A DNA stretch of 64,000 bases, from contig CAMBMO010000001.1 of NCBI GenBank assembly GCA_945868805.1, forward strand, positions 186,001-250,000, read 5' to 3'. The stretch comes from Singulisphaera sp. GP187. Its GTDB lineage: Bacteria; Planctomycetota; Phycisphaerae; Phycisphaerales; SM1A02. The position numbers and the translations under genes were made by a program. A model generated the notes under the pieces. The model was not told the DNA's origin and searched no databases. It saw only the letters and a list, made by a program, of their open reading frames with translations. This document shows, in pieces, positions 1 through 64,000 of this stretch (positions within the stretch are counted from its first letter, which is position 1; each line of letters opens with the position of its first letter).

Positions 1-19
1 CGTCGGACCTGTTCTGGGG

Positions 20-2296
20 GTGGCGGGGTCATTCGAGACCGACTTCAGCGGTCGATCCTTACCAGAATCTCCGAACAAATCACCTGCCGCGCGCGAGGGA
101 TCGAAAGGTCGACGAGCCATGCGTCTATCGTACGAAGCAATGAGCGGAGCCGAGGATTCACGCCCAGACGACCCCCGAAAAGTCGCAAGCGAGTCGACGA
201 CACCGATTTCGCTCAACGCTGCGATCTCGACAATCTCCGGGGTTGGATCACAGCTGTCCAGTCGATTCACCTCGCTGGGACTTCGGACCATCGGAGACTT
301 GCTGAAGCACCTGCCGATTCGGTACGAAACGGAAGTCGCTGAAGCTGCCGTCACCGAAGCGAAGGAAGCAACCGAGACAACGCAAGCATCGGTCACGCGA
401 ACTGTGCGCGGAGAAATCCAGAAGGTTCGTCATGTGCCATCCCGCAGACCAAGGATTGAAGCATTGCTTGCCGACGAGAGTGGAACGATTCGACTCATCT
501 GGTTTAACGCGCCGTGGCTCACCCGCAAGATCCATCCTGGAGTGCGCGGGATCGCGCAGGGACGCGCGAAGGTGCGGGGCGGATACCTGGAGATGGTGAA
601 TCCACGGTGGGAAGAGATTCAAGACGAGAGTGTTCCAACCCGCGGTGGCAGACTGCGACCGATCTATTCTGCGACAGAGGACTTGCAGTCGGCGCGAATC
701 GAGAAGGTCATCTCATCCGTACTCGATTGCGCACTCGATTCGGTCGTTGATCTCATCCGACCAGAGCTCATCTCACGCCGAGAACTGGTTTCGCTCCGGG
801 AGGCGTATCGAATGGTGCACGCACCACAATCCGCGCTCGAGGCTGAGAGAGGTAGAAACCGCCTCGCGTATGACGAATTGCTCTGCCTCCAACTTGCGAT
901 GGCGATGCGGCGCTGGCAAGTGCGAAATGCGATGCGTGCGCCCTCGCTCGAAATGTCTCCTGGTATCGAAGAAAAAATTCGCAGTCGCATTCCATTCGAA
1001 CTGACCGACTCCCAGCAACAAGTGTGCAGAGAGATTTCGGAAGATCTCGCCAGCACGATCCCGATGAACCGACTTCTGCAAGGAGATGTCGGTTCCGGCA
1101 AGACGGCGGTTGCGGTGCACGCGATGCTTACAGCGGTCGCCCATGGTCACCAGGCTGTGCTCCTCGCTCCAACGGAAATTTTGGCGCAGCAGCACTTGCG
1201 CACAGTCGAAGAGATGCTCGTCGGGAGTCGGGTTCGAGTCGCGGGAATGACTGGAAGTCTACGGACCGCCGACCGAGCCGTCGTCATCAACGGACTGGCA
1301 TCTGGCGAATTCGATATTGCTGTCGGAACGCACGCCTTGCTCGGCGAAGACATTCAATTCAAGAGTCTCGCGGTTGCGATCATCGACGAGCAACACCGAT
1401 TCGGAGTCGAGCAACGCGCGGCACTGCGCGCGAAGGGCGTCTGCGCCGAACTCGTTCCTCACACCCTCGTCATGACTGCGACGCCGATACCGCGAACACT
1501 CGCTCTCTCGTTCTTCGGGGATCTCGATGTCAGTTCGCTTCGCGGGCGCTTGCCCGGGCGCACAGCTCCGACGACACGGGTGATGCCGTTGGGTCGGTCA
1601 GATGAAGTCTATCGATGGCTCAAAACTCGTATCGATCGTGGCGAGCAGGTTTTCGTGGTCGTCCCTGCCATTGAGGAGAGTCAACTCGGGCTCAAAGATG
1701 TCGCAAGTCACGCGACTGCCCTCGCGGCTGGCGCCCTGCACGGCTGTCGCATTGGACAAATGCACGGGCAGATGAAGTCCGCCGAATGTGCACGGGTCAT
1801 GGACGACTTCCGTGGCGGGCTCATTGATGTGCTCGTCTGCACGATCATCATTGAAGTTGGAGTGGACGTGCCCAATGCAACTGTGATGGTGATCGAACAC
1901 GCCGAACGCTTTGGACTTGCGCAACTGCACCAACTCAGGGGGCGAGTCGGTCGTGGCGGGAAGCCTGGCTTTTGCGTGCTCATCGGCGATCCACCAAATG
2001 AAATCGCCCAAGGTCGATTTGATGCGATCGCAAACAGTAGCGATGGATTCGAGATCGCAGAGTTGGATCTCAAGCTTCGTGGTCCCGGGGAATTCTTTGG
2101 ATCCCGCCAGTCCGGCCTCCCCCCACTCCGCATCGCCGACTTGAGCAGAGACTTCGCAATCCTCGCCAACGCGCACGAAGACGCGCAGTCGTGGATCGGT
2201 ATCGCAGGCGATTTGAACGACAAACGCGATCTTCAGCTACGGCGACGAGTTCTGGGAATGTATGGATCAGCTCTGGGCCTCAGCGATGTTGGATAA
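20..2296 (+). CDS. recG: ATP-dependent DNA helicase RecG
   Basis: Superfamily 2 helicase that remodels stalled forks and Holliday junctions. An N-terminal wedge/OB region (about residues 120-210 from the GTG at 20) precedes two RecA-like domains. Walker A GDVGSGKT lies at residues 355-362, the Walker B box is DEQH near residue 456, and motif III (TATPIPRTLALS) and motif VI (LRGRVGRG) are intact. The reading frame stays open to the left edge of the window, so the true start may be upstream, at this GTG, or at the ATG at 119; the first 60 residues look unconserved. Length from this GTG (758 residues) is somewhat above the usual roughly 690-700. The next gene on the same strand follows after 58 bp. 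Confidence 0.95.
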   Translation: MAGSFETDFSGRSLPESPNKSPAAREGSKGRRAMRLSYEAMSGAEDSRPDDPRKVASESTTPISLNAAISTISGVGSQLSSRFTSLGLRTIGDLLKHLPIRYETEVAEAAVTEAKEATETTQASVTRTVRGEIQKVRHVPSRRPRIEALLADESGTIRLIWFNAPWLTRKIHPGVRGIAQGRAKVRGGYLEMVNPRWEEIQDESVPTRGGRLRPIYSATEDLQSARIEKVISSVLDCALDSVVDLIRPELISRRELVSLREAYRMVHAPQSALEAERGRNRLAYDELLCLQLAMAMRRWQVRNAMRAPSLEMSPGIEEKIRSRIPFELTDSQQQVCREISEDLASTIPMNRLLQGDVGSGKTAVAVHAMLTAVAHGHQAVLLAPTEILAQQHLRTVEEMLVGSRVRVAGMTGSLRTADRAVVINGLASGEFDIAVGTHALLGEDIQFKSLAVAIIDEQHRFGVEQRAALRAKGVCAELVPHTLVMTATPIPRTLALSFFGDLDVSSLRGRLPGRTAPTTRVMPLGRSDEVYRWLKTRIDRGEQVFVVVPAIEESQLGLKDVASHATALAAGALHGCRIGQMHGQMKSAECARVMDDFRGGLIDVLVCTIIIEVGVDVPNATVMVIEHAERFGLAQLHQLRGRVGRGGKPGFCVLIGDPPNEIAQGRFDAIANSSDGFEIAELDLKLRGPGEFFGSRQSGLPPLRIADLSRDFAILANAHEDAQSWIGIAGDLNDKRDLQLRRRVLGMYGSALGLSDVG

Positions 2297-2354
2297 GGCG
2301 AGCGGGGTGGCGCTTTCCCCAGCGCAGGACTCTCCAGCCTCCTGATAGCCTCGG

Positions 2355-3053
2355 ATGATCGTGGCTGCGATCGATATCTCCTCGACTTCCCTCGGTGTTA
2401 GTTTGTCTGGGGTGCGATTTGCCTATCGCAGAGGCTTTGCCCTCTTCGTTCCATCGCTCGAGGTTCAGCCAGGTGAACAGATTCTGCTTGCTGGAGCGTC
2501 GGGGTCTGGCAAATCGACATTGCTCCATTTGATCGCAGGAATTGAAGACCCAAGCCATGGCGAGATTCGAATCGCCGGGACGAATTTCCTCGCGCTTCGA
2601 GGGGCGAAGCGCGACACCTTCCGCGGTCGGCACATCGGGATGATCTTTCAGACTTTCAATTTGCTCCAAGGGTTCAGCGCGCTTGAGAATGTCATGCTTG
2701 CGCTCATGCTCGGCGGATTTGACTCTTCCGATCAGCGATCTCGCGCGGAATCAACTCTCACGCGACTCGGAATTGAGGATTCTCATGCGCCTGTGGAAAA
2801 CCTCTCCGTTGGACAACAACAGCGTGTCGCTGTCGCGCGCGCAGTCGCAGGCAATCCTTGCGTCGTACTCGCCGATGAGCCGACGGCAAGCCTCGATCCA
2901 GCCAATGCACGAAAGGCGATCGAGTTGATCAAGGATGCCGCTCGAACTGCGGGTGCCGCGCTCATCGTCACGAGCCACGACCCATCGCTCATCGGCGCCT
3001 TCGATCGTGTTCTCGACATCGGCCCACTCATCGCGACGGAGCGAGCCCGATGA
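2355..3053 (+). CDS. ABC transporter ATP-binding protein, LolD/MacB type
   Basis: Cytoplasmic ATPase of a type VII (LolCDE/MacB/FtsX-like) ABC system. It has Walker A GASGSGKST at about residue 47, a Q-loop glutamine (FQTFN), the signature LSVGQQQRVAVARA, Walker B VVLADEPTASLD and the switch His in TSHDPS. Its length (232 aa) is that of LolD. The stop codon overlaps the start of the FtsX-like permease by 4 bp, so the two are almost certainly one transporter. The DUF3299 gene behind them points to a metal-related role rather than lipoprotein release (inference). The first 20 residues before the fold are unconserved, so the start is not certain. Confidence 0.93.
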   Translation: MIVAAIDISSTSLGVSLSGVRFAYRRGFALFVPSLEVQPGEQILLAGASGSGKSTLLHLIAGIEDPSHGEIRIAGTNFLALRGAKRDTFRGRHIGMIFQTFNLLQGFSALENVMLALMLGGFDSSDQRSRAESTLTRLGIEDSHAPVENLSVGQQQRVAVARAVAGNPCVVLADEPTASLDPANARKAIELIKDAARTAGAALIVTSHDPSLIGAFDRVLDIGPLIATERAR

Positions 3054-4366
3054 ATGACATGACAATCGTGATTCGAAGTCTGCGGGTGCGATTGCTCACA
3101 AGCTCGATGACCGTGGCGATGGTCGCGATTGCGGTCGCACTCCTGCTCGTGATCATGTCGATGCGTGAGGCCGCCTCGCAGGCTTTCAGACGTGGCACTG
3201 GCAATGTTCATCTGCTTGTATGCGCAGACGCGAGCCCGCTCGTCGGCGTCTTGAACGGCATGTTTTATGCGAACGCGCCGGCGAACCCGATCGCTTGGAC
3301 GAAAGCTGAGGAGATTCGTGCGAGCTTCCCGTGGCAGTGGGCGATCCCAACTCAACTTGGCGACTCGTTTCAAGGATCACCGGTCATGGCGACTCGTTCG
3401 TCTTTCCTGAGCCAGTTTGAACCGGTGGTCGGTCAGCCCTTCACATTCGCAGCGGGGCGCGCGTTCACGAGTGACTTCGAAGTCGTAGCAGGATCGCAAG
3501 CCGCCAAGGAGCATGGACTTTCTGCCGGTGACGAAATCGTATTCACTCATGGAAGCGGAGCGAGTCGCGCAGGTGGTCACGAACACGCGGACCACCCCTA
3601 CTCGGTCGTTGGAATCCTCAACCCCACTGGATCGGCTCACGACCGCGCACTCTTCACGTCATTAGAGAGTAGCTGGATCATCCATGCAGAAGAACGGCGG
3701 GAAGCGCAGTCGACCGAACCGGAAGGCGAAGAACCCCACGAACACCACGAGGGAGAGCACGATCATGCGCATGTTGATGTCGATGATCTCACCGACGCCG
3801 ACAAACTCATCACGGGCATTCTTCTGCGACTGCCGACTCGGCCTGGAAGCGATGCGTCAGCGTCGATCGCATCTCAATTCGATCGACTCCGTCGTGATAC
3901 GGCGATTACCGTCGCGCAACCGGCCCAACAGATCGGTCGATTGATGTCGATCGTCGGTGATGTTGATTGGCTCTTCCTTGCCATGGGAGTGGTTGTCCTC
4001 GTCTCAAGTGCGATCAGCATCATGCTCGCGATGATCGCGTCGATGGAACTTCGTCGCAGGCAGGTCGCGGTACTCAGAGTCCTTGGGGCGAGTGCTTGGC
4101 GCGTCTTCGCCTTGACCGTGACAGAGAGCACGCTAATTGGACTCGTTGGATCGTTCCTAGGCGCGACTATCGCGCTTGGCGGATGCGAACTTGCAAGCGC
4201 GATCCTGGCGGATCGGATCGGGATCATGGTCGCTGGAACAATCGATCTCAGATCGATGGCAATGGTGACACTTGGCGCAGTCCTCCTTTCATCGCTGGCT
4301 GGAATCACACCTGCGATCAAGTCCTACCGAACTTCAGTCGCACGCCATCTGCGACCGATCGCATAA
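3050..4366 (+). CDS. FtsX/MacB-type ABC permease with His-rich extracytoplasmic loop
   Basis: Integral membrane partner of the ATPase that it overlaps by 4 bp. One N-terminal membrane segment (about residues 15-37) is followed by a large extracytoplasmic domain, then three C-terminal segments (about 305-330, 355-385, 405-425), the layout of the FtsX/MacB permease family. The extracytoplasmic domain holds two histidine clusters: GGHEHADHPY near residue 180, and a segment at about 223-248 with six His among Asp and Glu. Such clusters usually bind Zn, Ni or Cu. With the DUF3299 neighbour, the complex may handle a transition metal (inference). No solute-binding protein of the ZnuA type is encoded nearby. 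Confidence 0.9.
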   Translation: MNDMTIVIRSLRVRLLTSSMTVAMVAIAVALLLVIMSMREAASQAFRRGTGNVHLLVCADASPLVGVLNGMFYANAPANPIAWTKAEEIRASFPWQWAIPTQLGDSFQGSPVMATRSSFLSQFEPVVGQPFTFAAGRAFTSDFEVVAGSQAAKEHGLSAGDEIVFTHGSGASRAGGHEHADHPYSVVGILNPTGSAHDRALFTSLESSWIIHAEERREAQSTEPEGEEPHEHHEGEHDHAHVDVDDLTDADKLITGILLRLPTRPGSDASASIASQFDRLRRDTAITVAQPAQQIGRLMSIVGDVDWLFLAMGVVVLVSSAISIMLAMIASMELRRRQVAVLRVLGASAWRVFALTVTESTLIGLVGSFLGATIALGGCELASAILADRIGIMVAGTIDLRSMAMVTLGAVLLSSLAGITPAIKSYRTSVARHLRPIA

Positions 4367-4390
4367 CCTTTCGACTTCACCGAGCCACTC

Positions 4391-5173
4391 GTGCGAACTT
4401 TTTGGATCACCATCACGATTCTCATCGCCGGCGCGACGATCGTTCTGTTTTTCATCCCGAGCCATGTGCCTGCCTCGGGAACGGAGAGCGAGTCGAATTC
4501 AGCAATCGATTCGGGTGAGCCTGTCGAAATCCCAGCAGAAATCCCAGCAGAAATCCCAGCAGAAATCTCTCCAAGCGAAACGGCATCGGATCCCGTCGCG
4601 ACGGCGGGTGTTCGCGAGGATTCGTCGACGACGCCCGAAATCGACTCGGCGGATAAACGGATCACGAAGGGGCTCGATCAGAAGATCAAGGGAGCAACCA
4701 TTCGCCCCGGTCGGCTCGTTGAACAAGACGGAGCAATTTCTGCCGACGGCAAGTACCTCATCCGAGGCACCGGAACGAAAGAGAGCCCTTATGAAGTGAC
4801 TTGGGAGCTTCTGATGAGCGCGTCCGACACATTCATTCCACGACTCGGGGAAAAGGAAATTCCACAGCGGATTGCGATGCTCAACGGATCGCATATCAGG
4901 ATCTCTGGATACATAGCGTTTCCGCTCGTGACAACCGAAACGGATGAATGCCTCGTGATGCTAAATCAGTGGGATGGATGTTGCATCGGTGTTCCCCCAT
5001 CCCCGTACGACGCGATCGAGGTCAAGTTGTCTATCCCAAGCGAGAACACGAGAAGGCACGCGGTCCGCGTCGGAACGATCGACGGTATTTTTCACATCGA
5101 TCCATATGTCGTGGAGCGATGGTTGGTCGGGCTGTACACAATGGACGAAGCGATCCTCTCCACGGAGATGTAA
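4391..5173 (+). CDS. DUF3299 family protein, membrane-anchored
   Basis: Starts at GTG 4391, 24 bp after the permease gene. One N-terminal membrane segment (residues 4-22) is followed by a low-complexity Pro/Glu/Ile stretch encoded by a 12-nt tandem repeat, then a globular domain from about residue 120. That domain carries the DUF3299 signature: GYIAFPL, then NQWDGCCIGVPP, then an Asp/Ile-rich strand. The family has no established biochemical function that I can name, but it is often found beside FtsX-type ABC transporters, as here. The paired Cys in DGCCIG could bind metal. Probably exported and anchored on the outer face of the inner membrane. Confidence 0.8.
   Translation: MRTFWITITILIAGATIVLFFIPSHVPASGTESESNSAIDSGEPVEIPAEIPAEIPAEISPSETASDPVATAGVREDSSTTPEIDSADKRITKGLDQKIKGATIRPGRLVEQDGAISADGKYLIRGTGTKESPYEVTWELLMSASDTFIPRLGEKEIPQRIAMLNGSHIRISGYIAFPLVTTETDECLVMLNQWDGCCIGVPPSPYDAIEVKLSIPSENTRRHAVRVGTIDGIFHIDPYVVERWLVGLYTMDEAILSTEM
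4526..4561 (+). repeat. 12-nt in-frame tandem repeat, three perfect copies
   Basis: Unit GAAATCCCAGCA at 4526-4537, 4538-4549 and 4550-4561, followed by a partial copy. It encodes EIPA repeats in the linker between the membrane anchor and the DUF3299 domain. Perfect identity between copies suggests recent replication slippage; unit length keeps the frame. Confidence 0.95.
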
Positions 5174-5175
5174 CG

Positions 5176-6903
5176 ATGATGTTGACCATACTTGCCATAG
5201 TGACTGCGCTCTCCGTCGCGACGAGCGGTGACCAACCTACAGAGAGTTCGATCACTCCAAAGGAGGCAATGATCCGAGCGCATGCATTGGCGGCGAGTGA
5301 CAGTGGGCGCGTCGCCATTGTCACGATCGGCAAATCGTGGTCGGGGCATCTGATCGAAGCCATCGTGCTGAGCGACAAAGTCTCCGATGCAGCGAATCAC
5401 CCCGCCTTCCTCCTCGTGAGTGGTCTTGATGGCATGCGACCGAGCTCGGTCAGTATCGCTGTCAATGCGGCCAAGCGATTGCTCGATACTCCCGAGATTC
5501 TCAAGGACAACACTTTTTATGTGATTCCATGCGCAAATCCAGATGTGTACTTCGCTCCTCGATCAAAGTCGAGTGCAAGTGGCAATCGCAATCACAGGCC
5601 GTTCGATGAAGATCGAGATGGTCGCGTGGACGAAGATCCACCGGTCGACCTTGACGGTGATGGCGTTATCACTCAGATGCGACGCATCAATCCTCCGGCG
5701 AACGATCCCCCAACGCACCTTCCCGATCCCACGGATGTCCGACTCATGCGAACGGCCGATGCAACGAAGAACCAGCGGCCAACCCACACGATCTACACCG
5801 AAGGAATCGACGCGGACAGCGACGGGTTTGTCGCTGAAGATGATATTGGTGGAGTCGATATCGATCGAAACTTTCCTCACCGCTGGCCCGAGTTTGATCC
5901 GAGCGCAGGCTCGTATCAGTTGAGCGAACCCGAGTCCCAGGCAATCTCCACATTTGTCCTCGAACATCCTCGAATCGTCGCGAGTCTTGTCATTGGGCGA
6001 TGGGACAATCTCGTGAAGACCCCGGATTCGCAGGCGAAGGACGTTACTGGTCGCACTCCCCTCGCGCTTGATTCGGGCGATCTGGCAATTTGGTCTGAGA
6101 TGGGGCGCAAGTGGCGTGACCTCTCGGGAGGGGCACGTGCAGTTGATGTCGATCCCTCCGGATCGCTCGCGCTTTGGCTCTATGCACATCGAGGAATACC
6201 GACATTCGCGACTCAGTCTTGGGGGCGTCCAGATGCCTCGCCTGCACCACCTCTTGCAGAACCAGTTGCGCCGGTAACCGCGGATGCAACGACACCAGTA
6301 AGTCCCGTCGCGCAACCAGCTGAAAAACTAGAGGATGAAGAGGCGACGGGTTGGCTTGCGTGGAGCGATCGTGATCAAGCCGGCAAAGGGTTCATCGAGT
6401 GGAAATCCTTCAAACATCCAACTCTCGGCGATGTTGAGATCGGTGGATTCCGCCCTGGATTTCGCTCAGACCCTCCACTTGCCGAAGTTGCGAAGCTTGA
6501 TGATGCTGTTGCGGGATTCATCAGCGAACTCGCTCGGAGGCAACCGCGAGTCGTGCTCCGAAATGTCACCTCTCGCGAGTCTGCGCCCGGGATTTACGAG
6601 ATCGAAGCTGAAATCGTGAACACGGGTTGGTTTCCAACAGCAACGGCGATGGGAAAAATCAATCAGCAATCCGATCCAGTCGTCGTTCGCCTCTCACTTC
6701 CAAAGGATCGAATCCAATCTGGGCAACGTGTCACGATCGTCGACGGCCTCGCAGGTGCCGGTGGGCAGAAGTCATTCCGCTGGCTGGTGCAAGCGTCGCC
6801 ATCAGAATCCATCGTGCTCGAGACGACATGGAAACCCATGGGAACAATACGAGCCTCGATCACCGGCGACAGAGTGTCTGAAGCAAAGGTGGTGAATCCA
6901 TGA
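5176..6903 (+). CDS. Degenerate M14 carboxypeptidase-like secreted protein (predicted inactive)
   Basis: The ATG at 5176, 2 bp after the DUF3299 stop, gives a clean signal peptide (MMLTILAIVTALSVATS); the frame is open further upstream but only inside the previous gene. The body aligns with the next gene over its full length, including two Asp-rich DxDxDG loops and a D-x-R-N-F segment. The zinc ligands and catalytic residue of family M14 are replaced: the HGNE zinc motif reads DGMR (Asp85, Arg88), the third ligand His is Gly274, and the catalytic Glu is Gln347. A Pro/Ala-rich insertion follows at about residues 350-390. Likely a non-catalytic binding or regulatory partner of the active paralogue, which it overlaps by 4 bp (inference). 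Confidence 0.85.
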   Translation: MMLTILAIVTALSVATSGDQPTESSITPKEAMIRAHALAASDSGRVAIVTIGKSWSGHLIEAIVLSDKVSDAANHPAFLLVSGLDGMRPSSVSIAVNAAKRLLDTPEILKDNTFYVIPCANPDVYFAPRSKSSASGNRNHRPFDEDRDGRVDEDPPVDLDGDGVITQMRRINPPANDPPTHLPDPTDVRLMRTADATKNQRPTHTIYTEGIDADSDGFVAEDDIGGVDIDRNFPHRWPEFDPSAGSYQLSEPESQAISTFVLEHPRIVASLVIGRWDNLVKTPDSQAKDVTGRTPLALDSGDLAIWSEMGRKWRDLSGGARAVDVDPSGSLALWLYAHRGIPTFATQSWGRPDASPAPPLAEPVAPVTADATTPVSPVAQPAEKLEDEEATGWLAWSDRDQAGKGFIEWKSFKHPTLGDVEIGGFRPGFRSDPPLAEVAKLDDAVAGFISELARRQPRVVLRNVTSRESAPGIYEIEAEIVNTGWFPTATAMGKINQQSDPVVVRLSLPKDRIQSGQRVTIVDGLAGAGGQKSFRWLVQASPSESIVLETTWKPMGTIRASITGDRVSEAKVVNP

Positions 6904-8654
6904 ATCTCATTCGACTCCTTTCGATCTTGACGGTTTCTTTGGCAATGACGCCGACTGCATTGTGCCAGCAGCAACTTGCAGGAAGCGTCGATGTCGCGTG
7001 GAATCGTTTTTACGACTATCCCGAAGTGCTCGCCATTTCGCGTTCCCTTGCGAATTCCTATCCCAACCTCCTCACTCTCGAAGAGATTGGGACATCCTCG
7101 CTCGGAAGACCGTTGATCGTCTTGACACTCAATAGTCCAAAGACTGGACCGGCGAGTTCGAAGCCTGCGATGTGGATCGACGGAAATATCCACGGCAACG
7201 AAATCCAAGCGACTGAGACAGTTCTTTACTCGATGGATTACCTCTGTCGCGCGTATGGCAAGGTTCCTGCGTTGACGCAATTGATTGACCAGTCGGTCTT
7301 CTATTTCATGCCCAGCGTCAACCCAGACGGTCGCGCCAATTGGTTCAATTCCCAGAACAACTCCCACTCCTCTCGAACGGGAATGCAACCAACCGATGAC
7401 GACCGAGATGGAACCGCCGACGAAGATGGCCCGGACGATCTCGATGGCGATGGATCAACTGGGCAGATGTGGCGGAAAGATCCGCTCGGGACGCATCGTC
7501 GCAATGTTCGCGATCCCAGAATCTTCGATCGGATCTCGCAGGACCCTCGACCGGACGGCACAATCGAACATGGCGATTGGTCGCACGCTGGAAGTGAAGG
7601 AATCGATAACGACGGCGATGGGCGGATCAACGAAGACGGCCCGGGTGGATATGACATGAATCGAAACTGGCCAGGCGACTGGCAGCCCGAGCACGTCCAA
7701 GGTGGCGCAGGTGTCGTTCCGCTCTGCTTCCCCGAAACGAAGGCGATCGCGAGTTGGATCTTGAAACACCCCAACATTGCCGCGGCTCAGAGCTATCACA
7801 ATGCGGGAGGAATGATCCTGCGTGGACCCGGTGCAAAGGAACGCGAGTCGGAGTATTCAGGATCCGATCGTGAGACTTACGATTCGATCGCCAATGCGGG
7901 GGCGGAGATGCTCCCCTTCTACCGCTCGATGGTGATCTACAAGGATCTTTACACGGTTCACGGGGGATTTGTGAATTGGGTGGCCGAATCGCTCGGAGTT
8001 ATCTCGTTCACCAACGAGCTGTGGAGCGACAAGCGAATCTTGCAGAGTGGCAACGATCCATCCTCAGAGGAAATGGTTCGATGGCGAGACCGCTTGCTTT
8101 TCGGCCAGACGACAACGGACTGGAAAGAGATTCAGCACCCGGAGTACGGCACTGTGCTCGTAGGTGGCACGAATAAGTGGTCGAGTCGAATTCCACCGCC
8201 ATTCATGCTCGAAGAGGAATGCCATCGGAACTTCGCCTTCACTGCGTTTCATGCGGGACAGATGCCACTGGTCCGGTTCGACTCGGTCAAAGTGCAACCG
8301 CTCGGGGGAGATGTCTGGATCGTGACCGTCGACATCTCCAACGACCACCGCATTCCGACTCGCACCGACCGCGCAAGTACGAAGCGAATCGGATTTCCGG
8401 ATCGACTTTCGCTTAGAGGCAGTGGCATCAAGGTCATCTCCGGAGGGCCGATGCCCCAAAGACTGGGAACGACCTTTGAACCGGTGCGATTCGATCCGAA
8501 TTCGCTGCAGGTGGAAAAAGGAATTCCAGGACTTTCGACGCGAGCATTTCGATTCGTCGTTCAAGCGCTTCCAGGTGCGTCTGGTACCGTCCAATTCGGT
8601 GGCGAGAAATTCAAGAGCATCGAACAGTCCATAACGATTCCCGCCAAGCAGTGA
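6900..8654 (+). CDS. Secreted M14 zinc carboxypeptidase with calcium-loop insertions
   Basis: Metallocarboxypeptidase of family M14, exported by a signal peptide (residues 1-22, ending TALCQ). The zinc site is complete: HGNE (His98, Glu101) and His300 in SYHNAGG; Glu373 in FTNELW is the likely catalytic base. DMNRNW supplies the substrate-carboxylate-binding Asn/Arg. Two insertions (about residues 160-190 and 235-255) contain DxDxDG loops like those of dockerin and thrombospondin-3 calcium sites. A C-terminal beta-rich domain follows the peptidase domain. It overlaps the inactive paralogue by 4 bp upstream and the flavoprotein gene by 4 bp downstream. It probably degrades external peptides or peptidoglycan peptides; the substrate cannot be read from the sequence. 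Confidence 0.92.
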   Translation: MNLIRLLSILTVSLAMTPTALCQQQLAGSVDVAWNRFYDYPEVLAISRSLANSYPNLLTLEEIGTSSLGRPLIVLTLNSPKTGPASSKPAMWIDGNIHGNEIQATETVLYSMDYLCRAYGKVPALTQLIDQSVFYFMPSVNPDGRANWFNSQNNSHSSRTGMQPTDDDRDGTADEDGPDDLDGDGSTGQMWRKDPLGTHRRNVRDPRIFDRISQDPRPDGTIEHGDWSHAGSEGIDNDGDGRINEDGPGGYDMNRNWPGDWQPEHVQGGAGVVPLCFPETKAIASWILKHPNIAAAQSYHNAGGMILRGPGAKERESEYSGSDRETYDSIANAGAEMLPFYRSMVIYKDLYTVHGGFVNWVAESLGVISFTNELWSDKRILQSGNDPSSEEMVRWRDRLLFGQTTTDWKEIQHPEYGTVLVGGTNKWSSRIPPPFMLEEECHRNFAFTAFHAGQMPLVRFDSVKVQPLGGDVWIVTVDISNDHRIPTRTDRASTKRIGFPDRLSLRGSGIKVISGGPMPQRLGTTFEPVRFDPNSLQVEKGIPGLSTRAFRFVVQALPGASGTVQFGGEKFKSIEQSITIPAKQ

Positions 8655-9931
8655 CACATCAGACCGTCGATGTCGTCGTGATCGGTGCGGGTGCGGCTGG
8701 ACTCTTCGCTGCGACATGGGCTGCGCGCGAAGTCGCTGGTCTCAAAGTGGTTGCCATCGATGGCGCCCGAACGCTGGGTGCAAAGATTCTTGTGGCGGGT
8801 GGCGGTCGCTGCAATGTCACTCATCACGCAGTCGATGAGCGGGACTACTCGGGGAGCACTCCCATCTTGATCCGGCGAATCCTTCGTCGATTTCCAGTCG
8901 AATCGACAATCGAGTTCTTTTCGCAAGCCGGCGTCATCTTGAAACGGGAAGAGACTGGAAAGCTCTTCCCGACGACCGACCGCGCTCGGAGTGTGCTCGA
9001 TGCGCTTGTTTCTACAGCGCATACTGCGGGTGTCGAGATCCTGCACCCGCAACGAATTGATTCGGTGCACCAGATTGAAAACGGCTTTGAAGTCACGGGC
9101 GTTGGATTCTCAGCTTTCGCAAAGACCGTCGTACTTTCCACCGGCGGGATGAGCCTTCCCAAGTCTGGATCGGACGGCCACGGATTTGAAATCGCTCGTG
9201 CGCTAGGACACTCCGTGACACCCCTCGTCGTTCCAGCGCTCGTCCCCCTGACACTTTCGAGCGATCATTGGCTGACTGCGCTGAGCGGCTTGGCGCTACC
9301 CGCCGAGTTGGTTGTCATCGGCTCTGAAGGGTCTCCTTCACGACGCACGGCATCCAGGCCCTCGATCCCGATCTCTGGCGCGGTCCTCTGTACGCACTTT
9401 GGACTTTCTGGACCTGCGATTCTGGACATCAGTCGCCACTGGCTCCACCACCTCTCCATCGACCCGGGTGCGCGCTTGCAAATCAATTGGATGCCAGGAA
9501 CGAACTCAGAGTCCTTGGACCGTGAACTTGTTCAGACCAAGGGGCAGAGTCTTCTCTCGGTCCTGCGAAATCGATTGCCGGAACGCTTTCTGCGGGCGAT
9601 CTGCGCTCAGGCCAATGTCGATCCCGTGGCTGGCGTGCAACAAATGACTCGCGATCGACGAAGCGCGCTCGTGAAGACAGTCACTTCATGTGAAATCACC
9701 CCGATTGGAACTCGCGGCTTCGTCGCGGCGGAGACCACCGCTGGTGGCGTTCCACTTTCAGAAATGGCAATCGAAGGACTCGAGAGCATCAAGTGCCCTC
9801 GTCTCTTTTTGTGCGGTGAAATGCTTGATGTCGACGGCAGAATCGGGGGATTCAGCTTTCAATGGGCGTGGGCGAGTGGATTCGTCGCTGGATCTGCCGC
9901 CGCACGCGCAGCCCATGCCGTTAACTCGTGA
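8651..9931 (+). CDS. BaiN/HI0933-family FAD-dependent oxidoreductase
   Basis: Starts at GTG 8651, overlapping the peptidase stop (GTGA). The N-terminal Rossmann motif is VIGAGAAGLFAA, followed by the family signature LVAGGGRCNVTH. The C-terminus has the second FAD contact region (GEMLDVDGRIGGFSFQWAWASG), typical of the HI0933/YhiN/BaiN family. Members are flavoproteins of unclear or varied substrate; BaiN acts in bile-acid reduction, which is not implied here. The length of 426 aa is normal for the family. The 3' end overlaps the convergent HIT gene by 11 bp. Confidence 0.92.
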   Translation: MTHQTVDVVVIGAGAAGLFAATWAAREVAGLKVVAIDGARTLGAKILVAGGGRCNVTHHAVDERDYSGSTPILIRRILRRFPVESTIEFFSQAGVILKREETGKLFPTTDRARSVLDALVSTAHTAGVEILHPQRIDSVHQIENGFEVTGVGFSAFAKTVVLSTGGMSLPKSGSDGHGFEIARALGHSVTPLVVPALVPLTLSSDHWLTALSGLALPAELVVIGSEGSPSRRTASRPSIPISGAVLCTHFGLSGPAILDISRHWLHHLSIDPGARLQINWMPGTNSESLDRELVQTKGQSLLSVLRNRLPERFLRAICAQANVDPVAGVQQMTRDRRSALVKTVTSCEITPIGTRGFVAAETTAGGVPLSEMAIEGLESIKCPRLFLCGEMLDVDGRIGGFSFQWAWASGFVAGSAAARAAHAVNS

Positions 9932-10379
9932 TCACGCTTGGCATTTCGTCGCGTACACGCGTGATGATTCGTGCGATGTCAAGGTCGGTCGCTGATTCTC
10001 GCTGACCAGACTCCACTGCGCGATACCAGTCCGCAATTTCCCATGCCGATGTCCCCGCGCGCCCCGGATCACGAGGAATGAGATGGGCATGCAGGTGTTG
10101 CGCACCTTCGCCGAACATGACCACGTAGACACGTGGAACTCCGACAGCTACGCGGATCGCCCGCATCGCCCTAGCGAGCACTCCCGTGAATTCGCGTTCT
10201 TCGTGAGCATCGAATTCCGCAACGCTTGCGACATGCCGACGAGCGTCAAGAAGGAACCACCCAGGCAATGGTGCAGGTGATGGGTGGTGGCGGAGAATCC
10301 ACCGATTGGTCTCCCACGCGACAAGGCTTTCCGCCCCGCTTGATCGATGGACAGCGCACACCCCGCAATCTAATGTCAC
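9921..10379 (-). CDS. HIT-family nucleotide hydrolase/transferase
   Basis: Histidine-triad protein of 152 aa. The triad HLHAHLIP near residue 115 matches HxHxHxx, with the middle His as nucleophile in nucleoside phosphoramidate or dinucleoside polyphosphate hydrolysis. CGVC near the N-terminus may be half of a zinc site. It starts at GTG 10379, overlapping the MazG-like stop by 4 bp (GTGA), so the two are co-transcribed; both act on nucleotides and may share a housekeeping role (inference). No substrate can be assigned. Confidence 0.88.
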   Translation of the reverse strand: MTLDCGVCAVHRSSGAESLVAWETNRWILRHHPSPAPLPGWFLLDARRHVASVAEFDAHEEREFTGVLARAMRAIRVAVGVPRVYVVMFGEGAQHLHAHLIPRDPGRAGTSAWEIADWYRAVESGQRESATDLDIARIITRVRDEMPSVITS

Positions 10380-10660
10380 TTCGTGCCCTTCGGTCCACCA
10401 TCCACGAGGTACTTCTGTCGGATGGCCTCTTCAAGATCGACATCGCATATGTTCGCCAACGTGCACATCCACGCGAGACAGTCCGCGAATTCCTCGCGAA
10501 GATTTGATGGATCGCCCTCCCCCTTTTCGTACTTGCCGATTGCGTGCGCGAGTTCACCGAACTCTTCTGCGAACCAAATGAAAGTTCGCGCTGGACCTCT
10601 GGCACGATCGGTCGCGTCGTATCGATCGCGAATGAGCGACTGAAATTCGGACAATTGCAT
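10376..10660 (-). CDS. MazG-like nucleotide pyrophosphohydrolase
   Basis: Small (94 aa) all-alpha NTP pyrophosphohydrolase. The metal-binding signature is present: E-E-F-G-E-L (about residues 31-36) and the paired E-E-F-A-D-C-L (about 56-62), matching the ExxE...ExxD pattern of MazG domains. Members hydrolyse non-canonical or house-cleaning NTPs to NMP and PPi. First gene of a two-gene unit with the HIT protein. No Shine-Dalgarno sequence precedes the ATG; a TAACCT box ends 6 nt upstream, suggesting a leaderless transcript. Confidence 0.87.
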   Translation of the reverse strand: MQLSEFQSLIRDRYDATDRARGPARTFIWFAEEFGELAHAIGKYEKGEGDPSNLREEFADCLAWMCTLANICDVDLEEAIRQKYLVDGGPKGTK

Positions 10661-10666
10661 CTTGGA

Positions 10667-10672
10667 AGGTTA
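10667..10672 (-). promoter_or_regulatory. Candidate -10 box of mazG-hit, leaderless
   Basis: TAACCT on the minus strand, with 6 nt to the ATG at 10660. A transcript begun at the usual distance would start at the start codon. No convincing -35 box. Part of a pattern seen at other genes of this window. Confidence 0.45.
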
Positions 10673-10696
10673 GTCGACGGCTCTGGACCTCGGTCG

Positions 10697-12337
10697 TCAA
10701 TCTCCGCAGACGCAAGGACCCCAGATGGCGAAGAGAAACGGAAGATCCCCACCATTCACGCAACCGTCCCCGTTATAATCAGCGAACTGATCGGCAGGTC
10801 CGCAACCGTTCCAGTGCGAAAAAAAGACCGACATGTCGGATCCATCAACACCACCGTCTCCAGTCAAATCGTAGGGACAGCTGACGGAATTCACTCCGTA
10901 CGAAAAAACGATTCCCTGACCAAGTTGTTGGTTTGGACCCTTCGGCGCAGCGATCGCGACAATATTCCCAAAGACATCGAGCGCGGCACCAAAGCTGGCC
11001 TCGGCAACGTTGGCCTGCGCCGGCGGGTAGTACAAGAGACCCTGTTGCCAAATGCCGCACGCTGTCAAGTCCTGCTGAAACAAATAGACGATTCCTCGAT
11101 TCGACACAATCGGAATTGAACCCGCATCGAATCCCGGCGCACCGACGACGGCAACGTCCGATTTCATCGCAACCGCCGCTCCAAACTGATCGCCAGCGTG
11201 CCCAAGGGGTGCGAACAATCGTCCCTCAATGGCGTAGGTTCCAGTCAATTCGTCGCGACTAAAAATCGACGCGCTTCCTGGAGTGGTCGATCCACCCGGC
11301 GCGCCAACAATGACGCTCGAGACCGACGCAGAGATCGAACTGCCAAATTGTTCGTCGGGATATGGCTCGGACGAAACGAGCGTCTGAACGAGGCACCACT
11401 CGCCCCACGAAGGATCTGTTTGGAGCACCGTGGGCGCTGGATCGCTTGGGGTGTTTCGACGGAATACGAATGTCGTCCCCTGCTTAGGGGCTGTGACGGT
11501 CTGTCGTTTCGCACCAACGAAAATGAAATCACCATTGATCTCGACCGAACTCCCAAAGAGCCCATAGGACAAGAGTGACCAATCTTCCCCCGCAATCGTT
11601 GGCGCAGTGATGAACGCTGTGCGAATCCATCCACCAGAATCCTGGCTCCACTGGAAGACGCAGACTGAGCCGCAGTCGATTCTGGGAGCGACATCGTCCG
11701 TCGGCGCACCGACCACGATTGTCCGTCGAGTCAATGCACCGACTGTCTGTTCATCGATCGCGATTGCGGCGCCGAAGAGATCGATCGCTTTCGGCGCTGG
11801 GTGAAACAATTCCTGCGGGGTCACATTCCACCCGCTCGTCGCATGATTCCACACCCAGACAATCCCAGCCTGCAATTGATTGCTCGTCGTAAAAACGTCT
11901 CGCCCTGGGGCTCCTGCGACGACAAAGTCATCCGTTGATGTGACCGCAATTCCACAATTGTCATTCGCGAGTCCGTTTTCGGCAGTCAGCGTCGTTTGAT
12001 AGTTAAAAATCCCGTCGCCTGCATTGCTATAGATGTGGACTCCACCTTGGGCTGTCGCGACCCCGCCACTCGCCGTGACATTCAATCCTGGAACGCCTAC
12101 GGCGAGAAAGTTCAAATTGCCTGAGATCGACTTCCCGAAACTGTCCGTCGTTGCTCCCCCCGCAGGAGCTTCTAGCTGATCGAGTGGGGGCGCCTGTGGG
12201 CACATCCCTTGTGCGAAGGGCGTCGACCCGATCAAGATTGCGAACCCCGCGATGGCGAAGCAGAACGACCGTGCGCACTCGCGTGCGGTGTCAAAGCAAC
12301 CATAGATCTTGCCTGCAAGATTGAATTCCAATCGCAT
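10697..12337 (-). CDS. Secreted FG-GAP repeat protein with C-terminal dockerin-like EF-hand pair
   Basis: Exported protein (546 aa). A long N-terminal signal sequence has its hydrophobic core at about residues 24-42. Seven FG-GAP repeats follow, each with an FG[AS]-type start and a VVGAPG-like end, enough for one closed seven-bladed propeller of the integrin-alpha type. The C-terminus (about 490-546) carries two DxTGDGxVDGSD / DYNGDGCVNGGD calcium loops ending in IWGPCVCGD, the dockerin-like tail common on planctomycete exported proteins. No cohesin is encoded nearby. The ATG is preceded by GAGGAG at close spacing and a TTGCTG-N16-TATAGT promoter candidate. Function unknown; possibly surface adhesion or an extracellular assembly. 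Confidence 0.88.
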   Translation of the reverse strand: MRLEFNLAGKIYGCFDTARECARSFCFAIAGFAILIGSTPFAQGMCPQAPPLDQLEAPAGGATTDSFGKSISGNLNFLAVGVPGLNVTASGGVATAQGGVHIYSNAGDGIFNYQTTLTAENGLANDNCGIAVTSTDDFVVAGAPGRDVFTTSNQLQAGIVWVWNHATSGWNVTPQELFHPAPKAIDLFGAAIAIDEQTVGALTRRTIVVGAPTDDVAPRIDCGSVCVFQWSQDSGGWIRTAFITAPTIAGEDWSLLSYGLFGSSVEINGDFIFVGAKRQTVTAPKQGTTFVFRRNTPSDPAPTVLQTDPSWGEWCLVQTLVSSEPYPDEQFGSSISASVSSVIVGAPGGSTTPGSASIFSRDELTGTYAIEGRLFAPLGHAGDQFGAAVAMKSDVAVVGAPGFDAGSIPIVSNRGIVYLFQQDLTACGIWQQGLLYYPPAQANVAEASFGAALDVFGNIVAIAAPKGPNQQLGQGIVFSYGVNSVSCPYDLTGDGGVDGSDMSVFFSHWNGCGPADQFADYNGDGCVNGGDLPFLFAIWGPCVCGD

Positions 12338-12352
12338 GACTCCTCAGTTGCA

Positions 12353-12380
12353 ACTATACGGATCCCTACTTGATCAGCAA
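12353..12380 (-). promoter_or_regulatory. Candidate promoter of the FG-GAP protein gene
   Basis: Minus strand: TTGCTG (12380-12375), 16 nt spacer, TATAGT (12358-12353). The start codon is 15 nt beyond the -10 box, with GAGGAG between. The same TATAGT hexamer precedes the other dockerin-bearing secreted protein at 63.9 kb. Confidence 0.45.
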
Positions 12381-12451
12381 GTGAAACTGGTCACATTTCG
12401 ATCTTTTCCTGTAGGCCAAGCTTTGAACCCCCCGCACGATGCTTTTGAAAG

Positions 12452-12525
12452 CGTCCTCGGCGCGACTTGAACGCGCAACCTTTGCCTTCGGAGGGCAACG
12501 CTCTATCCAATTGAGCTACGAGGAC
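12452..12525 (-). tRNA. tRNA-Arg (anticodon CCG)
   Basis: A complete cloverleaf of 74 nt reads on the minus strand. The acceptor stem is GTCCTCG/CGAGGAC, the D stem GCTC/GAGC, the anticodon stem TTGCC/GGCAA with loop CTCCGAA, and the T stem GCGCG/CGCGC with loop TTCAAGT. Anticodon CCG reads the arginine codon CGG. The discriminator base is G. The 3' CCA is not encoded (genomic GCT follows), so it must be added enzymatically. Confidence 0.95.
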
Positions 12526-12577
12526 CCACTCCGATTCTAGCGCTTCGAACCCGCCCATCGCTAGCCTCCACAACCTC

Positions 12578-13774
12578 ATGGGACACAACGGCTCACTTTC
12601 AAGCGACTCACGAGGCACTGCCGGCATCAGGGCGATCACATTCTTGAACTCGTTGGCAACCGGCATCCTTTGGAACGGGCTGGGATTCATCACATCGAGG
12701 CAATATCACTACACCGCGGCGGAGACCTTCACCTTGTTCATCGTCACGGGAACGGTGTACGCAGTTTCAGCATTTTTCTGCGGTCGGGTCATTCGCCGAT
12801 TCGGTGGTCGATTGAGTCCGCGCCGAGTCATGTTTATGATCTTTCTGGCTCAAGTGCTCGTCGCTCCACTGATCTACGTCGGGAGCACAAGTAGCGGATT
12901 GATCGTCGTCTCAATTGTCACGAGCGTGAGTGGCGCATGCCTCTGGCCGATCATCGAGTCCTATGTTTCCGCTGGGCGAAGCGCCCACGAAACGAGGCGG
13001 GAGATCGGGAATTGGTGCATTGTGTGGATGACATCGGTTGCCCTCGCGCTTGTGCTCATGGCTCCACTTCAACATGGCGCGGGATGGCTCAGTCCACGAC
13101 TTGCGCTCTTTGCGATCCTGCCGATGAGCTTGCTCTCGATGCTTTGCCTCGTGTTCGTACCTGCGCGCCCAGGACACCATCACGCCACTCCAGAGCGAGC
13201 GCCACTCATCTACCAGGCACAACTTCAGAGCGTCCGAATCATCCTGCCCGCTTCGTATCTGCTCGTCGGGGCATTGAGCCCGGTCATGCCGTATCTGCTT
13301 GATCGACTCGCACTCGCACCATCGAGTGAAACCCCGCTGGCGGCGGTCTGGCTTTGCACTCGCGTCCTAGTCGTTGCGGCGATGGCACGGATCGCGTTTT
13401 GGCACGGCAAGTGGAGCACTTTGATCGTTGGCGGAGCGTTGCTCGCCGGGGGATTCGCCGTCGTCGTCGCAATTCCATCGGTGACCTTCATCGTGATCGG
13501 GCTCGGCCTCTTCGGAGCTGGGCACGGAATCGTCTATTACTCGGCGCTCTACTACGCGCTCCGAGTCGGGAGCGCGGAAATCGATGCGGGCGGAACGCAC
13601 GAGGCGCTCATCGGTCTCGGGTATGTCGTCGGACCCGCCGCAGGATTGGTTGGGTTCTCACTCGGCGGTGGAGGTTGGACGATTGCAATCGTCTGGGGAT
13701 TGCTCGGGCTTACTGCGATCCCGGCGATTCGACCATGGTGGAAATTGCGCGCGTCGAATCTGAGCTCTGGGTGA
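12578..13774 (+). CDS. Major facilitator superfamily transporter
   Basis: Integral membrane protein of 398 aa with about twelve hydrophobic segments and a cytoplasmic loop after segment two containing GRVIRRFGGRLSPRR, close to the MFS motif A (G-x-x-x-D-R-x-G-R-R) but lacking its Asp. The substrate cannot be told. The gene ends 65 bp inside the convergent epimerase gene. A TAGCCT box lies 10 nt before the ATG. The start ATG at 12578 lies just beyond the tRNA gene on the other strand. Confidence 0.85.
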   Translation: MGHNGSLSSDSRGTAGIRAITFLNSLATGILWNGLGFITSRQYHYTAAETFTLFIVTGTVYAVSAFFCGRVIRRFGGRLSPRRVMFMIFLAQVLVAPLIYVGSTSSGLIVVSIVTSVSGACLWPIIESYVSAGRSAHETRREIGNWCIVWMTSVALALVLMAPLQHGAGWLSPRLALFAILPMSLLSMLCLVFVPARPGHHHATPERAPLIYQAQLQSVRIILPASYLLVGALSPVMPYLLDRLALAPSSETPLAAVWLCTRVLVVAAMARIAFWHGKWSTLIVGGALLAGGFAVVVAIPSVTFIVIGLGLFGAGHGIVYYSALYYALRVGSAEIDAGGTHEALIGLGYVVGPAAGLVGFSLGGGGWTIAIVWGLLGLTAIPAIRPWWKLRASNLSSG

Positions 13775-15167
13775 GCTTCCCGAACTCGAATCGAAGTGCC
13801 TCGTCAATCGACTCGCAACCAAATCGGAATCCACATCGAAGGAGTGCAGTCGGGCGAACAAATTGCCCGGCGAGCAGCAGTTCTTCTCCCATTTCGCCAA
13901 AGAGCAATCGAACGATTGGTGCGGGCAGTGGCACAACGCACGGACGACGCAAGACTCGCGCAAGCGCCTTCGCGAATGTGAGTTGGGTGACTGGTTGGGG
14001 CGCGACTGCGTTCACAGCGCCACAGAGCGAATTCTCCTCGATCGCGTAGTGAATCGCCGCGACGAGATCATCGATATGAATCCAACTCATCCCTTGTTGA
14101 CCGCTCCCAACTCGTCCGCCTGCACCAAGCAAGAATGGCACTCTCAGTGCGCCCACCACGCCCGAACGCGCGCTGACGACAATACCGATTCGCATGGAAA
14201 CGGACCGAATTCCACGACTCTCGAGCGGTGCAAGCGCAGCCTCCCACGCACGTGTCACATCTGCGAGGAATCCAGATCCCGCTGGCGCGGACTCGTCAAT
14301 TTCGAGTTGGTTTCGATTCCCGTAGAAACCCACCGCGGATGCCGAGACGACAACCGATGGTGGTTTGGACAATCGGAGGATGGCTTCACAGAGATTTTTC
14401 GTTCCTTTCGAACGACTCTCCATGATCATTGCTTTGCGACGTGAGGTCCACCTTCCTTGCGCGATGTTTTCGCCCGCGAGGTGAACGAATGCATCGGATC
14501 CCTCCAGTTTCGACGAATCCCAATGACCCCGTGGATCCCAGCGAACTTCATCCGGTCGGAGTTGCCCACTGCCACGAACGAGTCGAATAACTTTGTGACC
14601 TCCCGCGGTCATGAATGCACAGAGCGCTCTCCCGACACTTCCAGTTGATCCTGAGACGACGACGGTGCGCTTCGGGCGATCCGAAAAATGCGCAATGCGC
14701 GCGAGGTCCTCTTGCGTTCTGCGATGCCGAAATGCGAAGAGGCTCGCTAGGTCCTGGCGGACTTTCCGCCCGAAGCAAATGTCTGAGAGAGGCGCGAGCG
14801 GCAGGGAGTATGTCACTCGGTCGCACAGTGTGCTTCGATTCGACTCGCCTTCCTCGAAGGAATGTTCATGGATCCACTCGCGAAATGGACCGCGTATCGA
14901 TCGATCGACGAATCGGACGCCTGGTTGAACGCGCTCGTGAACCGCGATCCATCGAAACCTGATCGGACCCACCCTCATCCCCAGCACCGTGCGCGAACCC
15001 TCTTGGAGCGGTTCGTTCTCTTCAACCCGAGCCACGACCCATGGCGGGATCAGCCGGTCGAGCGCGCCACTCGAGAAGTGCCACGACGAGAGCGCATTGC
15101 GCGTCACCGGCATCAGCGATTCGAATTGAGCGGTGTGTCGTGTGATGGCTATCTCGAGTGCGAGCAC
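13710..15167 (-). CDS. SRPBCC domain fused to TIGR01777-type SDR epimerase (SDR39U1)
   Basis: Two-domain protein (485 aa). Residues 15-160 form an SRPBCC ligand-binding domain (WHFSSGALDRLIPPW is a family hallmark). From residue 168 an extended-type SDR follows, with nucleotide-binding loop GSTGSVG (173-179), DAFVHLAGENIAQGRW and VVSASAVGFYGN, ending in the DUF1731 region (GAVNAVAPQP). The substrate is unknown for this family. It starts at GTG 15167; starting at the inner ATG would cut the SRPBCC fold. The last 20 or so residues after the natural family end (ALRFEFG) lie in a 65-bp overlap with the convergent MFS gene and look like a readthrough extension. Confidence 0.9.
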   Translation of the reverse strand: MLALEIAITRHTAQFESLMPVTRNALSSWHFSSGALDRLIPPWVVARVEENEPLQEGSRTVLGMRVGPIRFRWIAVHERVQPGVRFVDRSIRGPFREWIHEHSFEEGESNRSTLCDRVTYSLPLAPLSDICFGRKVRQDLASLFAFRHRRTQEDLARIAHFSDRPKRTVVVSGSTGSVGRALCAFMTAGGHKVIRLVRGSGQLRPDEVRWDPRGHWDSSKLEGSDAFVHLAGENIAQGRWTSRRKAMIMESRSKGTKNLCEAILRLSKPPSVVVSASAVGFYGNRNQLEIDESAPAGSGFLADVTRAWEAALAPLESRGIRSVSMRIGIVVSARSGVVGALRVPFLLGAGGRVGSGQQGMSWIHIDDLVAAIHYAIEENSLCGAVNAVAPQPVTQLTFAKALARVLRRPCVVPLPAPIVRLLFGEMGEELLLAGQFVRPTALLRCGFRFGCESIDEALRFEFGKLTQSSDSTRAISTMVESPGSQ

Positions 15168-15259
15168 GAAATGTTAGTCATTCCAAAGGGAGAGGCGAGC
15201 AGACTGGAATGCCCACTCCACATCTTGACGACGCGCGCGATGAACGATCGCATTCTCAC

Positions 15260-15265
15260 TAGACT
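15260..15265 (+). promoter_or_regulatory. Candidate -10 box of gmhA, leaderless
   Basis: TAGACT with 7 nt to the ATG at 15273 and no Shine-Dalgarno sequence. A TTGACG lies at 15225-15230 but 29 nt away, too far for a standard spacer. Confidence 0.4.
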
Positions 15266-15272
15266 GCCCCCC

Positions 15273-15851
15273 ATGTCGCCTTTCGCACGGACCGCGCAGG
15301 ATTGCATTCGGCATCGCCTTCATCAGTCGGGCATCGCATTGAGTTCTCTCAATGGAATGGGAACAGAGCTCGAGGCTCTGATCGAGGTCGTCAAGCGCAC
15401 GCTTGGCGACGGACGGCTTATCTTGACCTGCGGAAATGGCGGAAGCGCCGCGGAGGCACTCCACTTCTCGGAAGAACTCATCGGACGATATCGACTCTCG
15501 CGTGAACCGCTGAAATCGATCTGCTTGTGCGCCGATACAACCGCACTGACATGCATCGGAAACGATTTCGGTTTCGACCAGATCTACTCGCGGCAAGTCA
15601 AGGCGCTCGCGTCGAAGGGCGACCTCTTGATCGTGCTCTCGACTTCGGGGAATAGCCCGAACATCCTCCGCGCCCTCGAAACTGCACGTGCCTGCGGCGC
15701 GAGATCCATCGGACTCCTCGGTGGCGACGGAGGGAAGGCGCGCGCGCTCTGCGATCATGCATTGGTGGTGGCCGGCGTCGATGGCGCCGCGGCACAGGAA
15801 ATCCATCAGATGGTAATCCACATGATTTGCGAGAGTCTCGAACCAGCCTGA
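15273..15851 (+). CDS. gmhA: Sedoheptulose-7-phosphate isomerase
   Basis: SIS-domain isomerase making D-glycero-D-manno-heptose 7-phosphate, the first step to ADP-heptose of lipopolysaccharide or GDP-heptose of glycans. Motifs: CGNGGSAAEALHFSEEL (zinc-ligand His and Glu), LSTSGNSPN (phosphate binding) and QEIHQMVIHMICE at the C-terminus (second pair of zinc ligands). The ATG at 15273 gives 192 aa, the normal GmhA length; the frame is open far upstream but the extension opposes the SDR gene. No other heptose genes are in the window, so the pathway is completed elsewhere. Confidence 0.93.
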   Translation: MSPFARTAQDCIRHRLHQSGIALSSLNGMGTELEALIEVVKRTLGDGRLILTCGNGGSAAEALHFSEELIGRYRLSREPLKSICLCADTTALTCIGNDFGFDQIYSRQVKALASKGDLLIVLSTSGNSPNILRALETARACGARSIGLLGGDGGKARALCDHALVVAGVDGAAAQEIHQMVIHMICESLEPA

Positions 15852-15932
15852 TCGAGCGCGAGGACCGACTATGGACAGATCCACCGAGCAATTCTCACGA
15901 ATCGAGCGAAGAATCAAGGGAACTTCGAACCA

Positions 15933-17069
15933 ATGATCCGCACTCGACTCTTCTACTTCGTCTGTCGAATCGCCGTGCCTCTTTGGCTCCTCGCGGGCGC
16001 GATCTACAAACTTGCTGAGCGCAATCCCAAGCTCTTGCCTCCACCAGTCCTGAAGCTTGTCCAGGGAATGGATGGATTTCTTTGGCTCACGGGAACGACA
16101 TGGCTTGATACCTCGATCCGTCTCATCATTCTCGCCGAGTTCCTCCTCGTCGCCACGATGTTGTGCATGCCTCGACTCGCTCGATCAGTCGCGATCGCAG
16201 TGCTCTCGCTCTTTTGTCTCATTCTGCTGATCGTCATCGTTCCCGAGTTTCAAGCTGGCGGATTCGCGCAGGCTTGGAAGGGCTCTTGCGGATGTTTCGG
16301 AGCGAGTGGACCCAATCCGGTCATCATGTTGGCGATCGACTTGACGCTCTTGATCCTCGCGATCGCTTCAAAGCGTCCGAAGCGATCGCCCGATCTCCGA
16401 ATTGGATTCGGGTTTCCGTCCTGCGCCGGGCTTGCGATCATCGCGCTCCTCGCCATTTGTACGGTCCCCGATCGTGCAGCCATCGATTTGACGATCGAAT
16501 CGCCAGTGGTGATCGTGGCACCGAATGCAGAGAATGTGGCGATCCCGATTGTCGTTGTCGCCGAACAAACCTCAGTCGATCAACCGCCGACAGTGCCACT
16601 ACCACCAGTGGAACCGATCGCGACGCCAGTAACACCATCGAATCCGTGGCCCAGTCTCCCCACCAAGGCGGCGCCGTATTACGTGCCAGAAATCTCGAAG
16701 TGGATCTCAACTCGACTCGATTCGCAGGAAGTGGCATGCCTGATGACTCCACCGCCACCTGCAGGGATTAATTCGGGAGTTTGGATCGTCATCTTTTACC
16801 GTGAAGACTGCGAGCACTGTCACCAACTGATGCAAACCTATTTTTCGGGTGAACTTTTGAGGCCGACCTTGGCTATTTCCATTCCAGATACGGATGCTGC
16901 TAGCTCGATGGAGATGCCTTGTGGCGAATGCCAGATTCGTTCGCTCGTCAAAGGTCCCCAGTACATATTGCAAACTCCCGTCATGATGAGAGTCGAGAAC
17001 GGCATCGTGACTCAGTTTATGACCGATCCAGACGATCGCGCCTCGATCGATCGTTGCCTTGCACCCTAG
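15933..17069 (+). CDS. MauE/DoxX-like membrane protein fused to a thioredoxin-like domain (copy 1)
   Basis: 378 aa. Four membrane segments in the first 150 residues form a MauE/DoxX-like domain with the SCGCFG motif (near residue 113) typical of MauE-type quinone/thiol-linked membrane proteins. A fifth segment (about 165-185) and a Pro/Thr-rich linker lead to a thioredoxin-like domain with CEHC (Cys293, Cys296) and, 34 residues on, CGEC (Cys330, Cys333). The even/odd segment count places the thioredoxin domain outside the cytoplasm. It probably passes electrons between membrane quinones or thiols and exported disulfides (inference). The next gene, 10 bp downstream, has the same architecture. 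Confidence 0.8.
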   Translation: MIRTRLFYFVCRIAVPLWLLAGAIYKLAERNPKLLPPPVLKLVQGMDGFLWLTGTTWLDTSIRLIILAEFLLVATMLCMPRLARSVAIAVLSLFCLILLIVIVPEFQAGGFAQAWKGSCGCFGASGPNPVIMLAIDLTLLILAIASKRPKRSPDLRIGFGFPSCAGLAIIALLAICTVPDRAAIDLTIESPVVIVAPNAENVAIPIVVVAEQTSVDQPPTVPLPPVEPIATPVTPSNPWPSLPTKAAPYYVPEISKWISTRLDSQEVACLMTPPPPAGINSGVWIVIFYREDCEHCHQLMQTYFSGELLRPTLAISIPDTDAASSMEMPCGECQIRSLVKGPQYILQTPVMMRVENGIVTQFMTDPDDRASIDRCLAP

Positions 17070-17079
17070 CGCCTCGACC

Positions 17080-18051
17080 ATGCGACAGATCACAATTCGA
17101 ATTCTCACACCACTCTTCCTCATTGGAACCGCGGCGTATTGGGTTGCTGGTGGCACTGGATACCTGCCGGTATGGATGTCCAATGTCGGACTCCGATTGT
17201 CCGTGAGCGACTTGGCGACAGTCCGGCTAACGATCGGTCTCCTCGCTGCCACAGCGGTGACACTCTTCATCTTTGGGAAGCGGCGACTGCTTGGTGCGAA
17301 GCTCGCGCGCACCGCGCTCGTTCTCTACGCATTCTGCTCAGTCGCGACGATCGCTTCCGTACTGGCGACAACCACCATCGACACCGGGATCGCACCACTT
17401 GTCGCCCCAACTCTGGGGATTGCGATCGCGCTGGTCCTCTTCTTCACTCACGAGCGGGCAAATCGAGAACCGATCAACCAACCAGGCAGTCAATCCGGAT
17501 TTGGCGGGATTTGGACGGTCGCCGGACTCGCCACCGTCTGGGTGATCTCGATCGGAATCGCGGCTCGGCTTCCAATCGATGTGAATCCTCGCCTACAGAA
17601 TTCATCGCGAGGTGGCGAGACCGTTGTGCTCGATTATGTTCAGTGGCAAGGTCGCACCTTGCCGGATACCGGCCTATCCAGACTCGTCCCAATGTTGACC
17701 GCGTTGACACTTGAAGGGAAGTGCATCGTCGTCCTGTACAGCCCCGAGTGCGGACATTGCAGAGATCTCTTTGATAACTATTTCGCGGTCGCTCGATCCG
17801 GTGTGAAAGTGATCGCCATAGAAATCCCCCCCGCTCCTGGGACAATCGCACTCGTCGGCGACAACCTCGGTCCTATCGCCTGCGAAGGGTGCGAGCGACT
17901 TGCGTTACCCACGGGCAAGACATACATCCTCAAGCCACCGACAGTCCTTGTAACCGAGATGGGACGAATTGTTTGCGCGACGGACAGTGATTGGAAGGCA
18001 TGCTTGGGTGAACCGACTCCGCTCGGCAATCACTCCGCTGGGTCGCCTTGA
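17080..18051 (+). CDS. Membrane protein with C-terminal thioredoxin-like domain, two CxxC motifs (copy 2)
   Basis: 323 aa from the ATG at 17080. Four hydrophobic segments (about residues 5-25, 45-68, 80-100, 105-122) and a fifth at about 145-165 precede a thioredoxin-like domain with CGHC (Cys224, Cys227) and CEGC (Cys268, Cys271). The region after the second CxxC (TYILKPPTVLV) matches copy 1 (QYILQTPVMMR) closely, so the two thioredoxin domains are paralogous. The membrane part lacks the SCGCFG motif of copy 1. Co-transcribed with copy 1; likely a disulfide relay pair. The 3' end overlaps tilS by 22 bp. Confidence 0.78.
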   Translation: MRQITIRILTPLFLIGTAAYWVAGGTGYLPVWMSNVGLRLSVSDLATVRLTIGLLAATAVTLFIFGKRRLLGAKLARTALVLYAFCSVATIASVLATTTIDTGIAPLVAPTLGIAIALVLFFTHERANREPINQPGSQSGFGGIWTVAGLATVWVISIGIAARLPIDVNPRLQNSSRGGETVVLDYVQWQGRTLPDTGLSRLVPMLTALTLEGKCIVVLYSPECGHCRDLFDNYFAVARSGVKVIAIEIPPAPGTIALVGDNLGPIACEGCERLALPTGKTYILKPPTVLVTEMGRIVCATDSDWKACLGEPTPLGNHSAGSP

Positions 18052-19064
18052 AATCTCTCTGGAGCTGAGATCATCAGCGCGCGAGCGCGGACGACGATGA
18101 TGCCACCCTCGTCTTGAAATGTGCGGGGGCGCGTCGTACCGTCGCATGCGGCTTCGGCAACTTCCCGAATCGTCCGGAGGGATATCGAGAGCCCCTGGAG
18201 ACGAAACCCGCTCGCCAAGAGAGCTGCTGAGAGGACAGGTCCTCGGGTTCGAAGCAGTCGACGCGGAATATCGCACTTGTTCCAACCTTCAAGCTTTGCG
18301 ATCTCTCGAAGCGCCCACTCGCCGCTTCGTCCCGCCTCCGAGACACCGAGGGCGTGTCGCGCGATACCGGGCCATCGAGCCCTGAGTATGGGAACCACTT
18401 GGTCACGAAGCAAGCCGCGCGCGCTCTCGAGCTTGGCGTTGCTTGGATCTTCGCACCAAGTCACTTGACACGCGCGGCAGAACTCTTCGATCTCGCTTCG
18501 ATTGCTCGCAAGGAGCGGTCGGGCGATGCAGATCTCGCTCCTTGGCTTCGATCGACGCACCCAGGGAATGGTCGACAACCCGCGAGTGCCCGCGCCGCGC
18601 CCGATTCGCATCAGAAGTGTCTCAAGGACATCGTCAACGTGGTGAGCAAGGAGGATCCACCTTGCCCCGTTGCGTCGCGCGCAATCGTCGAGTGCCGCAT
18701 GTCGAAGCCGGCGTGCATCGTCGGCGAGTCCGCTGGGACCGACGCGAGGATGGACATCCACGACGGTGAATTTGACTCCCAGACGCTCGCAGAGTTTCGC
18801 GCAGTGCTCCGCTTCAAGATCCGCCTCCGAGCGCAGATGATGGTGGACGTAGACCGCGCCGACGCTTGACTGCGGAGATTGCCTCGCTGCGAGCACCGAG
18901 GCGATCACAAGGAGAGCCGTCGAATCAACTCCGCCGCTCAATCCCACCAGAACGCTTTGCCCGACGCTCCAACCGCAACGCACTTCGAGATTGCGCTGAA
19001 CCTTGGCGCAGAGCCGATGACGGCGCGCGTGCAGGATGATGGAATCCAACTCGAGTGGCTTCAC
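18030..19064 (-). CDS. tilS: tRNA(Ile)-lysidine synthetase
   Basis: Modifies C34 of tRNA-Ile(CAU) to lysidine, essential for AUA decoding. N-type ATP pyrophosphatase: PP-loop SGGVDST at residues 43-49, followed by VYVHHHLR and the AHHVDDVLETLLMR-type motif. The protein is 344 aa, so it has the core and a short C-terminal region. It starts 4 bp after the stop of the B12-fold protein gene and is probably translated from the same mRNA. Confidence 0.92.
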   Translation of the reverse strand: MKPLELDSIILHARRHRLCAKVQRNLEVRCGWSVGQSVLVGLSGGVDSTALLVIASVLAARQSPQSSVGAVYVHHHLRSEADLEAEHCAKLCERLGVKFTVVDVHPRVGPSGLADDARRLRHAALDDCARRNGARWILLAHHVDDVLETLLMRIGRGAGTRGLSTIPWVRRSKPRSEICIARPLLASNRSEIEEFCRACQVTWCEDPSNAKLESARGLLRDQVVPILRARWPGIARHALGVSEAGRSGEWALREIAKLEGWNKCDIPRRLLRTRGPVLSAALLASGFRLQGLSISLRTIREVAEAACDGTTRPRTFQDEGGIIVVRARALMISAPERFQGDPAE

Positions 19065-19068
19065 TCCA

Positions 19069-19806
19069 TCATGCTACGGCTGACCGCCGACGATTCGAAA
19101 CCGAAGCGGTCGTCGTTGCTGTTGCTGTGCGCGCAGTCATGCGTGGGGTCGCAAGTGCGCACCGCACCATGCGTTCCACCGCGAATGGATCGTCGGCAGT
19201 CGCATCGGCACCAATTTCCTCCGCAAGCCCGGGCGCTCTTGCGAAGACTCCGCCGCCGCAGATGATCGGCATGCCTGGATTGGCCTGAAGTGTTCGAACC
19301 GTGTCGATGAGGTGCCGGATTCTCGGCGCATCGGATGCGGCGGCCGCGAAGACGACGACCGCATCGGGTCTACGCTGCCCGATCTCGCAGAGCAGTTCGT
19401 CATTGGCGACGCCGCTGGCGGCAAAGAAGACCTCGTAACCACTGGCTTCCAAGAGATCCGCACACAATTGCCCAGCGAGATCTTCAGATTCGTTCCCACC
19501 ACAGATGCAGAGCAAGGACCGACCGTTTCGTGATGATTGCTCATATCCGGCTTGCGCCTGATCTACCAACATGCGCAGGATTCGCGTCGAATATTGATGC
19601 GCGAGCTTTGACAGTTGGTCTTGGCGCCACATTCGAAAGATGGTCTGCATCGCCGGCCAGTACAACTCTTGTGAGAGCCTGGTCGAGGTCATTCCATGTC
19701 GCTGGACTTGCTCTATAAATGTTCGCGTCGCCATGCGATCGCCCGAGACACAGAGTTGGAGGAGTCTTTCCAGCGCGAGTTCCGCATTCATTGTCGAATT
19801 CATCAT
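19069..19806 (-). CDS. B12-binding-fold protein lacking the DxHxxG cobalamin ligand
   Basis: 245 aa. The first 90 residues form a helical bundle resembling the B12-binding_2 cap (KLAHQYSTRILRML corresponds to the helix before the Rossmann domain). Residues 96-220 form a Rossmann-like domain with GGGVFA near the end, as in cobalamin-binding domains. The loop that should read DxHxxG reads S-E-D-L-A-G (residues 107-112), so the lower axial His is Asp109. This may be a non-cobalamin sensor or bind base-on cobalamin (inference). No methyltransferase or DNA-binding domain is attached. The Thr/Ala/Arg-rich tail is low complexity. Confidence 0.72.
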   Translation of the reverse strand: MMNSTMNAELALERLLQLCVSGDRMATRTFIEQVQRHGMTSTRLSQELYWPAMQTIFRMWRQDQLSKLAHQYSTRILRMLVDQAQAGYEQSSRNGRSLLCICGGNESEDLAGQLCADLLEASGYEVFFAASGVANDELLCEIGQRRPDAVVVFAAAASDAPRIRHLIDTVRTLQANPGMPIICGGGVFARAPGLAEEIGADATADDPFAVERMVRCALATPRMTARTATATTTASVSNRRRSAVA

Positions 19807-19915
19807 GTGTGATTCTTCGACTGCCTCCCCTTTCGACGCACGCCGGAGCGCAAAGTCGAATCCTCGTGCGTTATCCGCTCTTCGGTGGCGAATTATTGGG
19901 CACAGAGTGATTCGA

Positions 19916-19921
19916 TAGGAT
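19916..19921 (+). promoter_or_regulatory. Candidate -10 box of ubiE, leaderless
   Basis: TAGGAT with 6 nt to the ATG at 19928; TTATTG at 19893-19898 sits 17 nt upstream as a possible -35. Confidence 0.4.
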
Positions 19922-19927
19922 CAAGAA

Positions 19928-20755
19928 ATGACCTCTCAGGGGAAGACCCCTTCGAACCCATCACCAGATTCGACAACTCGATTGGAAGGTCATCGGGTCT
20001 CGGACTCTCCTTGGGACAAGTCAGCGCTTCACGGCAACCCGCACCAGCGCCCAGACAAGGCCCAGCGCGTGCGTGAGATGTTCACTGCGATTGCTCACGC
20101 GTACGACCTCAACAACAGAGTGCACTCGTTCGGACTCGATCAGTTCTGGCGACGACGAGCCGTAGGACTCGCGCACCCCGTCGATGGCGCGCTGGTTCTC
20201 GATGTCGCGTGCGGAACTGGAGATCTCGCCATCTCCTTCGCAAAGGCGAAAGCGGAGTCGGTGGTTGGACTCGACTACACGCCGGCCATGCTCGACCACG
20301 CCCGAGCCAAGGCAGCAAGATCCGGCGGACGGGTTGCTCAAATCCGATTTGTCCATGGGGACGCCCACGAATTGCAGTACGACGATGGCACATTCGACAT
20401 TGTTTCTATCGCCTTCGGCATTCGAAATGTCGCTGATCCATCGAAGGCAATTCGGGAATTCAAGCGCGTCTTGCGCCCCGGCGGACGACTGGTCATTCTT
20501 GAGTTCTCCCAGCCTCCGTCGCGAATCGTTCGATTCGTTCACGGCTTGTACACCAATCATGTCATGCCGTGGACTGCGACAATCTTGGCTCGCGATGTCT
20601 CTGGTGCCTATCGCTATCTCCCGAGGTCCGTCGAGACGTTTCTCGACCCGAATCAGATTGCCGAGCAACTCTTTTCTGCTGGGTTTTCCAAAGTCTCCCA
20701 GCATTCGTTGACGATGGGTACATGCGTGATTACTGTTGGACGATTGGCGAACTGA
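19928..20755 (+). CDS. ubiE: Demethylmenaquinone/2-polyprenyl-benzoquinol C-methyltransferase
   Basis: SAM-dependent methyltransferase of the UbiE/MenG/Coq5 family in quinone synthesis. Family motifs: Y-D-L-N-N near residue 60, the SAM loop VLDVACGTGDLA, GLDYTPAMLDHAR, and the strongly conserved IAFGIRNVAD and VLRPGGRLVILEFSQP. At 275 aa it is longer than the typical about 250 because of a 45-residue polar N-terminal extension; no better start lies downstream before the fold. Whether it acts on menaquinone or ubiquinone cannot be told here. Confidence 0.93.
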   Translation: MTSQGKTPSNPSPDSTTRLEGHRVSDSPWDKSALHGNPHQRPDKAQRVREMFTAIAHAYDLNNRVHSFGLDQFWRRRAVGLAHPVDGALVLDVACGTGDLAISFAKAKAESVVGLDYTPAMLDHARAKAARSGGRVAQIRFVHGDAHELQYDDGTFDIVSIAFGIRNVADPSKAIREFKRVLRPGGRLVILEFSQPPSRIVRFVHGLYTNHVMPWTATILARDVSGAYRYLPRSVETFLDPNQIAEQLFSAGFSKVSQHSLTMGTCVITVGRLAN

Positions 20756-20772
20756 GCGAGTCGAGCTATACT
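20744..20772 (+). promoter_or_regulatory. Candidate promoter of the amidohydrolase-like gene
   Basis: TTGGCG (20744-20749), 17-nt spacer, TATACT (20767-20772), 12 nt before the ATG at 20785. It overlaps the ubiE stop codon. Leader would be only a few nucleotides. Confidence 0.55.
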
Positions 20773-20784
20773 CCGAAACGACCC

Positions 20785-21711
20785 ATGATTTTCGATGTAA
20801 TGACGCGTGCCTGGCATTCCCCAGACCAACTCGGTTTCGAGCTGGCTGATGGCATTCGTGGCAATACTCGTCGCTTAGGAGGGGGCGATGGAACGCTTGG
20901 CGCGCACACACGAGCAATTGAATGCATCGGCTGTGCGCTCGTTCACGGCTTCAAGTCACAGTCACTTTCGGCTGCGATCCCATCGGAATTCATCGCGGAC
21001 TTGGTTGGAAGACAACCACATCGTCTCGCGGGGGTTGCAGGTATCGATCCAATGTCGCCTTCTTGGTCGGAAGACCTAGACCATGCGAAGTCTCTGGGAC
21101 TTGTGGGAGTGAACATCTCTCCGTCAGCCCAAGGCTTTCACCCAACCCATTCGACGGCGATGCGCTTCTATGACCGATGTGCAAATGAGTGCCTCCCAGT
21201 CTTCGTGACCCGTCCTGGAATCCTCTCGCCGGCGATGATCCTGGAATACGACCGGCCAGCTCCATGGGACGAGGTCGCTCGTTCGTTCCCAACACTCAAG
21301 ATCATCCTTGGCGAAATTGGCAGCCCTTGGATCGAAGAGACCATTGCGCTCCTGTCCAAACATCCTGGCATTTACGCGGAGACCAGCGGGATCTCATCCC
21401 AGTCCTGGAAGCTGTACACAACTCTCTTGAGCGCGTACGAGTTCGGCGTGCTGGACAAAATCTTCTTCGGGTCTGGATTCCCATTTGGCTCGCCCGCTGC
21501 GGCGGTCGAAGCGATCTACTCCTTGAACTCTTTTGCGCTCGGAACCAACTTACCGACGATTCCGCGCGCTGCGCTCAGGCTCATCGTCGAAAGAAATCCA
21601 ATCACAACGCTTGGAATGAAGGCACCGCTGACAATCGGTGGAGGGCAAGGTACGACAGCGACCTCTGACCGAACTGATGTCGGAGCAACGACCTTCTCGG
21701 GTCGACAGTAA
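20785..21711 (+). CDS. Amidohydrolase-2-like TIM-barrel protein with metal ligands missing
   Basis: 308 aa from the ATG at 20785 (the longer open frame overlaps ubiE). Overall pattern is that of the amidohydrolase-2 family: N-terminal strand, GVNISPSAQGFHP, ILGEIGSPWIEE, a C-terminal GSGFPFGSP. Yet the metal sites look lost: the N-terminal HxH is not found (FDVMTRAWHS), the strand-6 GHxG His is Glu (GEIG), and the strand-8 Asp of GSDxP is Gly. It may be a non-catalytic member, or use another mechanism. The last 30 residues are Thr/Gly-rich and poorly structured. Function unknown. Confidence 0.72.
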   Translation: MIFDVMTRAWHSPDQLGFELADGIRGNTRRLGGGDGTLGAHTRAIECIGCALVHGFKSQSLSAAIPSEFIADLVGRQPHRLAGVAGIDPMSPSWSEDLDHAKSLGLVGVNISPSAQGFHPTHSTAMRFYDRCANECLPVFVTRPGILSPAMILEYDRPAPWDEVARSFPTLKIILGEIGSPWIEETIALLSKHPGIYAETSGISSQSWKLYTTLLSAYEFGVLDKIFFGSGFPFGSPAAAVEAIYSLNSFALGTNLPTIPRAALRLIVERNPITTLGMKAPLTIGGGQGTTATSDRTDVGATTFSGRQ

Positions 21712-21760
21712 TGGCACCGGGTCGTCGCACTGGGGAAACTTGAGGGTGGGGGATCTGGCA

Positions 21761-22498
21761 ATGCGAAAATTGCGCTTTCAACTTCGACCGACTGAAGCCC
21801 ACTTGAGGAGCGATTCGCGTGCTTCCAGATCGCGGTTGATGGTTCTCTGCTTGAGCGCGAGTTTCTCGATCGCTGGTTGCGGTGTCAGTGCGCCCGAACG
21901 CCTCGAATTCACATCGATGGGTGACACCCCCCGAACCCTGCCAACAGACCTGGGAGTTGGAACGTACGCCCTCGAGCTGGCGAATACATCTTTCGTCTTG
22001 AGCAACCTGAGCCAGGAGCAATTGCAAGACTCAACCGACCTCGTCGGGTACGTGCTCCATGTCGATCTCATGTGGGTTCCAAAAGCTGGCAAGACCGCAA
22101 TCGATCCCACCGCAACCAACACGAGCATCCGACTAGTCGTCTTCGCTGGAACAGAAGTCGGACTCTATGGTGGCGGTGGCTTCGCGTGGCCAACTGGCGA
22201 ATCAGGAGCCCCCGAATACGGCGTCGACATCGTCGGTTCAAATGTTTCCCTGCTCGCAGCCACCCCAAAGTTCGTAGATTTGCTAAGCCCCGCGCAGCTC
22301 ACCGGGCGACTCCGATGCAGATTGGATGACGCGCAGACGAGGCAGATGCGTCGCGCGACCAGCCAGCTCGTCAGCAATGCTCTCAAGCGCGTGCAGTGGG
22401 TTGGACCCCATTCTCGAGAACTTCGGGACCAACTGTCAAGCGGTTCGATCGACTTGCTCAGGTGTTCGATCAGAGGCGCGGTTGTCGAGCGAGATTGA
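21761..22498 (+). CDS. Hypothetical lipoprotein
   Basis: Start assigned at ATG 21761 (245 aa); an ATG at 21839 is possible and the frame is open from 21638. A hydrophobic stretch ends in a lipobox, SIAGC, about 35 residues after the chosen start, so the mature protein is lipid-anchored. The soluble part contains YALELANTSF and LYGGGGFAWPTGE and looks like a beta-rich domain; I recognise no family. A 29-bp tail-to-tail overlap joins it to the Nudix gene. Confidence 0.65.
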   Translation: MRKLRFQLRPTEAHLRSDSRASRSRLMVLCLSASFSIAGCGVSAPERLEFTSMGDTPRTLPTDLGVGTYALELANTSFVLSNLSQEQLQDSTDLVGYVLHVDLMWVPKAGKTAIDPTATNTSIRLVVFAGTEVGLYGGGGFAWPTGESGAPEYGVDIVGSNVSLLAATPKFVDLLSPAQLTGRLRCRLDDAQTRQMRRATSQLVSNALKRVQWVGPHSRELRDQLSSGSIDLLRCSIRGAVVERD

Positions 22499-23165
22499 TC
22501 CGCTTCGCCACTTCAATCATCGATGCAGTGCACGGGGACCTCGGCGCAGGAATGTCGAATCCATCGATCATGCGCAGAGTCGAATACTCCCAATTTGGCG
22601 GAGCATCTGGTGGCGAGGCGATCTCGATCTCAAGGACGATTTCCCAGTTTCGCACCACTGAATCAAACAGGAGCGCGATTGGACGCGGGCGCGACAGTGC
22701 GCCCACAGCGCACTCTTCGATCAATTCGCGTTCAATTCCAATGGCCGGATCTTCGCCTGGTTCGACCGATCCTCCCGGTGCGAATTCCCAGTGATCGGCA
22801 TAGGTCGCGCATGCCGTGGCACGACGACCGATCAACCACATCCCGCGCCAGTGGGCAATCCCCTTTACGCCAAGGCCGACGAACCCCGTCTCGATTCCGG
22901 TGGTGCGCACCGCTGCCACGCGATAGGTGGTTTCGAAGACATGGATCGTCGCGCCACCGTGACCATTGCGCGACACGGCTGAAACATGCCAGCATGGTCC
23001 ATCGGTCAAATGCGAATCAAGTGAGCGCAGGCGATCCCACTCTGCATCCACAATCCTCGGATCGCATTTGGGCGAAAAGACACTCTCGCACACAACCAAT
23101 CTGGCTGGTTTTCGCAACCAGATCAACCGATCGGAGATTGGAGGCTTGGAACTGCTCATGCACAT
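22470..23165 (-). CDS. Nudix hydrolase with N-terminal extension
   Basis: The Nudix box is complete: G-S-V-E-P-G-E-D-P then R-E-L-I-E-E-C-A-V, fitting Gx5Ex7REUxEExGU except that Cys-Ala replaces the usual Gly near its end. It would hydrolyse a nucleoside diphosphate linked to another group. About 95 residues before the box form a separate region (GPCWHVSAVSR), reminiscent of plant and bacterial Nudix proteins that test a substrate before cleavage, but not recognised. The start is uncertain: ATG 23165 or 23159, or a TTG at 23234. No Shine-Dalgarno sequence. Confidence 0.8.
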   Translation of the reverse strand: MCMSSSKPPISDRLIWLRKPARLVVCESVFSPKCDPRIVDAEWDRLRSLDSHLTDGPCWHVSAVSRNGHGGATIHVFETTYRVAAVRTTGIETGFVGLGVKGIAHWRGMWLIGRRATACATYADHWEFAPGGSVEPGEDPAIGIERELIEECAVGALSRPRPIALLFDSVVRNWEIVLEIEIASPPDAPPNWEYSTLRMIDGFDIPAPRSPCTASMIEVAKRINLARQPRL

Positions 23166-23397
23166 CGACTGCGAATCGATGGGGCACAGAGTACGAAGAG
23201 CCAGCGTCGCCTTGATTCTTGGCTCAATCACCAAAAAATGTTTAGTCGGCTTAGGCCCACAGGTCGTGCCTCCGCGGGACTCGACCCACTAGTGGTCGTA
23301 GGAGTGCGTCGATTTGATCGTTCACATCGGCGAGGATCGCCAGCCTGACCCTGGCATTGATCACGAAATTCGCTTTTATGACCGATGAATATTCACT
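23166..23397. other. Divergent intergenic region with imperfect palindrome
   Basis: Separates the Nudix gene (left, minus strand) from a small open frame (right, plus strand). It holds an almost perfect inverted repeat at 23282-23298 (CGACC-C-ACTAGT-GGTCG with one extra C), which could be an operator. An AT-rich stretch lies just before the ATG at 23398. No RNA gene or longer reading frame is visible. Confidence 0.4.
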
Positions 23398-23616
23398 ATG
23401 ACCATTGATCGCGCCACTGGAACCGTCGACCACCTCGTCGAATCAATCGTCGCCTTGAATCCTGGGGCAGATCGAGGATGGCTGGTCAGTTTTGATGCTT
23501 ACGACCTCCACCGATATCTCCAGCACCTCGAAAGCGCCCAGGAGCCTCGTGACAAGTCGACGCCTTGGGAGCGACTCGGGGATACGCCAGCGATCGTCAC
23601 CCGTACGAGCAATTGA
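23398..23616 (+). CDS. Small hypothetical protein (72 aa)
   Basis: An open frame in an otherwise empty gap between two minus-strand genes. Its product looks protein-like rather than random: a polar start, W-L-V-S-F-D-A-Y-D, a helix YLQHLESAQEPR, then W-E-R-L-G-D-T-P-A-I-V-T-R. The upstream sequence is AT-rich, which suits a promoter. I recognise no family. Could be spurious, but there is no competing frame of similar quality here. Confidence 0.55.
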   Translation: MTIDRATGTVDHLVESIVALNPGADRGWLVSFDAYDLHRYLQHLESAQEPRDKSTPWERLGDTPAIVTRTSN

Positions 23617-23664
23617 GTTTTGAACTCTCGCCACGAGTGGCCTGACTGAATCGAGTCCCTCGAA

Positions 23665-24147
23665 TCACCCGCGGTCGTTCTCGGCGATGAAGGCGGCCAT
23701 CCGCTTTTTCAGCAATCGCAATCCCAGCAGGCCTCGCACTCGCGTCAGCAGTTCCACCTTGTTGACCGGCTTGGAGACAAAGTCGTCGCAACCGCATTCG
23801 ACCGCACGTTCCATGTCGCCAATTTCGTGGAGCGCAGTCACCATGATGATCGTGGTCTCACGTGTGGCGGGATTCGCCTTGACCCGCTGACAGACTTCAA
23901 ATCCTGACATTCGTGGCATCATGACATCAAGCAAGACCACATCGGGATGATCCTGCTCGATCCGAGCCATTGCCTCAATCCCGTCGTGTGCGACCAGAAT
24001 TCGACATGGCATGCTCTCCATGTACGCCTGAATGAGCTCGAGATTTTGTGTGTTGTCGTCGACGAGCAACACCGTCCCATCGCTGAGATTCAACTCGGTT
24101 TCATTGCGGGTTGATGGGGCAGATCCTGAACCTGTCGGTGCGTGCAT
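23665..24147 (-). CDS. Stand-alone response regulator receiver protein
   Basis: 160 aa with one CheY-like receiver domain from about residue 25. The acidic pair is VDD (near residues 29-31), the phosphoacceptor Asp is in VVLLDVMMP (about residue 75), the Thr is in MVTAL and the Lys in VSKPVNK (about residue 127). There is a short helical C-terminus but no output domain. It follows the oxidase/Fe-S gene by 9 bp, on the same strand, and no histidine kinase lies in the window. Confidence 0.9.
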   Translation of the reverse strand: MHAPTGSGSAPSTRNETELNLSDGTVLLVDDNTQNLELIQAYMESMPCRILVAHDGIEAMARIEQDHPDVVLLDVMMPRMSGFEVCQRVKANPATRETTIIMVTALHEIGDMERAVECGCDDFVSKPVNKVELLTRVRGLLGLRLLKKRMAAFIAENDRG

Positions 24148-24156
24148 CCCGCCATC

Positions 24157-27100
24157 TTACGAGATTCTCAGTGCGGATTCGCATCCGACTCTCTTCTCAT
24201 CGGAGATGGCCCGCGCGACCAATTCGATTGGGTGGAGCGCGACTCTCGAGAGTCCGTCGGCAATCTGGTGGCGACAGCTCGTGCCTGGCGCACAGACGAT
24301 CGCGTCTGGATGATCGCCGAGTCTCGCGAACAAATCCTGCTGAGCAATCCGCATCGACAAGTCGTAACTCGTCGCGGCAAACCCGAATCCTCCAGCCATC
24401 CCGCAACAACCTGTCGAGAGTGTCTGCGCATGATCACCGAAAATTCGTCCAAGAATCGCCGATGATGTCTGCGCTCCCCAGAGCGCCTTCTGGTGGCAGT
24501 GCGCGTGCAGGACAACTCTTTCAGTCACATGCGCGAAGGACGGCCGCATTGGATGTGCATCCCATTCGCGGTCAAGCCACTCCTCGATCATCCAAGTCTT
24601 CGAGGCAAGAGTTGAGAGAATGGCTGGATCGACCCCCATCTTCAACTCAAGCCAATCATCCTTGATCGCCGAGATGCAGGAGGGTTCGAGTCCGAGGATT
24701 GCCACCGCCCCTTCCCGTTCCATGGCATCGCAGAGTGCGAGTGCCGTCACGCGACTTGTTCGCGCTGCCTCGGCGAGCATTCCATTTGAGATCGCGGCAC
24801 GCCCGCAGCAACCGGCCCGCGGAAGGACGACTCGGTAGCCAAATGCGCTCAGGACCTCGACCGCGGCGCGTCCGATTTGCGGTGTCGACCACTGGCTAAA
24901 GCAATCGGGCATCAGTAGTACGGTCGGTCGGGGTGTAAGAGACTCGGGTCCATTCAACTTGGAGAGCGCTTTCGCCCGATTTTCCATCCATGGGCGGAGC
25001 GCTGGTCCGAACCGCGGCATCGACCGATGCGAAGAAAAGCCCATCGCGGAAGCGATGACTGATCGAACAAGTCTGGATTGAACGAACCAATTCGCAATCG
25101 GCCAGCACGCGCTTGCAGCTTGGTTGAGCGCACGAACGCGCCCCATGATCAGTACGCGCCACGGAACTCGACCCTTCCTCCAATACTCCTGAGCAGTAAA
25201 TTCGGCTTTCAGCTTTGAAATGTCGACATTGCTCGGACATTCGCTCTTGCATGCCTTGCAGGAGAGACAAAGTCCGAGAGTTTCCTTCGTCTCTGGATCG
25301 CTCCATGACATGGTTGACATGGTTGACATGGTTGACGGGGTTGACGGGGTTGACGGGGTTGACGGGGTTGACGGGCGCGAAGAGTCGCTCGGGCGACTTC
25401 CCGGCGATCCGAGCGAGAACTGACCCGTTGCCGCGAGTCGAAGAGCGTTGGCTCTCCCGCGAGTCGAGTGACGCTCGTCCTTCAAAACACGGTACGAGGG
25501 GCACATCGTTCCGCCCGGGGTGAGTCGGCGACAGATTCCCGCGCCGTTGCACTGCTCAAGCGCGTGGGAGAATCCCTCCTCTCGTTCGTATCGAAAATAG
25601 GTTGACACTTCGGGCACTGTCACAAAGTTCACGTCGTCTGGCCGTACGCGGAGTCGTGACGTGATCTGAAGAGGATCGTCGTTGTCCACCAAATTCCCTG
25701 GATTGAGCAGTCCACGAGGGTCGAAGAGATTCTTGATCTCCCGAATCGACTGAGCGATCGGTTCGCCAAGGACGCGCGTCAGGAGCGGACTCCGGACGCG
25801 GCCATCACCATGTTCACCACTCAGCGCGCCACCATATTTCACCACGAGGTCCGCGACATCAACCGCAATCGCTCGTAAGGTCGCCAGCCCCGCCTCGTCG
25901 GCGATTGCCACAAGCGGTCGAATGTGAAGGCATCCAACCGATGCGTGGGCGTAGTACGCGGCCACACTGCCATGCCCAGCGACGATTAACCGAAACTCCT
26001 CCACGAACTCCGCCAGTCGCGCGGGATCGACAGCCGTGTCTTCGACGAATGTCAGCGGCTTTTTCGATCCAGGGATTCCGTGCAGTAGTGGCTCCCCCGC
26101 CTTTCGCAAGCGCCACGCGGCGTTCATTTCGGATGCGCCGAAGTGCCGAATCGTCGGTGCTCCACCGAGGATTGATTCGAGCCGGTCCATCTTCGCGTGT
26201 ATCTCTTCGCGAGAATCCCCAAAGTACTGGACATACATCGCGGCACAGACCCGACCGGACTTCGGAGTCGGAAGCATCTCGACATCGTGGCGATAGGTCG
26301 GATGTCTCTTCGCGACCTCAATGAGCATCTCGTCGATGAGTTCGACCGCGCTCGGACCCGTCGCGAGCATCGCCGTGAGCGGACTGAGCGCCGCAGCGAC
26401 GCTCTCGAATCCGATGATGACGAGTCCCCGCTTCTTTGGACGCTCGACCACGCCAAGCTCGGCCTCAAGCGTGACTCCGAGCGTTCCCTCGGACCCGCAC
26501 AGCAGGTGCGCAAGATTGACTCGATCGAATGTCCCGGGGGTGGAATCGCGCAATTGTCGTAGGGTCAAGTCGATGTTGTAGCCATCGACATGTCGAAGAA
26601 TTGCCGGAGTCCTGCGATCAATTTCATCCGAAATCGGGAGGACGATTTCGGCGACTCGGCGTGTCAATTCCAGAACTCTCGGATCCCGTTCGCTCGCACC
26701 TTCTGCGAGTCGCACACGCGATCCATCGGCAAGCGCGACATCGATCGATCGAAGATGCTCGACAGTCCGTCCATAGAGGATTGAATTCGCGCCAGCAGAA
26801 TTATTCCCGATCATCCCCCCGATGGTTGCTTGAGAACCAGATGCCACATCGGGAGCAAACATCAGATCGTGTTCCAACAACGCTTCGTTCAGTTGGTCCA
26901 GCACGACTCCTGGCTCAACGCGAACACGTCGATTGACTGTGTCGATCTCGAGGATCCTCCGACAGTGGGCACTAAAATCGATGACGACTGCCTCGTTCAC
27001 AGTTTGGCCCGCCAGTGCCGTTGCGCCACCGCGCGGGAGCATTGGAACTCCCATTCGCGCGCAGATTCGGATCGCCTCGAGTCCTGCTTGCACCGTAGAG

Positions 27101-27288
27101 GGAATCACGACTCCGATGGGGTCGACCTGGTAGATGCTTGCATCCGTCGAATAGAGCATTCGATCGTGCAATCCAAACCGTATCTCCCCATCGACCTTTA
27201 ATGCAAGTTCGCGCGCGACGAAACGACGAACCTCGTCAAGTTTGGACCTTTTGAACAATCCGAGGTGCATGTCGTGAGTCATGGTCAT
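24157..27288 (-). CDS. FAD-linked oxidase fused to Fe-S subunit (GlcD-GlcF / YdiJ type)
   Basis: Membrane-associated 2-hydroxyacid dehydrogenase of about 1043 aa. N-terminal FAD_binding_4 domain: VVIPSTVQAGLEAIR, RGGATALAGQT, GNNSAGANSILYG. The FAD-oxidase C-terminal domain contains GEHGDGRVRSP. Next come CNGAGICRR...MCPSY and STRGRANALR, then a ferredoxin-like cluster CLSCKACKSECP near residue 675, and two CCG-type heterodisulfide motifs (about residues 829 and 959). Likely oxidises D-lactate, glycolate or D-2-hydroxyglutarate into the quinone pool; the substrate is undetermined. The linker at residues 637-658 is a slippage repeat (STP/STM). ATG 27288 preferred over the TTG at 27306. Confidence 0.92.
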   Translation of the reverse strand: MTMTHDMHLGLFKRSKLDEVRRFVARELALKVDGEIRFGLHDRMLYSTDASIYQVDPIGVVIPSTVQAGLEAIRICARMGVPMLPRGGATALAGQTVNEAVVIDFSAHCRRILEIDTVNRRVRVEPGVVLDQLNEALLEHDLMFAPDVASGSQATIGGMIGNNSAGANSILYGRTVEHLRSIDVALADGSRVRLAEGASERDPRVLELTRRVAEIVLPISDEIDRRTPAILRHVDGYNIDLTLRQLRDSTPGTFDRVNLAHLLCGSEGTLGVTLEAELGVVERPKKRGLVIIGFESVAAALSPLTAMLATGPSAVELIDEMLIEVAKRHPTYRHDVEMLPTPKSGRVCAAMYVQYFGDSREEIHAKMDRLESILGGAPTIRHFGASEMNAAWRLRKAGEPLLHGIPGSKKPLTFVEDTAVDPARLAEFVEEFRLIVAGHGSVAAYYAHASVGCLHIRPLVAIADEAGLATLRAIAVDVADLVVKYGGALSGEHGDGRVRSPLLTRVLGEPIAQSIREIKNLFDPRGLLNPGNLVDNDDPLQITSRLRVRPDDVNFVTVPEVSTYFRYEREEGFSHALEQCNGAGICRRLTPGGTMCPSYRVLKDERHSTRGRANALRLAATGQFSLGSPGSRPSDSSRPSTPSTPSTPSTPSTMSTMSTMSWSDPETKETLGLCLSCKACKSECPSNVDISKLKAEFTAQEYWRKGRVPWRVLIMGRVRALNQAASACWPIANWFVQSRLVRSVIASAMGFSSHRSMPRFGPALRPWMENRAKALSKLNGPESLTPRPTVLLMPDCFSQWSTPQIGRAAVEVLSAFGYRVVLPRAGCCGRAAISNGMLAEAARTSRVTALALCDAMEREGAVAILGLEPSCISAIKDDWLELKMGVDPAILSTLASKTWMIEEWLDREWDAHPMRPSFAHVTERVVLHAHCHQKALWGAQTSSAILGRIFGDHAQTLSTGCCGMAGGFGFAATSYDLSMRIAQQDLFARLGDHPDAIVCAPGTSCRHQIADGLSRVALHPIELVARAISDEKRVGCESALRIS
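25314..25376 (-). repeat. 9-nt in-frame tandem repeat, seven copies
   Basis: Plus-strand units TTGACATGG x2, TTGACGGGG x4, TTGACGGGC x1. On the coding strand it yields Ser-Thr-Met and Ser-Thr-Pro triplets in the linker between the FAD and Fe-S halves. All copies are nearly identical, so it is probably a recent and length-variable slippage tract that never shifts the frame. Confidence 0.95.
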
Positions 27289-27315
27289 TCTTTCGCGTGC
27301 TCTCAAAGCGAGGAA

Positions 27316-28566
27316 TCACTCGGCGCCGTCACGACCAGCATGTGCATCGTGAAGTGCGCGCAACCGGGCCAGATAAGCTTCTCCCGGAACGCGGTCCCTC
27401 CGAGCCATAACAGCCCTCAGCATCGTCTCGAACCGCCCAAATCGATAGGACTGCGAGCGTTCGGGTGTCATCCAAGCGAATCGATCGACGAATGTCGGTG
27501 GCCGCTGAATCGCGATCATCGCCCCTGTTCCGATCGTCGATCCAGTATTGAGCCCGACCAGGATCGCCAGCTTCGTGTGATCTCCGATGACTCCGCCGTA
27601 GAAATTCCTGCCCGTCTTCTCGTTACTTCCCGCAGCGTCGAGACGACTCGTCACCTCCCCGTAAGTGTTGAGTAAGTTCGAATTGCAAGACCCCGCGCCG
27701 AAGTTCACCCACTCTCCAACGATCGCATCTCCGAGGTGCCCCTCGTGCGCCTTGTTTGAGCAACCCTGGAAGACCGTCGATCCGACCTCGCCACCCACCT
27801 TGCATTTGGGACCGACCACCGTCTTCGCTTTGATTTGGGCGCGATCCATAATCGTCGAGTTTTCTAAGATCGCGACGGGACCGCTCACAACCGCACCGGG
27901 TCGAATCGTCGCTCCCTGCGCGAGCATGACCGGTCCATCCGTCGTGTCGATGATTGCGCCCGGCAAGACCTTCGCCGTTGGATCCATGAAAATTGCATGG
28001 TGTCCGAAGCGGACTATTCCAGAGGCGACTCGATCAGTCAGCTCGCCCGTTCGACTCATCAGAGCGATGTCGGCTGGAATGCTCTGCTCCAATCGATCAA
28101 GCAAATCCCACGGTGCCCGAATCGTCCGACCATGAATCAGAGGACGCCTGAGTGTGTGTCGAGGGAGATGACTGACGCCCCCGAGTCGTTCGAGAAACCG
28201 CTCCGCGTCCTTGGAAATCAATCGAGCCATCGCGACTCGATCGTCCGCGGTGACAAATGCCTCACCGAGTGCGAGCGATGCGGCGTCTTCAAGCGAGTCG
28301 AGTGCACCATTGATCAGCACGACCTCGGTTGCGCTCGGCGGGAGCCGTCCCACCAGTGTCTTCGTCGTCGAATTTCGCTCAATGACGATTGCCGCCAGGT
28401 GCTCCAGTGGGAAGAGCGCATCGACTCGCCCAAGGACCGTCATGGTTCGCTCGATGCTTGTCAAAACTCCCAGGCGTTGCTCGAATGACGAGCGAAGGTC
28501 GGCGAGTGGACCAAAGCGTGACATACCGTCATCGAAGATCGCCACGATTGTGCCGGACGATTGCAT
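27316..28566 (-). CDS. GlmU-like sugar-1-phosphate nucleotidyltransferase/hexapeptide acyltransferase
   Basis: 416 aa. The N-terminal motif IVAIFDDGMSRFGPLADLR matches the TIGR03991 (alternative GlmU) family, in place of the LAAGxGTRM loop of classical GlmU. From about residue 195 the left-handed beta-helix begins, with hexapeptide-like turns (PGAVVSGPVAIL, AQIKAKTVVGPKC, GDAIVGEWVNFGAGS). Expected role: acetylation of GlcN-1-P and uridylation to UDP-GlcNAc, feeding peptidoglycan. The location directly behind mreBCD supports a wall-precursor role. The reduced nucleotidyltransferase part makes the second activity less sure. Confidence 0.82.
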   Translation of the reverse strand: MQSSGTIVAIFDDGMSRFGPLADLRSSFEQRLGVLTSIERTMTVLGRVDALFPLEHLAAIVIERNSTTKTLVGRLPPSATEVVLINGALDSLEDAASLALGEAFVTADDRVAMARLISKDAERFLERLGGVSHLPRHTLRRPLIHGRTIRAPWDLLDRLEQSIPADIALMSRTGELTDRVASGIVRFGHHAIFMDPTAKVLPGAIIDTTDGPVMLAQGATIRPGAVVSGPVAILENSTIMDRAQIKAKTVVGPKCKVGGEVGSTVFQGCSNKAHEGHLGDAIVGEWVNFGAGSCNSNLLNTYGEVTSRLDAAGSNEKTGRNFYGGVIGDHTKLAILVGLNTGSTIGTGAMIAIQRPPTFVDRFAWMTPERSQSYRFGRFETMLRAVMARRDRVPGEAYLARLRALHDAHAGRDGAE

Positions 28567-28578
28567 GAGCGCACTTTA

Positions 28579-29169
28579 CTAGCGAATGATCCGAGCGGAG
28601 CCGCCCTGCTGCTTCTGTCGAGCAAGGACCGCTGGAAAACTCCACATGTCAGTGAATTTCAAGAGGAGCCATCCCAACGGAATTCCGAGAATGCCAGTCG
28701 CAATGGCTGTGAGCCCCTCACGGGCAAACTCCTGAAGTGCAGATCCTTCTCCCCAGGGCGGAGGCGAATCTGGATACCACGATCGAATTGCCCACCACGC
28801 AGTTGAGAAAAGCCCACTCGCCAGACCGAGCATGAACGAGGCGAACCCAACCGCGAGAGGGTTGCGTCGGATGAGGATTCCCCGCAGGAGGAGCACCACT
28901 TCTGCAGCGAACAGCGTTCCGAGGGTCGATGGACCAATTAAGTAGAGCGGCGCGAACGGACCCGAGAGCGACGGTTCCGAGAGGTCGAGCAGCAAGCCCG
29001 CAATCAACGCATACCAGCGCACAATCCGAGCGTCCGCCTGCATCGCCACGAATGCAATGACGATCACGATCAGCTGTGGAGTCGTGCCGCCTACTTCGAA
29101 GACCGCAGTGAACGAGACATCCGCGACGAGCGCGATAAAGAGCACTGGGAGCGCCACGAGCCACGTCAC
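28579..29169 (-). CDS. mreD: Rod-shape-determining membrane protein MreD
   Basis: 196 aa with five to six hydrophobic segments, ending in a charged tail. The sequence is weakly conserved, as is usual for MreD; placement right after mreC (GTGA overlap of 4 bp) settles the call. Couples cytoplasmic MreB to the periplasmic MreC and wall enzymes. Pattern LLLDLSEPSLSGPFAPLYL resembles the MreD LLxDxxxxxxxGxxxL signature. Confidence 0.85.
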   Translation of the reverse strand: MTWLVALPVLFIALVADVSFTAVFEVGGTTPQLIVIVIAFVAMQADARIVRWYALIAGLLLDLSEPSLSGPFAPLYLIGPSTLGTLFAAEVVLLLRGILIRRNPLAVGFASFMLGLASGLFSTAWWAIRSWYPDSPPPWGEGSALQEFAREGLTAIATGILGIPLGWLLLKFTDMWSFPAVLARQKQQGGSARIIR

Positions 29170-30011
29170 GGGATCGCATCCTTCGAAAGCTTCACAACCA
29201 CTTCACCAACGACTGCGGGGTCGACTGCTGGTCGAACGAAAACCTCGCCACGAAGTGGCTGAGCGTCTTTGCGCCGAACCTCAACAACAACCCCAAGACG
29301 CATGCCTTGCGCTCCGACCGGCCATGTCGGGTCCTTTACCCGCACGAGATCGCCCGCCTTCGCTACGACTCCGAGGTCGATGTCTCCTCGAAGGAACCCG
29401 TTTCCATCGGGAAGCAACTGGACGGCGATCACTTGTGGCCGCTTCGAGCGCTCTTGATCCGCAGGAACCACGTATCCATCGATCCGACCAAAGGCTCGAT
29501 TTGCAACGGTGACAATCGTGCTCGAAACAGCACCGACTTGTGGCGCGATGCGCCCCACGATGCCATCCCCATCGACCACGGCAATGTCGCCCGCCCCGAT
29601 TCCTTGCATCGAACCCGCGTTCAGTCTGAGTGCGAGCCCGCCACCGCTCGCCGTTCGAGCCACAACATGGGCGCTCGCAAGGCGATTCGATCCCGCGTTC
29701 CCGTTGCCAGCGGACACGACTTCGTAGGCACGCAGTTTCTTCTGCAGCTCCTCCACTTGAATCTGTTCGGCGTGCCACAATCCACGATAGAGATCGCGGT
29801 CAGTCGCAATCGCACGATCGAGATCCGACCGAAGTTCGACGGGTGGGCGCAGCCACATTCGAATCGATGACGCCCCATGCGCCATCGGCGAGAGTGGCAC
29901 CCACAAGATCGACGAGAGATCCCCAGTGAACGGGGCAATCCAACGAGTCGGGAAGAGACTGAGCATCGCGACGCATGCCACGACAAGCACGATCGGCGGG
30001 ATTCGTCGCAC
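29166..30011 (-). CDS. mreC: Rod-shape-determining protein MreC
   Basis: 281 aa. One N-terminal membrane segment (about 7-25), a short coiled-coil (about 85-105) and the double beta-barrel domain with the family motifs GGGLALRLNAGSMQGIGAGD and VVDGDGIVGRI. It starts at GTG 30011, 32 bp after mreB. Periplasmic scaffold for elongasome enzymes. Confidence 0.92.
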   Translation of the reverse strand: MRRIPPIVLVVACVAMLSLFPTRWIAPFTGDLSSILWVPLSPMAHGASSIRMWLRPPVELRSDLDRAIATDRDLYRGLWHAEQIQVEELQKKLRAYEVVSAGNGNAGSNRLASAHVVARTASGGGLALRLNAGSMQGIGAGDIAVVDGDGIVGRIAPQVGAVSSTIVTVANRAFGRIDGYVVPADQERSKRPQVIAVQLLPDGNGFLRGDIDLGVVAKAGDLVRVKDPTWPVGAQGMRLGVVVEVRRKDAQPLRGEVFVRPAVDPAVVGEVVVKLSKDAIP

Positions 30012-30043
30012 GCTAGGAACTCACATGGTCGCAGATCGACTGA

Positions 30044-31111
30044 TCAGAGTTCCTCGACACTGGTTTCGAGAACCGACTTGTATTGCTCGAGATGCTCCAA
30101 GTACTCGGCAGTTCCTCGCGCGACGCAGGTCAATGGATCGTCCGCGATCTTGACCGTGAGTCCGGTGCGATGAGCGATCATGAGGTCGATCCCGCGCAGA
30201 AGCGCCCCGCCACCCGCAACGGTGATTCCATTGTGCTCCAGTTCTGGATTGCACAAATCGGCCGCGAGCTCTGGATCCGCTTCACGAAGCGTCTTGACAA
30301 CTTCATCCATGATCTTGCCGAGTGGCTCCGAGAGAGCCTCACGAATCTCGTCAGAATTCACTTCGATCTGACGTGGAAGTCCAGTCGCGACATCGCGCCC
30401 GCGCACCTTCATCGCAAGCTCCTCCTGAAGTGGCCAGGCACTGCCAATCCGAATCTTGATCTGCTCAGCCGTTTGTTCTCCAACTCGGAGCCCGCGGTTC
30501 TGTTCGAGGAATCGAATAATCGCCTCATCGAAGTCATCCCCAGCGACCCGCGAGCTCGATGCCTTCGCGATGTCTCCCAAACTTAAGATCGCGATCTCGC
30601 TCGTGCCACCGCCGATGTCGACAACCATGCTCGCGACTGCATCATCGAATGGGAGATTGGCTCCCATCGCAGCCGCCATGGGTTCTTCAAGAAGGTAAAC
30701 CTTGCGGGCTCCAGCGCGTTCGGCACTGTCGAGCACTGCCCGTTTCTCGACGGCGGTGATCCCAGACGGAATCGAGATAACGACTCGCGGCCCAAAGATC
30801 CTGCTGCGCCCGGTGACCTTCTGAATGAAGTACTTCAACATCGCTTCGGTGATCACGAAATCCGATATGACGCCTTCCTTCAACGGACGAATCGCCTGAA
30901 TGGACCCAGGCGTCCGTCCAAGCATCTCCTTGGCGGCGAACCCGACAGCGGTCCCCCCGAGTAGAACTTGATTCGTGCCCTTGCGAACTGCGACGACGGA
31001 TGGTTCGTTGAGCACGATCCCCTCCCCACGAACGCAAACGAGCGTGTTGCAGGTACCGAGATCGATACCCATATCCACGCTGAACCAACCCATCATTTTG
31101 TCTAGACCCAT
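30044..31111 (-). CDS. mreB: Cell-shape actin homologue MreB
   Basis: 355 aa. Actin-fold ATPase: phosphate-1 loop MGIDLGTCNTLV, VISIPSGITAVEKRAV, the EEPMAAAMGANLP segment, phosphate-2 DIGGGTSEIA and the adenosine loop ITVAGGGALLRGID. Polymers guide wall synthesis at the membrane. The ATG at 31111 is chosen because AAGGAGG lies 8 nt upstream; the longer frame from TTG 31132 would translate the Shine-Dalgarno sequence itself. Part of a six-gene unit beginning with a coiled-coil protein. Confidence 0.96.
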   Translation of the reverse strand: MGLDKMMGWFSVDMGIDLGTCNTLVCVRGEGIVLNEPSVVAVRKGTNQVLLGGTAVGFAAKEMLGRTPGSIQAIRPLKEGVISDFVITEAMLKYFIQKVTGRSRIFGPRVVISIPSGITAVEKRAVLDSAERAGARKVYLLEEPMAAAMGANLPFDDAVASMVVDIGGGTSEIAILSLGDIAKASSSRVAGDDFDEAIIRFLEQNRGLRVGEQTAEQIKIRIGSAWPLQEELAMKVRGRDVATGLPRQIEVNSDEIREALSEPLGKIMDEVVKTLREADPELAADLCNPELEHNGITVAGGGALLRGIDLMIAHRTGLTVKIADDPLTCVARGTAEYLEHLEQYKSVLETSVEEL

Positions 31112-31119
31112 TGTGTGGC

Positions 31120-31126
31120 CCTCCTT
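31120..31126 (-). promoter_or_regulatory. Shine-Dalgarno sequence of mreB
   Basis: AAGGAGG on the minus strand with 8 nt to ATG 31111. It is one of the few strong ribosome-binding sites in the window and decides the mreB start. Confidence 0.85.
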
Positions 31127-31157
31127 GGCCAAAGAGTTTGAAAGTTGACGGTGTTCT

Positions 31158-31538
31158 TCAGCGCGAAGAAATCACCGCAAACGGATTTCCTTCATCATTC
31201 GTACCCGCGACTCCAGAACAATTATCCATCGCGATAAAGACGCATCCCGCAAGCAGTGCCACGCATGCGGCGGCAAGGACGGCGGTGTAGATATTCAATT
31301 CGCCGCTCGGTCCACGGGCTTTCACTTTCGTAGCCGCTGGACGCCCCGCGGAAGTCACGGCGGATGTCGCCGACTTCTTTGATCGACCAGCTCCGAAGAG
31401 CCCTTTCTTCTTCGACGACGCCACGACAACCGGCGAGTCAGTGTTCTCGGATGGCGATCCCTGCGACTCGTCTTCTAGGACGGCAATCGACGCCCCGCCC
31501 TTCACAGCCGACTTCTTTCCGATTCCAAAGAATGCCAT
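31158..31538 (-). CDS. Small single-pass membrane protein preceding mreB
   Basis: 126 aa: a basic, Ser/Ala/Lys-rich N-terminal half (KKKGLFGAGRSKK), one membrane segment at about residues 83-106 (YTAVLAAACVALLAGCVFIAM) and a 20-residue tail. No signal peptide, so N-terminus in the cytoplasm is likely. It sits 6 bp behind the coiled-coil gene and 46 bp ahead of mreB, so it may belong to the elongasome (inference). I recognise no family. Confidence 0.8.
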   Translation of the reverse strand: MAFFGIGKKSAVKGGASIAVLEDESQGSPSENTDSPVVVASSKKKGLFGAGRSKKSATSAVTSAGRPAATKVKARGPSGELNIYTAVLAAACVALLAGCVFIAMDNCSGVAGTNDEGNPFAVISSR

Positions 31539-31544
31539 ACTGGT

Positions 31545-32432
31545 TCACTGCCCCTTTCGAACCAACACACGTTGACCAACCCGCACTTCGCCACGACGCT
31601 CGACATCTTCGGACTCGACAGTTCCGACCGACTTGTTGACATCGACCGATGTAATCCTGATTTTTCCGACATAGCTATCGTCACCGATCGTCATCAACCA
31701 GCCGACTTTCACTCCATCACGGCTTCCCGCATCGATTTCGGCATACACGCGGTCGTCAGACCGGCGGACATTCACGATGCGAGCCGTCAAATCTCGATCC
31801 GGAATCTGCACGACTGGTCCTGCTGCAGCCAACGCGTCCGCGGGACCGTATCGGGCGGTGTAACTCTGCACGACCTGGTCGGACTTCACTCGTTCGCTCG
31901 AAAGCGCCACCACTTGTTCTCTCGATTCGGCCAGTGACTCTCGCGCGACGCGAAGATCGCTATCTGTCTTCACGAGCTTCTGTTCAATATCAATTCGAAT
32001 TTTTTCGCAATCCACCAGCATGGTTCTTTGCTTGTCAAGTTCCTCGCTGAGAGTCTTGGTCAATTCGGTCTTGGTCCGATCGACATCGATCGTCACCGCG
32101 AGCGATTGCTCGAGCCGGGCGAGCAACAACTTTGCCTGGGCGATATCTGCATCAAGACTTCTGACTCGCAGTGCGCTCTGTTGCAGGTCGCTCTGAAGTC
32201 GGTTCTTCTCCGCATCAAGATCTTTGATTTGGAGTGCGGTGTCGTTCTCCGCCTTCGAACGAAGCGCGCGCTCGGTCGCAAGCTCGCTCTTTGCTGCGCT
32301 GACCTGAACGTCTCGATCCTTGATCTGTTGCCGCAGTGCGGCTTGGTTGTTTCCTTGGACCGCCGCGAGTGGCACCAACGCAACCGCGAGCAGAGACACA
32401 AGGACGACGAATACTTTCGTGAGAATGTGCAC
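31545..32432 (-). CDS. Membrane-anchored coiled-coil protein with MreC-like beta domain
   Basis: 295 aa from GTG 32432. An N-terminal membrane segment or signal (residues 5-26) is followed by a long coiled-coil (about 28-195, heptad-rich in Leu, Glu, Lys, Gln) and a C-terminal beta-rich domain (about 210-292): VYAEIDAGSRDGVKVGWLMT and YVGKIRITSV. This resembles the V-x-G-x-x-D-G-V-x-x-G-x-V pattern of MreC. First gene of the mre operon, with its own near-consensus promoter. It probably forms a periplasmic partner of MreC or a divergent MreC paralogue (inference). Confidence 0.78.
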   Translation of the reverse strand: MHILTKVFVVLVSLLAVALVPLAAVQGNNQAALRQQIKDRDVQVSAAKSELATERALRSKAENDTALQIKDLDAEKNRLQSDLQQSALRVRSLDADIAQAKLLLARLEQSLAVTIDVDRTKTELTKTLSEELDKQRTMLVDCEKIRIDIEQKLVKTDSDLRVARESLAESREQVVALSSERVKSDQVVQSYTARYGPADALAAAGPVVQIPDRDLTARIVNVRRSDDRVYAEIDAGSRDGVKVGWLMTIGDDSYVGKIRITSVDVNKSVGTVESEDVERRGEVRVGQRVLVRKGQ

Positions 32433-32531
32433 TTCTTAAGACCTTCTTGAGTAATTAGTGGGAGATAAAGATGGAACCGATGCAATGAAATGATTCGAAT
32501 GCGCGACTCACGCCTCCGATAACTCTGGGGC

Positions 32532-32560
32532 AATTTACTCCCAGTGCCGATTCGTGTCAA
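32532..32560 (-). promoter_or_regulatory. Near-consensus sigma-70-type promoter of the mre operon
   Basis: Minus strand: TTGACA (32560-32555), 17-nt spacer, TAAATT (32537-32532). The -35 box overlaps the lnt stop codon. Predicted leader about 90 nt to GTG 32432, with AGAAGG before the start. The best promoter match in the window. Confidence 0.65.
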
Positions 32561-35553
32561 CGATCATCATTGAATTCGCGACTCGACAGCGCCTGCGAAT
32601 CGGATTCCGGAGAAGCTCTCAAATACGCATTCGCGGCCGAGAGTCTGACCATGGCGACCGGGTCCTGGAGGAGCGGTGCAAGCGCATCAAGCGATCGCTT
32701 GCCACCGACCCAACCGAGAGTCGCCGCCGCCTGTGCACGAATCGTCGGGGCAACGTCCTTGACCGCGACTTGGCAGAGCTGAAAGATGGGATCCCGGTTG
32801 GGCTCCCCAATCCGAATCAACGCTACACCGGCGATAAGTCTGATTTCAACAGGTCTCTCGAGTGGACCCTTCCCATTCCAAAGACCAATCAAGTGCCCTC
32901 GAGCACCGCGATCGTTCGTTTCGCCGACCATCTGGCATGCGAGCGCGATGAACTCCGACTGCTCGCTCGGAGCAAAGAGGGCGGCTCGAATCGGATCGAA
33001 TTGCCGATAGTCGCCCATCTTGGCCATCGATTCCGCAGCTTGCAGATCCACGATGCGCGTACGAATCTGGTCCGCTCCGACCAATTTCCTACCTACGGCG
33101 CTCTCGACCAACGGGATGGCCGAGGGGTTTCGAAGTTCACCGAGAACGAAAAACGCGTTCGCGCGAATCTCCGGGTTCGAACTTATCGCCATTTCGGTCA
33201 ATGGGGTCAGATCAACGACTCGATCAAGTCGAACCAGCGCGTACAGAGCTGCCGCACGAACGGATGGGCTCGGATCGAGCACCAAGGGTTCCACGATGTG
33301 TGCGCATTCAGTCAATCGCTTCTTGCCAACGGTGACTGCGGCTGCGAATCGGACGCCAGGATTTCCATCGGCGAGCAAACGACATGCGATGGGTTGGAGT
33401 ACTCCAACGCGCGCTTGCAATCCTTCGAGCGCGTGCGCACGATAAATCGGTTCCCTGCTTTGGGATGCCTCGACCAAAATGTGGATCGCCCTTGTTTCCG
33501 GAGAGGCGCTCGCATCAAGTGCAACGCTCGGCATAGCAGACAGGCGTATCGGGGGCGGTTCGGGCGAAGCTTGCACAGCGGGGATCACTTCGATGACGAC
33601 ACCTTGCGACTCACCTTGCGACTGACCTTGCGACTCATTGACAGCAAGTTCGATCGGTCGCAAGTGGGTCTCGTTGTTCGATGCACTTTCGTCAGGCGAA
33701 ACGACGTCGAGATCAGGTGGCGCTGTTCGCGAGCTCCACGGTGCAGCGGGCGATGATCGTTGGGAGGTCGATCCGCCACACCCTGGGAGTATCGATCCAA
33801 CAACCGACAGCAACAGGAGCAACAACGCGGACGTCGAACCTGAAAGAGAGCCGAGTCGTCGTCGGGGAATTCGAAAAATCAAAATGAATGCGCAAAGAGC
33901 CATCGAAGGCGATAGTACATCGCCCCATCGACCGAACAATGTTTCACGTCGATCGAGTTGTGGCGTGCAAGCGAAACCCCCGAAAGTTCGTGGCTTCGTC
34001 GTGCAACCTTCCATCGTCGCCCCTTCGCTCGTGAATGCCTGTGATATGCCCGTATTTGCGACGCGAATCATCGGTGTACGGTTTTCTATACACCTCCAGC
34101 GCGCAATCAATGCGTGTTGCGCGCGCGCCCAATCACTGAATCCGAACCATCCATCGTTGGACAGATTCACGATCAACTGCGCTTGCTTCGGCCCACCAGA
34201 GCCGTACACCAACTGGCGCACGATTTCGGGCACCGTGTCTTCGAAGCAGATCGGTGTCGCGCACTGGATCGTTCGTTTCAAATTTTCAGCATCCAAGAAG
34301 GCGAAAGAAATCCTCCGGTACTCGGACGACGCGTCGAGGTCGAAGGTCATCCCACGCGCCCCAAGCGCAAGGAGTTGCTCTTCCAGCCAATTCCAGTTCG
34401 AAATGTATGGCATCGTCTCCCCAAATGGAGTGAGAAAGACTTTGTCGTAGCGCTGATAGGGTCCGACACCGTCGACGAGATACGCGCTGTTGTATTGGTG
34501 ATCCCACTCCCACCGACCATCTTGCGGGCGCAGGCCGACAAACGCAGGACTGCCGACGAGGAGTGGCGCGTTGACACGATCTGCAATCGATGCTGCGAGT
34601 GTGGCGAACCGATCGCCAGGCCACCATCCGCCATCCACGAGTGTCTTGATCGATTGCGCTTCGAGTCCGAAACCGGGAAGCATCGTTTCGGGCCAGACCA
34701 CGAGATCGACCTGATTCCCCTTTGATTTCTCTGCATCTACAAGATCGAGCGTAAGTTGGCCAAACGCCAAGACATCGATCTCCTGCCGCTCTCGTGGCCA
34801 ACCCAATTTATTGTCGGTTGTGAGGTTCGTTTGAACGGCGACAATCCGAGGCCCGGGATCGAGCATTCCTGGAGTTTCACGCAATCGCATTTCGCCGTAT
34901 GCGAGCGAAAATGCGATGACACAGAGTGCAAGTCCACCGCCAACTGTTGCGCGGGCGCGAGTGGAGCGATCCGATCCGACTTTCGACAATTGTGCAATGT
35001 CGACGAGTGCACCAGCGACGCATGCAACCATCAACGATGCGGTGATCGCACCGCCGAGGTCGGCCATCTGCGATAGCAATCTTGATTGGACGAGTGGTTG
35101 TCCAATTCCGTACCACGGATAGCCATTGAACACAACGGAATCCTTGAGCCACTCGGTCGTGCCGAAGGCGATCGGGGCGAGCGTCGCGAGTGGCATCCAT
35201 CGCCCGATCGGTCCGGACCTCGCCCGTCGCATAATCCAAACCACGACGGGCGCGAAGAGCGCGAGATAGCAACAGGCCACTGGATATCCCAGTGCGGTGA
35301 CATCCATCATCCACAACTCGAACCACATCCACATCACCCAAGCGCAGAGGGAAGTGGCGATCCAAGCGCCGCGTGAGAGCGAAGGAGTCGTCGCAAGCGC
35401 GATCCATCCAATCGGCGCAATGAAGACAACCCACCAGAGATTGAAGGGCGGAAAGGACACGACCGTGCAGAGTGGAGAAAACACCGCCAAGAACCACATT
35501 CGCCCGATCGAAAGCGATCTCGAATCACGAGCGGTCGGCTGCTTCGTCGTCAC
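32557..35553 (-). CDS. lnt: Apolipoprotein N-acyltransferase fused to a lipobox and HEAT repeats
   Basis: 998 aa from GTG 35553, 4 nt after the accD stop, with GGAG overlapping that stop. Residues 1-550 form complete Lnt: several membrane segments, a nitrilase domain with Glu289 (WPETMLPG), Lys371 (YDKVFLTPFGE) and Cys436 (PICFEDTVPE), and a last membrane segment. It adds the third acyl chain to lipoproteins. In the same frame there follow a basic stretch, a second hydrophobic run and a perfect lipobox (LPGC, Cys592), then a Ser/Pro/Gln-rich linker and HEAT-like repeats (about 690-990). An internal ATG (33903, residue 551) could start a separate lipoprotein, but it has no clear ribosome-binding site. 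Confidence 0.88.
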   Translation of the reverse strand: MTTKQPTARDSRSLSIGRMWFLAVFSPLCTVVSFPPFNLWWVVFIAPIGWIALATTPSLSRGAWIATSLCAWVMWMWFELWMMDVTALGYPVACCYLALFAPVVVWIMRRARSGPIGRWMPLATLAPIAFGTTEWLKDSVVFNGYPWYGIGQPLVQSRLLSQMADLGGAITASLMVACVAGALVDIAQLSKVGSDRSTRARATVGGGLALCVIAFSLAYGEMRLRETPGMLDPGPRIVAVQTNLTTDNKLGWPRERQEIDVLAFGQLTLDLVDAEKSKGNQVDLVVWPETMLPGFGLEAQSIKTLVDGGWWPGDRFATLAASIADRVNAPLLVGSPAFVGLRPQDGRWEWDHQYNSAYLVDGVGPYQRYDKVFLTPFGETMPYISNWNWLEEQLLALGARGMTFDLDASSEYRRISFAFLDAENLKRTIQCATPICFEDTVPEIVRQLVYGSGGPKQAQLIVNLSNDGWFGFSDWARAQHALIARWRCIENRTPMIRVANTGISQAFTSEGATMEGCTTKPRTFGGFACTPQLDRRETLFGRWGDVLSPSMALCAFILIFRIPRRRLGSLSGSTSALLLLLLSVVGSILPGCGGSTSQRSSPAAPWSSRTAPPDLDVVSPDESASNNETHLRPIELAVNESQGQSQGESQGVVIEVIPAVQASPEPPPIRLSAMPSVALDASASPETRAIHILVEASQSREPIYRAHALEGLQARVGVLQPIACRLLADGNPGVRFAAAVTVGKKRLTECAHIVEPLVLDPSPSVRAAALYALVRLDRVVDLTPLTEMAISSNPEIRANAFFVLGELRNPSAIPLVESAVGRKLVGADQIRTRIVDLQAAESMAKMGDYRQFDPIRAALFAPSEQSEFIALACQMVGETNDRGARGHLIGLWNGKGPLERPVEIRLIAGVALIRIGEPNRDPIFQLCQVAVKDVAPTIRAQAAATLGWVGGKRSLDALAPLLQDPVAMVRLSAANAYLRASPESDSQALSSREFNDDR
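33601..33636 (-). repeat. 12-nt in-frame tandem repeat, three copies
   Basis: Plus-strand units ACCTTGCGACTC, ACCTTGCGACTG, ACCTTGCGACTC. Encodes SQGQ/SQGE repeats in the linker between the lipobox and the HEAT region of the Lnt fusion. Confidence 0.92.
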
Positions 35554-35557
35554 GCTC

Positions 35558-36412
35558 CTAGTTTCCCGAGTAATCGATGATTCGACTGATCTCGCTCCGG
35601 AGATTCGCGCGGTGCACAATTCGATCGACGAATCCCGCATTGAGCAGGAATTCGCTCGTCTGAAATCCTTCGGGAAGGTCTTGCCGAATCGTTTGCCGAA
35701 TGACGCGCGGACCGGCGAAACCGATAAGTGCTTTCGGCTCGGCGAAGATCACATCTCCAAGCATCGCGAAGCTCGCCGTGACGCCACCGGTCGTCGGATC
35801 GGTCAGGACCGAGATGAACAATCCCCCCGCATCGTCGAGCCTCCCAAGGGCAGCGCTGGTCTTCGCCATCTGCATGAGCGAGAACCCGGACTCTTGCATT
35901 CGAGCTCCGCCGGAACAACTGACGACGACGAGAGGAAGTCCGTGGTCCGTGGCGTACTCGATGGCACACGTCACTTTTTCTCCAACAACGGAACCCATCG
36001 AGCCAGCAAGAAAGGAGAAATCGAGCACCGCGACCACAACCTTTCGACCCTTGATGAACCCAGTTCCAGTCTGCACACCGTCATTCTCGCCAGTCAGTTT
36101 CTGAGCCTGCACAATTCGATCGGAATATGCCTTCAGATCCACGAAATTCAGCGGATCGGCCGGGGACATCTTTGCGTTCATCGGTTCGAATGACTCGGGG
36201 TCGAGCAATTGCTCAATCCGCTGTCGGCCAGTGACGCGCATGTGATAGTCACAGCGGGCGCAAACAAGAAGATTTTGCTCGACCGCTTTGCGGAAAAGGG
36301 TTTCGCCACATGCGAGGCACTGCATCCAGAGTCCGTCAGGAACTGCGCGCTTGGATGTGGCAGTCGGTGCCACTTCCGATGTTTCCCAAGTCGGTTCTGC
36401 CATCGCTCCCAT
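35558..36412 (-). CDS. accD: Acetyl-CoA carboxylase carboxyltransferase subunit beta
   Basis: First committed step of fatty acid synthesis, forming malonyl-CoA with AccA. Zinc ribbon with Cys32, Cys35, Cys51 and Cys54 (CLAC, CARC), then the crotonase-like carboxyltransferase core: SFLAGSMGSVVGEK, VVVSCSGGARMQESG, ISVLTDPTTGGVTASFAMLGD and GFAGPRVIRQT. ATG 36412 or 36403 are both possible; 284 aa from the first. It sits between rpe and lnt in a compact run, so lipid synthesis and lipoprotein acylation are adjacent. Confidence 0.95.
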   Translation of the reverse strand: MGAMAEPTWETSEVAPTATSKRAVPDGLWMQCLACGETLFRKAVEQNLLVCARCDYHMRVTGRQRIEQLLDPESFEPMNAKMSPADPLNFVDLKAYSDRIVQAQKLTGENDGVQTGTGFIKGRKVVVAVLDFSFLAGSMGSVVGEKVTCAIEYATDHGLPLVVVSCSGGARMQESGFSLMQMAKTSAALGRLDDAGGLFISVLTDPTTGGVTASFAMLGDVIFAEPKALIGFAGPRVIRQTIRQDLPEGFQTSEFLLNAGFVDRIVHRANLRSEISRIIDYSGN

Positions 36413-36435
36413 CTTAACCACTGGCGTTTCGCGGA

Positions 36436-37134
36436 TTACCCGCGACGCAATGCACGAATCACACGACGGGAGTTCGTGCTTCCAAAGATGACTGATCCGG
36501 AAACGAGCGCGTCGCATCCCGCACGAATGCAAGTTCCCGCATTCTCTGGCGTGACACCTCCATCGAGCTCGATGCGCTGACGATCGGTGATTCGCGCTCG
36601 GATCGCGCGCACCTTTGGCAACGCAGACCGAAGAAATTTCTGACCGCTAAACCCGGGATGCACGCTCATGACGAGAAAGAGGTCGGCAATCTCGAGCGTC
36701 GACCGAATCGCCGTCCAAGGGGTCTGTGGCTTCAGAGCAATTCCAGCCGTCGCACCACTCGCTTGAATTCTCTGAATGAGCTCTATGGGTTTGCGGACGA
36801 CTTCGGAGTGAAATGTGATGTTGTTCGCACCCGCCGCGAGAAATGGATCTACGAAGTCACTCGGGTTCGTAATCATCAGGTGAACATCAATCCATACGCT
36901 GGGCGCGATCCGTCGAACGGCGGCGCACACTGCGGGCCCCATCGAAAGATTGGGGACGAAGTGCCCGTCCATCACATCGACATGGATGTAGTCGGCACCG
37001 GCACGGATGACGGCACGAACATCTTTGCCCAAATCAGCGAAATTCGCAGAGAGGATCGAAGGGCCAATGAGTGGACTGAGCCGAGCGGAGAGCTCGCCTC
37101 GAAAGAGCGCTCCCCCCGATCCCACACGCTTCAA
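36436..37134 (-). CDS. rpe: Ribulose-phosphate 3-epimerase
   Basis: TIM-barrel epimerase of the pentose phosphate pathway. Signatures: PSILSANFADLGKDV, HVDVMDGHFVPN (metal-binding His and Asp), DVHLMI, MSVHPGFSGQKF and DGGVTPEN. The TTG at 37134 overlaps the thioredoxin-protein stop by 4 bp (TTGA). The fold starts about 25 residues later, so the true start could be a GTG 9 nt downstream. Confidence 0.94.
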   Translation of the reverse strand: MKRVGSGGALFRGELSARLSPLIGPSILSANFADLGKDVRAVIRAGADYIHVDVMDGHFVPNLSMGPAVCAAVRRIAPSVWIDVHLMITNPSDFVDPFLAAGANNITFHSEVVRKPIELIQRIQASGATAGIALKPQTPWTAIRSTLEIADLFLVMSVHPGFSGQKFLRSALPKVRAIRARITDRQRIELDGGVTPENAGTCIRAGCDALVSGSVIFGSTNSRRVIRALRRG

Positions 37135-38267
37135 GGAGTTCCTGCAGGCACTGTCTCTGGTTTCTCTTGAGTCGAGATTGGGAGCGAAGCCGCCACCGGA
37201 CCCGCCACCTTTGTTCCACGTTTCACAGCGAGTTCATACGCCGCCAGGGTCGGCTTGAACGAGGACTTCGCGAGTGGATCCGCGACCCGGATCGCCTTCT
37301 TCTGAAACTCGACTGCCTTGGCGAAATCTCCCTTCGCATACCAGACAGATGCCATCGTGGCATTCGCACTCGGGTCTCCTCCCGATGCAACTCTCAACAT
37401 CGCTTCCGCCGCCACCATCGCAAGTTCGTTGTCGTAGACCGTTACGCGTGGATCAGAGGAAAATGTCAACGCCAAATCCCGTAGAGGACCCGAATCGCCC
37501 GCCGCGACAAATGCATCACTCAGTTCCTTCGCATAGATCTTCGCTGCGGCGAGATTCTTCTCATCGTTGAGCATGGCGCGATACTTCTCGAGCGCCGCAT
37601 CGGTAAAAACTGTCGGATCGAGGGCAATCACCTCGTCAAACCGGCGGTATCCATCCTTGTAATTCTTCGCGTTGATCGCGCGACGCGCGGCAGCCAAGAG
37701 CGGTTCTGCTTTTTTGGAAAGTACCGGGTCGTAGCGCCCGAGTAATGAAAGCTTGACAGCCTGCGCGAATTCCTCGGACATCGGATGGCCGATGAAGACG
37801 ACCTTGTTGTTCTGCCCGATCACGAAAGCGCACGGGATTCCGCCCTGACCAGCCGCTTGCATGAACGCGCCGTTGACTTTCTTATCCGGGTCGATCGCAA
37901 CCGTGTAAGACATTTGCGAACCTTGCTTGCGGATAAACGGCTCGACCTTTGCGCGAGTTTCATCGCTCACCCCGATCACTTCGAGCCCATTGGCCCGTTG
38001 CGATAAGTAGAGTTCATTGATATGTGGGATCGACTGGCGACAAGGGCCACACCAGGTCGCCCAGAATTCGACGACACGAACCTTGGGATTTGTCACAAGC
38101 TCACCCTGTACAAATTCGAGACCTTCGACGGACGGCGCGTCAGATCCGACGATGAGCTTGGGGGTCTCCTGCGGGATCGGAGCGAACGCGATCGCAACCA
38201 GCGCAGCGAAGGATAGAACCGTGATTTTGGCAATTGGCATGATTGGCATGATTGGCATGATTGGCAT
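37131..38267 (-). CDS. TlpA-like thioredoxin protein with C-terminal helical region
   Basis: 378 aa. A signal peptide (about residues 13-32) follows an odd N-terminus of four Met-Pro-Ile triplets. A TlpA/AhpC-type thioredoxin domain covers about 38-165, with WATWCGPC (Cys73, Cys76) and the cis-Pro in GGIPCAFVI. The C-terminal 200 residues are helical and TPR-like (YAKGDFAKAVEFQKKAI). It likely reduces or oxidises exported thiols while binding a partner (inference). It sits between pgk (15 bp) and rpe (4-bp overlap). Confidence 0.88.
   Translation of the reverse strand: MPIMPIMPIMPIAKITVLSFAALVAIAFAPIPQETPKLIVGSDAPSVEGLEFVQGELVTNPKVRVVEFWATWCGPCRQSIPHINELYLSQRANGLEVIGVSDETRAKVEPFIRKQGSQMSYTVAIDPDKKVNGAFMQAAGQGGIPCAFVIGQNNKVVFIGHPMSEEFAQAVKLSLLGRYDPVLSKKAEPLLAAARRAINAKNYKDGYRRFDEVIALDPTVFTDAALEKYRAMLNDEKNLAAAKIYAKELSDAFVAAGDSGPLRDLALTFSSDPRVTVYDNELAMVAAEAMLRVASGGDPSANATMASVWYAKGDFAKAVEFQKKAIRVADPLAKSSFKPTLAAYELAVKRGTKVAGPVAASLPISTQEKPETVPAGTP
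38233..38267 (-). repeat. 9-nt tandem repeat spanning the start codon, four copies
   Basis: Plus-strand unit ATTGGCATG x3 plus ATTGGCAT. On the coding strand each unit reads ATGCCAATC, so four ATG codons follow one another in frame, each a potential start for the thioredoxin protein. Confidence 0.93.
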
Positions 38268-38282
38268 AATGAATCCTGTCCT

Positions 38283-39527
38283 CTACTTTCTGGGATCACT
38301 ATATCCGACAACCTCAGCGCGATCGAGAGCATTCAGAGATGCAAACTCTTTCCCTTCGAGCATCTCGAGCGAGGCTCCGCCCCCGGTCGAGATGTGACTG
38401 AATCCACTCGCGCCGCCTGCGATCTCGACGGCGGAGGCAGTGTCTCCCCCGCCGGCAACGCTTGTGGCACCTTGTGCGGTTGCCACAATGACCGCCTTCA
38501 CGAGCGCAAATGTTCCGGTGTGAAAAGGCGCTGTCTCAAACGCGCCAACGGGACCATTCCAGAGAATTGTCTTTGCCCCCTGCAAGACCTCTGAAAACCG
38601 AGCAATCGTCGCTGGTCCAATGTCCAATCCCATCCAATCCGGCGGAATTGATCCCTCCACGACTCGCGTCACTGTCCCTTCAACGAGTGATTGCCCGCAG
38701 AGATGGTCCGATGGCAACTCGATGGCGGTCGATTTCTCTTTGGCCAGTTTCAGAATGCTCAGAGCTTCCTCGAGCATCTGGTCTTGAACGAGACTCCGAC
38801 CCACTGGGGTTCCGAGTGCCTTGAGAAAGGTGTACGCCATCGCTCCGCCCACCAAAATCGTATCGACCCGTCCGCAGAGATTTCTTAACGCCGCAAGTTT
38901 GTCCGAGACCTTCGCACCACCGACGACGGCGACGAAGGGTCGCTTTGGTGACTCAAGCACGCCCTTGAGATACTTGATTTCTCGTTCGAGCAGTTTGCCT
39001 GCCACGCATGGCTTGCCCTGACCGCGCATCAAGAGCGGCAATGCCAAGAGCGATGCGTCCCCTCGATGCGACGCGCCGAATGCGTCGTTGCAATATCCAT
39101 CTGCGTACTTCGCGAGAACCGCGGCGAGAGCCACATCGCCCCTCTTTTCGCCCTTCTCAAATCGCAAGTTCTCGAGCAAGACAACTTGGCCCGGCTCGAG
39201 ATTGGTCACCGCTTTGAGCACTTCCGCATCGGTGCAGCGCGTGCCGATGAGCTTGAGCGATTTCAAACGCGGTGAGAGCGAACGCAGGAGTCGGGCGACG
39301 GGCTCGAGGCTGAATTCTGCCTCGTGCCCCTTGCCCTCTGGGCGACCGAGATGACTCGCAAGCACCAGACTCCCCCCCCGCTCGAGAATCGATTCAATCG
39401 TCGGCAGTGTGAGTCGAATCCTCCGATCGTCGGTGACGCGGCCATTCTCATCTTGCGGGACATTGAAATCTGCGCGGAGAAAGATTCGTCGATTCGCGAC
39501 GTCAACTTGATCGATGGTGCGTGTCAT
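38283..39527 (-). CDS. pgk: Phosphoglycerate kinase
   Basis: Glycolytic kinase, 1,3-bisphosphoglycerate + ADP to 3-phosphoglycerate + ATP. Family motifs: FLRADFNVP, ASHLGRPEG, LLENLRFEKGEK, DAFGASHRGDAS, VVGGAKVSDKL, LWNGPVGAFE and GGGDTASAVE. 414 aa from ATG 39527; the upstream 8-residue extension is unconserved. First gene of the long minus-strand run; only 30 bp separate it from divergent miaA. Confidence 0.96.
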   Translation of the reverse strand: MTRTIDQVDVANRRIFLRADFNVPQDENGRVTDDRRIRLTLPTIESILERGGSLVLASHLGRPEGKGHEAEFSLEPVARLLRSLSPRLKSLKLIGTRCTDAEVLKAVTNLEPGQVVLLENLRFEKGEKRGDVALAAVLAKYADGYCNDAFGASHRGDASLLALPLLMRGQGKPCVAGKLLEREIKYLKGVLESPKRPFVAVVGGAKVSDKLAALRNLCGRVDTILVGGAMAYTFLKALGTPVGRSLVQDQMLEEALSILKLAKEKSTAIELPSDHLCGQSLVEGTVTRVVEGSIPPDWMGLDIGPATIARFSEVLQGAKTILWNGPVGAFETAPFHTGTFALVKAVIVATAQGATSVAGGGDTASAVEIAGGASGFSHISTGGGASLEMLEGKEFASLNALDRAEVVGYSDPRK

Positions 39528-39557
39528 AAGCTCAAAAGGGTACAACTCCATCGGCGA
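39528..39557. promoter_or_regulatory. 30-bp divergent promoter region of pgk and miaA
   Basis: Only 30 bp lie between the two start codons. TACCCT on the minus strand (39542-39537) ends 9 nt before pgk; TACAAC on the plus strand (39541-39546) ends 11 nt before miaA. The two -10 candidates overlap face to face, and both -35 regions would lie in the opposing gene. Confidence 0.35.
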
Positions 39558-40517
39558 ATGAGCAGACCTTCAGTCATCTTGATCTTGGGCCCTACAGCGA
39601 GCGGGAAGAGCACACTTGCGATGACACTCGCTCGGAGTCTCGACTCGAAAGCTGAGATCATCAGCGCAGATTCGATGCAGATCTATCGAGGGATGGATAT
39701 CGGTACTGCCAAGCCCACCAGCGCAGATCGCCAAGCGGTCCCCCACCACATGATCGATGTCGCGGACCCATACCACGATGGATTTTCTGTAGAGAACTGG
39801 CTTGAAGGCGCGAACAATGCCATAGGTTGCATCACCGCCAGAGACGCAACCGCAATCGTCGTCGGAGGAACGAACCTTTATGTGCAGTCGCTCCTCTCGG
39901 GTCTTTTTCAAGGTCCCGCGGCGAACGATGTTCTGCGCGAATCGCTCCGCGAACTTTCGCTCGCAGATCTCCGAACTCGACTTCAATCGCTCGATCCGGA
40001 TTCAGCTCTGCGGATCCATCCCAACGATCAGCGCCGAATGATTCGCGCTATCGAGGTCACCCAAGCCACAGGAACACCGCTGAGCGTCCTGCAGTCACAG
40101 TGGAGCGCGGGTCCCCCAGCACTCCCGATCGGCTGGATGTGCGTCGGTCTCTTGCCCGAAGCTCCGAGCAATTCAAGATCGATCAATCGGCGCGTGAAAA
40201 CCATGTTCGATTGCGGATTCCTTGAAGAGGTACGAGCGCTCCAGGACGGGGGATCCATTGGTCGCCAAGCCGCTGAGGCCGTCGGATATCGCGAGCTCGC
40301 GCGACACCTGCGCGGAGAAGTCTCGCTCGATGAAGCCTTCGAATCGATCAAGATTCGAACACGCAAGTTGGCACGGCAGCAACGAACCTGGTTGCGCCGT
40401 TTTCGGCACATTGACCGTTCTGAGTGGTGCGAAGCGGCCTGTGGCGAAGAAATAGAGCAGGAATTTTTCGGGAAGGTTCTCGGACTCGCGAAGTCGACTT
40501 TTTACGAAAACAAGTGA
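39558..40517 (+). CDS. miaA: tRNA dimethylallyltransferase
   Basis: Adds the isopentenyl group to A37 of tRNAs that read U-starting codons. P-loop GPTASGKST at residues 11-19, the D-S-M-Q segment (SADSMQIYRGMDIGTAKP), PHHMIDV and a VVGGTNLY loop are all present; the usual GTG of the last is GTN here. 319 aa from the ATG at 39558, typical size. The open frame runs upstream but only opposite pgk. Confidence 0.94.
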   Translation: MSRPSVILILGPTASGKSTLAMTLARSLDSKAEIISADSMQIYRGMDIGTAKPTSADRQAVPHHMIDVADPYHDGFSVENWLEGANNAIGCITARDATAIVVGGTNLYVQSLLSGLFQGPAANDVLRESLRELSLADLRTRLQSLDPDSALRIHPNDQRRMIRAIEVTQATGTPLSVLQSQWSAGPPALPIGWMCVGLLPEAPSNSRSINRRVKTMFDCGFLEEVRALQDGGSIGRQAAEAVGYRELARHLRGEVSLDEAFESIKIRTRKLARQQRTWLRRFRHIDRSEWCEAACGEEIEQEFFGKVLGLAKSTFYENK

Positions 40518-40571
40518 ATAATCTGAGAGGTCGCTTCGGAGGATGTCATCATCGAGCCGATGGCGAAGTAC

Positions 40572-40599
40572 TTGACAAATCGCTAATCAACCGCATGAT
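40572..40599 (+). promoter_or_regulatory. Candidate promoter of topA
   Basis: TTGACA (40572-40577), 16-nt spacer, CATGAT (40594-40599), 11 nt before the ATG. Short leader without a Shine-Dalgarno sequence. Confidence 0.5.
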
Positions 40600-40610
40600 C
40601 TCCCCCGCCG

Positions 40611-43403
40611 ATGGCTAAGAAAACCAAGAAATCGAAACAAGCCACCCCGAAGAAGGCCTCGGTAGCGACACCTATGCCCGCGAAGAAGGGTGGGAGGCTG
40701 TCAGCTGCGAAGCCTCGTTCGACCTCCAAAGGAGTCCCGAGCGACCCCTACCAACTCGTGATTGTCGAGAGTCCGGCGAAGGCAAAGACGATCGAGAAGT
40801 ACCTCGGGAAAGGCTACGCAGTCCGTGCGAGCGTCGGGCATATCCGCGACCTTCCTAAGCGTGCCCCGAAGGGGGTAAAGCAGCCCGTGCCAGGCGTCGA
40901 TCTCGACACCTTCGAACCGACATATGTCGTCGACGATCGAAAGCTCGACACCGTCAACGAACTCAAGCGGCTGGCGAAATCGGCGACGACAATCTGGTTC
41001 GCGACCGATCTCGATCGCGAAGGCGAAGCAATCGCATGGCACCTTGCGGTGCTTCTTGGGATCGCACCGAAAGACGCCAAGCGCGTGGTCTTCGATGCCG
41101 TCACAAAAGCGGATGTTTCGGAAGCATTCGCGCATCCACGACCGATCAATATGGACCGTGTCGATGCTCAGCAAGCACGGCGAATACTCGATCGAATCGT
41201 TGGGTACCTCGTCTCGCCGGTGCTCTGGAAGAAAGTCGCGGGTGGTTTGAGCGCGGGAAGGGTGCAGAGCCCCGCTACTCGACTCGTCGTCGACCGTGAG
41301 CGCGAGATCGCGGCATTCACTCCAGACGAGTCGTGGTCGATGACCGCCGAGATGGCACTCGATCCATCGATGGCTCAAGGACTCGCTACGAAGTGGGACG
41401 AATTTCATGGTCGAAGGGATGAGCGCGGGCGGGGTCCGCTTGTCCGCGATCGACTCGCGTGGCTTGCGGAGCACAAGGGGTTGGAATGCGAACTGGTCGA
41501 AGTCGCAGGCCTTCCATTCAAGGTTGAATCCGACCGAGATTCCAAGACCGACCTGACACCAGCAATCGTGCGAGCTGCGGAAGCCGCTGGAATTCTTGAC
41601 CCTGCAGTTCAACGAACGAGCGACCCCACTGCTCGAGGCCGTGCGAAATCCAAGGCCGTGGTCGTCGGTCGGATCGATCCTGCGGCTCGCTACGCAGTCG
41701 AATCGATCGAAACAAATCGGACGAAGTCGAAGCCCTATCCGCCCTTCATCACGAGCACACTTCAACAGGCTGCGTCGGGGAAGCTGGGATTTGCAACAGA
41801 CCGCACGATGCGAGTCGCACAGCAACTTTACGAGGGCATCGAGATACCTGGCGAAGGGCGCGTGGGGCTGATCTCGTACATGCGAACCGACAGTACGAAT
41901 CTCTCAGCTGAAGCGCTCAAGCGAGCGAGGGAATTCATCGCGTCTCACTATGGGCCGAGATACCTTCCTGATGCGCCACGCAGATACTCGAGTAGCAATG
42001 CCCATGCGCAAGAGGCTCACGAAGCAATCCGTCCAACAGATCCCTCTCGCACACCTGAGTCGCTCGCGCGATCACTTACTGAGGAACAATTCAAGTTGTA
42101 CGGTCTCATTTGGCGCGGATTCGTCGCGTGCCAGATGGTCGAAGCGGAATGGGATTCCACCGCGATTCGGCTCGTCCGCAAGGACAAGAAGACAGGAGCG
42201 ACATTCAAGGCCAATGGCAGAGTGCTCATCTTCGACGGTTGCTATCGAGCATCGGGAGTGCCGACATCCGATAGTGAGCAGCGATTGCCTCCTGTCGCGA
42301 AGGGAGATGTTTCTGCTCCGTTTGCGATCGAACCTGAACAGAAATTCTCAAGCCCACCTCCCCGCTACAGCGAAGCCACTCTCGTCAAGGCACTCGAAGA
42401 AGCTGGAATCGGTCGACCCTCGACCTACGCGAGCATCATTCGGACGATTCAGGAGCGCGAATATGTCGAGCAAGTCGATCGACGCTTTCATGCGACCGAC
42501 CTCGGCATGGCAGTGAACGACTTCTTGACCGAGGCATTTCGCGAAAACTTTATCGAAGTCGACTACACCCGGCGCATTGAGGAGGAACTCGATTCAATCG
42601 CCCAAGGTCAGGAGCACTTCAAGGACATGCTCAAAGGTTTCGTGAAGCAGCTCCAACCCGGAATCCGCCGTGCTACTGCGATGGAACATGTCAAGGCGAC
42701 GACGATTCCCGCGCCGTATGCGTGCCCGATGTGCGGTTCGCGAACGGAGTATCGCCTCGGAAAGGGCGGTCGATTTCTCTCCTGCGGGAGCTATCCCGGG
42801 TGCAAGTATGCGAACGCGGTCGATCGTCAAGGTCGCCCGCTTCTCCCAGAGCAACTCGACCTCGTCTCTCCCAACGGCGTCAACATGGTGAAGCGACACG
42901 GAAAGTTCGGCGACTTTCTTGTTGAAGATCTCCCACGACCCGAGAAACCGAAGAAGAGCAGAAAGAAGCCCAAGGCTGGCGATCCGACTACTCCGGCTGC
43001 ACCCGCGGAGCCAGCGCAGTTCATCCTGAATGTCGACCGCAAAGGCGGATTGAAATTGCCATCGGCGCCCGCGTATTTGACCGCACTCCCATGCCCGAAG
43101 TGCGCTTCACCAATGAATCTTCGCGATGGCAAGCGCGGAGCGTGGCTCGGATGCAGTCGATTCCCAAAGTGTCGCGGACGCGAGAGTTTCACGAAGCTCC
43201 CAGAAGATCAGCAAGCGCTCTTGCAGAAGGCTCTCGACAACCACCTGAAGGGATTCACAAAGCTCGTTGTCTGTCGCCGCGACGGTACAGCGATTCCCGA
43301 AGGAACGCCGATCGTGTTGCTCGCGATGCCCAACGGAGTTCAAGAACTCGCAATTCACTCCGAACACGCACTCGAGCAAGCGACAATCGCGAAAGCTGGT
43401 TAA
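40611..43403 (+). CDS. topA: DNA topoisomerase I (type IA)
   Basis: Relaxes negative supercoils. A Lys-rich N-terminal tail of about 40 residues precedes the Toprim domain (VIVESPAKAKTIEKYLG; DLDREGEAIAWH). The active Tyr lies in GLISYMRTDSTNLS, followed by HEAIRPTD and GIGRPSTYASII. C-terminal zinc ribbons: CPMCGSRTEYRLGKGG...CGSYPGC and CPKCASPMNLRDGKRG...CSRFPKC, then a last degenerate domain. 930 aa, normal for planctomycetes. An insertion at about residues 270-330 is poorly conserved. It ends 1 bp before the convergent MFS gene. Confidence 0.96.
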   Translation: MAKKTKKSKQATPKKASVATPMPAKKGGRLSAAKPRSTSKGVPSDPYQLVIVESPAKAKTIEKYLGKGYAVRASVGHIRDLPKRAPKGVKQPVPGVDLDTFEPTYVVDDRKLDTVNELKRLAKSATTIWFATDLDREGEAIAWHLAVLLGIAPKDAKRVVFDAVTKADVSEAFAHPRPINMDRVDAQQARRILDRIVGYLVSPVLWKKVAGGLSAGRVQSPATRLVVDREREIAAFTPDESWSMTAEMALDPSMAQGLATKWDEFHGRRDERGRGPLVRDRLAWLAEHKGLECELVEVAGLPFKVESDRDSKTDLTPAIVRAAEAAGILDPAVQRTSDPTARGRAKSKAVVVGRIDPAARYAVESIETNRTKSKPYPPFITSTLQQAASGKLGFATDRTMRVAQQLYEGIEIPGEGRVGLISYMRTDSTNLSAEALKRAREFIASHYGPRYLPDAPRRYSSSNAHAQEAHEAIRPTDPSRTPESLARSLTEEQFKLYGLIWRGFVACQMVEAEWDSTAIRLVRKDKKTGATFKANGRVLIFDGCYRASGVPTSDSEQRLPPVAKGDVSAPFAIEPEQKFSSPPPRYSEATLVKALEEAGIGRPSTYASIIRTIQEREYVEQVDRRFHATDLGMAVNDFLTEAFRENFIEVDYTRRIEEELDSIAQGQEHFKDMLKGFVKQLQPGIRRATAMEHVKATTIPAPYACPMCGSRTEYRLGKGGRFLSCGSYPGCKYANAVDRQGRPLLPEQLDLVSPNGVNMVKRHGKFGDFLVEDLPRPEKPKKSRKKPKAGDPTTPAAPAEPAQFILNVDRKGGLKLPSAPAYLTALPCPKCASPMNLRDGKRGAWLGCSRFPKCRGRESFTKLPEDQQALLQKALDNHLKGFTKLVVCRRDGTAIPEGTPIVLLAMPNGVQELAIHSEHALEQATIAKAG

Positions 43404-43404
43404 C

Positions 43405-44751
43405 TCATCGTGCAGCGCGCAAACGCGCTGCGCGCTTTCCCGCCTTCGCATCGTAGAAAACGATCAGTGCAACAAGGCACGCCAGCGCACCCCACATCGG
43501 CGCGCCAAAGAGGCGCTCGTAATCCATCTTCCCGTCGATCATCGCCCACTGCGCGACGCGCCCTGCGACCATGCTGCCGACGATGATGCCGAATCCGATG
43601 ATGACAAGATTGAAGAGGCTCTGTGCGCTCGCGCGAACATCGTCCGTCGTCTCTTCGTCGACGATCATGAAGCTGACAAAGATGAAACACCCGAAGCACA
43701 CGCCGTGAAGCGCGATGCCCGAGATCAGCACGGCGCCCTCCGAGATCCCAAGTGCCGTCGCGATCTTCACCGAGAATGAAAAGAGCAGCATGCGAAGCGC
43801 ATACGCCACGACTCCTACCGCCAAGAGCGACTTACGCGACCACTTCATCGCCATGATTGGGATCAAGGCAAGCACGACCACTTCGCTCATCTGACCGATC
43901 GTCATGAGACCACCACCTCCAACTCCGAAGATGCTGTTCACGAATCGGGTAAACGGATCCTGGCCCGCGGCGGCTTGATAGGCGCCAATGAAACCCGCTG
44001 CATGCACGAAATAAAACTGGTGGATGCACGAGATCGGCACGGCGAGCATGAAGAGCACCAAGAGAGGCTGAGTTTTCACTTCCGTCAACGCCTCAATTGT
44101 CGCGTTCGAACTCTTGCCCTTCGTCGGCGGAGTCGCCGGCAGGGTAAAGCAGTAGATCCCCAACGCGATTGCGAGAATCCCGGAGAGCCGAAAGGCATCG
44201 GACATCCCAGCGAATTGCGCTGCGACGATCTCCTCAGTGGTGCCTGTCGCGGGGGTGTGACGGTGGAGAATCAACTGCCCCATTGTGATGCCGACGATGA
44301 TCCACCCGACCGTGCCCCACAATCGCACCTTCCCGAAATCCCGGTCGCGATCGACATGGTGCAAGCAAATCGAATTTGTCAGTGAAAGCGTCGGGGAGTA
44401 AACGATGCTGTAAATCAAGCTGAAGGCCAAGAACGCTCCAAGCGTCTCGATCGACGCGAGCTGAAAGACCAGAATCCCACCCAGAATATGACTGATTCCG
44501 AGAAACTTCTCGGTGTTGAAGTACCGGTCCGCGACTTGTCCAGCGACGAACGGTGCGATGATGGCGCCGGTCGCACCAACCGCGAATGCGTATCCGATCT
44601 CCGTTGGCGCAAACTTGCGAACCTCGGACAGGTAAGGCCAGAGGAGTGGAAGCCACGCTCCCCAGATCGCGTACTGCAACAACATCATGAACGAGAGTCG
44701 AGTTTTGACCCACGGGGCGGCAACGGCGGACGACTTTTGCTGGTTGGACAT
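43405..44751 (-). CDS. NupG-like nucleoside:H+ symporter family MFS transporter
   Basis: 448 aa from ATG 44751, which has GGAG 10 nt upstream. Twelve membrane segments. Hallmarks of the nucleoside:H+ symporter (NHS) branch: SFMMLLQYAIWGAWLP at the start, SLTNSICLHHV and FGKVRLWGTVGWI, which match NupG/XapB-type carriers. Probable nucleoside import, though members in planctomycetes may carry other small molecules (inference). Convergent with topA, 1 bp apart. Confidence 0.88.
   Translation of the reverse strand: MSNQQKSSAVAAPWVKTRLSFMMLLQYAIWGAWLPLLWPYLSEVRKFAPTEIGYAFAVGATGAIIAPFVAGQVADRYFNTEKFLGISHILGGILVFQLASIETLGAFLAFSLIYSIVYSPTLSLTNSICLHHVDRDRDFGKVRLWGTVGWIIVGITMGQLILHRHTPATGTTEEIVAAQFAGMSDAFRLSGILAIALGIYCFTLPATPPTKGKSSNATIEALTEVKTQPLLVLFMLAVPISCIHQFYFVHAAGFIGAYQAAAGQDPFTRFVNSIFGVGGGGLMTIGQMSEVVVLALIPIMAMKWSRKSLLAVGVVAYALRMLLFSFSVKIATALGISEGAVLISGIALHGVCFGCFIFVSFMIVDEETTDDVRASAQSLFNLVIIGFGIIVGSMVAGRVAQWAMIDGKMDYERLFGAPMWGALACLVALIVFYDAKAGKRAARLRAAR
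43412..43431. terminator. Perfect 8-bp hairpin between topA and the MFS gene
   Basis: GCAGCGCG-CAAA-CGCGCTGC. It begins 9 nt after the topA stop and lies in the last codons of the MFS gene. No strong T-run follows on either side, so it may aid termination or block read-in rather than act as a classical intrinsic terminator. Confidence 0.4.
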
Positions 44752-44813
44752 CTTCTGAAACTCCTTTGGTCCCAAGCCTAGAGAATGCCACGAATTCTGT
44801 CGATCAAAGTGCG

Positions 44814-44819
44814 TACACT
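44814..44819 (+). promoter_or_regulatory. Candidate -10 box of ispG, leaderless
   Basis: TACACT with 6 nt to the ATG at 44826; no Shine-Dalgarno sequence and no clear -35 box. Confidence 0.45.
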
Positions 44820-44825
44820 CCTTCG

Positions 44826-46079
44826 ATGCAACCACGACGAAAGACCCGCCAAGTTTGGGTGGGTGACGACCGAACGGGTCGTATCGCCATTGGAGGTGAC
44901 GCGCCGATCGCCGTCCAAACGATGTGCGCTGGCTACACCCACGACATCGACGCGTGCGTGGCGGAAATCAATCGATACCACGCGGCTGGAGCGGAACTCG
45001 TTCGAGTTGCGGTACCCGAGCGCAAGGACACTGAAGCACTCAAATCCATCATTCCCCAAGTCAAGGTTCCGATCGTGGCGGATGTCCACTTTCACTACCA
45101 ACGCGCTCTCGAAGCGATCGAAGCTGGCGTCCACAAGATCCGCCTGAATCCGGGAAACATCAGCGACCGTGATCAAGTCAACGCGGTCATCGACGCGTGC
45201 AAAGAGCGTGGAATCCCCATTCGTGTTGGGGTGAATGAGGGTTCGATCATCGAACGCCGCGACAAGCAACGGCGTATGGAAGAACTCGGGAAATACTTCG
45301 CAGATCACAGGTCGGGGCACCTGCTCGCGCTGATGATCACCAAGCTGGAGGAATACCTCGACATCTTCGCGGCGCGCAATTTCGACCAGATCGTGTTGAG
45401 CGCGAAGAGTATGGACGCAGCGCTCGTCATCGATATCTACACCGAGATCGCCGCCCGATTCGACTTTCCTCTCCATCTGGGAGTCACCCACGCCGGGACG
45501 AAGGACTCGGGTGCGATTCGCAGTGTGGTTGCGCTTGGATCTCTCATCGCCAATGGCATCGGCGACACTGTCCGCATTTCGTACGCAAGTGACCATATCG
45601 ACGAGGTCAAGGACGCATATGAAATGCTCTATTGCCTTGGAAAGCGCGAACGCAAAGGCATCGATTTGATCGCCTGTCCAACCTGCGGTCGCATTCAGGT
45701 CGATCTGTTCACTCTCGTGAAAGAAGTCGAACGCGTTCTGATGCCTGAGATTCGATTGCCAATTAAGGTCGCGGTGATGGGATGCATCGTCAATGGCCCG
45801 GGCGAAGCCGAAGGCGCCGATGTCGCAGTGTTTGCTGGTGACCGCCGCGGAATCATCTATGTCCAAGGGGTTCGAGTCGCAAACGTTCCCGAGGAAGAGA
45901 TCATGTCGCGCCTACTCCTCGAGTGCAAGAATTTCGAGGCGCGGGTTCAATCTGGCGAGGCGAAACTCGGTGAAAAGAAGGTCGAAATCACGCCACCAGA
46001 TCCAATCGGGGAACTCGGAAGCGGACACGCGAAGATTATGGCAGGGAATGTCGAACAAGTGACGGTTGGGCAAACCTAG
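44826..46079 (+). CDS. ispG: 4-hydroxy-3-methylbut-2-enyl diphosphate synthase (IspG/GcpE)
   Basis: Penultimate step of the MEP isoprenoid pathway, a 4Fe-4S enzyme. N-terminal TIM barrel with GGDAPIAVQTMC, VPIVADVHFHY and KIRLNPGNI; the C-terminal domain holds the cluster ligands CPTCGR and MGCIVNGPGEAEGADV (third Cys and the Glu). 417 aa from ATG 44826. dxs and a prenyl diphosphate synthase lie within 6 kb. Confidence 0.95.
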   Translation: MQPRRKTRQVWVGDDRTGRIAIGGDAPIAVQTMCAGYTHDIDACVAEINRYHAAGAELVRVAVPERKDTEALKSIIPQVKVPIVADVHFHYQRALEAIEAGVHKIRLNPGNISDRDQVNAVIDACKERGIPIRVGVNEGSIIERRDKQRRMEELGKYFADHRSGHLLALMITKLEEYLDIFAARNFDQIVLSAKSMDAALVIDIYTEIAARFDFPLHLGVTHAGTKDSGAIRSVVALGSLIANGIGDTVRISYASDHIDEVKDAYEMLYCLGKRERKGIDLIACPTCGRIQVDLFTLVKEVERVLMPEIRLPIKVAVMGCIVNGPGEAEGADVAVFAGDRRGIIYVQGVRVANVPEEEIMSRLLLECKNFEARVQSGEAKLGEKKVEITPPDPIGELGSGHAKIMAGNVEQVTVGQT

Positions 46080-46095
46080 CTCACAGGAAGGTCTT

Positions 46096-47181
46096 ATGAA
46101 ACAATCGCGCCGAACCGCCTTTACGATCGTCGAACTGCTCGTCGTGATCTCGATCATGGCGCTCCTCATCGGGCTCATCAGCTCGGGTATTTCCGCCGCA
46201 ATCGGAACGGGTAAGAAGACAAAGGAAATGAACCGAGTCAAGCAGTTGACGCTCGCGTGGATGATGTACTCGGGTCAATACGAAGACAAACTCCTCCCAG
46301 GATTCTTGGAGCAGACAACGAACAACGCCGGTGTCCAATCGAGTTGGGGAGTGCACTATAAAAATTTGCAGGGAGATGACTTAGATCCGAGAGTCTGCCA
46401 AACATATCCCTGGCGCCTTGCGCCCTATCTTGACCACAACATCGACGCGTTTCTCGGCTATCGGGGTGATTCACAGGAGAATCTCGATCTTGCCGTCTAT
46501 CAAGTTCCCGACCTCCCAGTCACGCTCCCCGCGAGCTTGGATGGCACCACCGGTCTCAGCGGAGCTGGCACAGCTCTCCAGCCTGGGTTTGGATACAACG
46601 CGTACTACTTGGGTGGATGGTGGACCACTGTCGCCGGCAGCCCAAGCGTCACGTTTGGGAATGACGGCTATGTTCAAGCTGGATCGGCGGGAATTCTGAG
46701 AGGTCGAATCGTCGCGAGAACCTTGGCAGCGATCTTGAGACCGTCCGAGCAAATCGTCTTTTCGGCGAGCATTTTTCTTAATCAGAGCGCGAGTCCTTAT
46801 TCGAAACTCAACGAGTACCTCTCCGGTTCGGCTTGGGTCGTTCCACACCGACTTGGAGCTGACGACATTTGGGGATTGGGTGGCGTCACGCTTGAGGGTG
46901 CGGACCTCGCGTCTGGTGGATCGGAATCTGGTGGATCGGGTTCTGGAGGGACGCTCGATCCGATTCTTGCGTTCCTCTCGCCGAGCCCGAAGCAGCAGAG
47001 CAGCGATATCGGCAAGCTGATGGTCTTCAAGACTCAGGCAGTTCCCTTTGAGCGTTACGGCAAGTCCGTCTCGATCGGGCTCGCTGATGGCAGCACTTCA
47101 TCGCCTGACATCACTGAATTGAACGACATTCGACGGTGGGTCCCCTGCGCAGATTCAGTGGGATTCACGCACGCGCCGTAA
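46096..47181 (+). CDS. Type II/IV pilin-like pseudopilin (planctomycete prepilin family)
   Basis: 361 aa from ATG 46096, preceded by GGAAG at proper distance. The type III signal is RRTA/FTIVELLVVISIMALLIG, with Ala in place of Gly before the cleavage site and Glu at +5. The C-terminal part is large, with a Gly/Ser-rich linker (about 275-290), and near the end YGKSVSIGLADGSTSS resembles the H-X9-DG-type ending of planctomycete DUF1559 pilins. Exported and probably assembled into a pseudopilus. No secretion ATPase or prepilin peptidase is nearby. It follows ispG by 16 bp and may be co-transcribed. Confidence 0.83.
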   Translation: MKQSRRTAFTIVELLVVISIMALLIGLISSGISAAIGTGKKTKEMNRVKQLTLAWMMYSGQYEDKLLPGFLEQTTNNAGVQSSWGVHYKNLQGDDLDPRVCQTYPWRLAPYLDHNIDAFLGYRGDSQENLDLAVYQVPDLPVTLPASLDGTTGLSGAGTALQPGFGYNAYYLGGWWTTVAGSPSVTFGNDGYVQAGSAGILRGRIVARTLAAILRPSEQIVFSASIFLNQSASPYSKLNEYLSGSAWVVPHRLGADDIWGLGGVTLEGADLASGGSESGGSGSGGTLDPILAFLSPSPKQQSSDIGKLMVFKTQAVPFERYGKSVSIGLADGSTSSPDITELNDIRRWVPCADSVGFTHAP

Positions 47182-47200
47182 CTTGGTACGACTCGAGTCG

Positions 47201-48883
47201 TCATCCTGACACTGAATCGCTGGGTCCGTCCCTTCGGGACGCGACATCGGACGCGACATCGGACGCGACATCGGACGCGAGCATGATGCTCGCAATCGTG
47301 ACATCATCGGCATACTTCAAGTTCTTCGAAAACCCCTTGAGCAATTCGCACAAGCGAAACACGTCTTCCTCGCATCCGATACTCCCCGCGAGTGCGTCAG
47401 AGATTCGTTCCGGCCCAAGCATTGTCCCCGACTCGTCGCGTTCTTCGGCCAACCCATCGCTGAAAAATACGACTCGGTCACCCAAGTCCAGTGTGATCGG
47501 CGTGCCCTCGTACAGAAAGCCGTTGATCACTCCAATCGGTATGCCGGCTTCGACCCGAATTGGCTTGGCAATTCCGAGACGATCGACGATGACGTAGTAC
47601 CCATGTCCAGCATCGAAGAGATTGCAGACCCGCGACGGGACATCAATCTCTCCCATCACGAAGGTCGCGAACTGCCCGGAAGTCGCTCTCGACTCGACGA
47701 AATTGGAGAGGTCGCAGAGAGCCTTTTCAGCACCGACGCCGTCGGAGAGCTTTGCTTCCAAATGTGCGGTGATGGCGGCCATCAGCAACCCTGGACCAAG
47801 TCCCTTTCCGCTGACATCGCCAAGGAAAACAGTCGCTCCCAATCCAGAATTGGATCCGTACACGCCAAAAATGTCCCCCGCAACGACCTGTCCAGGAACA
47901 GATTTCATCGCCCAAGTGACATCACCTTGGCAACCCCAAGTCGCCCCCATCATTCGTTCCTGAACTTGTCGCGCGACTGCGAGTTCTTCGAGGAGGTCGC
48001 GCTGTCGAGACTCAAGTTCAGCCCTCTGCAATCGCATCATCGCCAGACCAACCCACCGACCAAGCGCGTGACTGAACGACAAGACATCGTCGTACTCCGT
48101 CTTCTCTGGAAACTCGTCGAGGTAAAGAAACGCTTCGATGCTCGAGTCGATCTTGATGGGAATGCAGAGCGCACCATTCACACCCGATCCGACAATGCTT
48201 TGGGCAGCCCCGAACGATTCGTCTTCGCTCAACCGCACAGGTTTCCCTTGAGCGGCGCCACGAACAAGCGTTCGACTGATCGGGCGCATGCCCTCCGCTC
48301 CCACGGGCCAAGCACCGACGACTTCAAGGCGCCCTTCGCCACTCAAGAACCGAACCACCAATGCACGTTGGCACTTCGTTCCCGAAACGCAGGCCTTCGC
48401 AACTTCGGTCGCCATTTCGCCTTCGCTCGCAGAGGAATAAATCGACACCGATGAACAGATGAGCAGATCGAGTCGCACCTGCGCTTCGTTGGGTGCGACC
48501 GCCGGCGCCATAACGACCACCGTGCCGCCCGAATCGCCATCTGATGTCTGCACAACTGTCGCACCGACAGCTGACCCCACATCAAATCGAATCGTCCACG
48601 GCAACATGCTGATTCGATCACCACCACGCAGAGGCATTGGTTGACGAGCCACAAGTGGCACCCCGTTCAGGTTCGTTCCGTGACGACTCCCGAGATCGGT
48701 CACGGTCCATCGACCACTCTGAAAATGGAACGAAGCATGCTGGCGCGATATCGATGGGTGATCGAGACGCATGCTCGCACCAACCGAACGCCCAACGATG
48801 CACGCCTTCCCGTCAGCCTGCAGTTGCACCGGTGTCGCTGGGCAGGATCCCAATGGGGTAATGGTGCACTCCTGCGACGACAT
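47201..48883 (-). CDS. FHA-GAF-SpoIIE-type PPM phosphatase
   Basis: 560 aa from ATG 48883. FHA domain (about residues 20-95): VGRSVGASMRL, SISRQHASF, DLGSRHGTNLNG. A GAF-like region follows (about 140-290), a short coiled linker, then a PP2C/SpoIIE phosphatase (about 345-545) with metal-binding Asp in VAGDIFGVY, FLGDVSGKGLGP and FFSDGLAEERDE. Likely a regulator reversing Ser/Thr phosphorylation of a partner, for example an anti-sigma antagonist (inference). It starts 4 bp after the ExbB-like gene. The C-terminal tail is a repeated DVAS stretch. Confidence 0.9.
   Translation of the reverse strand: MSSQECTITPLGSCPATPVQLQADGKACIVGRSVGASMRLDHPSISRQHASFHFQSGRWTVTDLGSRHGTNLNGVPLVARQPMPLRGGDRISMLPWTIRFDVGSAVGATVVQTSDGDSGGTVVVMAPAVAPNEAQVRLDLLICSSVSIYSSASEGEMATEVAKACVSGTKCQRALVVRFLSGEGRLEVVGAWPVGAEGMRPISRTLVRGAAQGKPVRLSEDESFGAAQSIVGSGVNGALCIPIKIDSSIEAFLYLDEFPEKTEYDDVLSFSHALGRWVGLAMMRLQRAELESRQRDLLEELAVARQVQERMMGATWGCQGDVTWAMKSVPGQVVAGDIFGVYGSNSGLGATVFLGDVSGKGLGPGLLMAAITAHLEAKLSDGVGAEKALCDLSNFVESRATSGQFATFVMGEIDVPSRVCNLFDAGHGYYVIVDRLGIAKPIRVEAGIPIGVINGFLYEGTPITLDLGDRVVFFSDGLAEERDESGTMLGPERISDALAGSIGCEEDVFRLCELLKGFSKNLKYADDVTIASIMLASDVASDVASDVASRRDGPSDSVSG
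47241..47276 (-). repeat. 12-nt in-frame tandem repeat, three perfect copies
   Basis: Unit GCGACATCGGAC on the plus strand. Encodes three ASDV/DVAS units in the C-terminal tail of the FHA-SpoIIE phosphatase, close to its stop. Confidence 0.95.
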
Positions 48884-48887
48884 GGGA

Positions 48888-49580
48888 TTACCGCACGGCT
48901 TCCTCGAACCGAGCTTCGCCTTGTGGTCGGGAGATGTTGGTTCGAAGTGACGAGTCGGGATCGCCGCCATGACGTTCGACGCCAAGCTTTGCACTGGCGA
49001 CGAGACCTTCCATGACTCCGATCGCCTTGTCCGAGTGCGATCGGAAGTACATGTACGGGAAGAGCGAAATCAATGCGACCACCAATCCACTCGCGGTCGC
49101 GACGAGCGCTTCGGCAATTCCCGATGAAACCAATCGGGGATCGCTCAGCGTGTCCTTTCCGCCGAGCAACTCGAAGCTTCGAATGATTCCCGAGACCGTG
49201 CCGAGAATGCCAAGCATTGGTGCGGCTGTAACGATCGTGGACTGGACGTTCAGAAACCTCTCCAGTCGAGGGCGCTGTCGCTCGACCGCGGCGATTGCGA
49301 TCGCATCCGACGGCCCGTCGCATGCTAAATCGTTTGCGACGGCTCCGTAGGGACTGTCATCGGACTCGGCAAGCGCGGTGACAGTGTCCGCGTCGTTCAT
49401 CCGAAGTGCGTTGACCATTGCGCGAAGGCGAATGCGCGAGGCGCGTGAAGCCATTTTGCGCCAGAACCAGATGCGCTCGACGGTCAATGTCACGGACAGA
49501 ATGCTGAGCACGAGTAACGGCCACATGACCGGTCCGCCACGCTCCATCAAAAGCGACAATCCATTCCAAAGAAATTCCAT
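48888..49580 (-). CDS. MotA/TolQ/ExbB-family proton channel subunit
   Basis: 230 aa with three membrane segments: about residues 17-35, then TM2 and TM3 at about 115-140 and 155-180. The family core TAAPMLGILGTVSGIIRSFELLGG and GIAEALVATASGLVVALISLFPY are clear. It forms a pmf-driven stator with an ExbD/TolR partner, which is not encoded here. Upstream of the FHA phosphatase by 4 bp, so the pair may be functionally linked. Confidence 0.9.
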   Translation of the reverse strand: MEFLWNGLSLLMERGGPVMWPLLVLSILSVTLTVERIWFWRKMASRASRIRLRAMVNALRMNDADTVTALAESDDSPYGAVANDLACDGPSDAIAIAAVERQRPRLERFLNVQSTIVTAAPMLGILGTVSGIIRSFELLGGKDTLSDPRLVSSGIAEALVATASGLVVALISLFPYMYFRSHSDKAIGVMEGLVASAKLGVERHGGDPDSSLRTNISRPQGEARFEEAVR

Positions 49581-49588
49581 ATCGTCCG

Positions 49589-49594
49589 ATCATA
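49589..49594 (-). promoter_or_regulatory. Candidate -10 box of the exbB-like gene, leaderless
   Basis: TATGAT on the minus strand with 8 nt to the ATG at 49580. No Shine-Dalgarno sequence. Confidence 0.4.
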
Positions 49595-49621
49595 GTGCGA
49601 TGGCGATTCTCAGTGACGCAC

Positions 49622-49627
49622 TACACT
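49622..49627 (+). promoter_or_regulatory. Candidate -10 box of the prenyl synthase gene, leaderless
   Basis: TACACT with 8 nt to the ATG at 49636; same hexamer as upstream of ispG. Confidence 0.4.
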
Positions 49628-49635
49628 CGAGCAGA

Positions 49636-50520
49636 ATGCGCACCGCACCCGCAGCGAAACTGGAAGTTTTCTGCCCTGCTCTCCTCGTCGAAATTGAGGA
49701 TCGGTTGGCGCGGTTTGTCCGAGATACCGCCTACCCTCAAAACTTGCGAGACGCGGTCGCGCACGCTCTTCTCGGCGGTGGGAAGCGACTCCGCCCACTC
49801 CTCGCATTGCGATGTTGCGAGGCTGTAGGGGCCTCGCCAAAGGATGCGATCGAAGCGGCGGTTTCGGTGGAGATGGTGCACGCGTTCAGTCTCGTCCACG
49901 ACGATCTTCCCGCACTCGACAACGACTTGCTCAGGCGCGGGCGCCCAACTTTGCATGTCGCTTTCGGCGAAGCGATGGCGATCCTCGCCGGTGACGCACT
50001 CTTGGCATTGGCGATGCATGCTGCATGCTCGGCGCATCGCGATCCGGCACGTATCGCACATGAGGTCACCAATGCCACCTCGGCCATGATTGTCGGACAG
50101 GTCTACGACACGCTTGGCGGGTTTTCGGAATCGACGACGCCTCATGATCGACTGCGCATCATTCACAACCATAAGACAGGCGCACTGATTCGCTGTGCGT
50201 GCCGAGTAGGGGCAATCTGCGGAGGTGCTCGAAGCGAAAGTTTCGCTGCCATCGACCGATGGGGTGATTTGATCGGCTTGATGTTTCAGGCGGTTGACGA
50301 TCTGCTCGATGTCACTCAGACAGCCGAACACATCGGTAAGGCTGTCCGTAAGGACAGCGACGCCGGAAAGCTGACCTATCCATCGGTACTTGGACTTGAC
50401 GAAACTCGGCAGGAAATTGCGCGCTTGCGTGCCAGCGCTCTTGCTGCTCTCGAACCTCTCGGCGCCAACGCAGATCACCTGCTCTCGATCACCGAGTACC
50501 TCAGTGCTCGAACGCGTTGA
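49636..50520 (+). CDS. ispA: Polyprenyl (farnesyl/geranylgeranyl) diphosphate synthase
   Basis: Condenses IPP with allylic diphosphates. The first aspartate-rich motif is DDLPALDNDLLRRGRPT (DDx4D form, as in bacterial FPP/GGPP synthases); the second is FQAVDDLLDVT. KRLRPLL near the N-terminus binds the diphosphate. 294 aa from ATG 49636. Chain length cannot be decided from sequence, but the layout fits short-chain IspA. dxs follows after 63 bp. Confidence 0.93.
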   Translation: MRTAPAAKLEVFCPALLVEIEDRLARFVRDTAYPQNLRDAVAHALLGGGKRLRPLLALRCCEAVGASPKDAIEAAVSVEMVHAFSLVHDDLPALDNDLLRRGRPTLHVAFGEAMAILAGDALLALAMHAACSAHRDPARIAHEVTNATSAMIVGQVYDTLGGFSESTTPHDRLRIIHNHKTGALIRCACRVGAICGGARSESFAAIDRWGDLIGLMFQAVDDLLDVTQTAEHIGKAVRKDSDAGKLTYPSVLGLDETRQEIARLRASALAALEPLGANADHLLSITEYLSARTR

Positions 50521-50546
50521 ATCGCAGTCAACCCGCCGAAATTGGC

Positions 50547-50552
50547 TATACT
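50547..50552 (+). promoter_or_regulatory. Candidate -10 box of dxs
   Basis: TATACT, 31 nt before the ATG at 50584. No good -35 partner, so either an activator or co-transcription with ispA. Confidence 0.35.
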
Positions 50553-50583
50553 TTTCAGTCGCCTAGTCCGCGAGTAAGAACAC

Positions 50584-52575
50584 ATGAATCTCCTCGGAAC
50601 AATTCACTCCCCCGCCGATCTCAAGGCGCTTCCACCAGCGGATCTCCCACAAGTTTGCGCTGAGATTCGCCATGCAATCTGCGATCAAGTTTCCAAAAGT
50701 GGCGGTCATCTGGCACCGAATCTCGGCGTCGTCGAGCTCACGGTGGCGATGCATTATGTCTTCGACTTTTCCTACGACCGGCTTCTTTTTGATGTCGGGC
50801 ATCAGTGCTATACGCACAAGCTCTTGACGGGGCGGCTTCCGCTCCTCCCGAGACTGCGACAGCGTGGAGGGATGTCAGGATTTCCAGAACCGCGTGAGTC
50901 GAAGTACGACCTCTTTACAGTGGGGCACGCTGGAACGGCGATCCCAACTGCCGTCGGCATGGCGCGAGGTGATTCGCTCAACGGAGAGGGCTGGACGAGC
51001 GATCAACCCAACGGGCGTAGAACAGTCTCGCTGATCGGCGATGCTTCTATCGTGAATGGCGTCGCGATGGAGGGGCTGAACAATGCGGGCACGCTGAAGC
51101 GCCAGTTCTTGATCATCCTCAATGACAACGGGATGAGCATTGCGAAGCCCCAAGGCGCGGTCTCGGCGTACTTCGACCGGTTGCGACTCTCGCACACCTA
51201 TGGCGAATTCAAGAAGCGCGCGAAGGAGATGGCGAAACGCATGCCTGGTGGCGAGAGCCTCAAGGACCTCTATCACCGCATGGGCGAATCGTCCAAGGCT
51301 TTCATCGCAGAGAACCACTGGTTTGAACACTTCGGACTCGTCACAGTTGGTCCAATCGACGGTCATGACCTGCCGACACTGATCGACTTCTTGAACGAGG
51401 CGAAGCACTTCGATCATCCGATGGTTCTGCATGTCAAGACCATCAAAGGCAAGGGATACGAGTTCGCCGAGAACGATGCTTGCACGTTTCATTCGCCGAG
51501 CGCTTTCAAGATCGAGACGCTCGAAAATGAGGGTTGTAAAGTTGAAATGAAAAAGGGTGGTCGGTCGTTTACCGCCGCATTCGGAGACATTCTTACGTCT
51601 CTTATGGAACGAGATCCAAAGGTCGTCGCCTGCACCGCCGCTATGCCCGACGGCACCGGCGTCAACAAGGTCATCGACAAGTTTCCGACCCGAGTCTGGG
51701 ACAGCGGGATCTGCGAGAGTCACGCCTTCGACATGATGGCAGGTCTCGCGAAAACAGGCTGGAAGCCATTCTTTGCCCTGTACTCGACATTCTTGCAACG
51801 AGCGTTTGATCAGGCATTCCAAGAGGGTGCGCTGCAGGGACTGCCTGTTCGACTCTGTCTTGATCGCGCAGGTCTTGTGGGTGGAGATGGCGCCGTACAT
51901 CATGGATTCTGCGACATCGCGTTGCTCTCAGTGCTCCCGAAGGCGTGCATCATGGCAGCGATGGACGAGTCGAGTCTTCGGGCTTGCATCGAATTCATGA
52001 ACGAATACAGCGAAGGAATCTCCTCAGTTCGATACCCCAGAGACAGTGTCAGCGCCCGATTTGAGGACGTGCCTTGTCCGCCATTTGAAATGGGTCGCGC
52101 ACGACAACTTGTTGGGCATAACAACCCCGACGCGGCGATCCTCTCCTTCGGAGTCTGTGCAATCGACGCAGCCGAAGCGCTCGCGATACTGAGCAATGAC
52201 CATATGCAATCGGACGGAAGCGAGAACGAAAGGGAATATGCAGTCGAACTCTACGATGCTCGTTTCGCGAAACCCATCGACTGCGATTTGCTCTGTCGAC
52301 TCCTCGGCAATGGAATCCCTGTGATCACCGTCGAAGACCACTCGATTCGAGGAGGTTTCGGTGCCGCTGTGCTCGAAGCATGCAATTCGCTTGGACTCGA
52401 CACTCGACTCGTCACACGAATGGCATTGCCAGACCGTTGGATCTATCAGGGAGAGCGGAAGGAACAATTGGCTGAGGCGGGCATCGATGGCGCCTCGATT
52501 GCCAGAACCATTCGCGCATTGCTTGACGGGCAGTCGGTCGCGGCCGCTTCCCCTGCCGTCGTTTCGACAATGTGA
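50584..52575 (+). CDS. dxs: 1-deoxy-D-xylulose-5-phosphate synthase
   Basis: Entry enzyme of the MEP pathway, thiamine-diphosphate-dependent. Motifs: SGGHLAPNLGVVELT, the ThDP/Mg segment GDASIVNGVAMEGLNNAG (GDG reads GDA), KTIKGKGYEFAE, the catalytic Glu in SGICESHAFDMMAGLA, and STFLQRAFDQAFQEGALQGLPV. The second half shows small departures from the usual: VHDVALQ reads FQEGALQ and the conserved TH is HH. At 663 aa it is slightly longer than the usual 620-640. With ispA it forms a two-gene isoprenoid unit. Confidence 0.93.
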   Translation: MNLLGTIHSPADLKALPPADLPQVCAEIRHAICDQVSKSGGHLAPNLGVVELTVAMHYVFDFSYDRLLFDVGHQCYTHKLLTGRLPLLPRLRQRGGMSGFPEPRESKYDLFTVGHAGTAIPTAVGMARGDSLNGEGWTSDQPNGRRTVSLIGDASIVNGVAMEGLNNAGTLKRQFLIILNDNGMSIAKPQGAVSAYFDRLRLSHTYGEFKKRAKEMAKRMPGGESLKDLYHRMGESSKAFIAENHWFEHFGLVTVGPIDGHDLPTLIDFLNEAKHFDHPMVLHVKTIKGKGYEFAENDACTFHSPSAFKIETLENEGCKVEMKKGGRSFTAAFGDILTSLMERDPKVVACTAAMPDGTGVNKVIDKFPTRVWDSGICESHAFDMMAGLAKTGWKPFFALYSTFLQRAFDQAFQEGALQGLPVRLCLDRAGLVGGDGAVHHGFCDIALLSVLPKACIMAAMDESSLRACIEFMNEYSEGISSVRYPRDSVSARFEDVPCPPFEMGRARQLVGHNNPDAAILSFGVCAIDAAEALAILSNDHMQSDGSENEREYAVELYDARFAKPIDCDLLCRLLGNGIPVITVEDHSIRGGFGAAVLEACNSLGLDTRLVTRMALPDRWIYQGERKEQLAEAGIDGASIARTIRALLDGQSVAAASPAVVSTM

Positions 52576-52635
52576 CCGGCAAGAAAAAGCGACTCTTTCC
52601 CCGATCGGCTTGAGCGAATTCATAACTTGCAAAGC

Positions 52636-53010
52636 GTGGCTCGCTTCACCGAACTCGCAGAACTCGCTCGCCGAGGAGAGAACGCAGCACGCGTTTTCCT
52701 TGAGAATCGTGGCTACGAACTTTGCGCGCAAAACTTGCGCGTGGGGTCGGACGAGGCCGATCTCGTGATGCGGTCGCCGGATGGGAAGACACTCGTCGTC
52801 GTCGAGGTCAAGACACGGTCGTCGTCGGATTCGCGACCCGAAGAACGCGTCGATGCCGCGAAGGAGCGAAGCCTCGTTCGCCTGGCACGGTCGCTGGCAC
52901 GACGGGGAGGTGTTCGGCTCCCGCTTCGAATCGATGTGGTCGCAGTCAACATGCCGACCAACGCCCCGCCGACGATTCGCTGGTTTGAAGATGCGGTCGC
53001 TGGCACATAA
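52636..53010 (+). CDS. UPF0102 (YraN) family endonuclease-like protein
   Basis: 124 aa from GTG 52636 (a TTG at 52627 is also possible). Restriction-endonuclease-like fold: RRGENAARVFLENRGYEL, NLRVGSDEADLV, then the catalytic-type VVVEVKTRSS. Members are small proteins of unknown physiological role, sometimes linked to DNA uptake or repair. It ends 7 bp before the convergent SurA-like gene. Confidence 0.88.
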   Translation: MARFTELAELARRGENAARVFLENRGYELCAQNLRVGSDEADLVMRSPDGKTLVVVEVKTRSSSDSRPEERVDAAKERSLVRLARSLARRGGVRLPLRIDVVAVNMPTNAPPTIRWFEDAVAGT

Positions 53011-53017
53011 CTGTGCG

Positions 53018-54328
53018 TCAACCGCTCGGCAGATAGCGATCACAAGCGATCGTGGCCAGCCGTCTCGTCATCTGATCGATATCGTTTGTGACCCATCGAT
53101 CGCGGAGCGATCCGAGATATCGAAATTGCTCATACCGGCCGCGCTGATCTTCGAGCCCGTGACGGATCTGGCGCTGGAGCATCGGCTCAAAGATTGACCG
53201 ACTCATCTGAGTTTCGATATCGATCACGCAGTACCAACTCAATGCCGTCGGCGTCTTCAGTTCCGAAGTGACCTTTCCGTTTTCGAGACCGATGAGCGCC
53301 TTTTTGATCTCGGCGGAAAGATCGAGTCCTTCGATACCAGTTGCGGGCATCTGGTATCGCTGCCAACGCCCTCCATCTGGCAGATTCAACGCAGCGACAA
53401 CTTGCGCGAAAGTTTCTCCACGCCCAAAGCGTGACTGCACATCTTGGATCTGAAGTCCATCGGTCGCTGCCAACCGAATACGACCAATCGTGATCATGGG
53501 CTCCGGATTGAAACTCTTTTCAAGCAACGAGTACTGGCGCTCAACATCGCGCCAGCTCACGATTGTCCGGGGCTTCACTCGACGACGCAAGAGATCCTGA
53601 GCGAGCGCTTCGTCGCGTTTCTCCTTCAGATACTGCTCCATATTCATCCCGAACTGATCCTGGAGCGTCTGACTGGCGGATGTCCGATTGCCTCCGTACC
53701 CAGCGACCGTTTGCTCCTGAATACTCTGCAACCACGCGAAAATTCCCTCCTGCATCTCAGGCGAGAGCATCCCCTCTGCTTCGGCGATGATGAGTTCGTT
53801 GTTGATGTACTGTTGAAAACGCTCGCCAACAAGTTGTTCGATCATTCGCTGCGCCTTCGGTCGGGGATTCTCCGCGACGATTCGGAGAATGCGATCTTCG
53901 ATCGACTGCATGAACTTGCTCGCATAGACGGGCCGACCATTGATCTGGCCGACGAGGCTGTCGATCGTCCATTTCCCGCCCGTCTTGATCCGAATTTCGT
54001 CGGTTGGATTTCCGAGCAGGACAACGCGCTCCGATCCGTCCTCATTCTTTTCGACGAGCGACTTTTGGGTCGTGGTTTTCTCTCCCTGCCCTAGAACCTC
54101 CGTCTCGCTGGTCGACCGGACTTCTTCGGGAGAGAAGACCGAAGGCGGAACCTGGACGATATCGAGAGGTTGATTCTCGGGTGAAAGTTGACTGAAGTCA
54201 CGTGCAGAGACTTCCGTTGCAGTCTCAGGGCGATCCACCAGTGTCTGACATCCACAGGCTATGCAGAGCATCGCGACGAGCCAGAGCGGACTCTCATTCG
54301 CGCCAGTCACCATGCGCCGCATCGACAT
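53018..54328 (-). CDS. SurA/PpiD-like chaperone, predicted lipoprotein
   Basis: 436 aa. The N-terminal signal ends in CIACGC (lipobox-like Cys25 or Cys27). A polar stretch to about residue 115 is followed by a SurA-type N-terminal helical domain (about 120-270, VGQINGRPVYASKFM, YINNELIIAEAEGM) and a parvulin-like region (about 275-390) that lacks clear active-site residues. Likely a periplasmic folding factor for outer membrane or exported proteins, perhaps without isomerase activity. No Shine-Dalgarno sequence; a TAGACT box ends 6 nt before ATG 54328. Confidence 0.8.
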   Translation of the reverse strand: MSMRRMVTGANESPLWLVAMLCIACGCQTLVDRPETATEVSARDFSQLSPENQPLDIVQVPPSVFSPEEVRSTSETEVLGQGEKTTTQKSLVEKNEDGSERVVLLGNPTDEIRIKTGGKWTIDSLVGQINGRPVYASKFMQSIEDRILRIVAENPRPKAQRMIEQLVGERFQQYINNELIIAEAEGMLSPEMQEGIFAWLQSIQEQTVAGYGGNRTSASQTLQDQFGMNMEQYLKEKRDEALAQDLLRRRVKPRTIVSWRDVERQYSLLEKSFNPEPMITIGRIRLAATDGLQIQDVQSRFGRGETFAQVVAALNLPDGGRWQRYQMPATGIEGLDLSAEIKKALIGLENGKVTSELKTPTALSWYCVIDIETQMSRSIFEPMLQRQIRHGLEDQRGRYEQFRYLGSLRDRWVTNDIDQMTRRLATIACDRYLPSG

Positions 54329-54334
54329 GGTTCG

Positions 54335-54340
54335 AGTCTA
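54335..54340 (-). promoter_or_regulatory. Candidate -10 box of the SurA-like gene, leaderless
   Basis: TAGACT on the minus strand with 6 nt to the ATG at 54328. Confidence 0.45.
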
Positions 54341-54352
54341 CTGCGTCACTCA

Positions 54353-54358
54353 TATACT
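54353..54358 (+). promoter_or_regulatory. Candidate -10 box of the DUF1844 gene
   Basis: TATACT, 18 nt before the ATG at 54377; AAGGAG lies between, so this one has a normal leader. It faces the divergent SurA-like promoter 12 nt away. Confidence 0.4.
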
Positions 54359-54376
54359 TGGCGACAAGGAGCCTTC

Positions 54377-54871
54377 ATGAACCAATCCCCAGACGAACCC
54401 AAACTGCATGTTGACAGCGATTGGAAGGCGCAAGCCGAAGCGGAGCGCGAGAAACTTCTCAAGATCGACAACGACCGTGCGACACCTTCAGCAGCCGAAG
54501 CAGCAGAGAAGCTCCCACCCGCTGATTTTCGGAGCATTGTTGGGTTGCTCGCAACTCAGGCGCTCAGCGGGCTCGGTGCTTACCGTGACCCCGAGACTCA
54601 AGGTGTGATGGTCGATCTCGTGGGAGCGCGATTTGCGATCGACCTACTTGGAGTGCTCTCGGACAAGACAAAGGGGAACTTGAGCGCCGAAGAGAGCAAG
54701 GAATTGACCGAGATACTCGTGCATCTGCGACAGCGATTCGTGCAAATCACCCAATTGATCGCCGCCCAAGCCGCGCAGGGCAATCCAGCTGCGGTCAGCG
54801 CCGCGATGGGTACGACATCTGCGACAAGCAAAAGTGAGTCTGCCAAACCAAAGTTGATCATCCCCGGGTAA
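54377..54871 (+). CDS. DUF1844 family protein
   Basis: 164 aa from ATG 54377, with AAGGAG 5 nt upstream. Polar N-terminus (about 50 residues), then the DUF1844 core: PPADFRSIVGLLATQALSGLG, VDLVGARFAIDLLGVLSDKTKGNLS and the C-terminal helix YVQI-like segment LRQRFVQIT. The domain is common in planctomycetes and deltaproteobacteria-like groups with no known function. Ala/Ser/Lys-rich tail. Soluble. Confidence 0.9.
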   Translation: MNQSPDEPKLHVDSDWKAQAEAEREKLLKIDNDRATPSAAEAAEKLPPADFRSIVGLLATQALSGLGAYRDPETQGVMVDLVGARFAIDLLGVLSDKTKGNLSAEESKELTEILVHLRQRFVQITQLIAAQAAQGNPAAVSAAMGTTSATSKSESAKPKLIIPG

Positions 54872-54921
54872 AAGTTGCGACAGCCTGGCGGCGATGAATC
54901 TTTCGCTCGAGTTGACTTTCG

Positions 54922-56265
54922 CTATCGATCGAGCGATCCGAAAAAAGTCGATCGGTAGACCATCCAGACGCTCAGGCCGATCTGGATGAGTGCAAGAATG
55001 ACGCTCGCAGTTCGCACCCAGCGAAGCTGCACGAGATCGATTCGATTCACTCCAATCACAACCATCATTGGCAGTAGTGCCAGCAGAGGAAGATCGATGT
55101 ACCGCTCCCAGCACTGCGAATTGACTGTGGTCGCGCTCAACATCGCGGCGATGGCAACTCCCAGGACCGCTGCAGTCGCCGATCCTCGATTCACCCAAGC
55201 GTGACACAGGAGCCTGCCGAGAACGATTCCGCCGACTGGTGCGAGTACCAGAAGCAACAGGCTCCGATTGACGAGTGTCGGTGCGATCTGAACGAAACTC
55301 CAGAGCGGTCCTCCCCACCGACCAGCCGCCTGATCGAATGATGTCTCGGGAACGACCGCGCAGAGCAATCCGAATGCGCCACCTCCCGCCATCGACCAGG
55401 AGAGCGCCCTTTTCTCCTTGGGAGCGATCCGGCGCAAGGCGATGGCCCATGGAATACCCCACACTCCCACAAGACTCAGCGCAAAGGCAGGCGTCGCGAA
55501 ATTCGCACCCGCATCGTGCATCGATCGATACGCCGGCGGAGTGAGACCTCCCCAAAGCAAGATCAACCCCGCGAGTACGGCGAGCGGAAGTACACATGAA
55601 AGGATCCAACTGCCGACCTCTTGTCTCGACCAAGATCGTCGATTCGCCACCGCTCCTGAAACAAAGAGTGGCGCGACGAGCCATGTCGTCGGCTGACGAA
55701 CAAGGACTCCCAGGCATGCGAAGATGCCGCCACGAATTCGATCGGTGGCGGATGGATTTGCGACAAGAACAGCGCCCATTGCAAGCACCATGAGCCACGT
55801 CGCGGCTACATCGGTTGTGAGCCACATGCTTCCCGAAAGCAAGTACGGTGAACACAAGAGCGGTGCCGACAAAGCCAATGCAGTCCATTGATCGACGCGA
55901 CGAGCAAGAATCTTCCAGACCGAGACGACCAGTGCCATTCCAAAAAGACTTGAAATGAGCCGAAGAATCGTCAGGTCACCAAGCCCAATCGCGCCAAAAA
56001 GCGATAGGAACAGGTGATAGCCCGGGCCAGTCGCAGATGGGTAGTCCCGCATCAATTCCCAGATTGGCGTGGCATTCGCTGCTCCCACGAAGGTCGCCGT
56101 CGCCTTTCTGATCACGATCAGATGGTGCTGGTTCTGGTCCCACGCCTCACTCGTGGAGTCGATCCCAAAGAAGATGACCGGCCAGACGAGAATGACAAAC
56201 ACGAAGATGAGCGCAAGAATCGCGCGGCTCATTCCCTTCGGCTGCGCGACTTCTGGTGACATCAT
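54922..56265 (-). CDS. GT39-like multi-spanning membrane glycosyltransferase
   Basis: 447 aa from ATG 56265 with about eleven hydrophobic segments. The first extracytoplasmic loop contains W-D-Q-N-Q-H-H and then DYPSATGPGYHLFLSL, as in polyprenyl-phosphate-sugar-dependent GT39/ArnT/ALG10-type enzymes, where acidic residues in this loop are catalytic (here only one Asp is obvious). Likely glycosylates an exported acceptor. It follows the UbiA-type enzyme by 19 bp, which suggests a common polyprenyl-phosphate sugar donor (inference). Confidence 0.75.
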   Translation of the reverse strand: MMSPEVAQPKGMSRAILALIFVFVILVWPVIFFGIDSTSEAWDQNQHHLIVIRKATATFVGAANATPIWELMRDYPSATGPGYHLFLSLFGAIGLGDLTILRLISSLFGMALVVSVWKILARRVDQWTALALSAPLLCSPYLLSGSMWLTTDVAATWLMVLAMGAVLVANPSATDRIRGGIFACLGVLVRQPTTWLVAPLFVSGAVANRRSWSRQEVGSWILSCVLPLAVLAGLILLWGGLTPPAYRSMHDAGANFATPAFALSLVGVWGIPWAIALRRIAPKEKRALSWSMAGGGAFGLLCAVVPETSFDQAAGRWGGPLWSFVQIAPTLVNRSLLLLVLAPVGGIVLGRLLCHAWVNRGSATAAVLGVAIAAMLSATTVNSQCWERYIDLPLLALLPMMVVIGVNRIDLVQLRWVRTASVILALIQIGLSVWMVYRSTFFGSLDR

Positions 56266-56284
56266 CTCTTGCCCACGCGATCGG

Positions 56285-57220
56285 TCAGATGAGCAATGCA
56301 CGCCGGAGGATCTCCTCGATTCCCGGGAGATAGAGAATCGCGTAGACGCCGATGGCGAAGAGAGTCGTCGCACCCGCAACGACCGGATCGGATCGAATCG
56401 CGTCGAGTGGGGAATCGCTCAGCCCCTGCATCGCTCTGCGGTAGAAGCGGTGCACAACGATGAGTACGAGTGGCGTGAGGAGCGCGAGTCCGAATGCCCG
56501 CCCTCCAAAGATCCCTTGGGCGTGCGCACTCAGCGTGTACATCAAATACATCAGCACGGTGAGCCCGCCGCTGATACTGAGAAGCCAGTTTAGTTCCGCC
56601 GAATCACCATACTTCGCGCGGGGAGTCCACTGCGACCCCTGCATCCGTGCCGCCGACGACAAGTCACACTGGCGCTTAATGAACGCCAGGTAGAGCGTAA
56701 GAAAGAAAACGCAGAGAACGAGCCAGATCGAGACCGGAACCGCGATCGCCATCGCACCTCCAACCGCTCGCAGGCAGAATCCGCTTGCGATCGTCGTGGC
56801 ATCGATAAAAATGAGACGCTTCAGCCCCAAGTTGTACGCCACCTGCAGCAAGAGGTAAGTGATGACAACCCACATCGTCGCGCCGTTGATCCGTGAGGCA
56901 ACCACCAGACTCAGAACGACCAGCGCAATTCCGATCATGACCGCCAACGCTGTCGACATTCTTCCAGACGCAACGGATCGATTTCGCTTGACTGGATGGA
57001 GTCGATCCTCTTTCGCATCAAGGACATCGTTAAACGCATACCAACCGCTCGCCGCGAAGCAGAACGCAACGAAAGCCATCGCCTCCGCAAACAGCTTGGT
57101 TGAAATCTCAGGCGACTCGCTTTCTCGACCAGCACCGGGCAACCAGAAAACCAGCGGCACCAGCACGAAGACATTCTTGATCCAGTCACCCGGACGAATC
57201 AGGCGGAGGACGGGGTGCAT
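56285..57220 (-). CDS. UbiA-family prenyltransferase, decaprenyl-phosphate phosphoribosyltransferase-like
   Basis: 311 aa with eight to nine membrane segments. Early RPGDWIKNVFVLVPL, then the first Asp-rich motif FNDVLDAKEDRLHPVKRNRSVASG (NDxxDxxxD), and YNLGLKRLIFID, matching the Rv3806c-like branch that moves 5-phosphoribose from PRPP to polyprenyl phosphate, rather than quinone UbiA. The second motif reads AFIKRQCDL. Together with the GT39-like gene it may form a polyprenyl-phosphate-pentose system (inference). Confidence 0.83.
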   Translation of the reverse strand: MHPVLRLIRPGDWIKNVFVLVPLVFWLPGAGRESESPEISTKLFAEAMAFVAFCFAASGWYAFNDVLDAKEDRLHPVKRNRSVASGRMSTALAVMIGIALVVLSLVVASRINGATMWVVITYLLLQVAYNLGLKRLIFIDATTIASGFCLRAVGGAMAIAVPVSIWLVLCVFFLTLYLAFIKRQCDLSSAARMQGSQWTPRAKYGDSAELNWLLSISGGLTVLMYLMYTLSAHAQGIFGGRAFGLALLTPLVLIVVHRFYRRAMQGLSDSPLDAIRSDPVVAGATTLFAIGVYAILYLPGIEEILRRALLI

Positions 57221-57260
57221 TGAGGACTTATCGGATAGATCGCGCCTTGATCGACAGTAA

Positions 57261-59909
<2,649 letters not shown>

Positions 59910-59949
59910 ACCCCAAAAACTTTCGCGGCGAAGCGCGGGATGAAGCGGC

Positions 59950-62900
59950 CTAGGGCGAACAGAAGAGCGTCGCCAACTTGACGCACGTTTCGTCCCATGC
60001 AACCGAGCAACATTCGGGCTGCACCTTTCCACAGATGATGTTGCAGCAACTTCCCTGTTCGCAGAATGGCGTCGTGTGGCTTTGGAAGCAGGATCCAGTT
60101 CCCTCAGCTCCGCACGTTGGACCATCGCATGGGCAGTCGGTCTGTGAAGTAGCGATCTTCGCGCACGTTCCGTCCCACTGCGACTCGCAGCAGAGTGGAT
60201 CCAGAAGGCAGACGGCGACGCAGCATTCCTTGTTGCGGCAGGATGGACCCGCGTGGGAGAGGCAGCAGTTTCCCGCGAGCGGATCGCCACACTGAAGTGG
60301 CGGACACGCAGCGTCAGGTCCCAAATTACAGGTGATCATCGCCTCGCCGGCACACGTTCCATCCCAGATCGTCTCGCAGCAGTAAGGGTCTGATGCACAC
60401 ACCGCAACACAGCAGGCCAAGTCCTTGCAACTGGCGGTCTCGTGAGGAAGGCAGCAATCACCAGCGCATGCGTCCCCACACTCCTTTCGACAGGAGCAGT
60501 CGGCAGATCCGAGAGCGAGTTCCACACAGTATGCATCCCAGAAGAAATCACGGCAGATGTTTTCGGTGTCCAACGCGCAGACCGCATCACAGCAATCCTG
60601 GTCCCGGCACTTCGGGGATTCGTAATGAACAACGCAACAATCCATCGCATTCTCATCGCCACACTCCAGCGTCGACTCGCATTGGGTCGCGGCTTGGGCT
60701 GCCGATCCACACGCATCGTCCCAGTTCGTATCGCAACAGAACGGGTCGGTGCGACAAATCTCAATGCAGCACACCATGTCTGCACAGCCTCGAGTCAGAT
60801 GTCCGATGAAGCAAGATCCCGACTCGACATTTCCGCATCCGCTCGCGCATCGTGCCAATGCCGTCTTGACGCAGAAAGAATCCCATCCGACCGTGCAGCA
60901 GTATGGATCCTCGGCGCAAACCGCGGTGCAGCAGTACGGGCTATCGCAATACGGGGCGTCGTGGGGAGAGACGCATGACTCGTTGCAACTATTTCCGCAA
61001 CCAGGAAGTCCACAGCAAAGACCTCGCGCGAGGGATGCGCACTCCTGGTCCCACTCCGCGGTGCAGCAAAGCGCATCCGAAAAGCAAACGGCGCTCGCGC
61101 AGGCGACATCCTCGCAACCGGGATTGTCATGAGCTTCGGTGCAGGATCCGATGCACGGCACATTCCAAACCGAAGCGGGTTTGCATCGTTGATGCGCGAG
61201 AACCACGCACGCGCTACTCCAGCTTTCGTTGCAACACTCCGGCATCACGAAACAGACAGCGTTGCAGCACGACGGATCGAGCGATCCCGGGCTCGCATGG
61301 ATTGAAAAGGAAGACTCGGTCCCTGGACAGCCACCCGGAGAGATGCAGACATACTCCGCAAACTCCGCGCACTCTTCATCCCAAATGATTCGACAACAGT
61401 TTGGGTCGATGCTGCAGACCGCCACGGAGCAATCGACATCCGAGCATCCACGTTGCGCATGCGCAACCAGACAGTCCCCGCGACCGCCCGCTGCAAACGT
61501 GGGCATCGTGCAGCCAATCCCGAGCTGCGCAAAGGTGATCGCCTGATCGGCACAGATCGCGTCCCATTGAACGACACAGCAGAATGGGTCGAATCCATCG
61601 CAGATCATTTGGCAACATTCCTCCTCTAGGCAGCCCTGCATGAAGCTCGCGACATAACAGCTGCGGGAGGCGGGACTCCCACACCCCTGCTCACGTTCGT
61701 TGCAGATCGCGGCAGCTTGGTCGACACAGTTCGAATCCCACTCGCTTTGGCAACAGAATGGATCCAACAAGCACACGGCATTGCAGCAGACCGCATCGTC
61801 ACAGTACGGCGACTTGTGCACAGTCGAGCAATCACCCGCGAAAAGATCGCCACACCCGCCACACTCATCTTCGACTGCGTCGACACACGCTTGATCCCAT
61901 GTCAGCTGGCAGCAACTTGGGATGAGTGCGCAGACAGCCGAGCAGCACGCAGGATCCGAGCATCCAGGATCCGCATGAACGACCAAACAGCTGTCCTGAA
62001 CATTCTCGCAGTAGGGATTCGTCGAGCACAAAACATCGGCGGCCGCCACGCAGGATGCATCCCATGTAATCCCGCAGCAAAATGGGTCGCTGTTGCAAAC
62101 CGAGTTGCAGCAAATTATCGACGAACAACCCGGGTCGAGATGGACCAAGGAACAAGCAGATTCGGCTCCACCACCACCGCAAGCGCATGAGATCGAAGTG
62201 CAAAACTGACTCGTCGCGGAGACGCACTGGACATCCCAGACGAATTCACAGCAATACGGGTCGAGTGTGCACACGACGACACAGCAGTTTGCATCACTAC
62301 AAAATGGCGTTCCATGCGAGAGGCAACACTCGCCCGCTGCGGGGCTTCCACAGGCGAGAATCGGACAGAATGCTCCCGCCTCCGTGACACACGCTTCATC
62401 CCATCGGATCGTGCAACATGCGGGGTCGACAATGCATACGGTCGTGCAGCACTCCACATCGCTGCAGTACGGAAAGCTGCTCGCCTGGAAACAGTTGTTT
62501 GCCAAGACGTCGGCACCGCAATCAAGGCATAGATCGACCGCCCCTGCGACACACAGTGCATCCCACTCGATCAGACAGCATGTCGGGATCGATGCGCACA
62601 CAACATCGCAGCACACCTGACTCGAGCAATAAGGTGAACTATGTTCGAAAAGGCATGACCCCGTCCCAAGGCCACCACACTTCCCGCACTCCAACGTCGC
62701 GAGCGCGACGCAACCAGCGTCCCACGCGATATCGCAGCAATTGGGTATCTGACTGCAGACATACTCGCAACACTCTCGGTCACCACAAAACGGGCCATGG
62801 GGGTCCATACAGCTTCCAACCAATGAAGACCCGCAAAACTGGCTCAGAACGCTTGGAGGGTTTGGCGCACCGGGGCTATCGATCCCAGTGACAACCTCCT

Positions 62901-63927
62901 GCTCGATCCCAGTCAAGTTTTTGTCGTCAGCATTGCGATAGACATGGCGAGCGGCTTCTTCGTTCCCAAAAGAAACGACGACTGGCGGGACTTCGAACAG
63001 CGCGCCATGCGCGTAAATGCACCCGCGTCCTCCCGGCACGGTCGTGAGCAACGATCGATCCACCGAAATCGCATCAAGCACGAGATCCCATGGCGGGAAG
63101 ACATTCGGAGGAGGCGTCGAACTGTTCGTGTACGAAGTGTCGAACTTGCAATCCTGATTCGCATCTATCGTCTGCCCGACCGTCGGGATCGCCGGTTTCG
63201 CGACATATCCGGGACCAGTTGGGCGTCGATAGATCAGGATCCATGTCGTATTGAAGTCATGCTGACCATTGAACGAAATCGACTGTCCGTTGGGAATATT
63301 CATTGGGACGCTGCCCGCGGGCACCGGAAGCGAAAAACTCGAGTCTTTGATGAGAGCGAGATTGGCCGCGGGTCCGAGCAATCCAAACGAGGCGCCTTGC
63401 AGATTGATCACCTGCTTGATCTTGCCGTTGGCAATGCTCGAGCCATTGTTCCTCGACACCAAGATCAGGTAATAGCCATTTCCAAACTGTTTCGAAAAGT
63501 TGTAATTCGCAGGGAAGGAACTCGGGCAACGAAATTCGACAAATCGCTGTTGCGGATCGCTCGCGAGTGGCTGACCGCTTCGGAACTCCGAGATGGTGAA
63601 TGCCGGGATGCGCCCCAGAAGTCCCATGCCACCCTGATTGGTGGGCTTGGAAAGATTGACCGCACGTTGGAGGAACGCCTTGTCTTGAGTATCCAACACA
63701 CCGTTTCGGTTCATGTCCGCGCAACCGGAGTAGCTCGACGAAGCGAACATTCCATTCCAGACTGTGACATCTGCGGCATTCACGACATTGTCTAGATTCA
63801 GATCCCCGATGAACGATGCGGGCGCGCAGAACTGCGCCTGTGCGGTCACACCAACACACAATGAAACTCCCACCGCCATCAGGCGCGCGAGCAATCCCGA
63901 ACAAGTTGAACGACGAACGACGATCAA
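59950..63927 (-). CDS. Secreted giant protein with dockerin-like pair and 17 cysteine-rich repeats
   Basis: 1325 aa. TTG 63927 is the first possible start: an in-frame TGA lies 12 nt upstream and AGGGA precedes it. The signal peptide ends at AQAQF. Residues about 40-92 form a dockerin-like EF-hand pair (DLNLDNVVNAADV, DMNRNGVLDTQD). Residues about 105-250 resemble a beta-sandwich, possibly lamin-tail-like (weak). From residue 371 to the end there are 17 repeats of about 56 aa, each with the frame C-x4-H-x3-4-C-x4-CC-x3-C-x5-CC-x3-WD-x2-C and often two further Cys. Eight to ten Cys per repeat implies a disulfide-stapled rod. I recognise no named family. Likely extracellular or cell-surface structural protein. 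Confidence 0.85.
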   Translation of the reverse strand: MIVVRRSTCSGLLARLMAVGVSLCVGVTAQAQFCAPASFIGDLNLDNVVNAADVTVWNGMFASSSYSGCADMNRNGVLDTQDKAFLQRAVNLSKPTNQGGMGLLGRIPAFTISEFRSGQPLASDPQQRFVEFRCPSSFPANYNFSKQFGNGYYLILVSRNNGSSIANGKIKQVINLQGASFGLLGPAANLALIKDSSFSLPVPAGSVPMNIPNGQSISFNGQHDFNTTWILIYRRPTGPGYVAKPAIPTVGQTIDANQDCKFDTSYTNSSTPPPNVFPPWDLVLDAISVDRSLLTTVPGGRGCIYAHGALFEVPPVVVSFGNEEAARHVYRNADDKNLTGIEQEVVTGIDSPGAPNPPSVLSQFCGSSLVGSCMDPHGPFCGDRECCEYVCSQIPNCCDIAWDAGCVALATLECGKCGGLGTGSCLFEHSSPYCSSQVCCDVVCASIPTCCLIEWDALCVAGAVDLCLDCGADVLANNCFQASSFPYCSDVECCTTVCIVDPACCTIRWDEACVTEAGAFCPILACGSPAAGECCLSHGTPFCSDANCCVVVCTLDPYCCEFVWDVQCVSATSQFCTSISCACGGGGAESACSLVHLDPGCSSIICCNSVCNSDPFCCGITWDASCVAAADVLCSTNPYCENVQDSCLVVHADPGCSDPACCSAVCALIPSCCQLTWDQACVDAVEDECGGCGDLFAGDCSTVHKSPYCDDAVCCNAVCLLDPFCCQSEWDSNCVDQAAAICNEREQGCGSPASRSCYVASFMQGCLEEECCQMICDGFDPFCCVVQWDAICADQAITFAQLGIGCTMPTFAAGGRGDCLVAHAQRGCSDVDCSVAVCSIDPNCCRIIWDEECAEFAEYVCISPGGCPGTESSFSIHASPGSLDPSCCNAVCFVMPECCNESWSSACVVLAHQRCKPASVWNVPCIGSCTEAHDNPGCEDVACASAVCFSDALCCTAEWDQECASLARGLCCGLPGCGNSCNESCVSPHDAPYCDSPYCCTAVCAEDPYCCTVGWDSFCVKTALARCASGCGNVESGSCFIGHLTRGCADMVCCIEICRTDPFCCDTNWDDACGSAAQAATQCESTLECGDENAMDCCVVHYESPKCRDQDCCDAVCALDTENICRDFFWDAYCVELALGSADCSCRKECGDACAGDCCLPHETASCKDLACCVAVCASDPYCCETIWDGTCAGEAMITCNLGPDAACPPLQCGDPLAGNCCLSHAGPSCRNKECCVAVCLLDPLCCESQWDGTCAKIATSQTDCPCDGPTCGAEGTGSCFQSHTTPFCEQGSCCNIICGKVQPECCSVAWDETCVKLATLFCSP
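59953..62817 (-). repeat. Seventeen diverged protein repeats, about 165 nt each
   Basis: Counted on the WDxxC landmark: sixteen WD and one WS. Repeats are diverged at DNA level, so expansion is old; the most conserved points are the two CC pairs, the V-C before D-P, and WD. Repeat 10 lacks the first Cys pattern (SFSIHASPGSLDPSCC) and repeat 14 has ICRD in place of the second CC. Confidence 0.9.
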
Positions 63928-63975
63928 GCTGAATTCCCTTCAGCCCCTACGCAGGGGACCGGTTGCGAGTTCTGC

Positions 63976-63981
63976 ACTATA
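63976..63981 (-). promoter_or_regulatory. Candidate -10 box of the Cys-rich repeat protein gene
   Basis: TATAGT on the minus strand, 48 nt before TTG 63927; any -35 box would lie at the very edge of the window. The leader contains a small hairpin at 63944-63957 (CCCCT-acgc-AGGGG). Confidence 0.35.
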
Positions 63982-64000
63982 TCGCTTGGGGGTGAAAGTC

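Follow-up and report, generated by a model that had tools for sequence, protein, structure and literature searches.

The window analysed here, a stretch of 64,000 nucleotides taken as a whole, carries a gene whose product ends in a long row of short cysteine-rich repeats. This raises the question what kind of domain the repeat is, and what a secreted protein built from 17 of them may be made for.

Architecture of the Array Protein

The array protein gene (59950..63927, minus strand) was delimited from the ORF list and its translation. It starts with TTG, encodes 1325 amino acids and has its stop codon at 59950-59952 on the minus strand. Direct reading of the translation gives a signal peptide of about aa 1-32 (63832..63927, minus strand; LLARLMAVGVSLCVGVTAQA followed by QFC), as was already recognized in an earlier note on this DNA; its putative end, read by eye, lies between TAQA and QFC. 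It is followed by a dockerin-like tandem pair of calcium loops (about aa 39-92; 63652..63813, minus strand; GDLNLDNVVNAADV and ADMNRNGVLDTQDK), a middle domain of about 270 aa (62842..63645, minus strand) and the array of 17 cysteine-rich units (59953..62835, minus strand), which reach the C-terminal end of the protein. The array is defined by motif, alignment, profile matches, AF2 fold and in-register conservation. An enzyme domain was found neither in the translation nor by Pfam. The convergent neighbor is purA, encoding an adenylosuccinate synthetase (58581..59909, plus strand; Pfam PF00709, E 8e-166), with about 40 bases between the two genes (59909-59950).

The dockerin-like pair, described as such in the earlier note, was seen by Pfam Dockerin_1 (PF00404) with 20.7 bits and an E of 4.9e-4, yet this score is under the Pfam gathering cut-off of 22.9, and the own genome (96% complete) has no match to cohesin PF00963. 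Proteins with a GC-type dockerin anchor (NF041540) are comparable in that the 21 matches of the own genome include other unit-bearing proteins; they differ from the window protein, which has no NF041540 match and whose pair is N-terminal. As the own genome has NF041540 matches and none to PF00963, the partner of these dockerin-like tails does not look like a classical cohesin.

For the middle domain no Pfam family was found. A relative occurs in up to three copies in a secreted unit-bearing protein of the own genome (BLASTP E 5e-7, the second and third matches being weaker). The suspicion that the middle domain is a lamin tail gained no support from Pfam in the window and in five ortholog regions.

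The Repeat Unit

The ORF contains 17 W-[DS]-x2-C units with a W-to-W spacing of 53-63 aa (mean 56.8), which agrees with the 17 tandem cysteine-rich repeats of about 56 residues described in the earlier note. Its judgement that the pattern is too regular for chance is borne out as well: the core motif [VI]C-x(4-6)-CC-x3-W[DS]-x2-C occurs 16 times, compared with 0.002 per composition-preserving shuffle. A profile search recovered all 17 units (best E 1.7e-18, with a profile made from these same units), and the ten-cysteine framework with its W-D is matched by the profile in each of them.

The unit can be written roughly as CG-x(4-8)-C-x3-H-x2-PxC-x-D-x2-CC-x2-VC-x2-DP-x-CC-x3-WD-x2-C-x3-A-x3-C. 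In the alignment the core cysteines are those of CG, GxC, PxC, CC, VC, CC, WDxxC and AxxxC. They number ten and not eight, as first thought, because the preceding CG and the AxxxC are both part of the unit. The spacing given before as C-x4-H is C-x3-H by alignment, and the array start moves from 62817 to 62835 once the first CG is counted. By alignment, WD is present in 16/17 units, His in about 15/17 and DP in 10/17. The array holds 175 cysteines in 961 residues and is acidic, with 127 acidic versus 27 basic residues; some units carry optional cysteines in addition to the core ten.

All units lie on the minus strand and their boundaries are approximate: unit 1 at about 62841-62683, unit 2 at 62682-62521, unit 3 at 62520-62356, unit 4 at 62355-62182, unit 5 at 62181-62017, unit 6 at 62016-61858, unit 7 at 61857-61684, unit 8 at 61683-61501, unit 9 at 61500-61339, unit 10 at 61338-61171, unit 11 at 61170-61003, unit 12 at 61002-60841, unit 13 at 60840-60658, unit 14 at 60657-60484, unit 15 at 60483-60295, unit 16 at 60294-60115 and unit 17 at 60114-59953.

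Proposed Pairing of Cysteines

The joint loss of cysteines was followed in 464 non-redundant units from the window, the genome and the contig loci. The losses of C6 and C8 coincide in 4/5 cases (p=2.6e-9) and C1 and C5 were jointly lost 43 times (p=3.6e-20), while C2 and C3 disappeared together 11 times and C3 never alone (p=2.8e-16). Eight of ten units without C4 also lack C10 under a strict rule (p=1e-7); some of these eight stop early in the local alignment, and under a relaxed rule, in which a neighboring cysteine may count, p is only 0.02. C7 and C9 are invariant and are therefore taken to pair by elimination. From these losses we infer the map C1-C5, C2-C3, C4-C10, C6-C8 and C7-C9. As the units are related by descent, the p-values overstate their independence; the paired losses occur in several genera and at several array positions.

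Family Searches and Predicted Fold

The earlier note had recognized no known family in the repeat, and all searches are in line with this. The repeats of the whole protein have no match in Pfam, NCBIfam (0 families at E<=1) or PHROGs, and a PDB sequence search gave no relative. A strong match to a characterised Pfam domain, named in the note as an outcome that would speak against it, did not appear when the 17 units were scanned singly (EGF, TSP, LDL-A, Kunitz, knottin and others): three one-member chance matches with E 0.6-4 were obtained. No earlier description of the unit was found in the open-access literature.

Structure prediction, proposed in the note as a check, gave one consistent fold for a single unit and for a three-unit stretch. 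The AlphaFold model of one unit, based on an alignment of 85 diverse units, has a pLDDT of 92.5 and shows a compact three-helix fold with helices at 23-32, 35-38 and 43-56. In the three-unit model (35 rows; pLDDT 87.8, pTM only 0.61) each unit shows the same three helices. Foldseek found 0 matches to the PDB at E<=10 with the one- and three-unit models, and no convincing match among viral proteins. Since Foldseek is weak on very small cysteine-rich folds, the models leave a new fold possible, not proven.

In the single-unit model, strand or bridge is assigned to residue 15 (His) and residue 41 (Trp) alone, so that both seem to have a structural role. Among 240 units from many genomes His is present in 57% and Asp, outside WD, in 66-75%. 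Neither the His frequency nor the model supports the proposal that His and Trp-Asp bind a metal or a sugar.

Conservation of the 17-Unit Array Between Genera

The array gene was found again in 20 relatives, whose regions were fetched from strong matches in long ORFs and are not a random sample. Exactly 17 units are present in 15 of the 21 distinct genomes (window included), the others having 16, 18, 19 or 20; arrays with such counts align to the 17-unit ones via a few inserted or lost units. As a gauge of distance, the purA identity of the relatives to the window reaches down to 61%. purA and the array gene are no more than about 4 kb apart in 19/20 relatives; in the remaining one the contig ends near the array. 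In several genera both genes are convergent and about 30-110 bases apart; the neighborhood is kept in other genera with variable orientation and distance. purA is a conserved positional marker and stands outside the mechanism.

To determine the correspondence of units, seven genera were each represented by a single 17-unit array, which gives 21 pairings. Offset 0 was best in all of them, i.e., the units correspond one-to-one. The in-register identity at variable columns was 0.243, compared with 0.163 (sd 0.003) for shuffled unit order. Inter-unit spacing likewise correlates across genera (mean 0.48 versus a shuffled maximum of 0.15), and at junctions 9 to 12 spacings of 54, 56-58, 56 and 54 recur in many arrays. 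The excess identity peaks in the linker and N-terminal columns (53-57, 1-11 and 18) and is small on the helix faces. In two of the relatives the units come directly after the signal peptide without other N-terminal domains. The N-terminal part varies or is missing and the units stay, so that it is the row of 17 units as such that is conserved.

The contig locus L135, which is the same contig as L180 and stands besides the 20 regions, is deposited as ‘Singulisphaera sp. GP187 isolate MH-09jul19-142’; its purA is 87% identical to that of the window and it corresponds to a same-genus relative. The purA identity and the array gene place the contig in the genus of the window, so that the deposited name looks wrong.

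Distribution of the Unit

The taxonomic spread, likewise suggested for inspection in the earlier note, is concentrated in the window's own planctomycete family, with recurrence in myxobacteria and a few Bacteroidota. Of 101 genomes sampled from this family, 94 have the unit. In a sample of the order 63 of the 64 positive genomes belong to it, and a phylum sample of 372 genomes contained seven positives, again only from this family. Sixteen or more unit matches, enough for an array, are present in about half of the genomes sampled from the family; the rest have too few, so that the array is dispensable at the family level. Genomes with a single match, considered as carriers of an ancestral one-unit protein, turned out to encode long proteins that carry one or two units, which are often divergent.

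Outside Planctomycetota, the matches listed for a DNA pattern, with all counts to be read as at least the number given, derive from Myxococcota, Bacteroidota MAGs and others. Among those listed for Myxococcota are Sorangium, Corallococcus, Minicystis, Paraliomyxa (55 unit matches) and many MAGs, with MAG names as deposited. Variants of the unit at four myxobacterial loci have a differently spaced N-terminal half, and some of these lack the usual C2/C3 positions. In long proteins of array-less members of the planctomycete family a divergent unit (GGCSDLECCxxVC..WxxxCVxxA) occurs, with a possible counterpart in the own genome in an S8 subtilase (L017). The unit is also found in 13 ORFs on contigs of a viral collection, some of them 1000-3000 aa long.

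Among 132 proteins scanned, 13 combine the unit with a Peptidase_S8 (subtilase) domain. Further partner domains are FG-GAP, kelch, C-type lectin, trypsin, Kunitz, transglutaminase-elicitor and dockerin. The own genome encodes seven more unit-bearing ORFs, including an S8 subtilase, which has two units, one of them weak, and an FG-GAP protein.

Possible Function of the Array

Taken together, we regard the array as a row of 17 disulfide-stapled three-helix units, each distinct from the others, that forms a secreted extracellular scaffold or rod, and give this reading a probability of roughly one half. After Sec export each unit would fold around the five disulfides of the map and form a stable, acidic, protease-resistant bead. 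The conserved junctions would fix the geometry between neighboring beads, from which we propose a rod or superhelix whose length and shape are fixed. An exchangeable N-terminal part may tether the array to the cell surface or to partners; here it would consist of the dockerin-like pair and the middle domain, elsewhere of the signal peptide only. In other secreted proteins of the family, such as subtilases and FG-GAP proteins, the unit may serve as an accessory module, probably for protein-protein contacts or surface stabilisation. We infer the oxidation, rigidity, surface location and function of the array; the rigid extracellular rod suggested in the earlier note is a reasonable proposal and is strengthened by the fixed unit number and the conserved junctions. 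A narrower version, which we put forward tentatively and consider clearly less probable, is a family-specific scaffold or molecular ruler of 17 units, with an order fixed before many genera split, an own neighbor or partner for each position, a fold unmatched in the PDB and an oxidation independent of DsbA and VKOR. In the own genome no match to DSBA (PF01323), VKOR (PF07884) or Thioredoxin_4 (PF13462) was found, although paired cysteines abound in many of its secreted proteins; this result counts against the scaffold reading.

As the main rival we consider an array of ligand-binding units comparable to LDL-receptor class A or EGF domains, in which all or some of the units bind different proteins or glycans and position-specific conservation reflects binding specificity. 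The conserved order does not speak against it, as an array of distinct binding units should keep its order as well, and the position-by-position orthology, the acidity of the array and the joining of the unit elsewhere to lectin, FG-GAP, kelch and subtilase domains, as is often seen with recognition modules, all fit. However, the in-register excess lies mostly at junction and N-terminal columns, with little on the helix surfaces, and an invariant charged cluster is missing, given the His and Asp frequencies above. We consider binding as the principal role about half as probable as the scaffold.

Less likely than the ligand array are a cross-linked polymer and an inhibitor array. A structural polymer of the cell envelope, sheath or holdfast, with chains cross-linked by disulfides, would suit the optional cysteines and the general use of cysteine-rich extracellular repeat proteins in matrices. 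The cysteine-rich repeats of myxobacterial TraA, with three invariant cysteines per repeat, were proposed to form a rigid stalk (PMC3325183). But the co-loss pairs the core ten cysteines within the unit and leaves few free for cross-links, and the fixed unit number is more easily reconciled with a defined molecule than with a random polymer. A connection of the array to the proteinaceous wall of planctomycetes, long discussed (PMC2754498), is only a thought, and for the proteinaceous wall of Isosphaera cysteine was reported to be absent (PMC3072084), which also weighs against the polymer; we hold it to be improbable. Still further down we place a multi-headed protease inhibitor or protease-resistance shield, comparable to tandem Kunitz or Kazal-like domains and directed against the unit-bearing secreted subtilases. 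The Peptidase_S8 fusions, the two units of the own-genome subtilase and one protein that additionally has a Kunitz domain fit this explanation, but a protease fusion is equally well accounted for by a prodomain or accessory function. A hypervariable loop resembling a reactive site was not seen, and most unit-bearing proteins are non-proteases; we hold inhibition to be very improbable.

Comparison with Known Repeat Systems

Like the array, the TraA repeats (TIGR04201) are tandem and cysteine-rich in secreted surface proteins, and the myxobacterial phylum also has the present unit. Unlike in the array, a framework of CC, CC and WDxxC is not described for them in PMC3325183, and the window protein has no NCBIfam match at E<=1. 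The Myxococcus cysteine-rich acidic repeat (TIGR02232) and DUF4215 (PF13948) are cysteine-rich, secreted and of myxobacterial type, and two unit-bearing proteins match each model, but the window protein matches neither at E<=1. The CTDC repeat of Dictyostelium (PF00526) is a short cysteine-rich extracellular repeat as well and is matched by two unit-bearing bacterial proteins, but by neither the window protein nor any of its 17 units.

Fixed-order tandem arrays of small disulfide domains are best known from the extracellular matrix and receptors of animals, and few clear cases are, to our knowledge, known from bacteria. The arrays of EGF and LDL-receptor class A domains share with the present one the many small disulfide domains in fixed order. 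These domains have three disulfides and little or no helix, whereas the present unit has a predicted set of five disulfides and three helices and no Pfam match.

Implications

The present array has an unregistered domain, a disulfide map that can be read from evolution, and a unit count and order kept across genera. The unit has expanded across a whole planctomycete family, reaching dozens of copies in a genome, and its profile would give an annotation to many secreted proteins of Planctomycetota and Myxococcota that are now called ‘hypothetical’. The findings also raise the question how disulfides are made in a genome encoding many cysteine-rich secreted proteins, in which DsbA, VKOR and Thioredoxin_4 were not detected. 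The same 17 units in the same order in related genera speak for a defined structure outside the cell and not for a loose repeat, and offer a handle on the extracellular structures built by largely uncultured planctomycetes.
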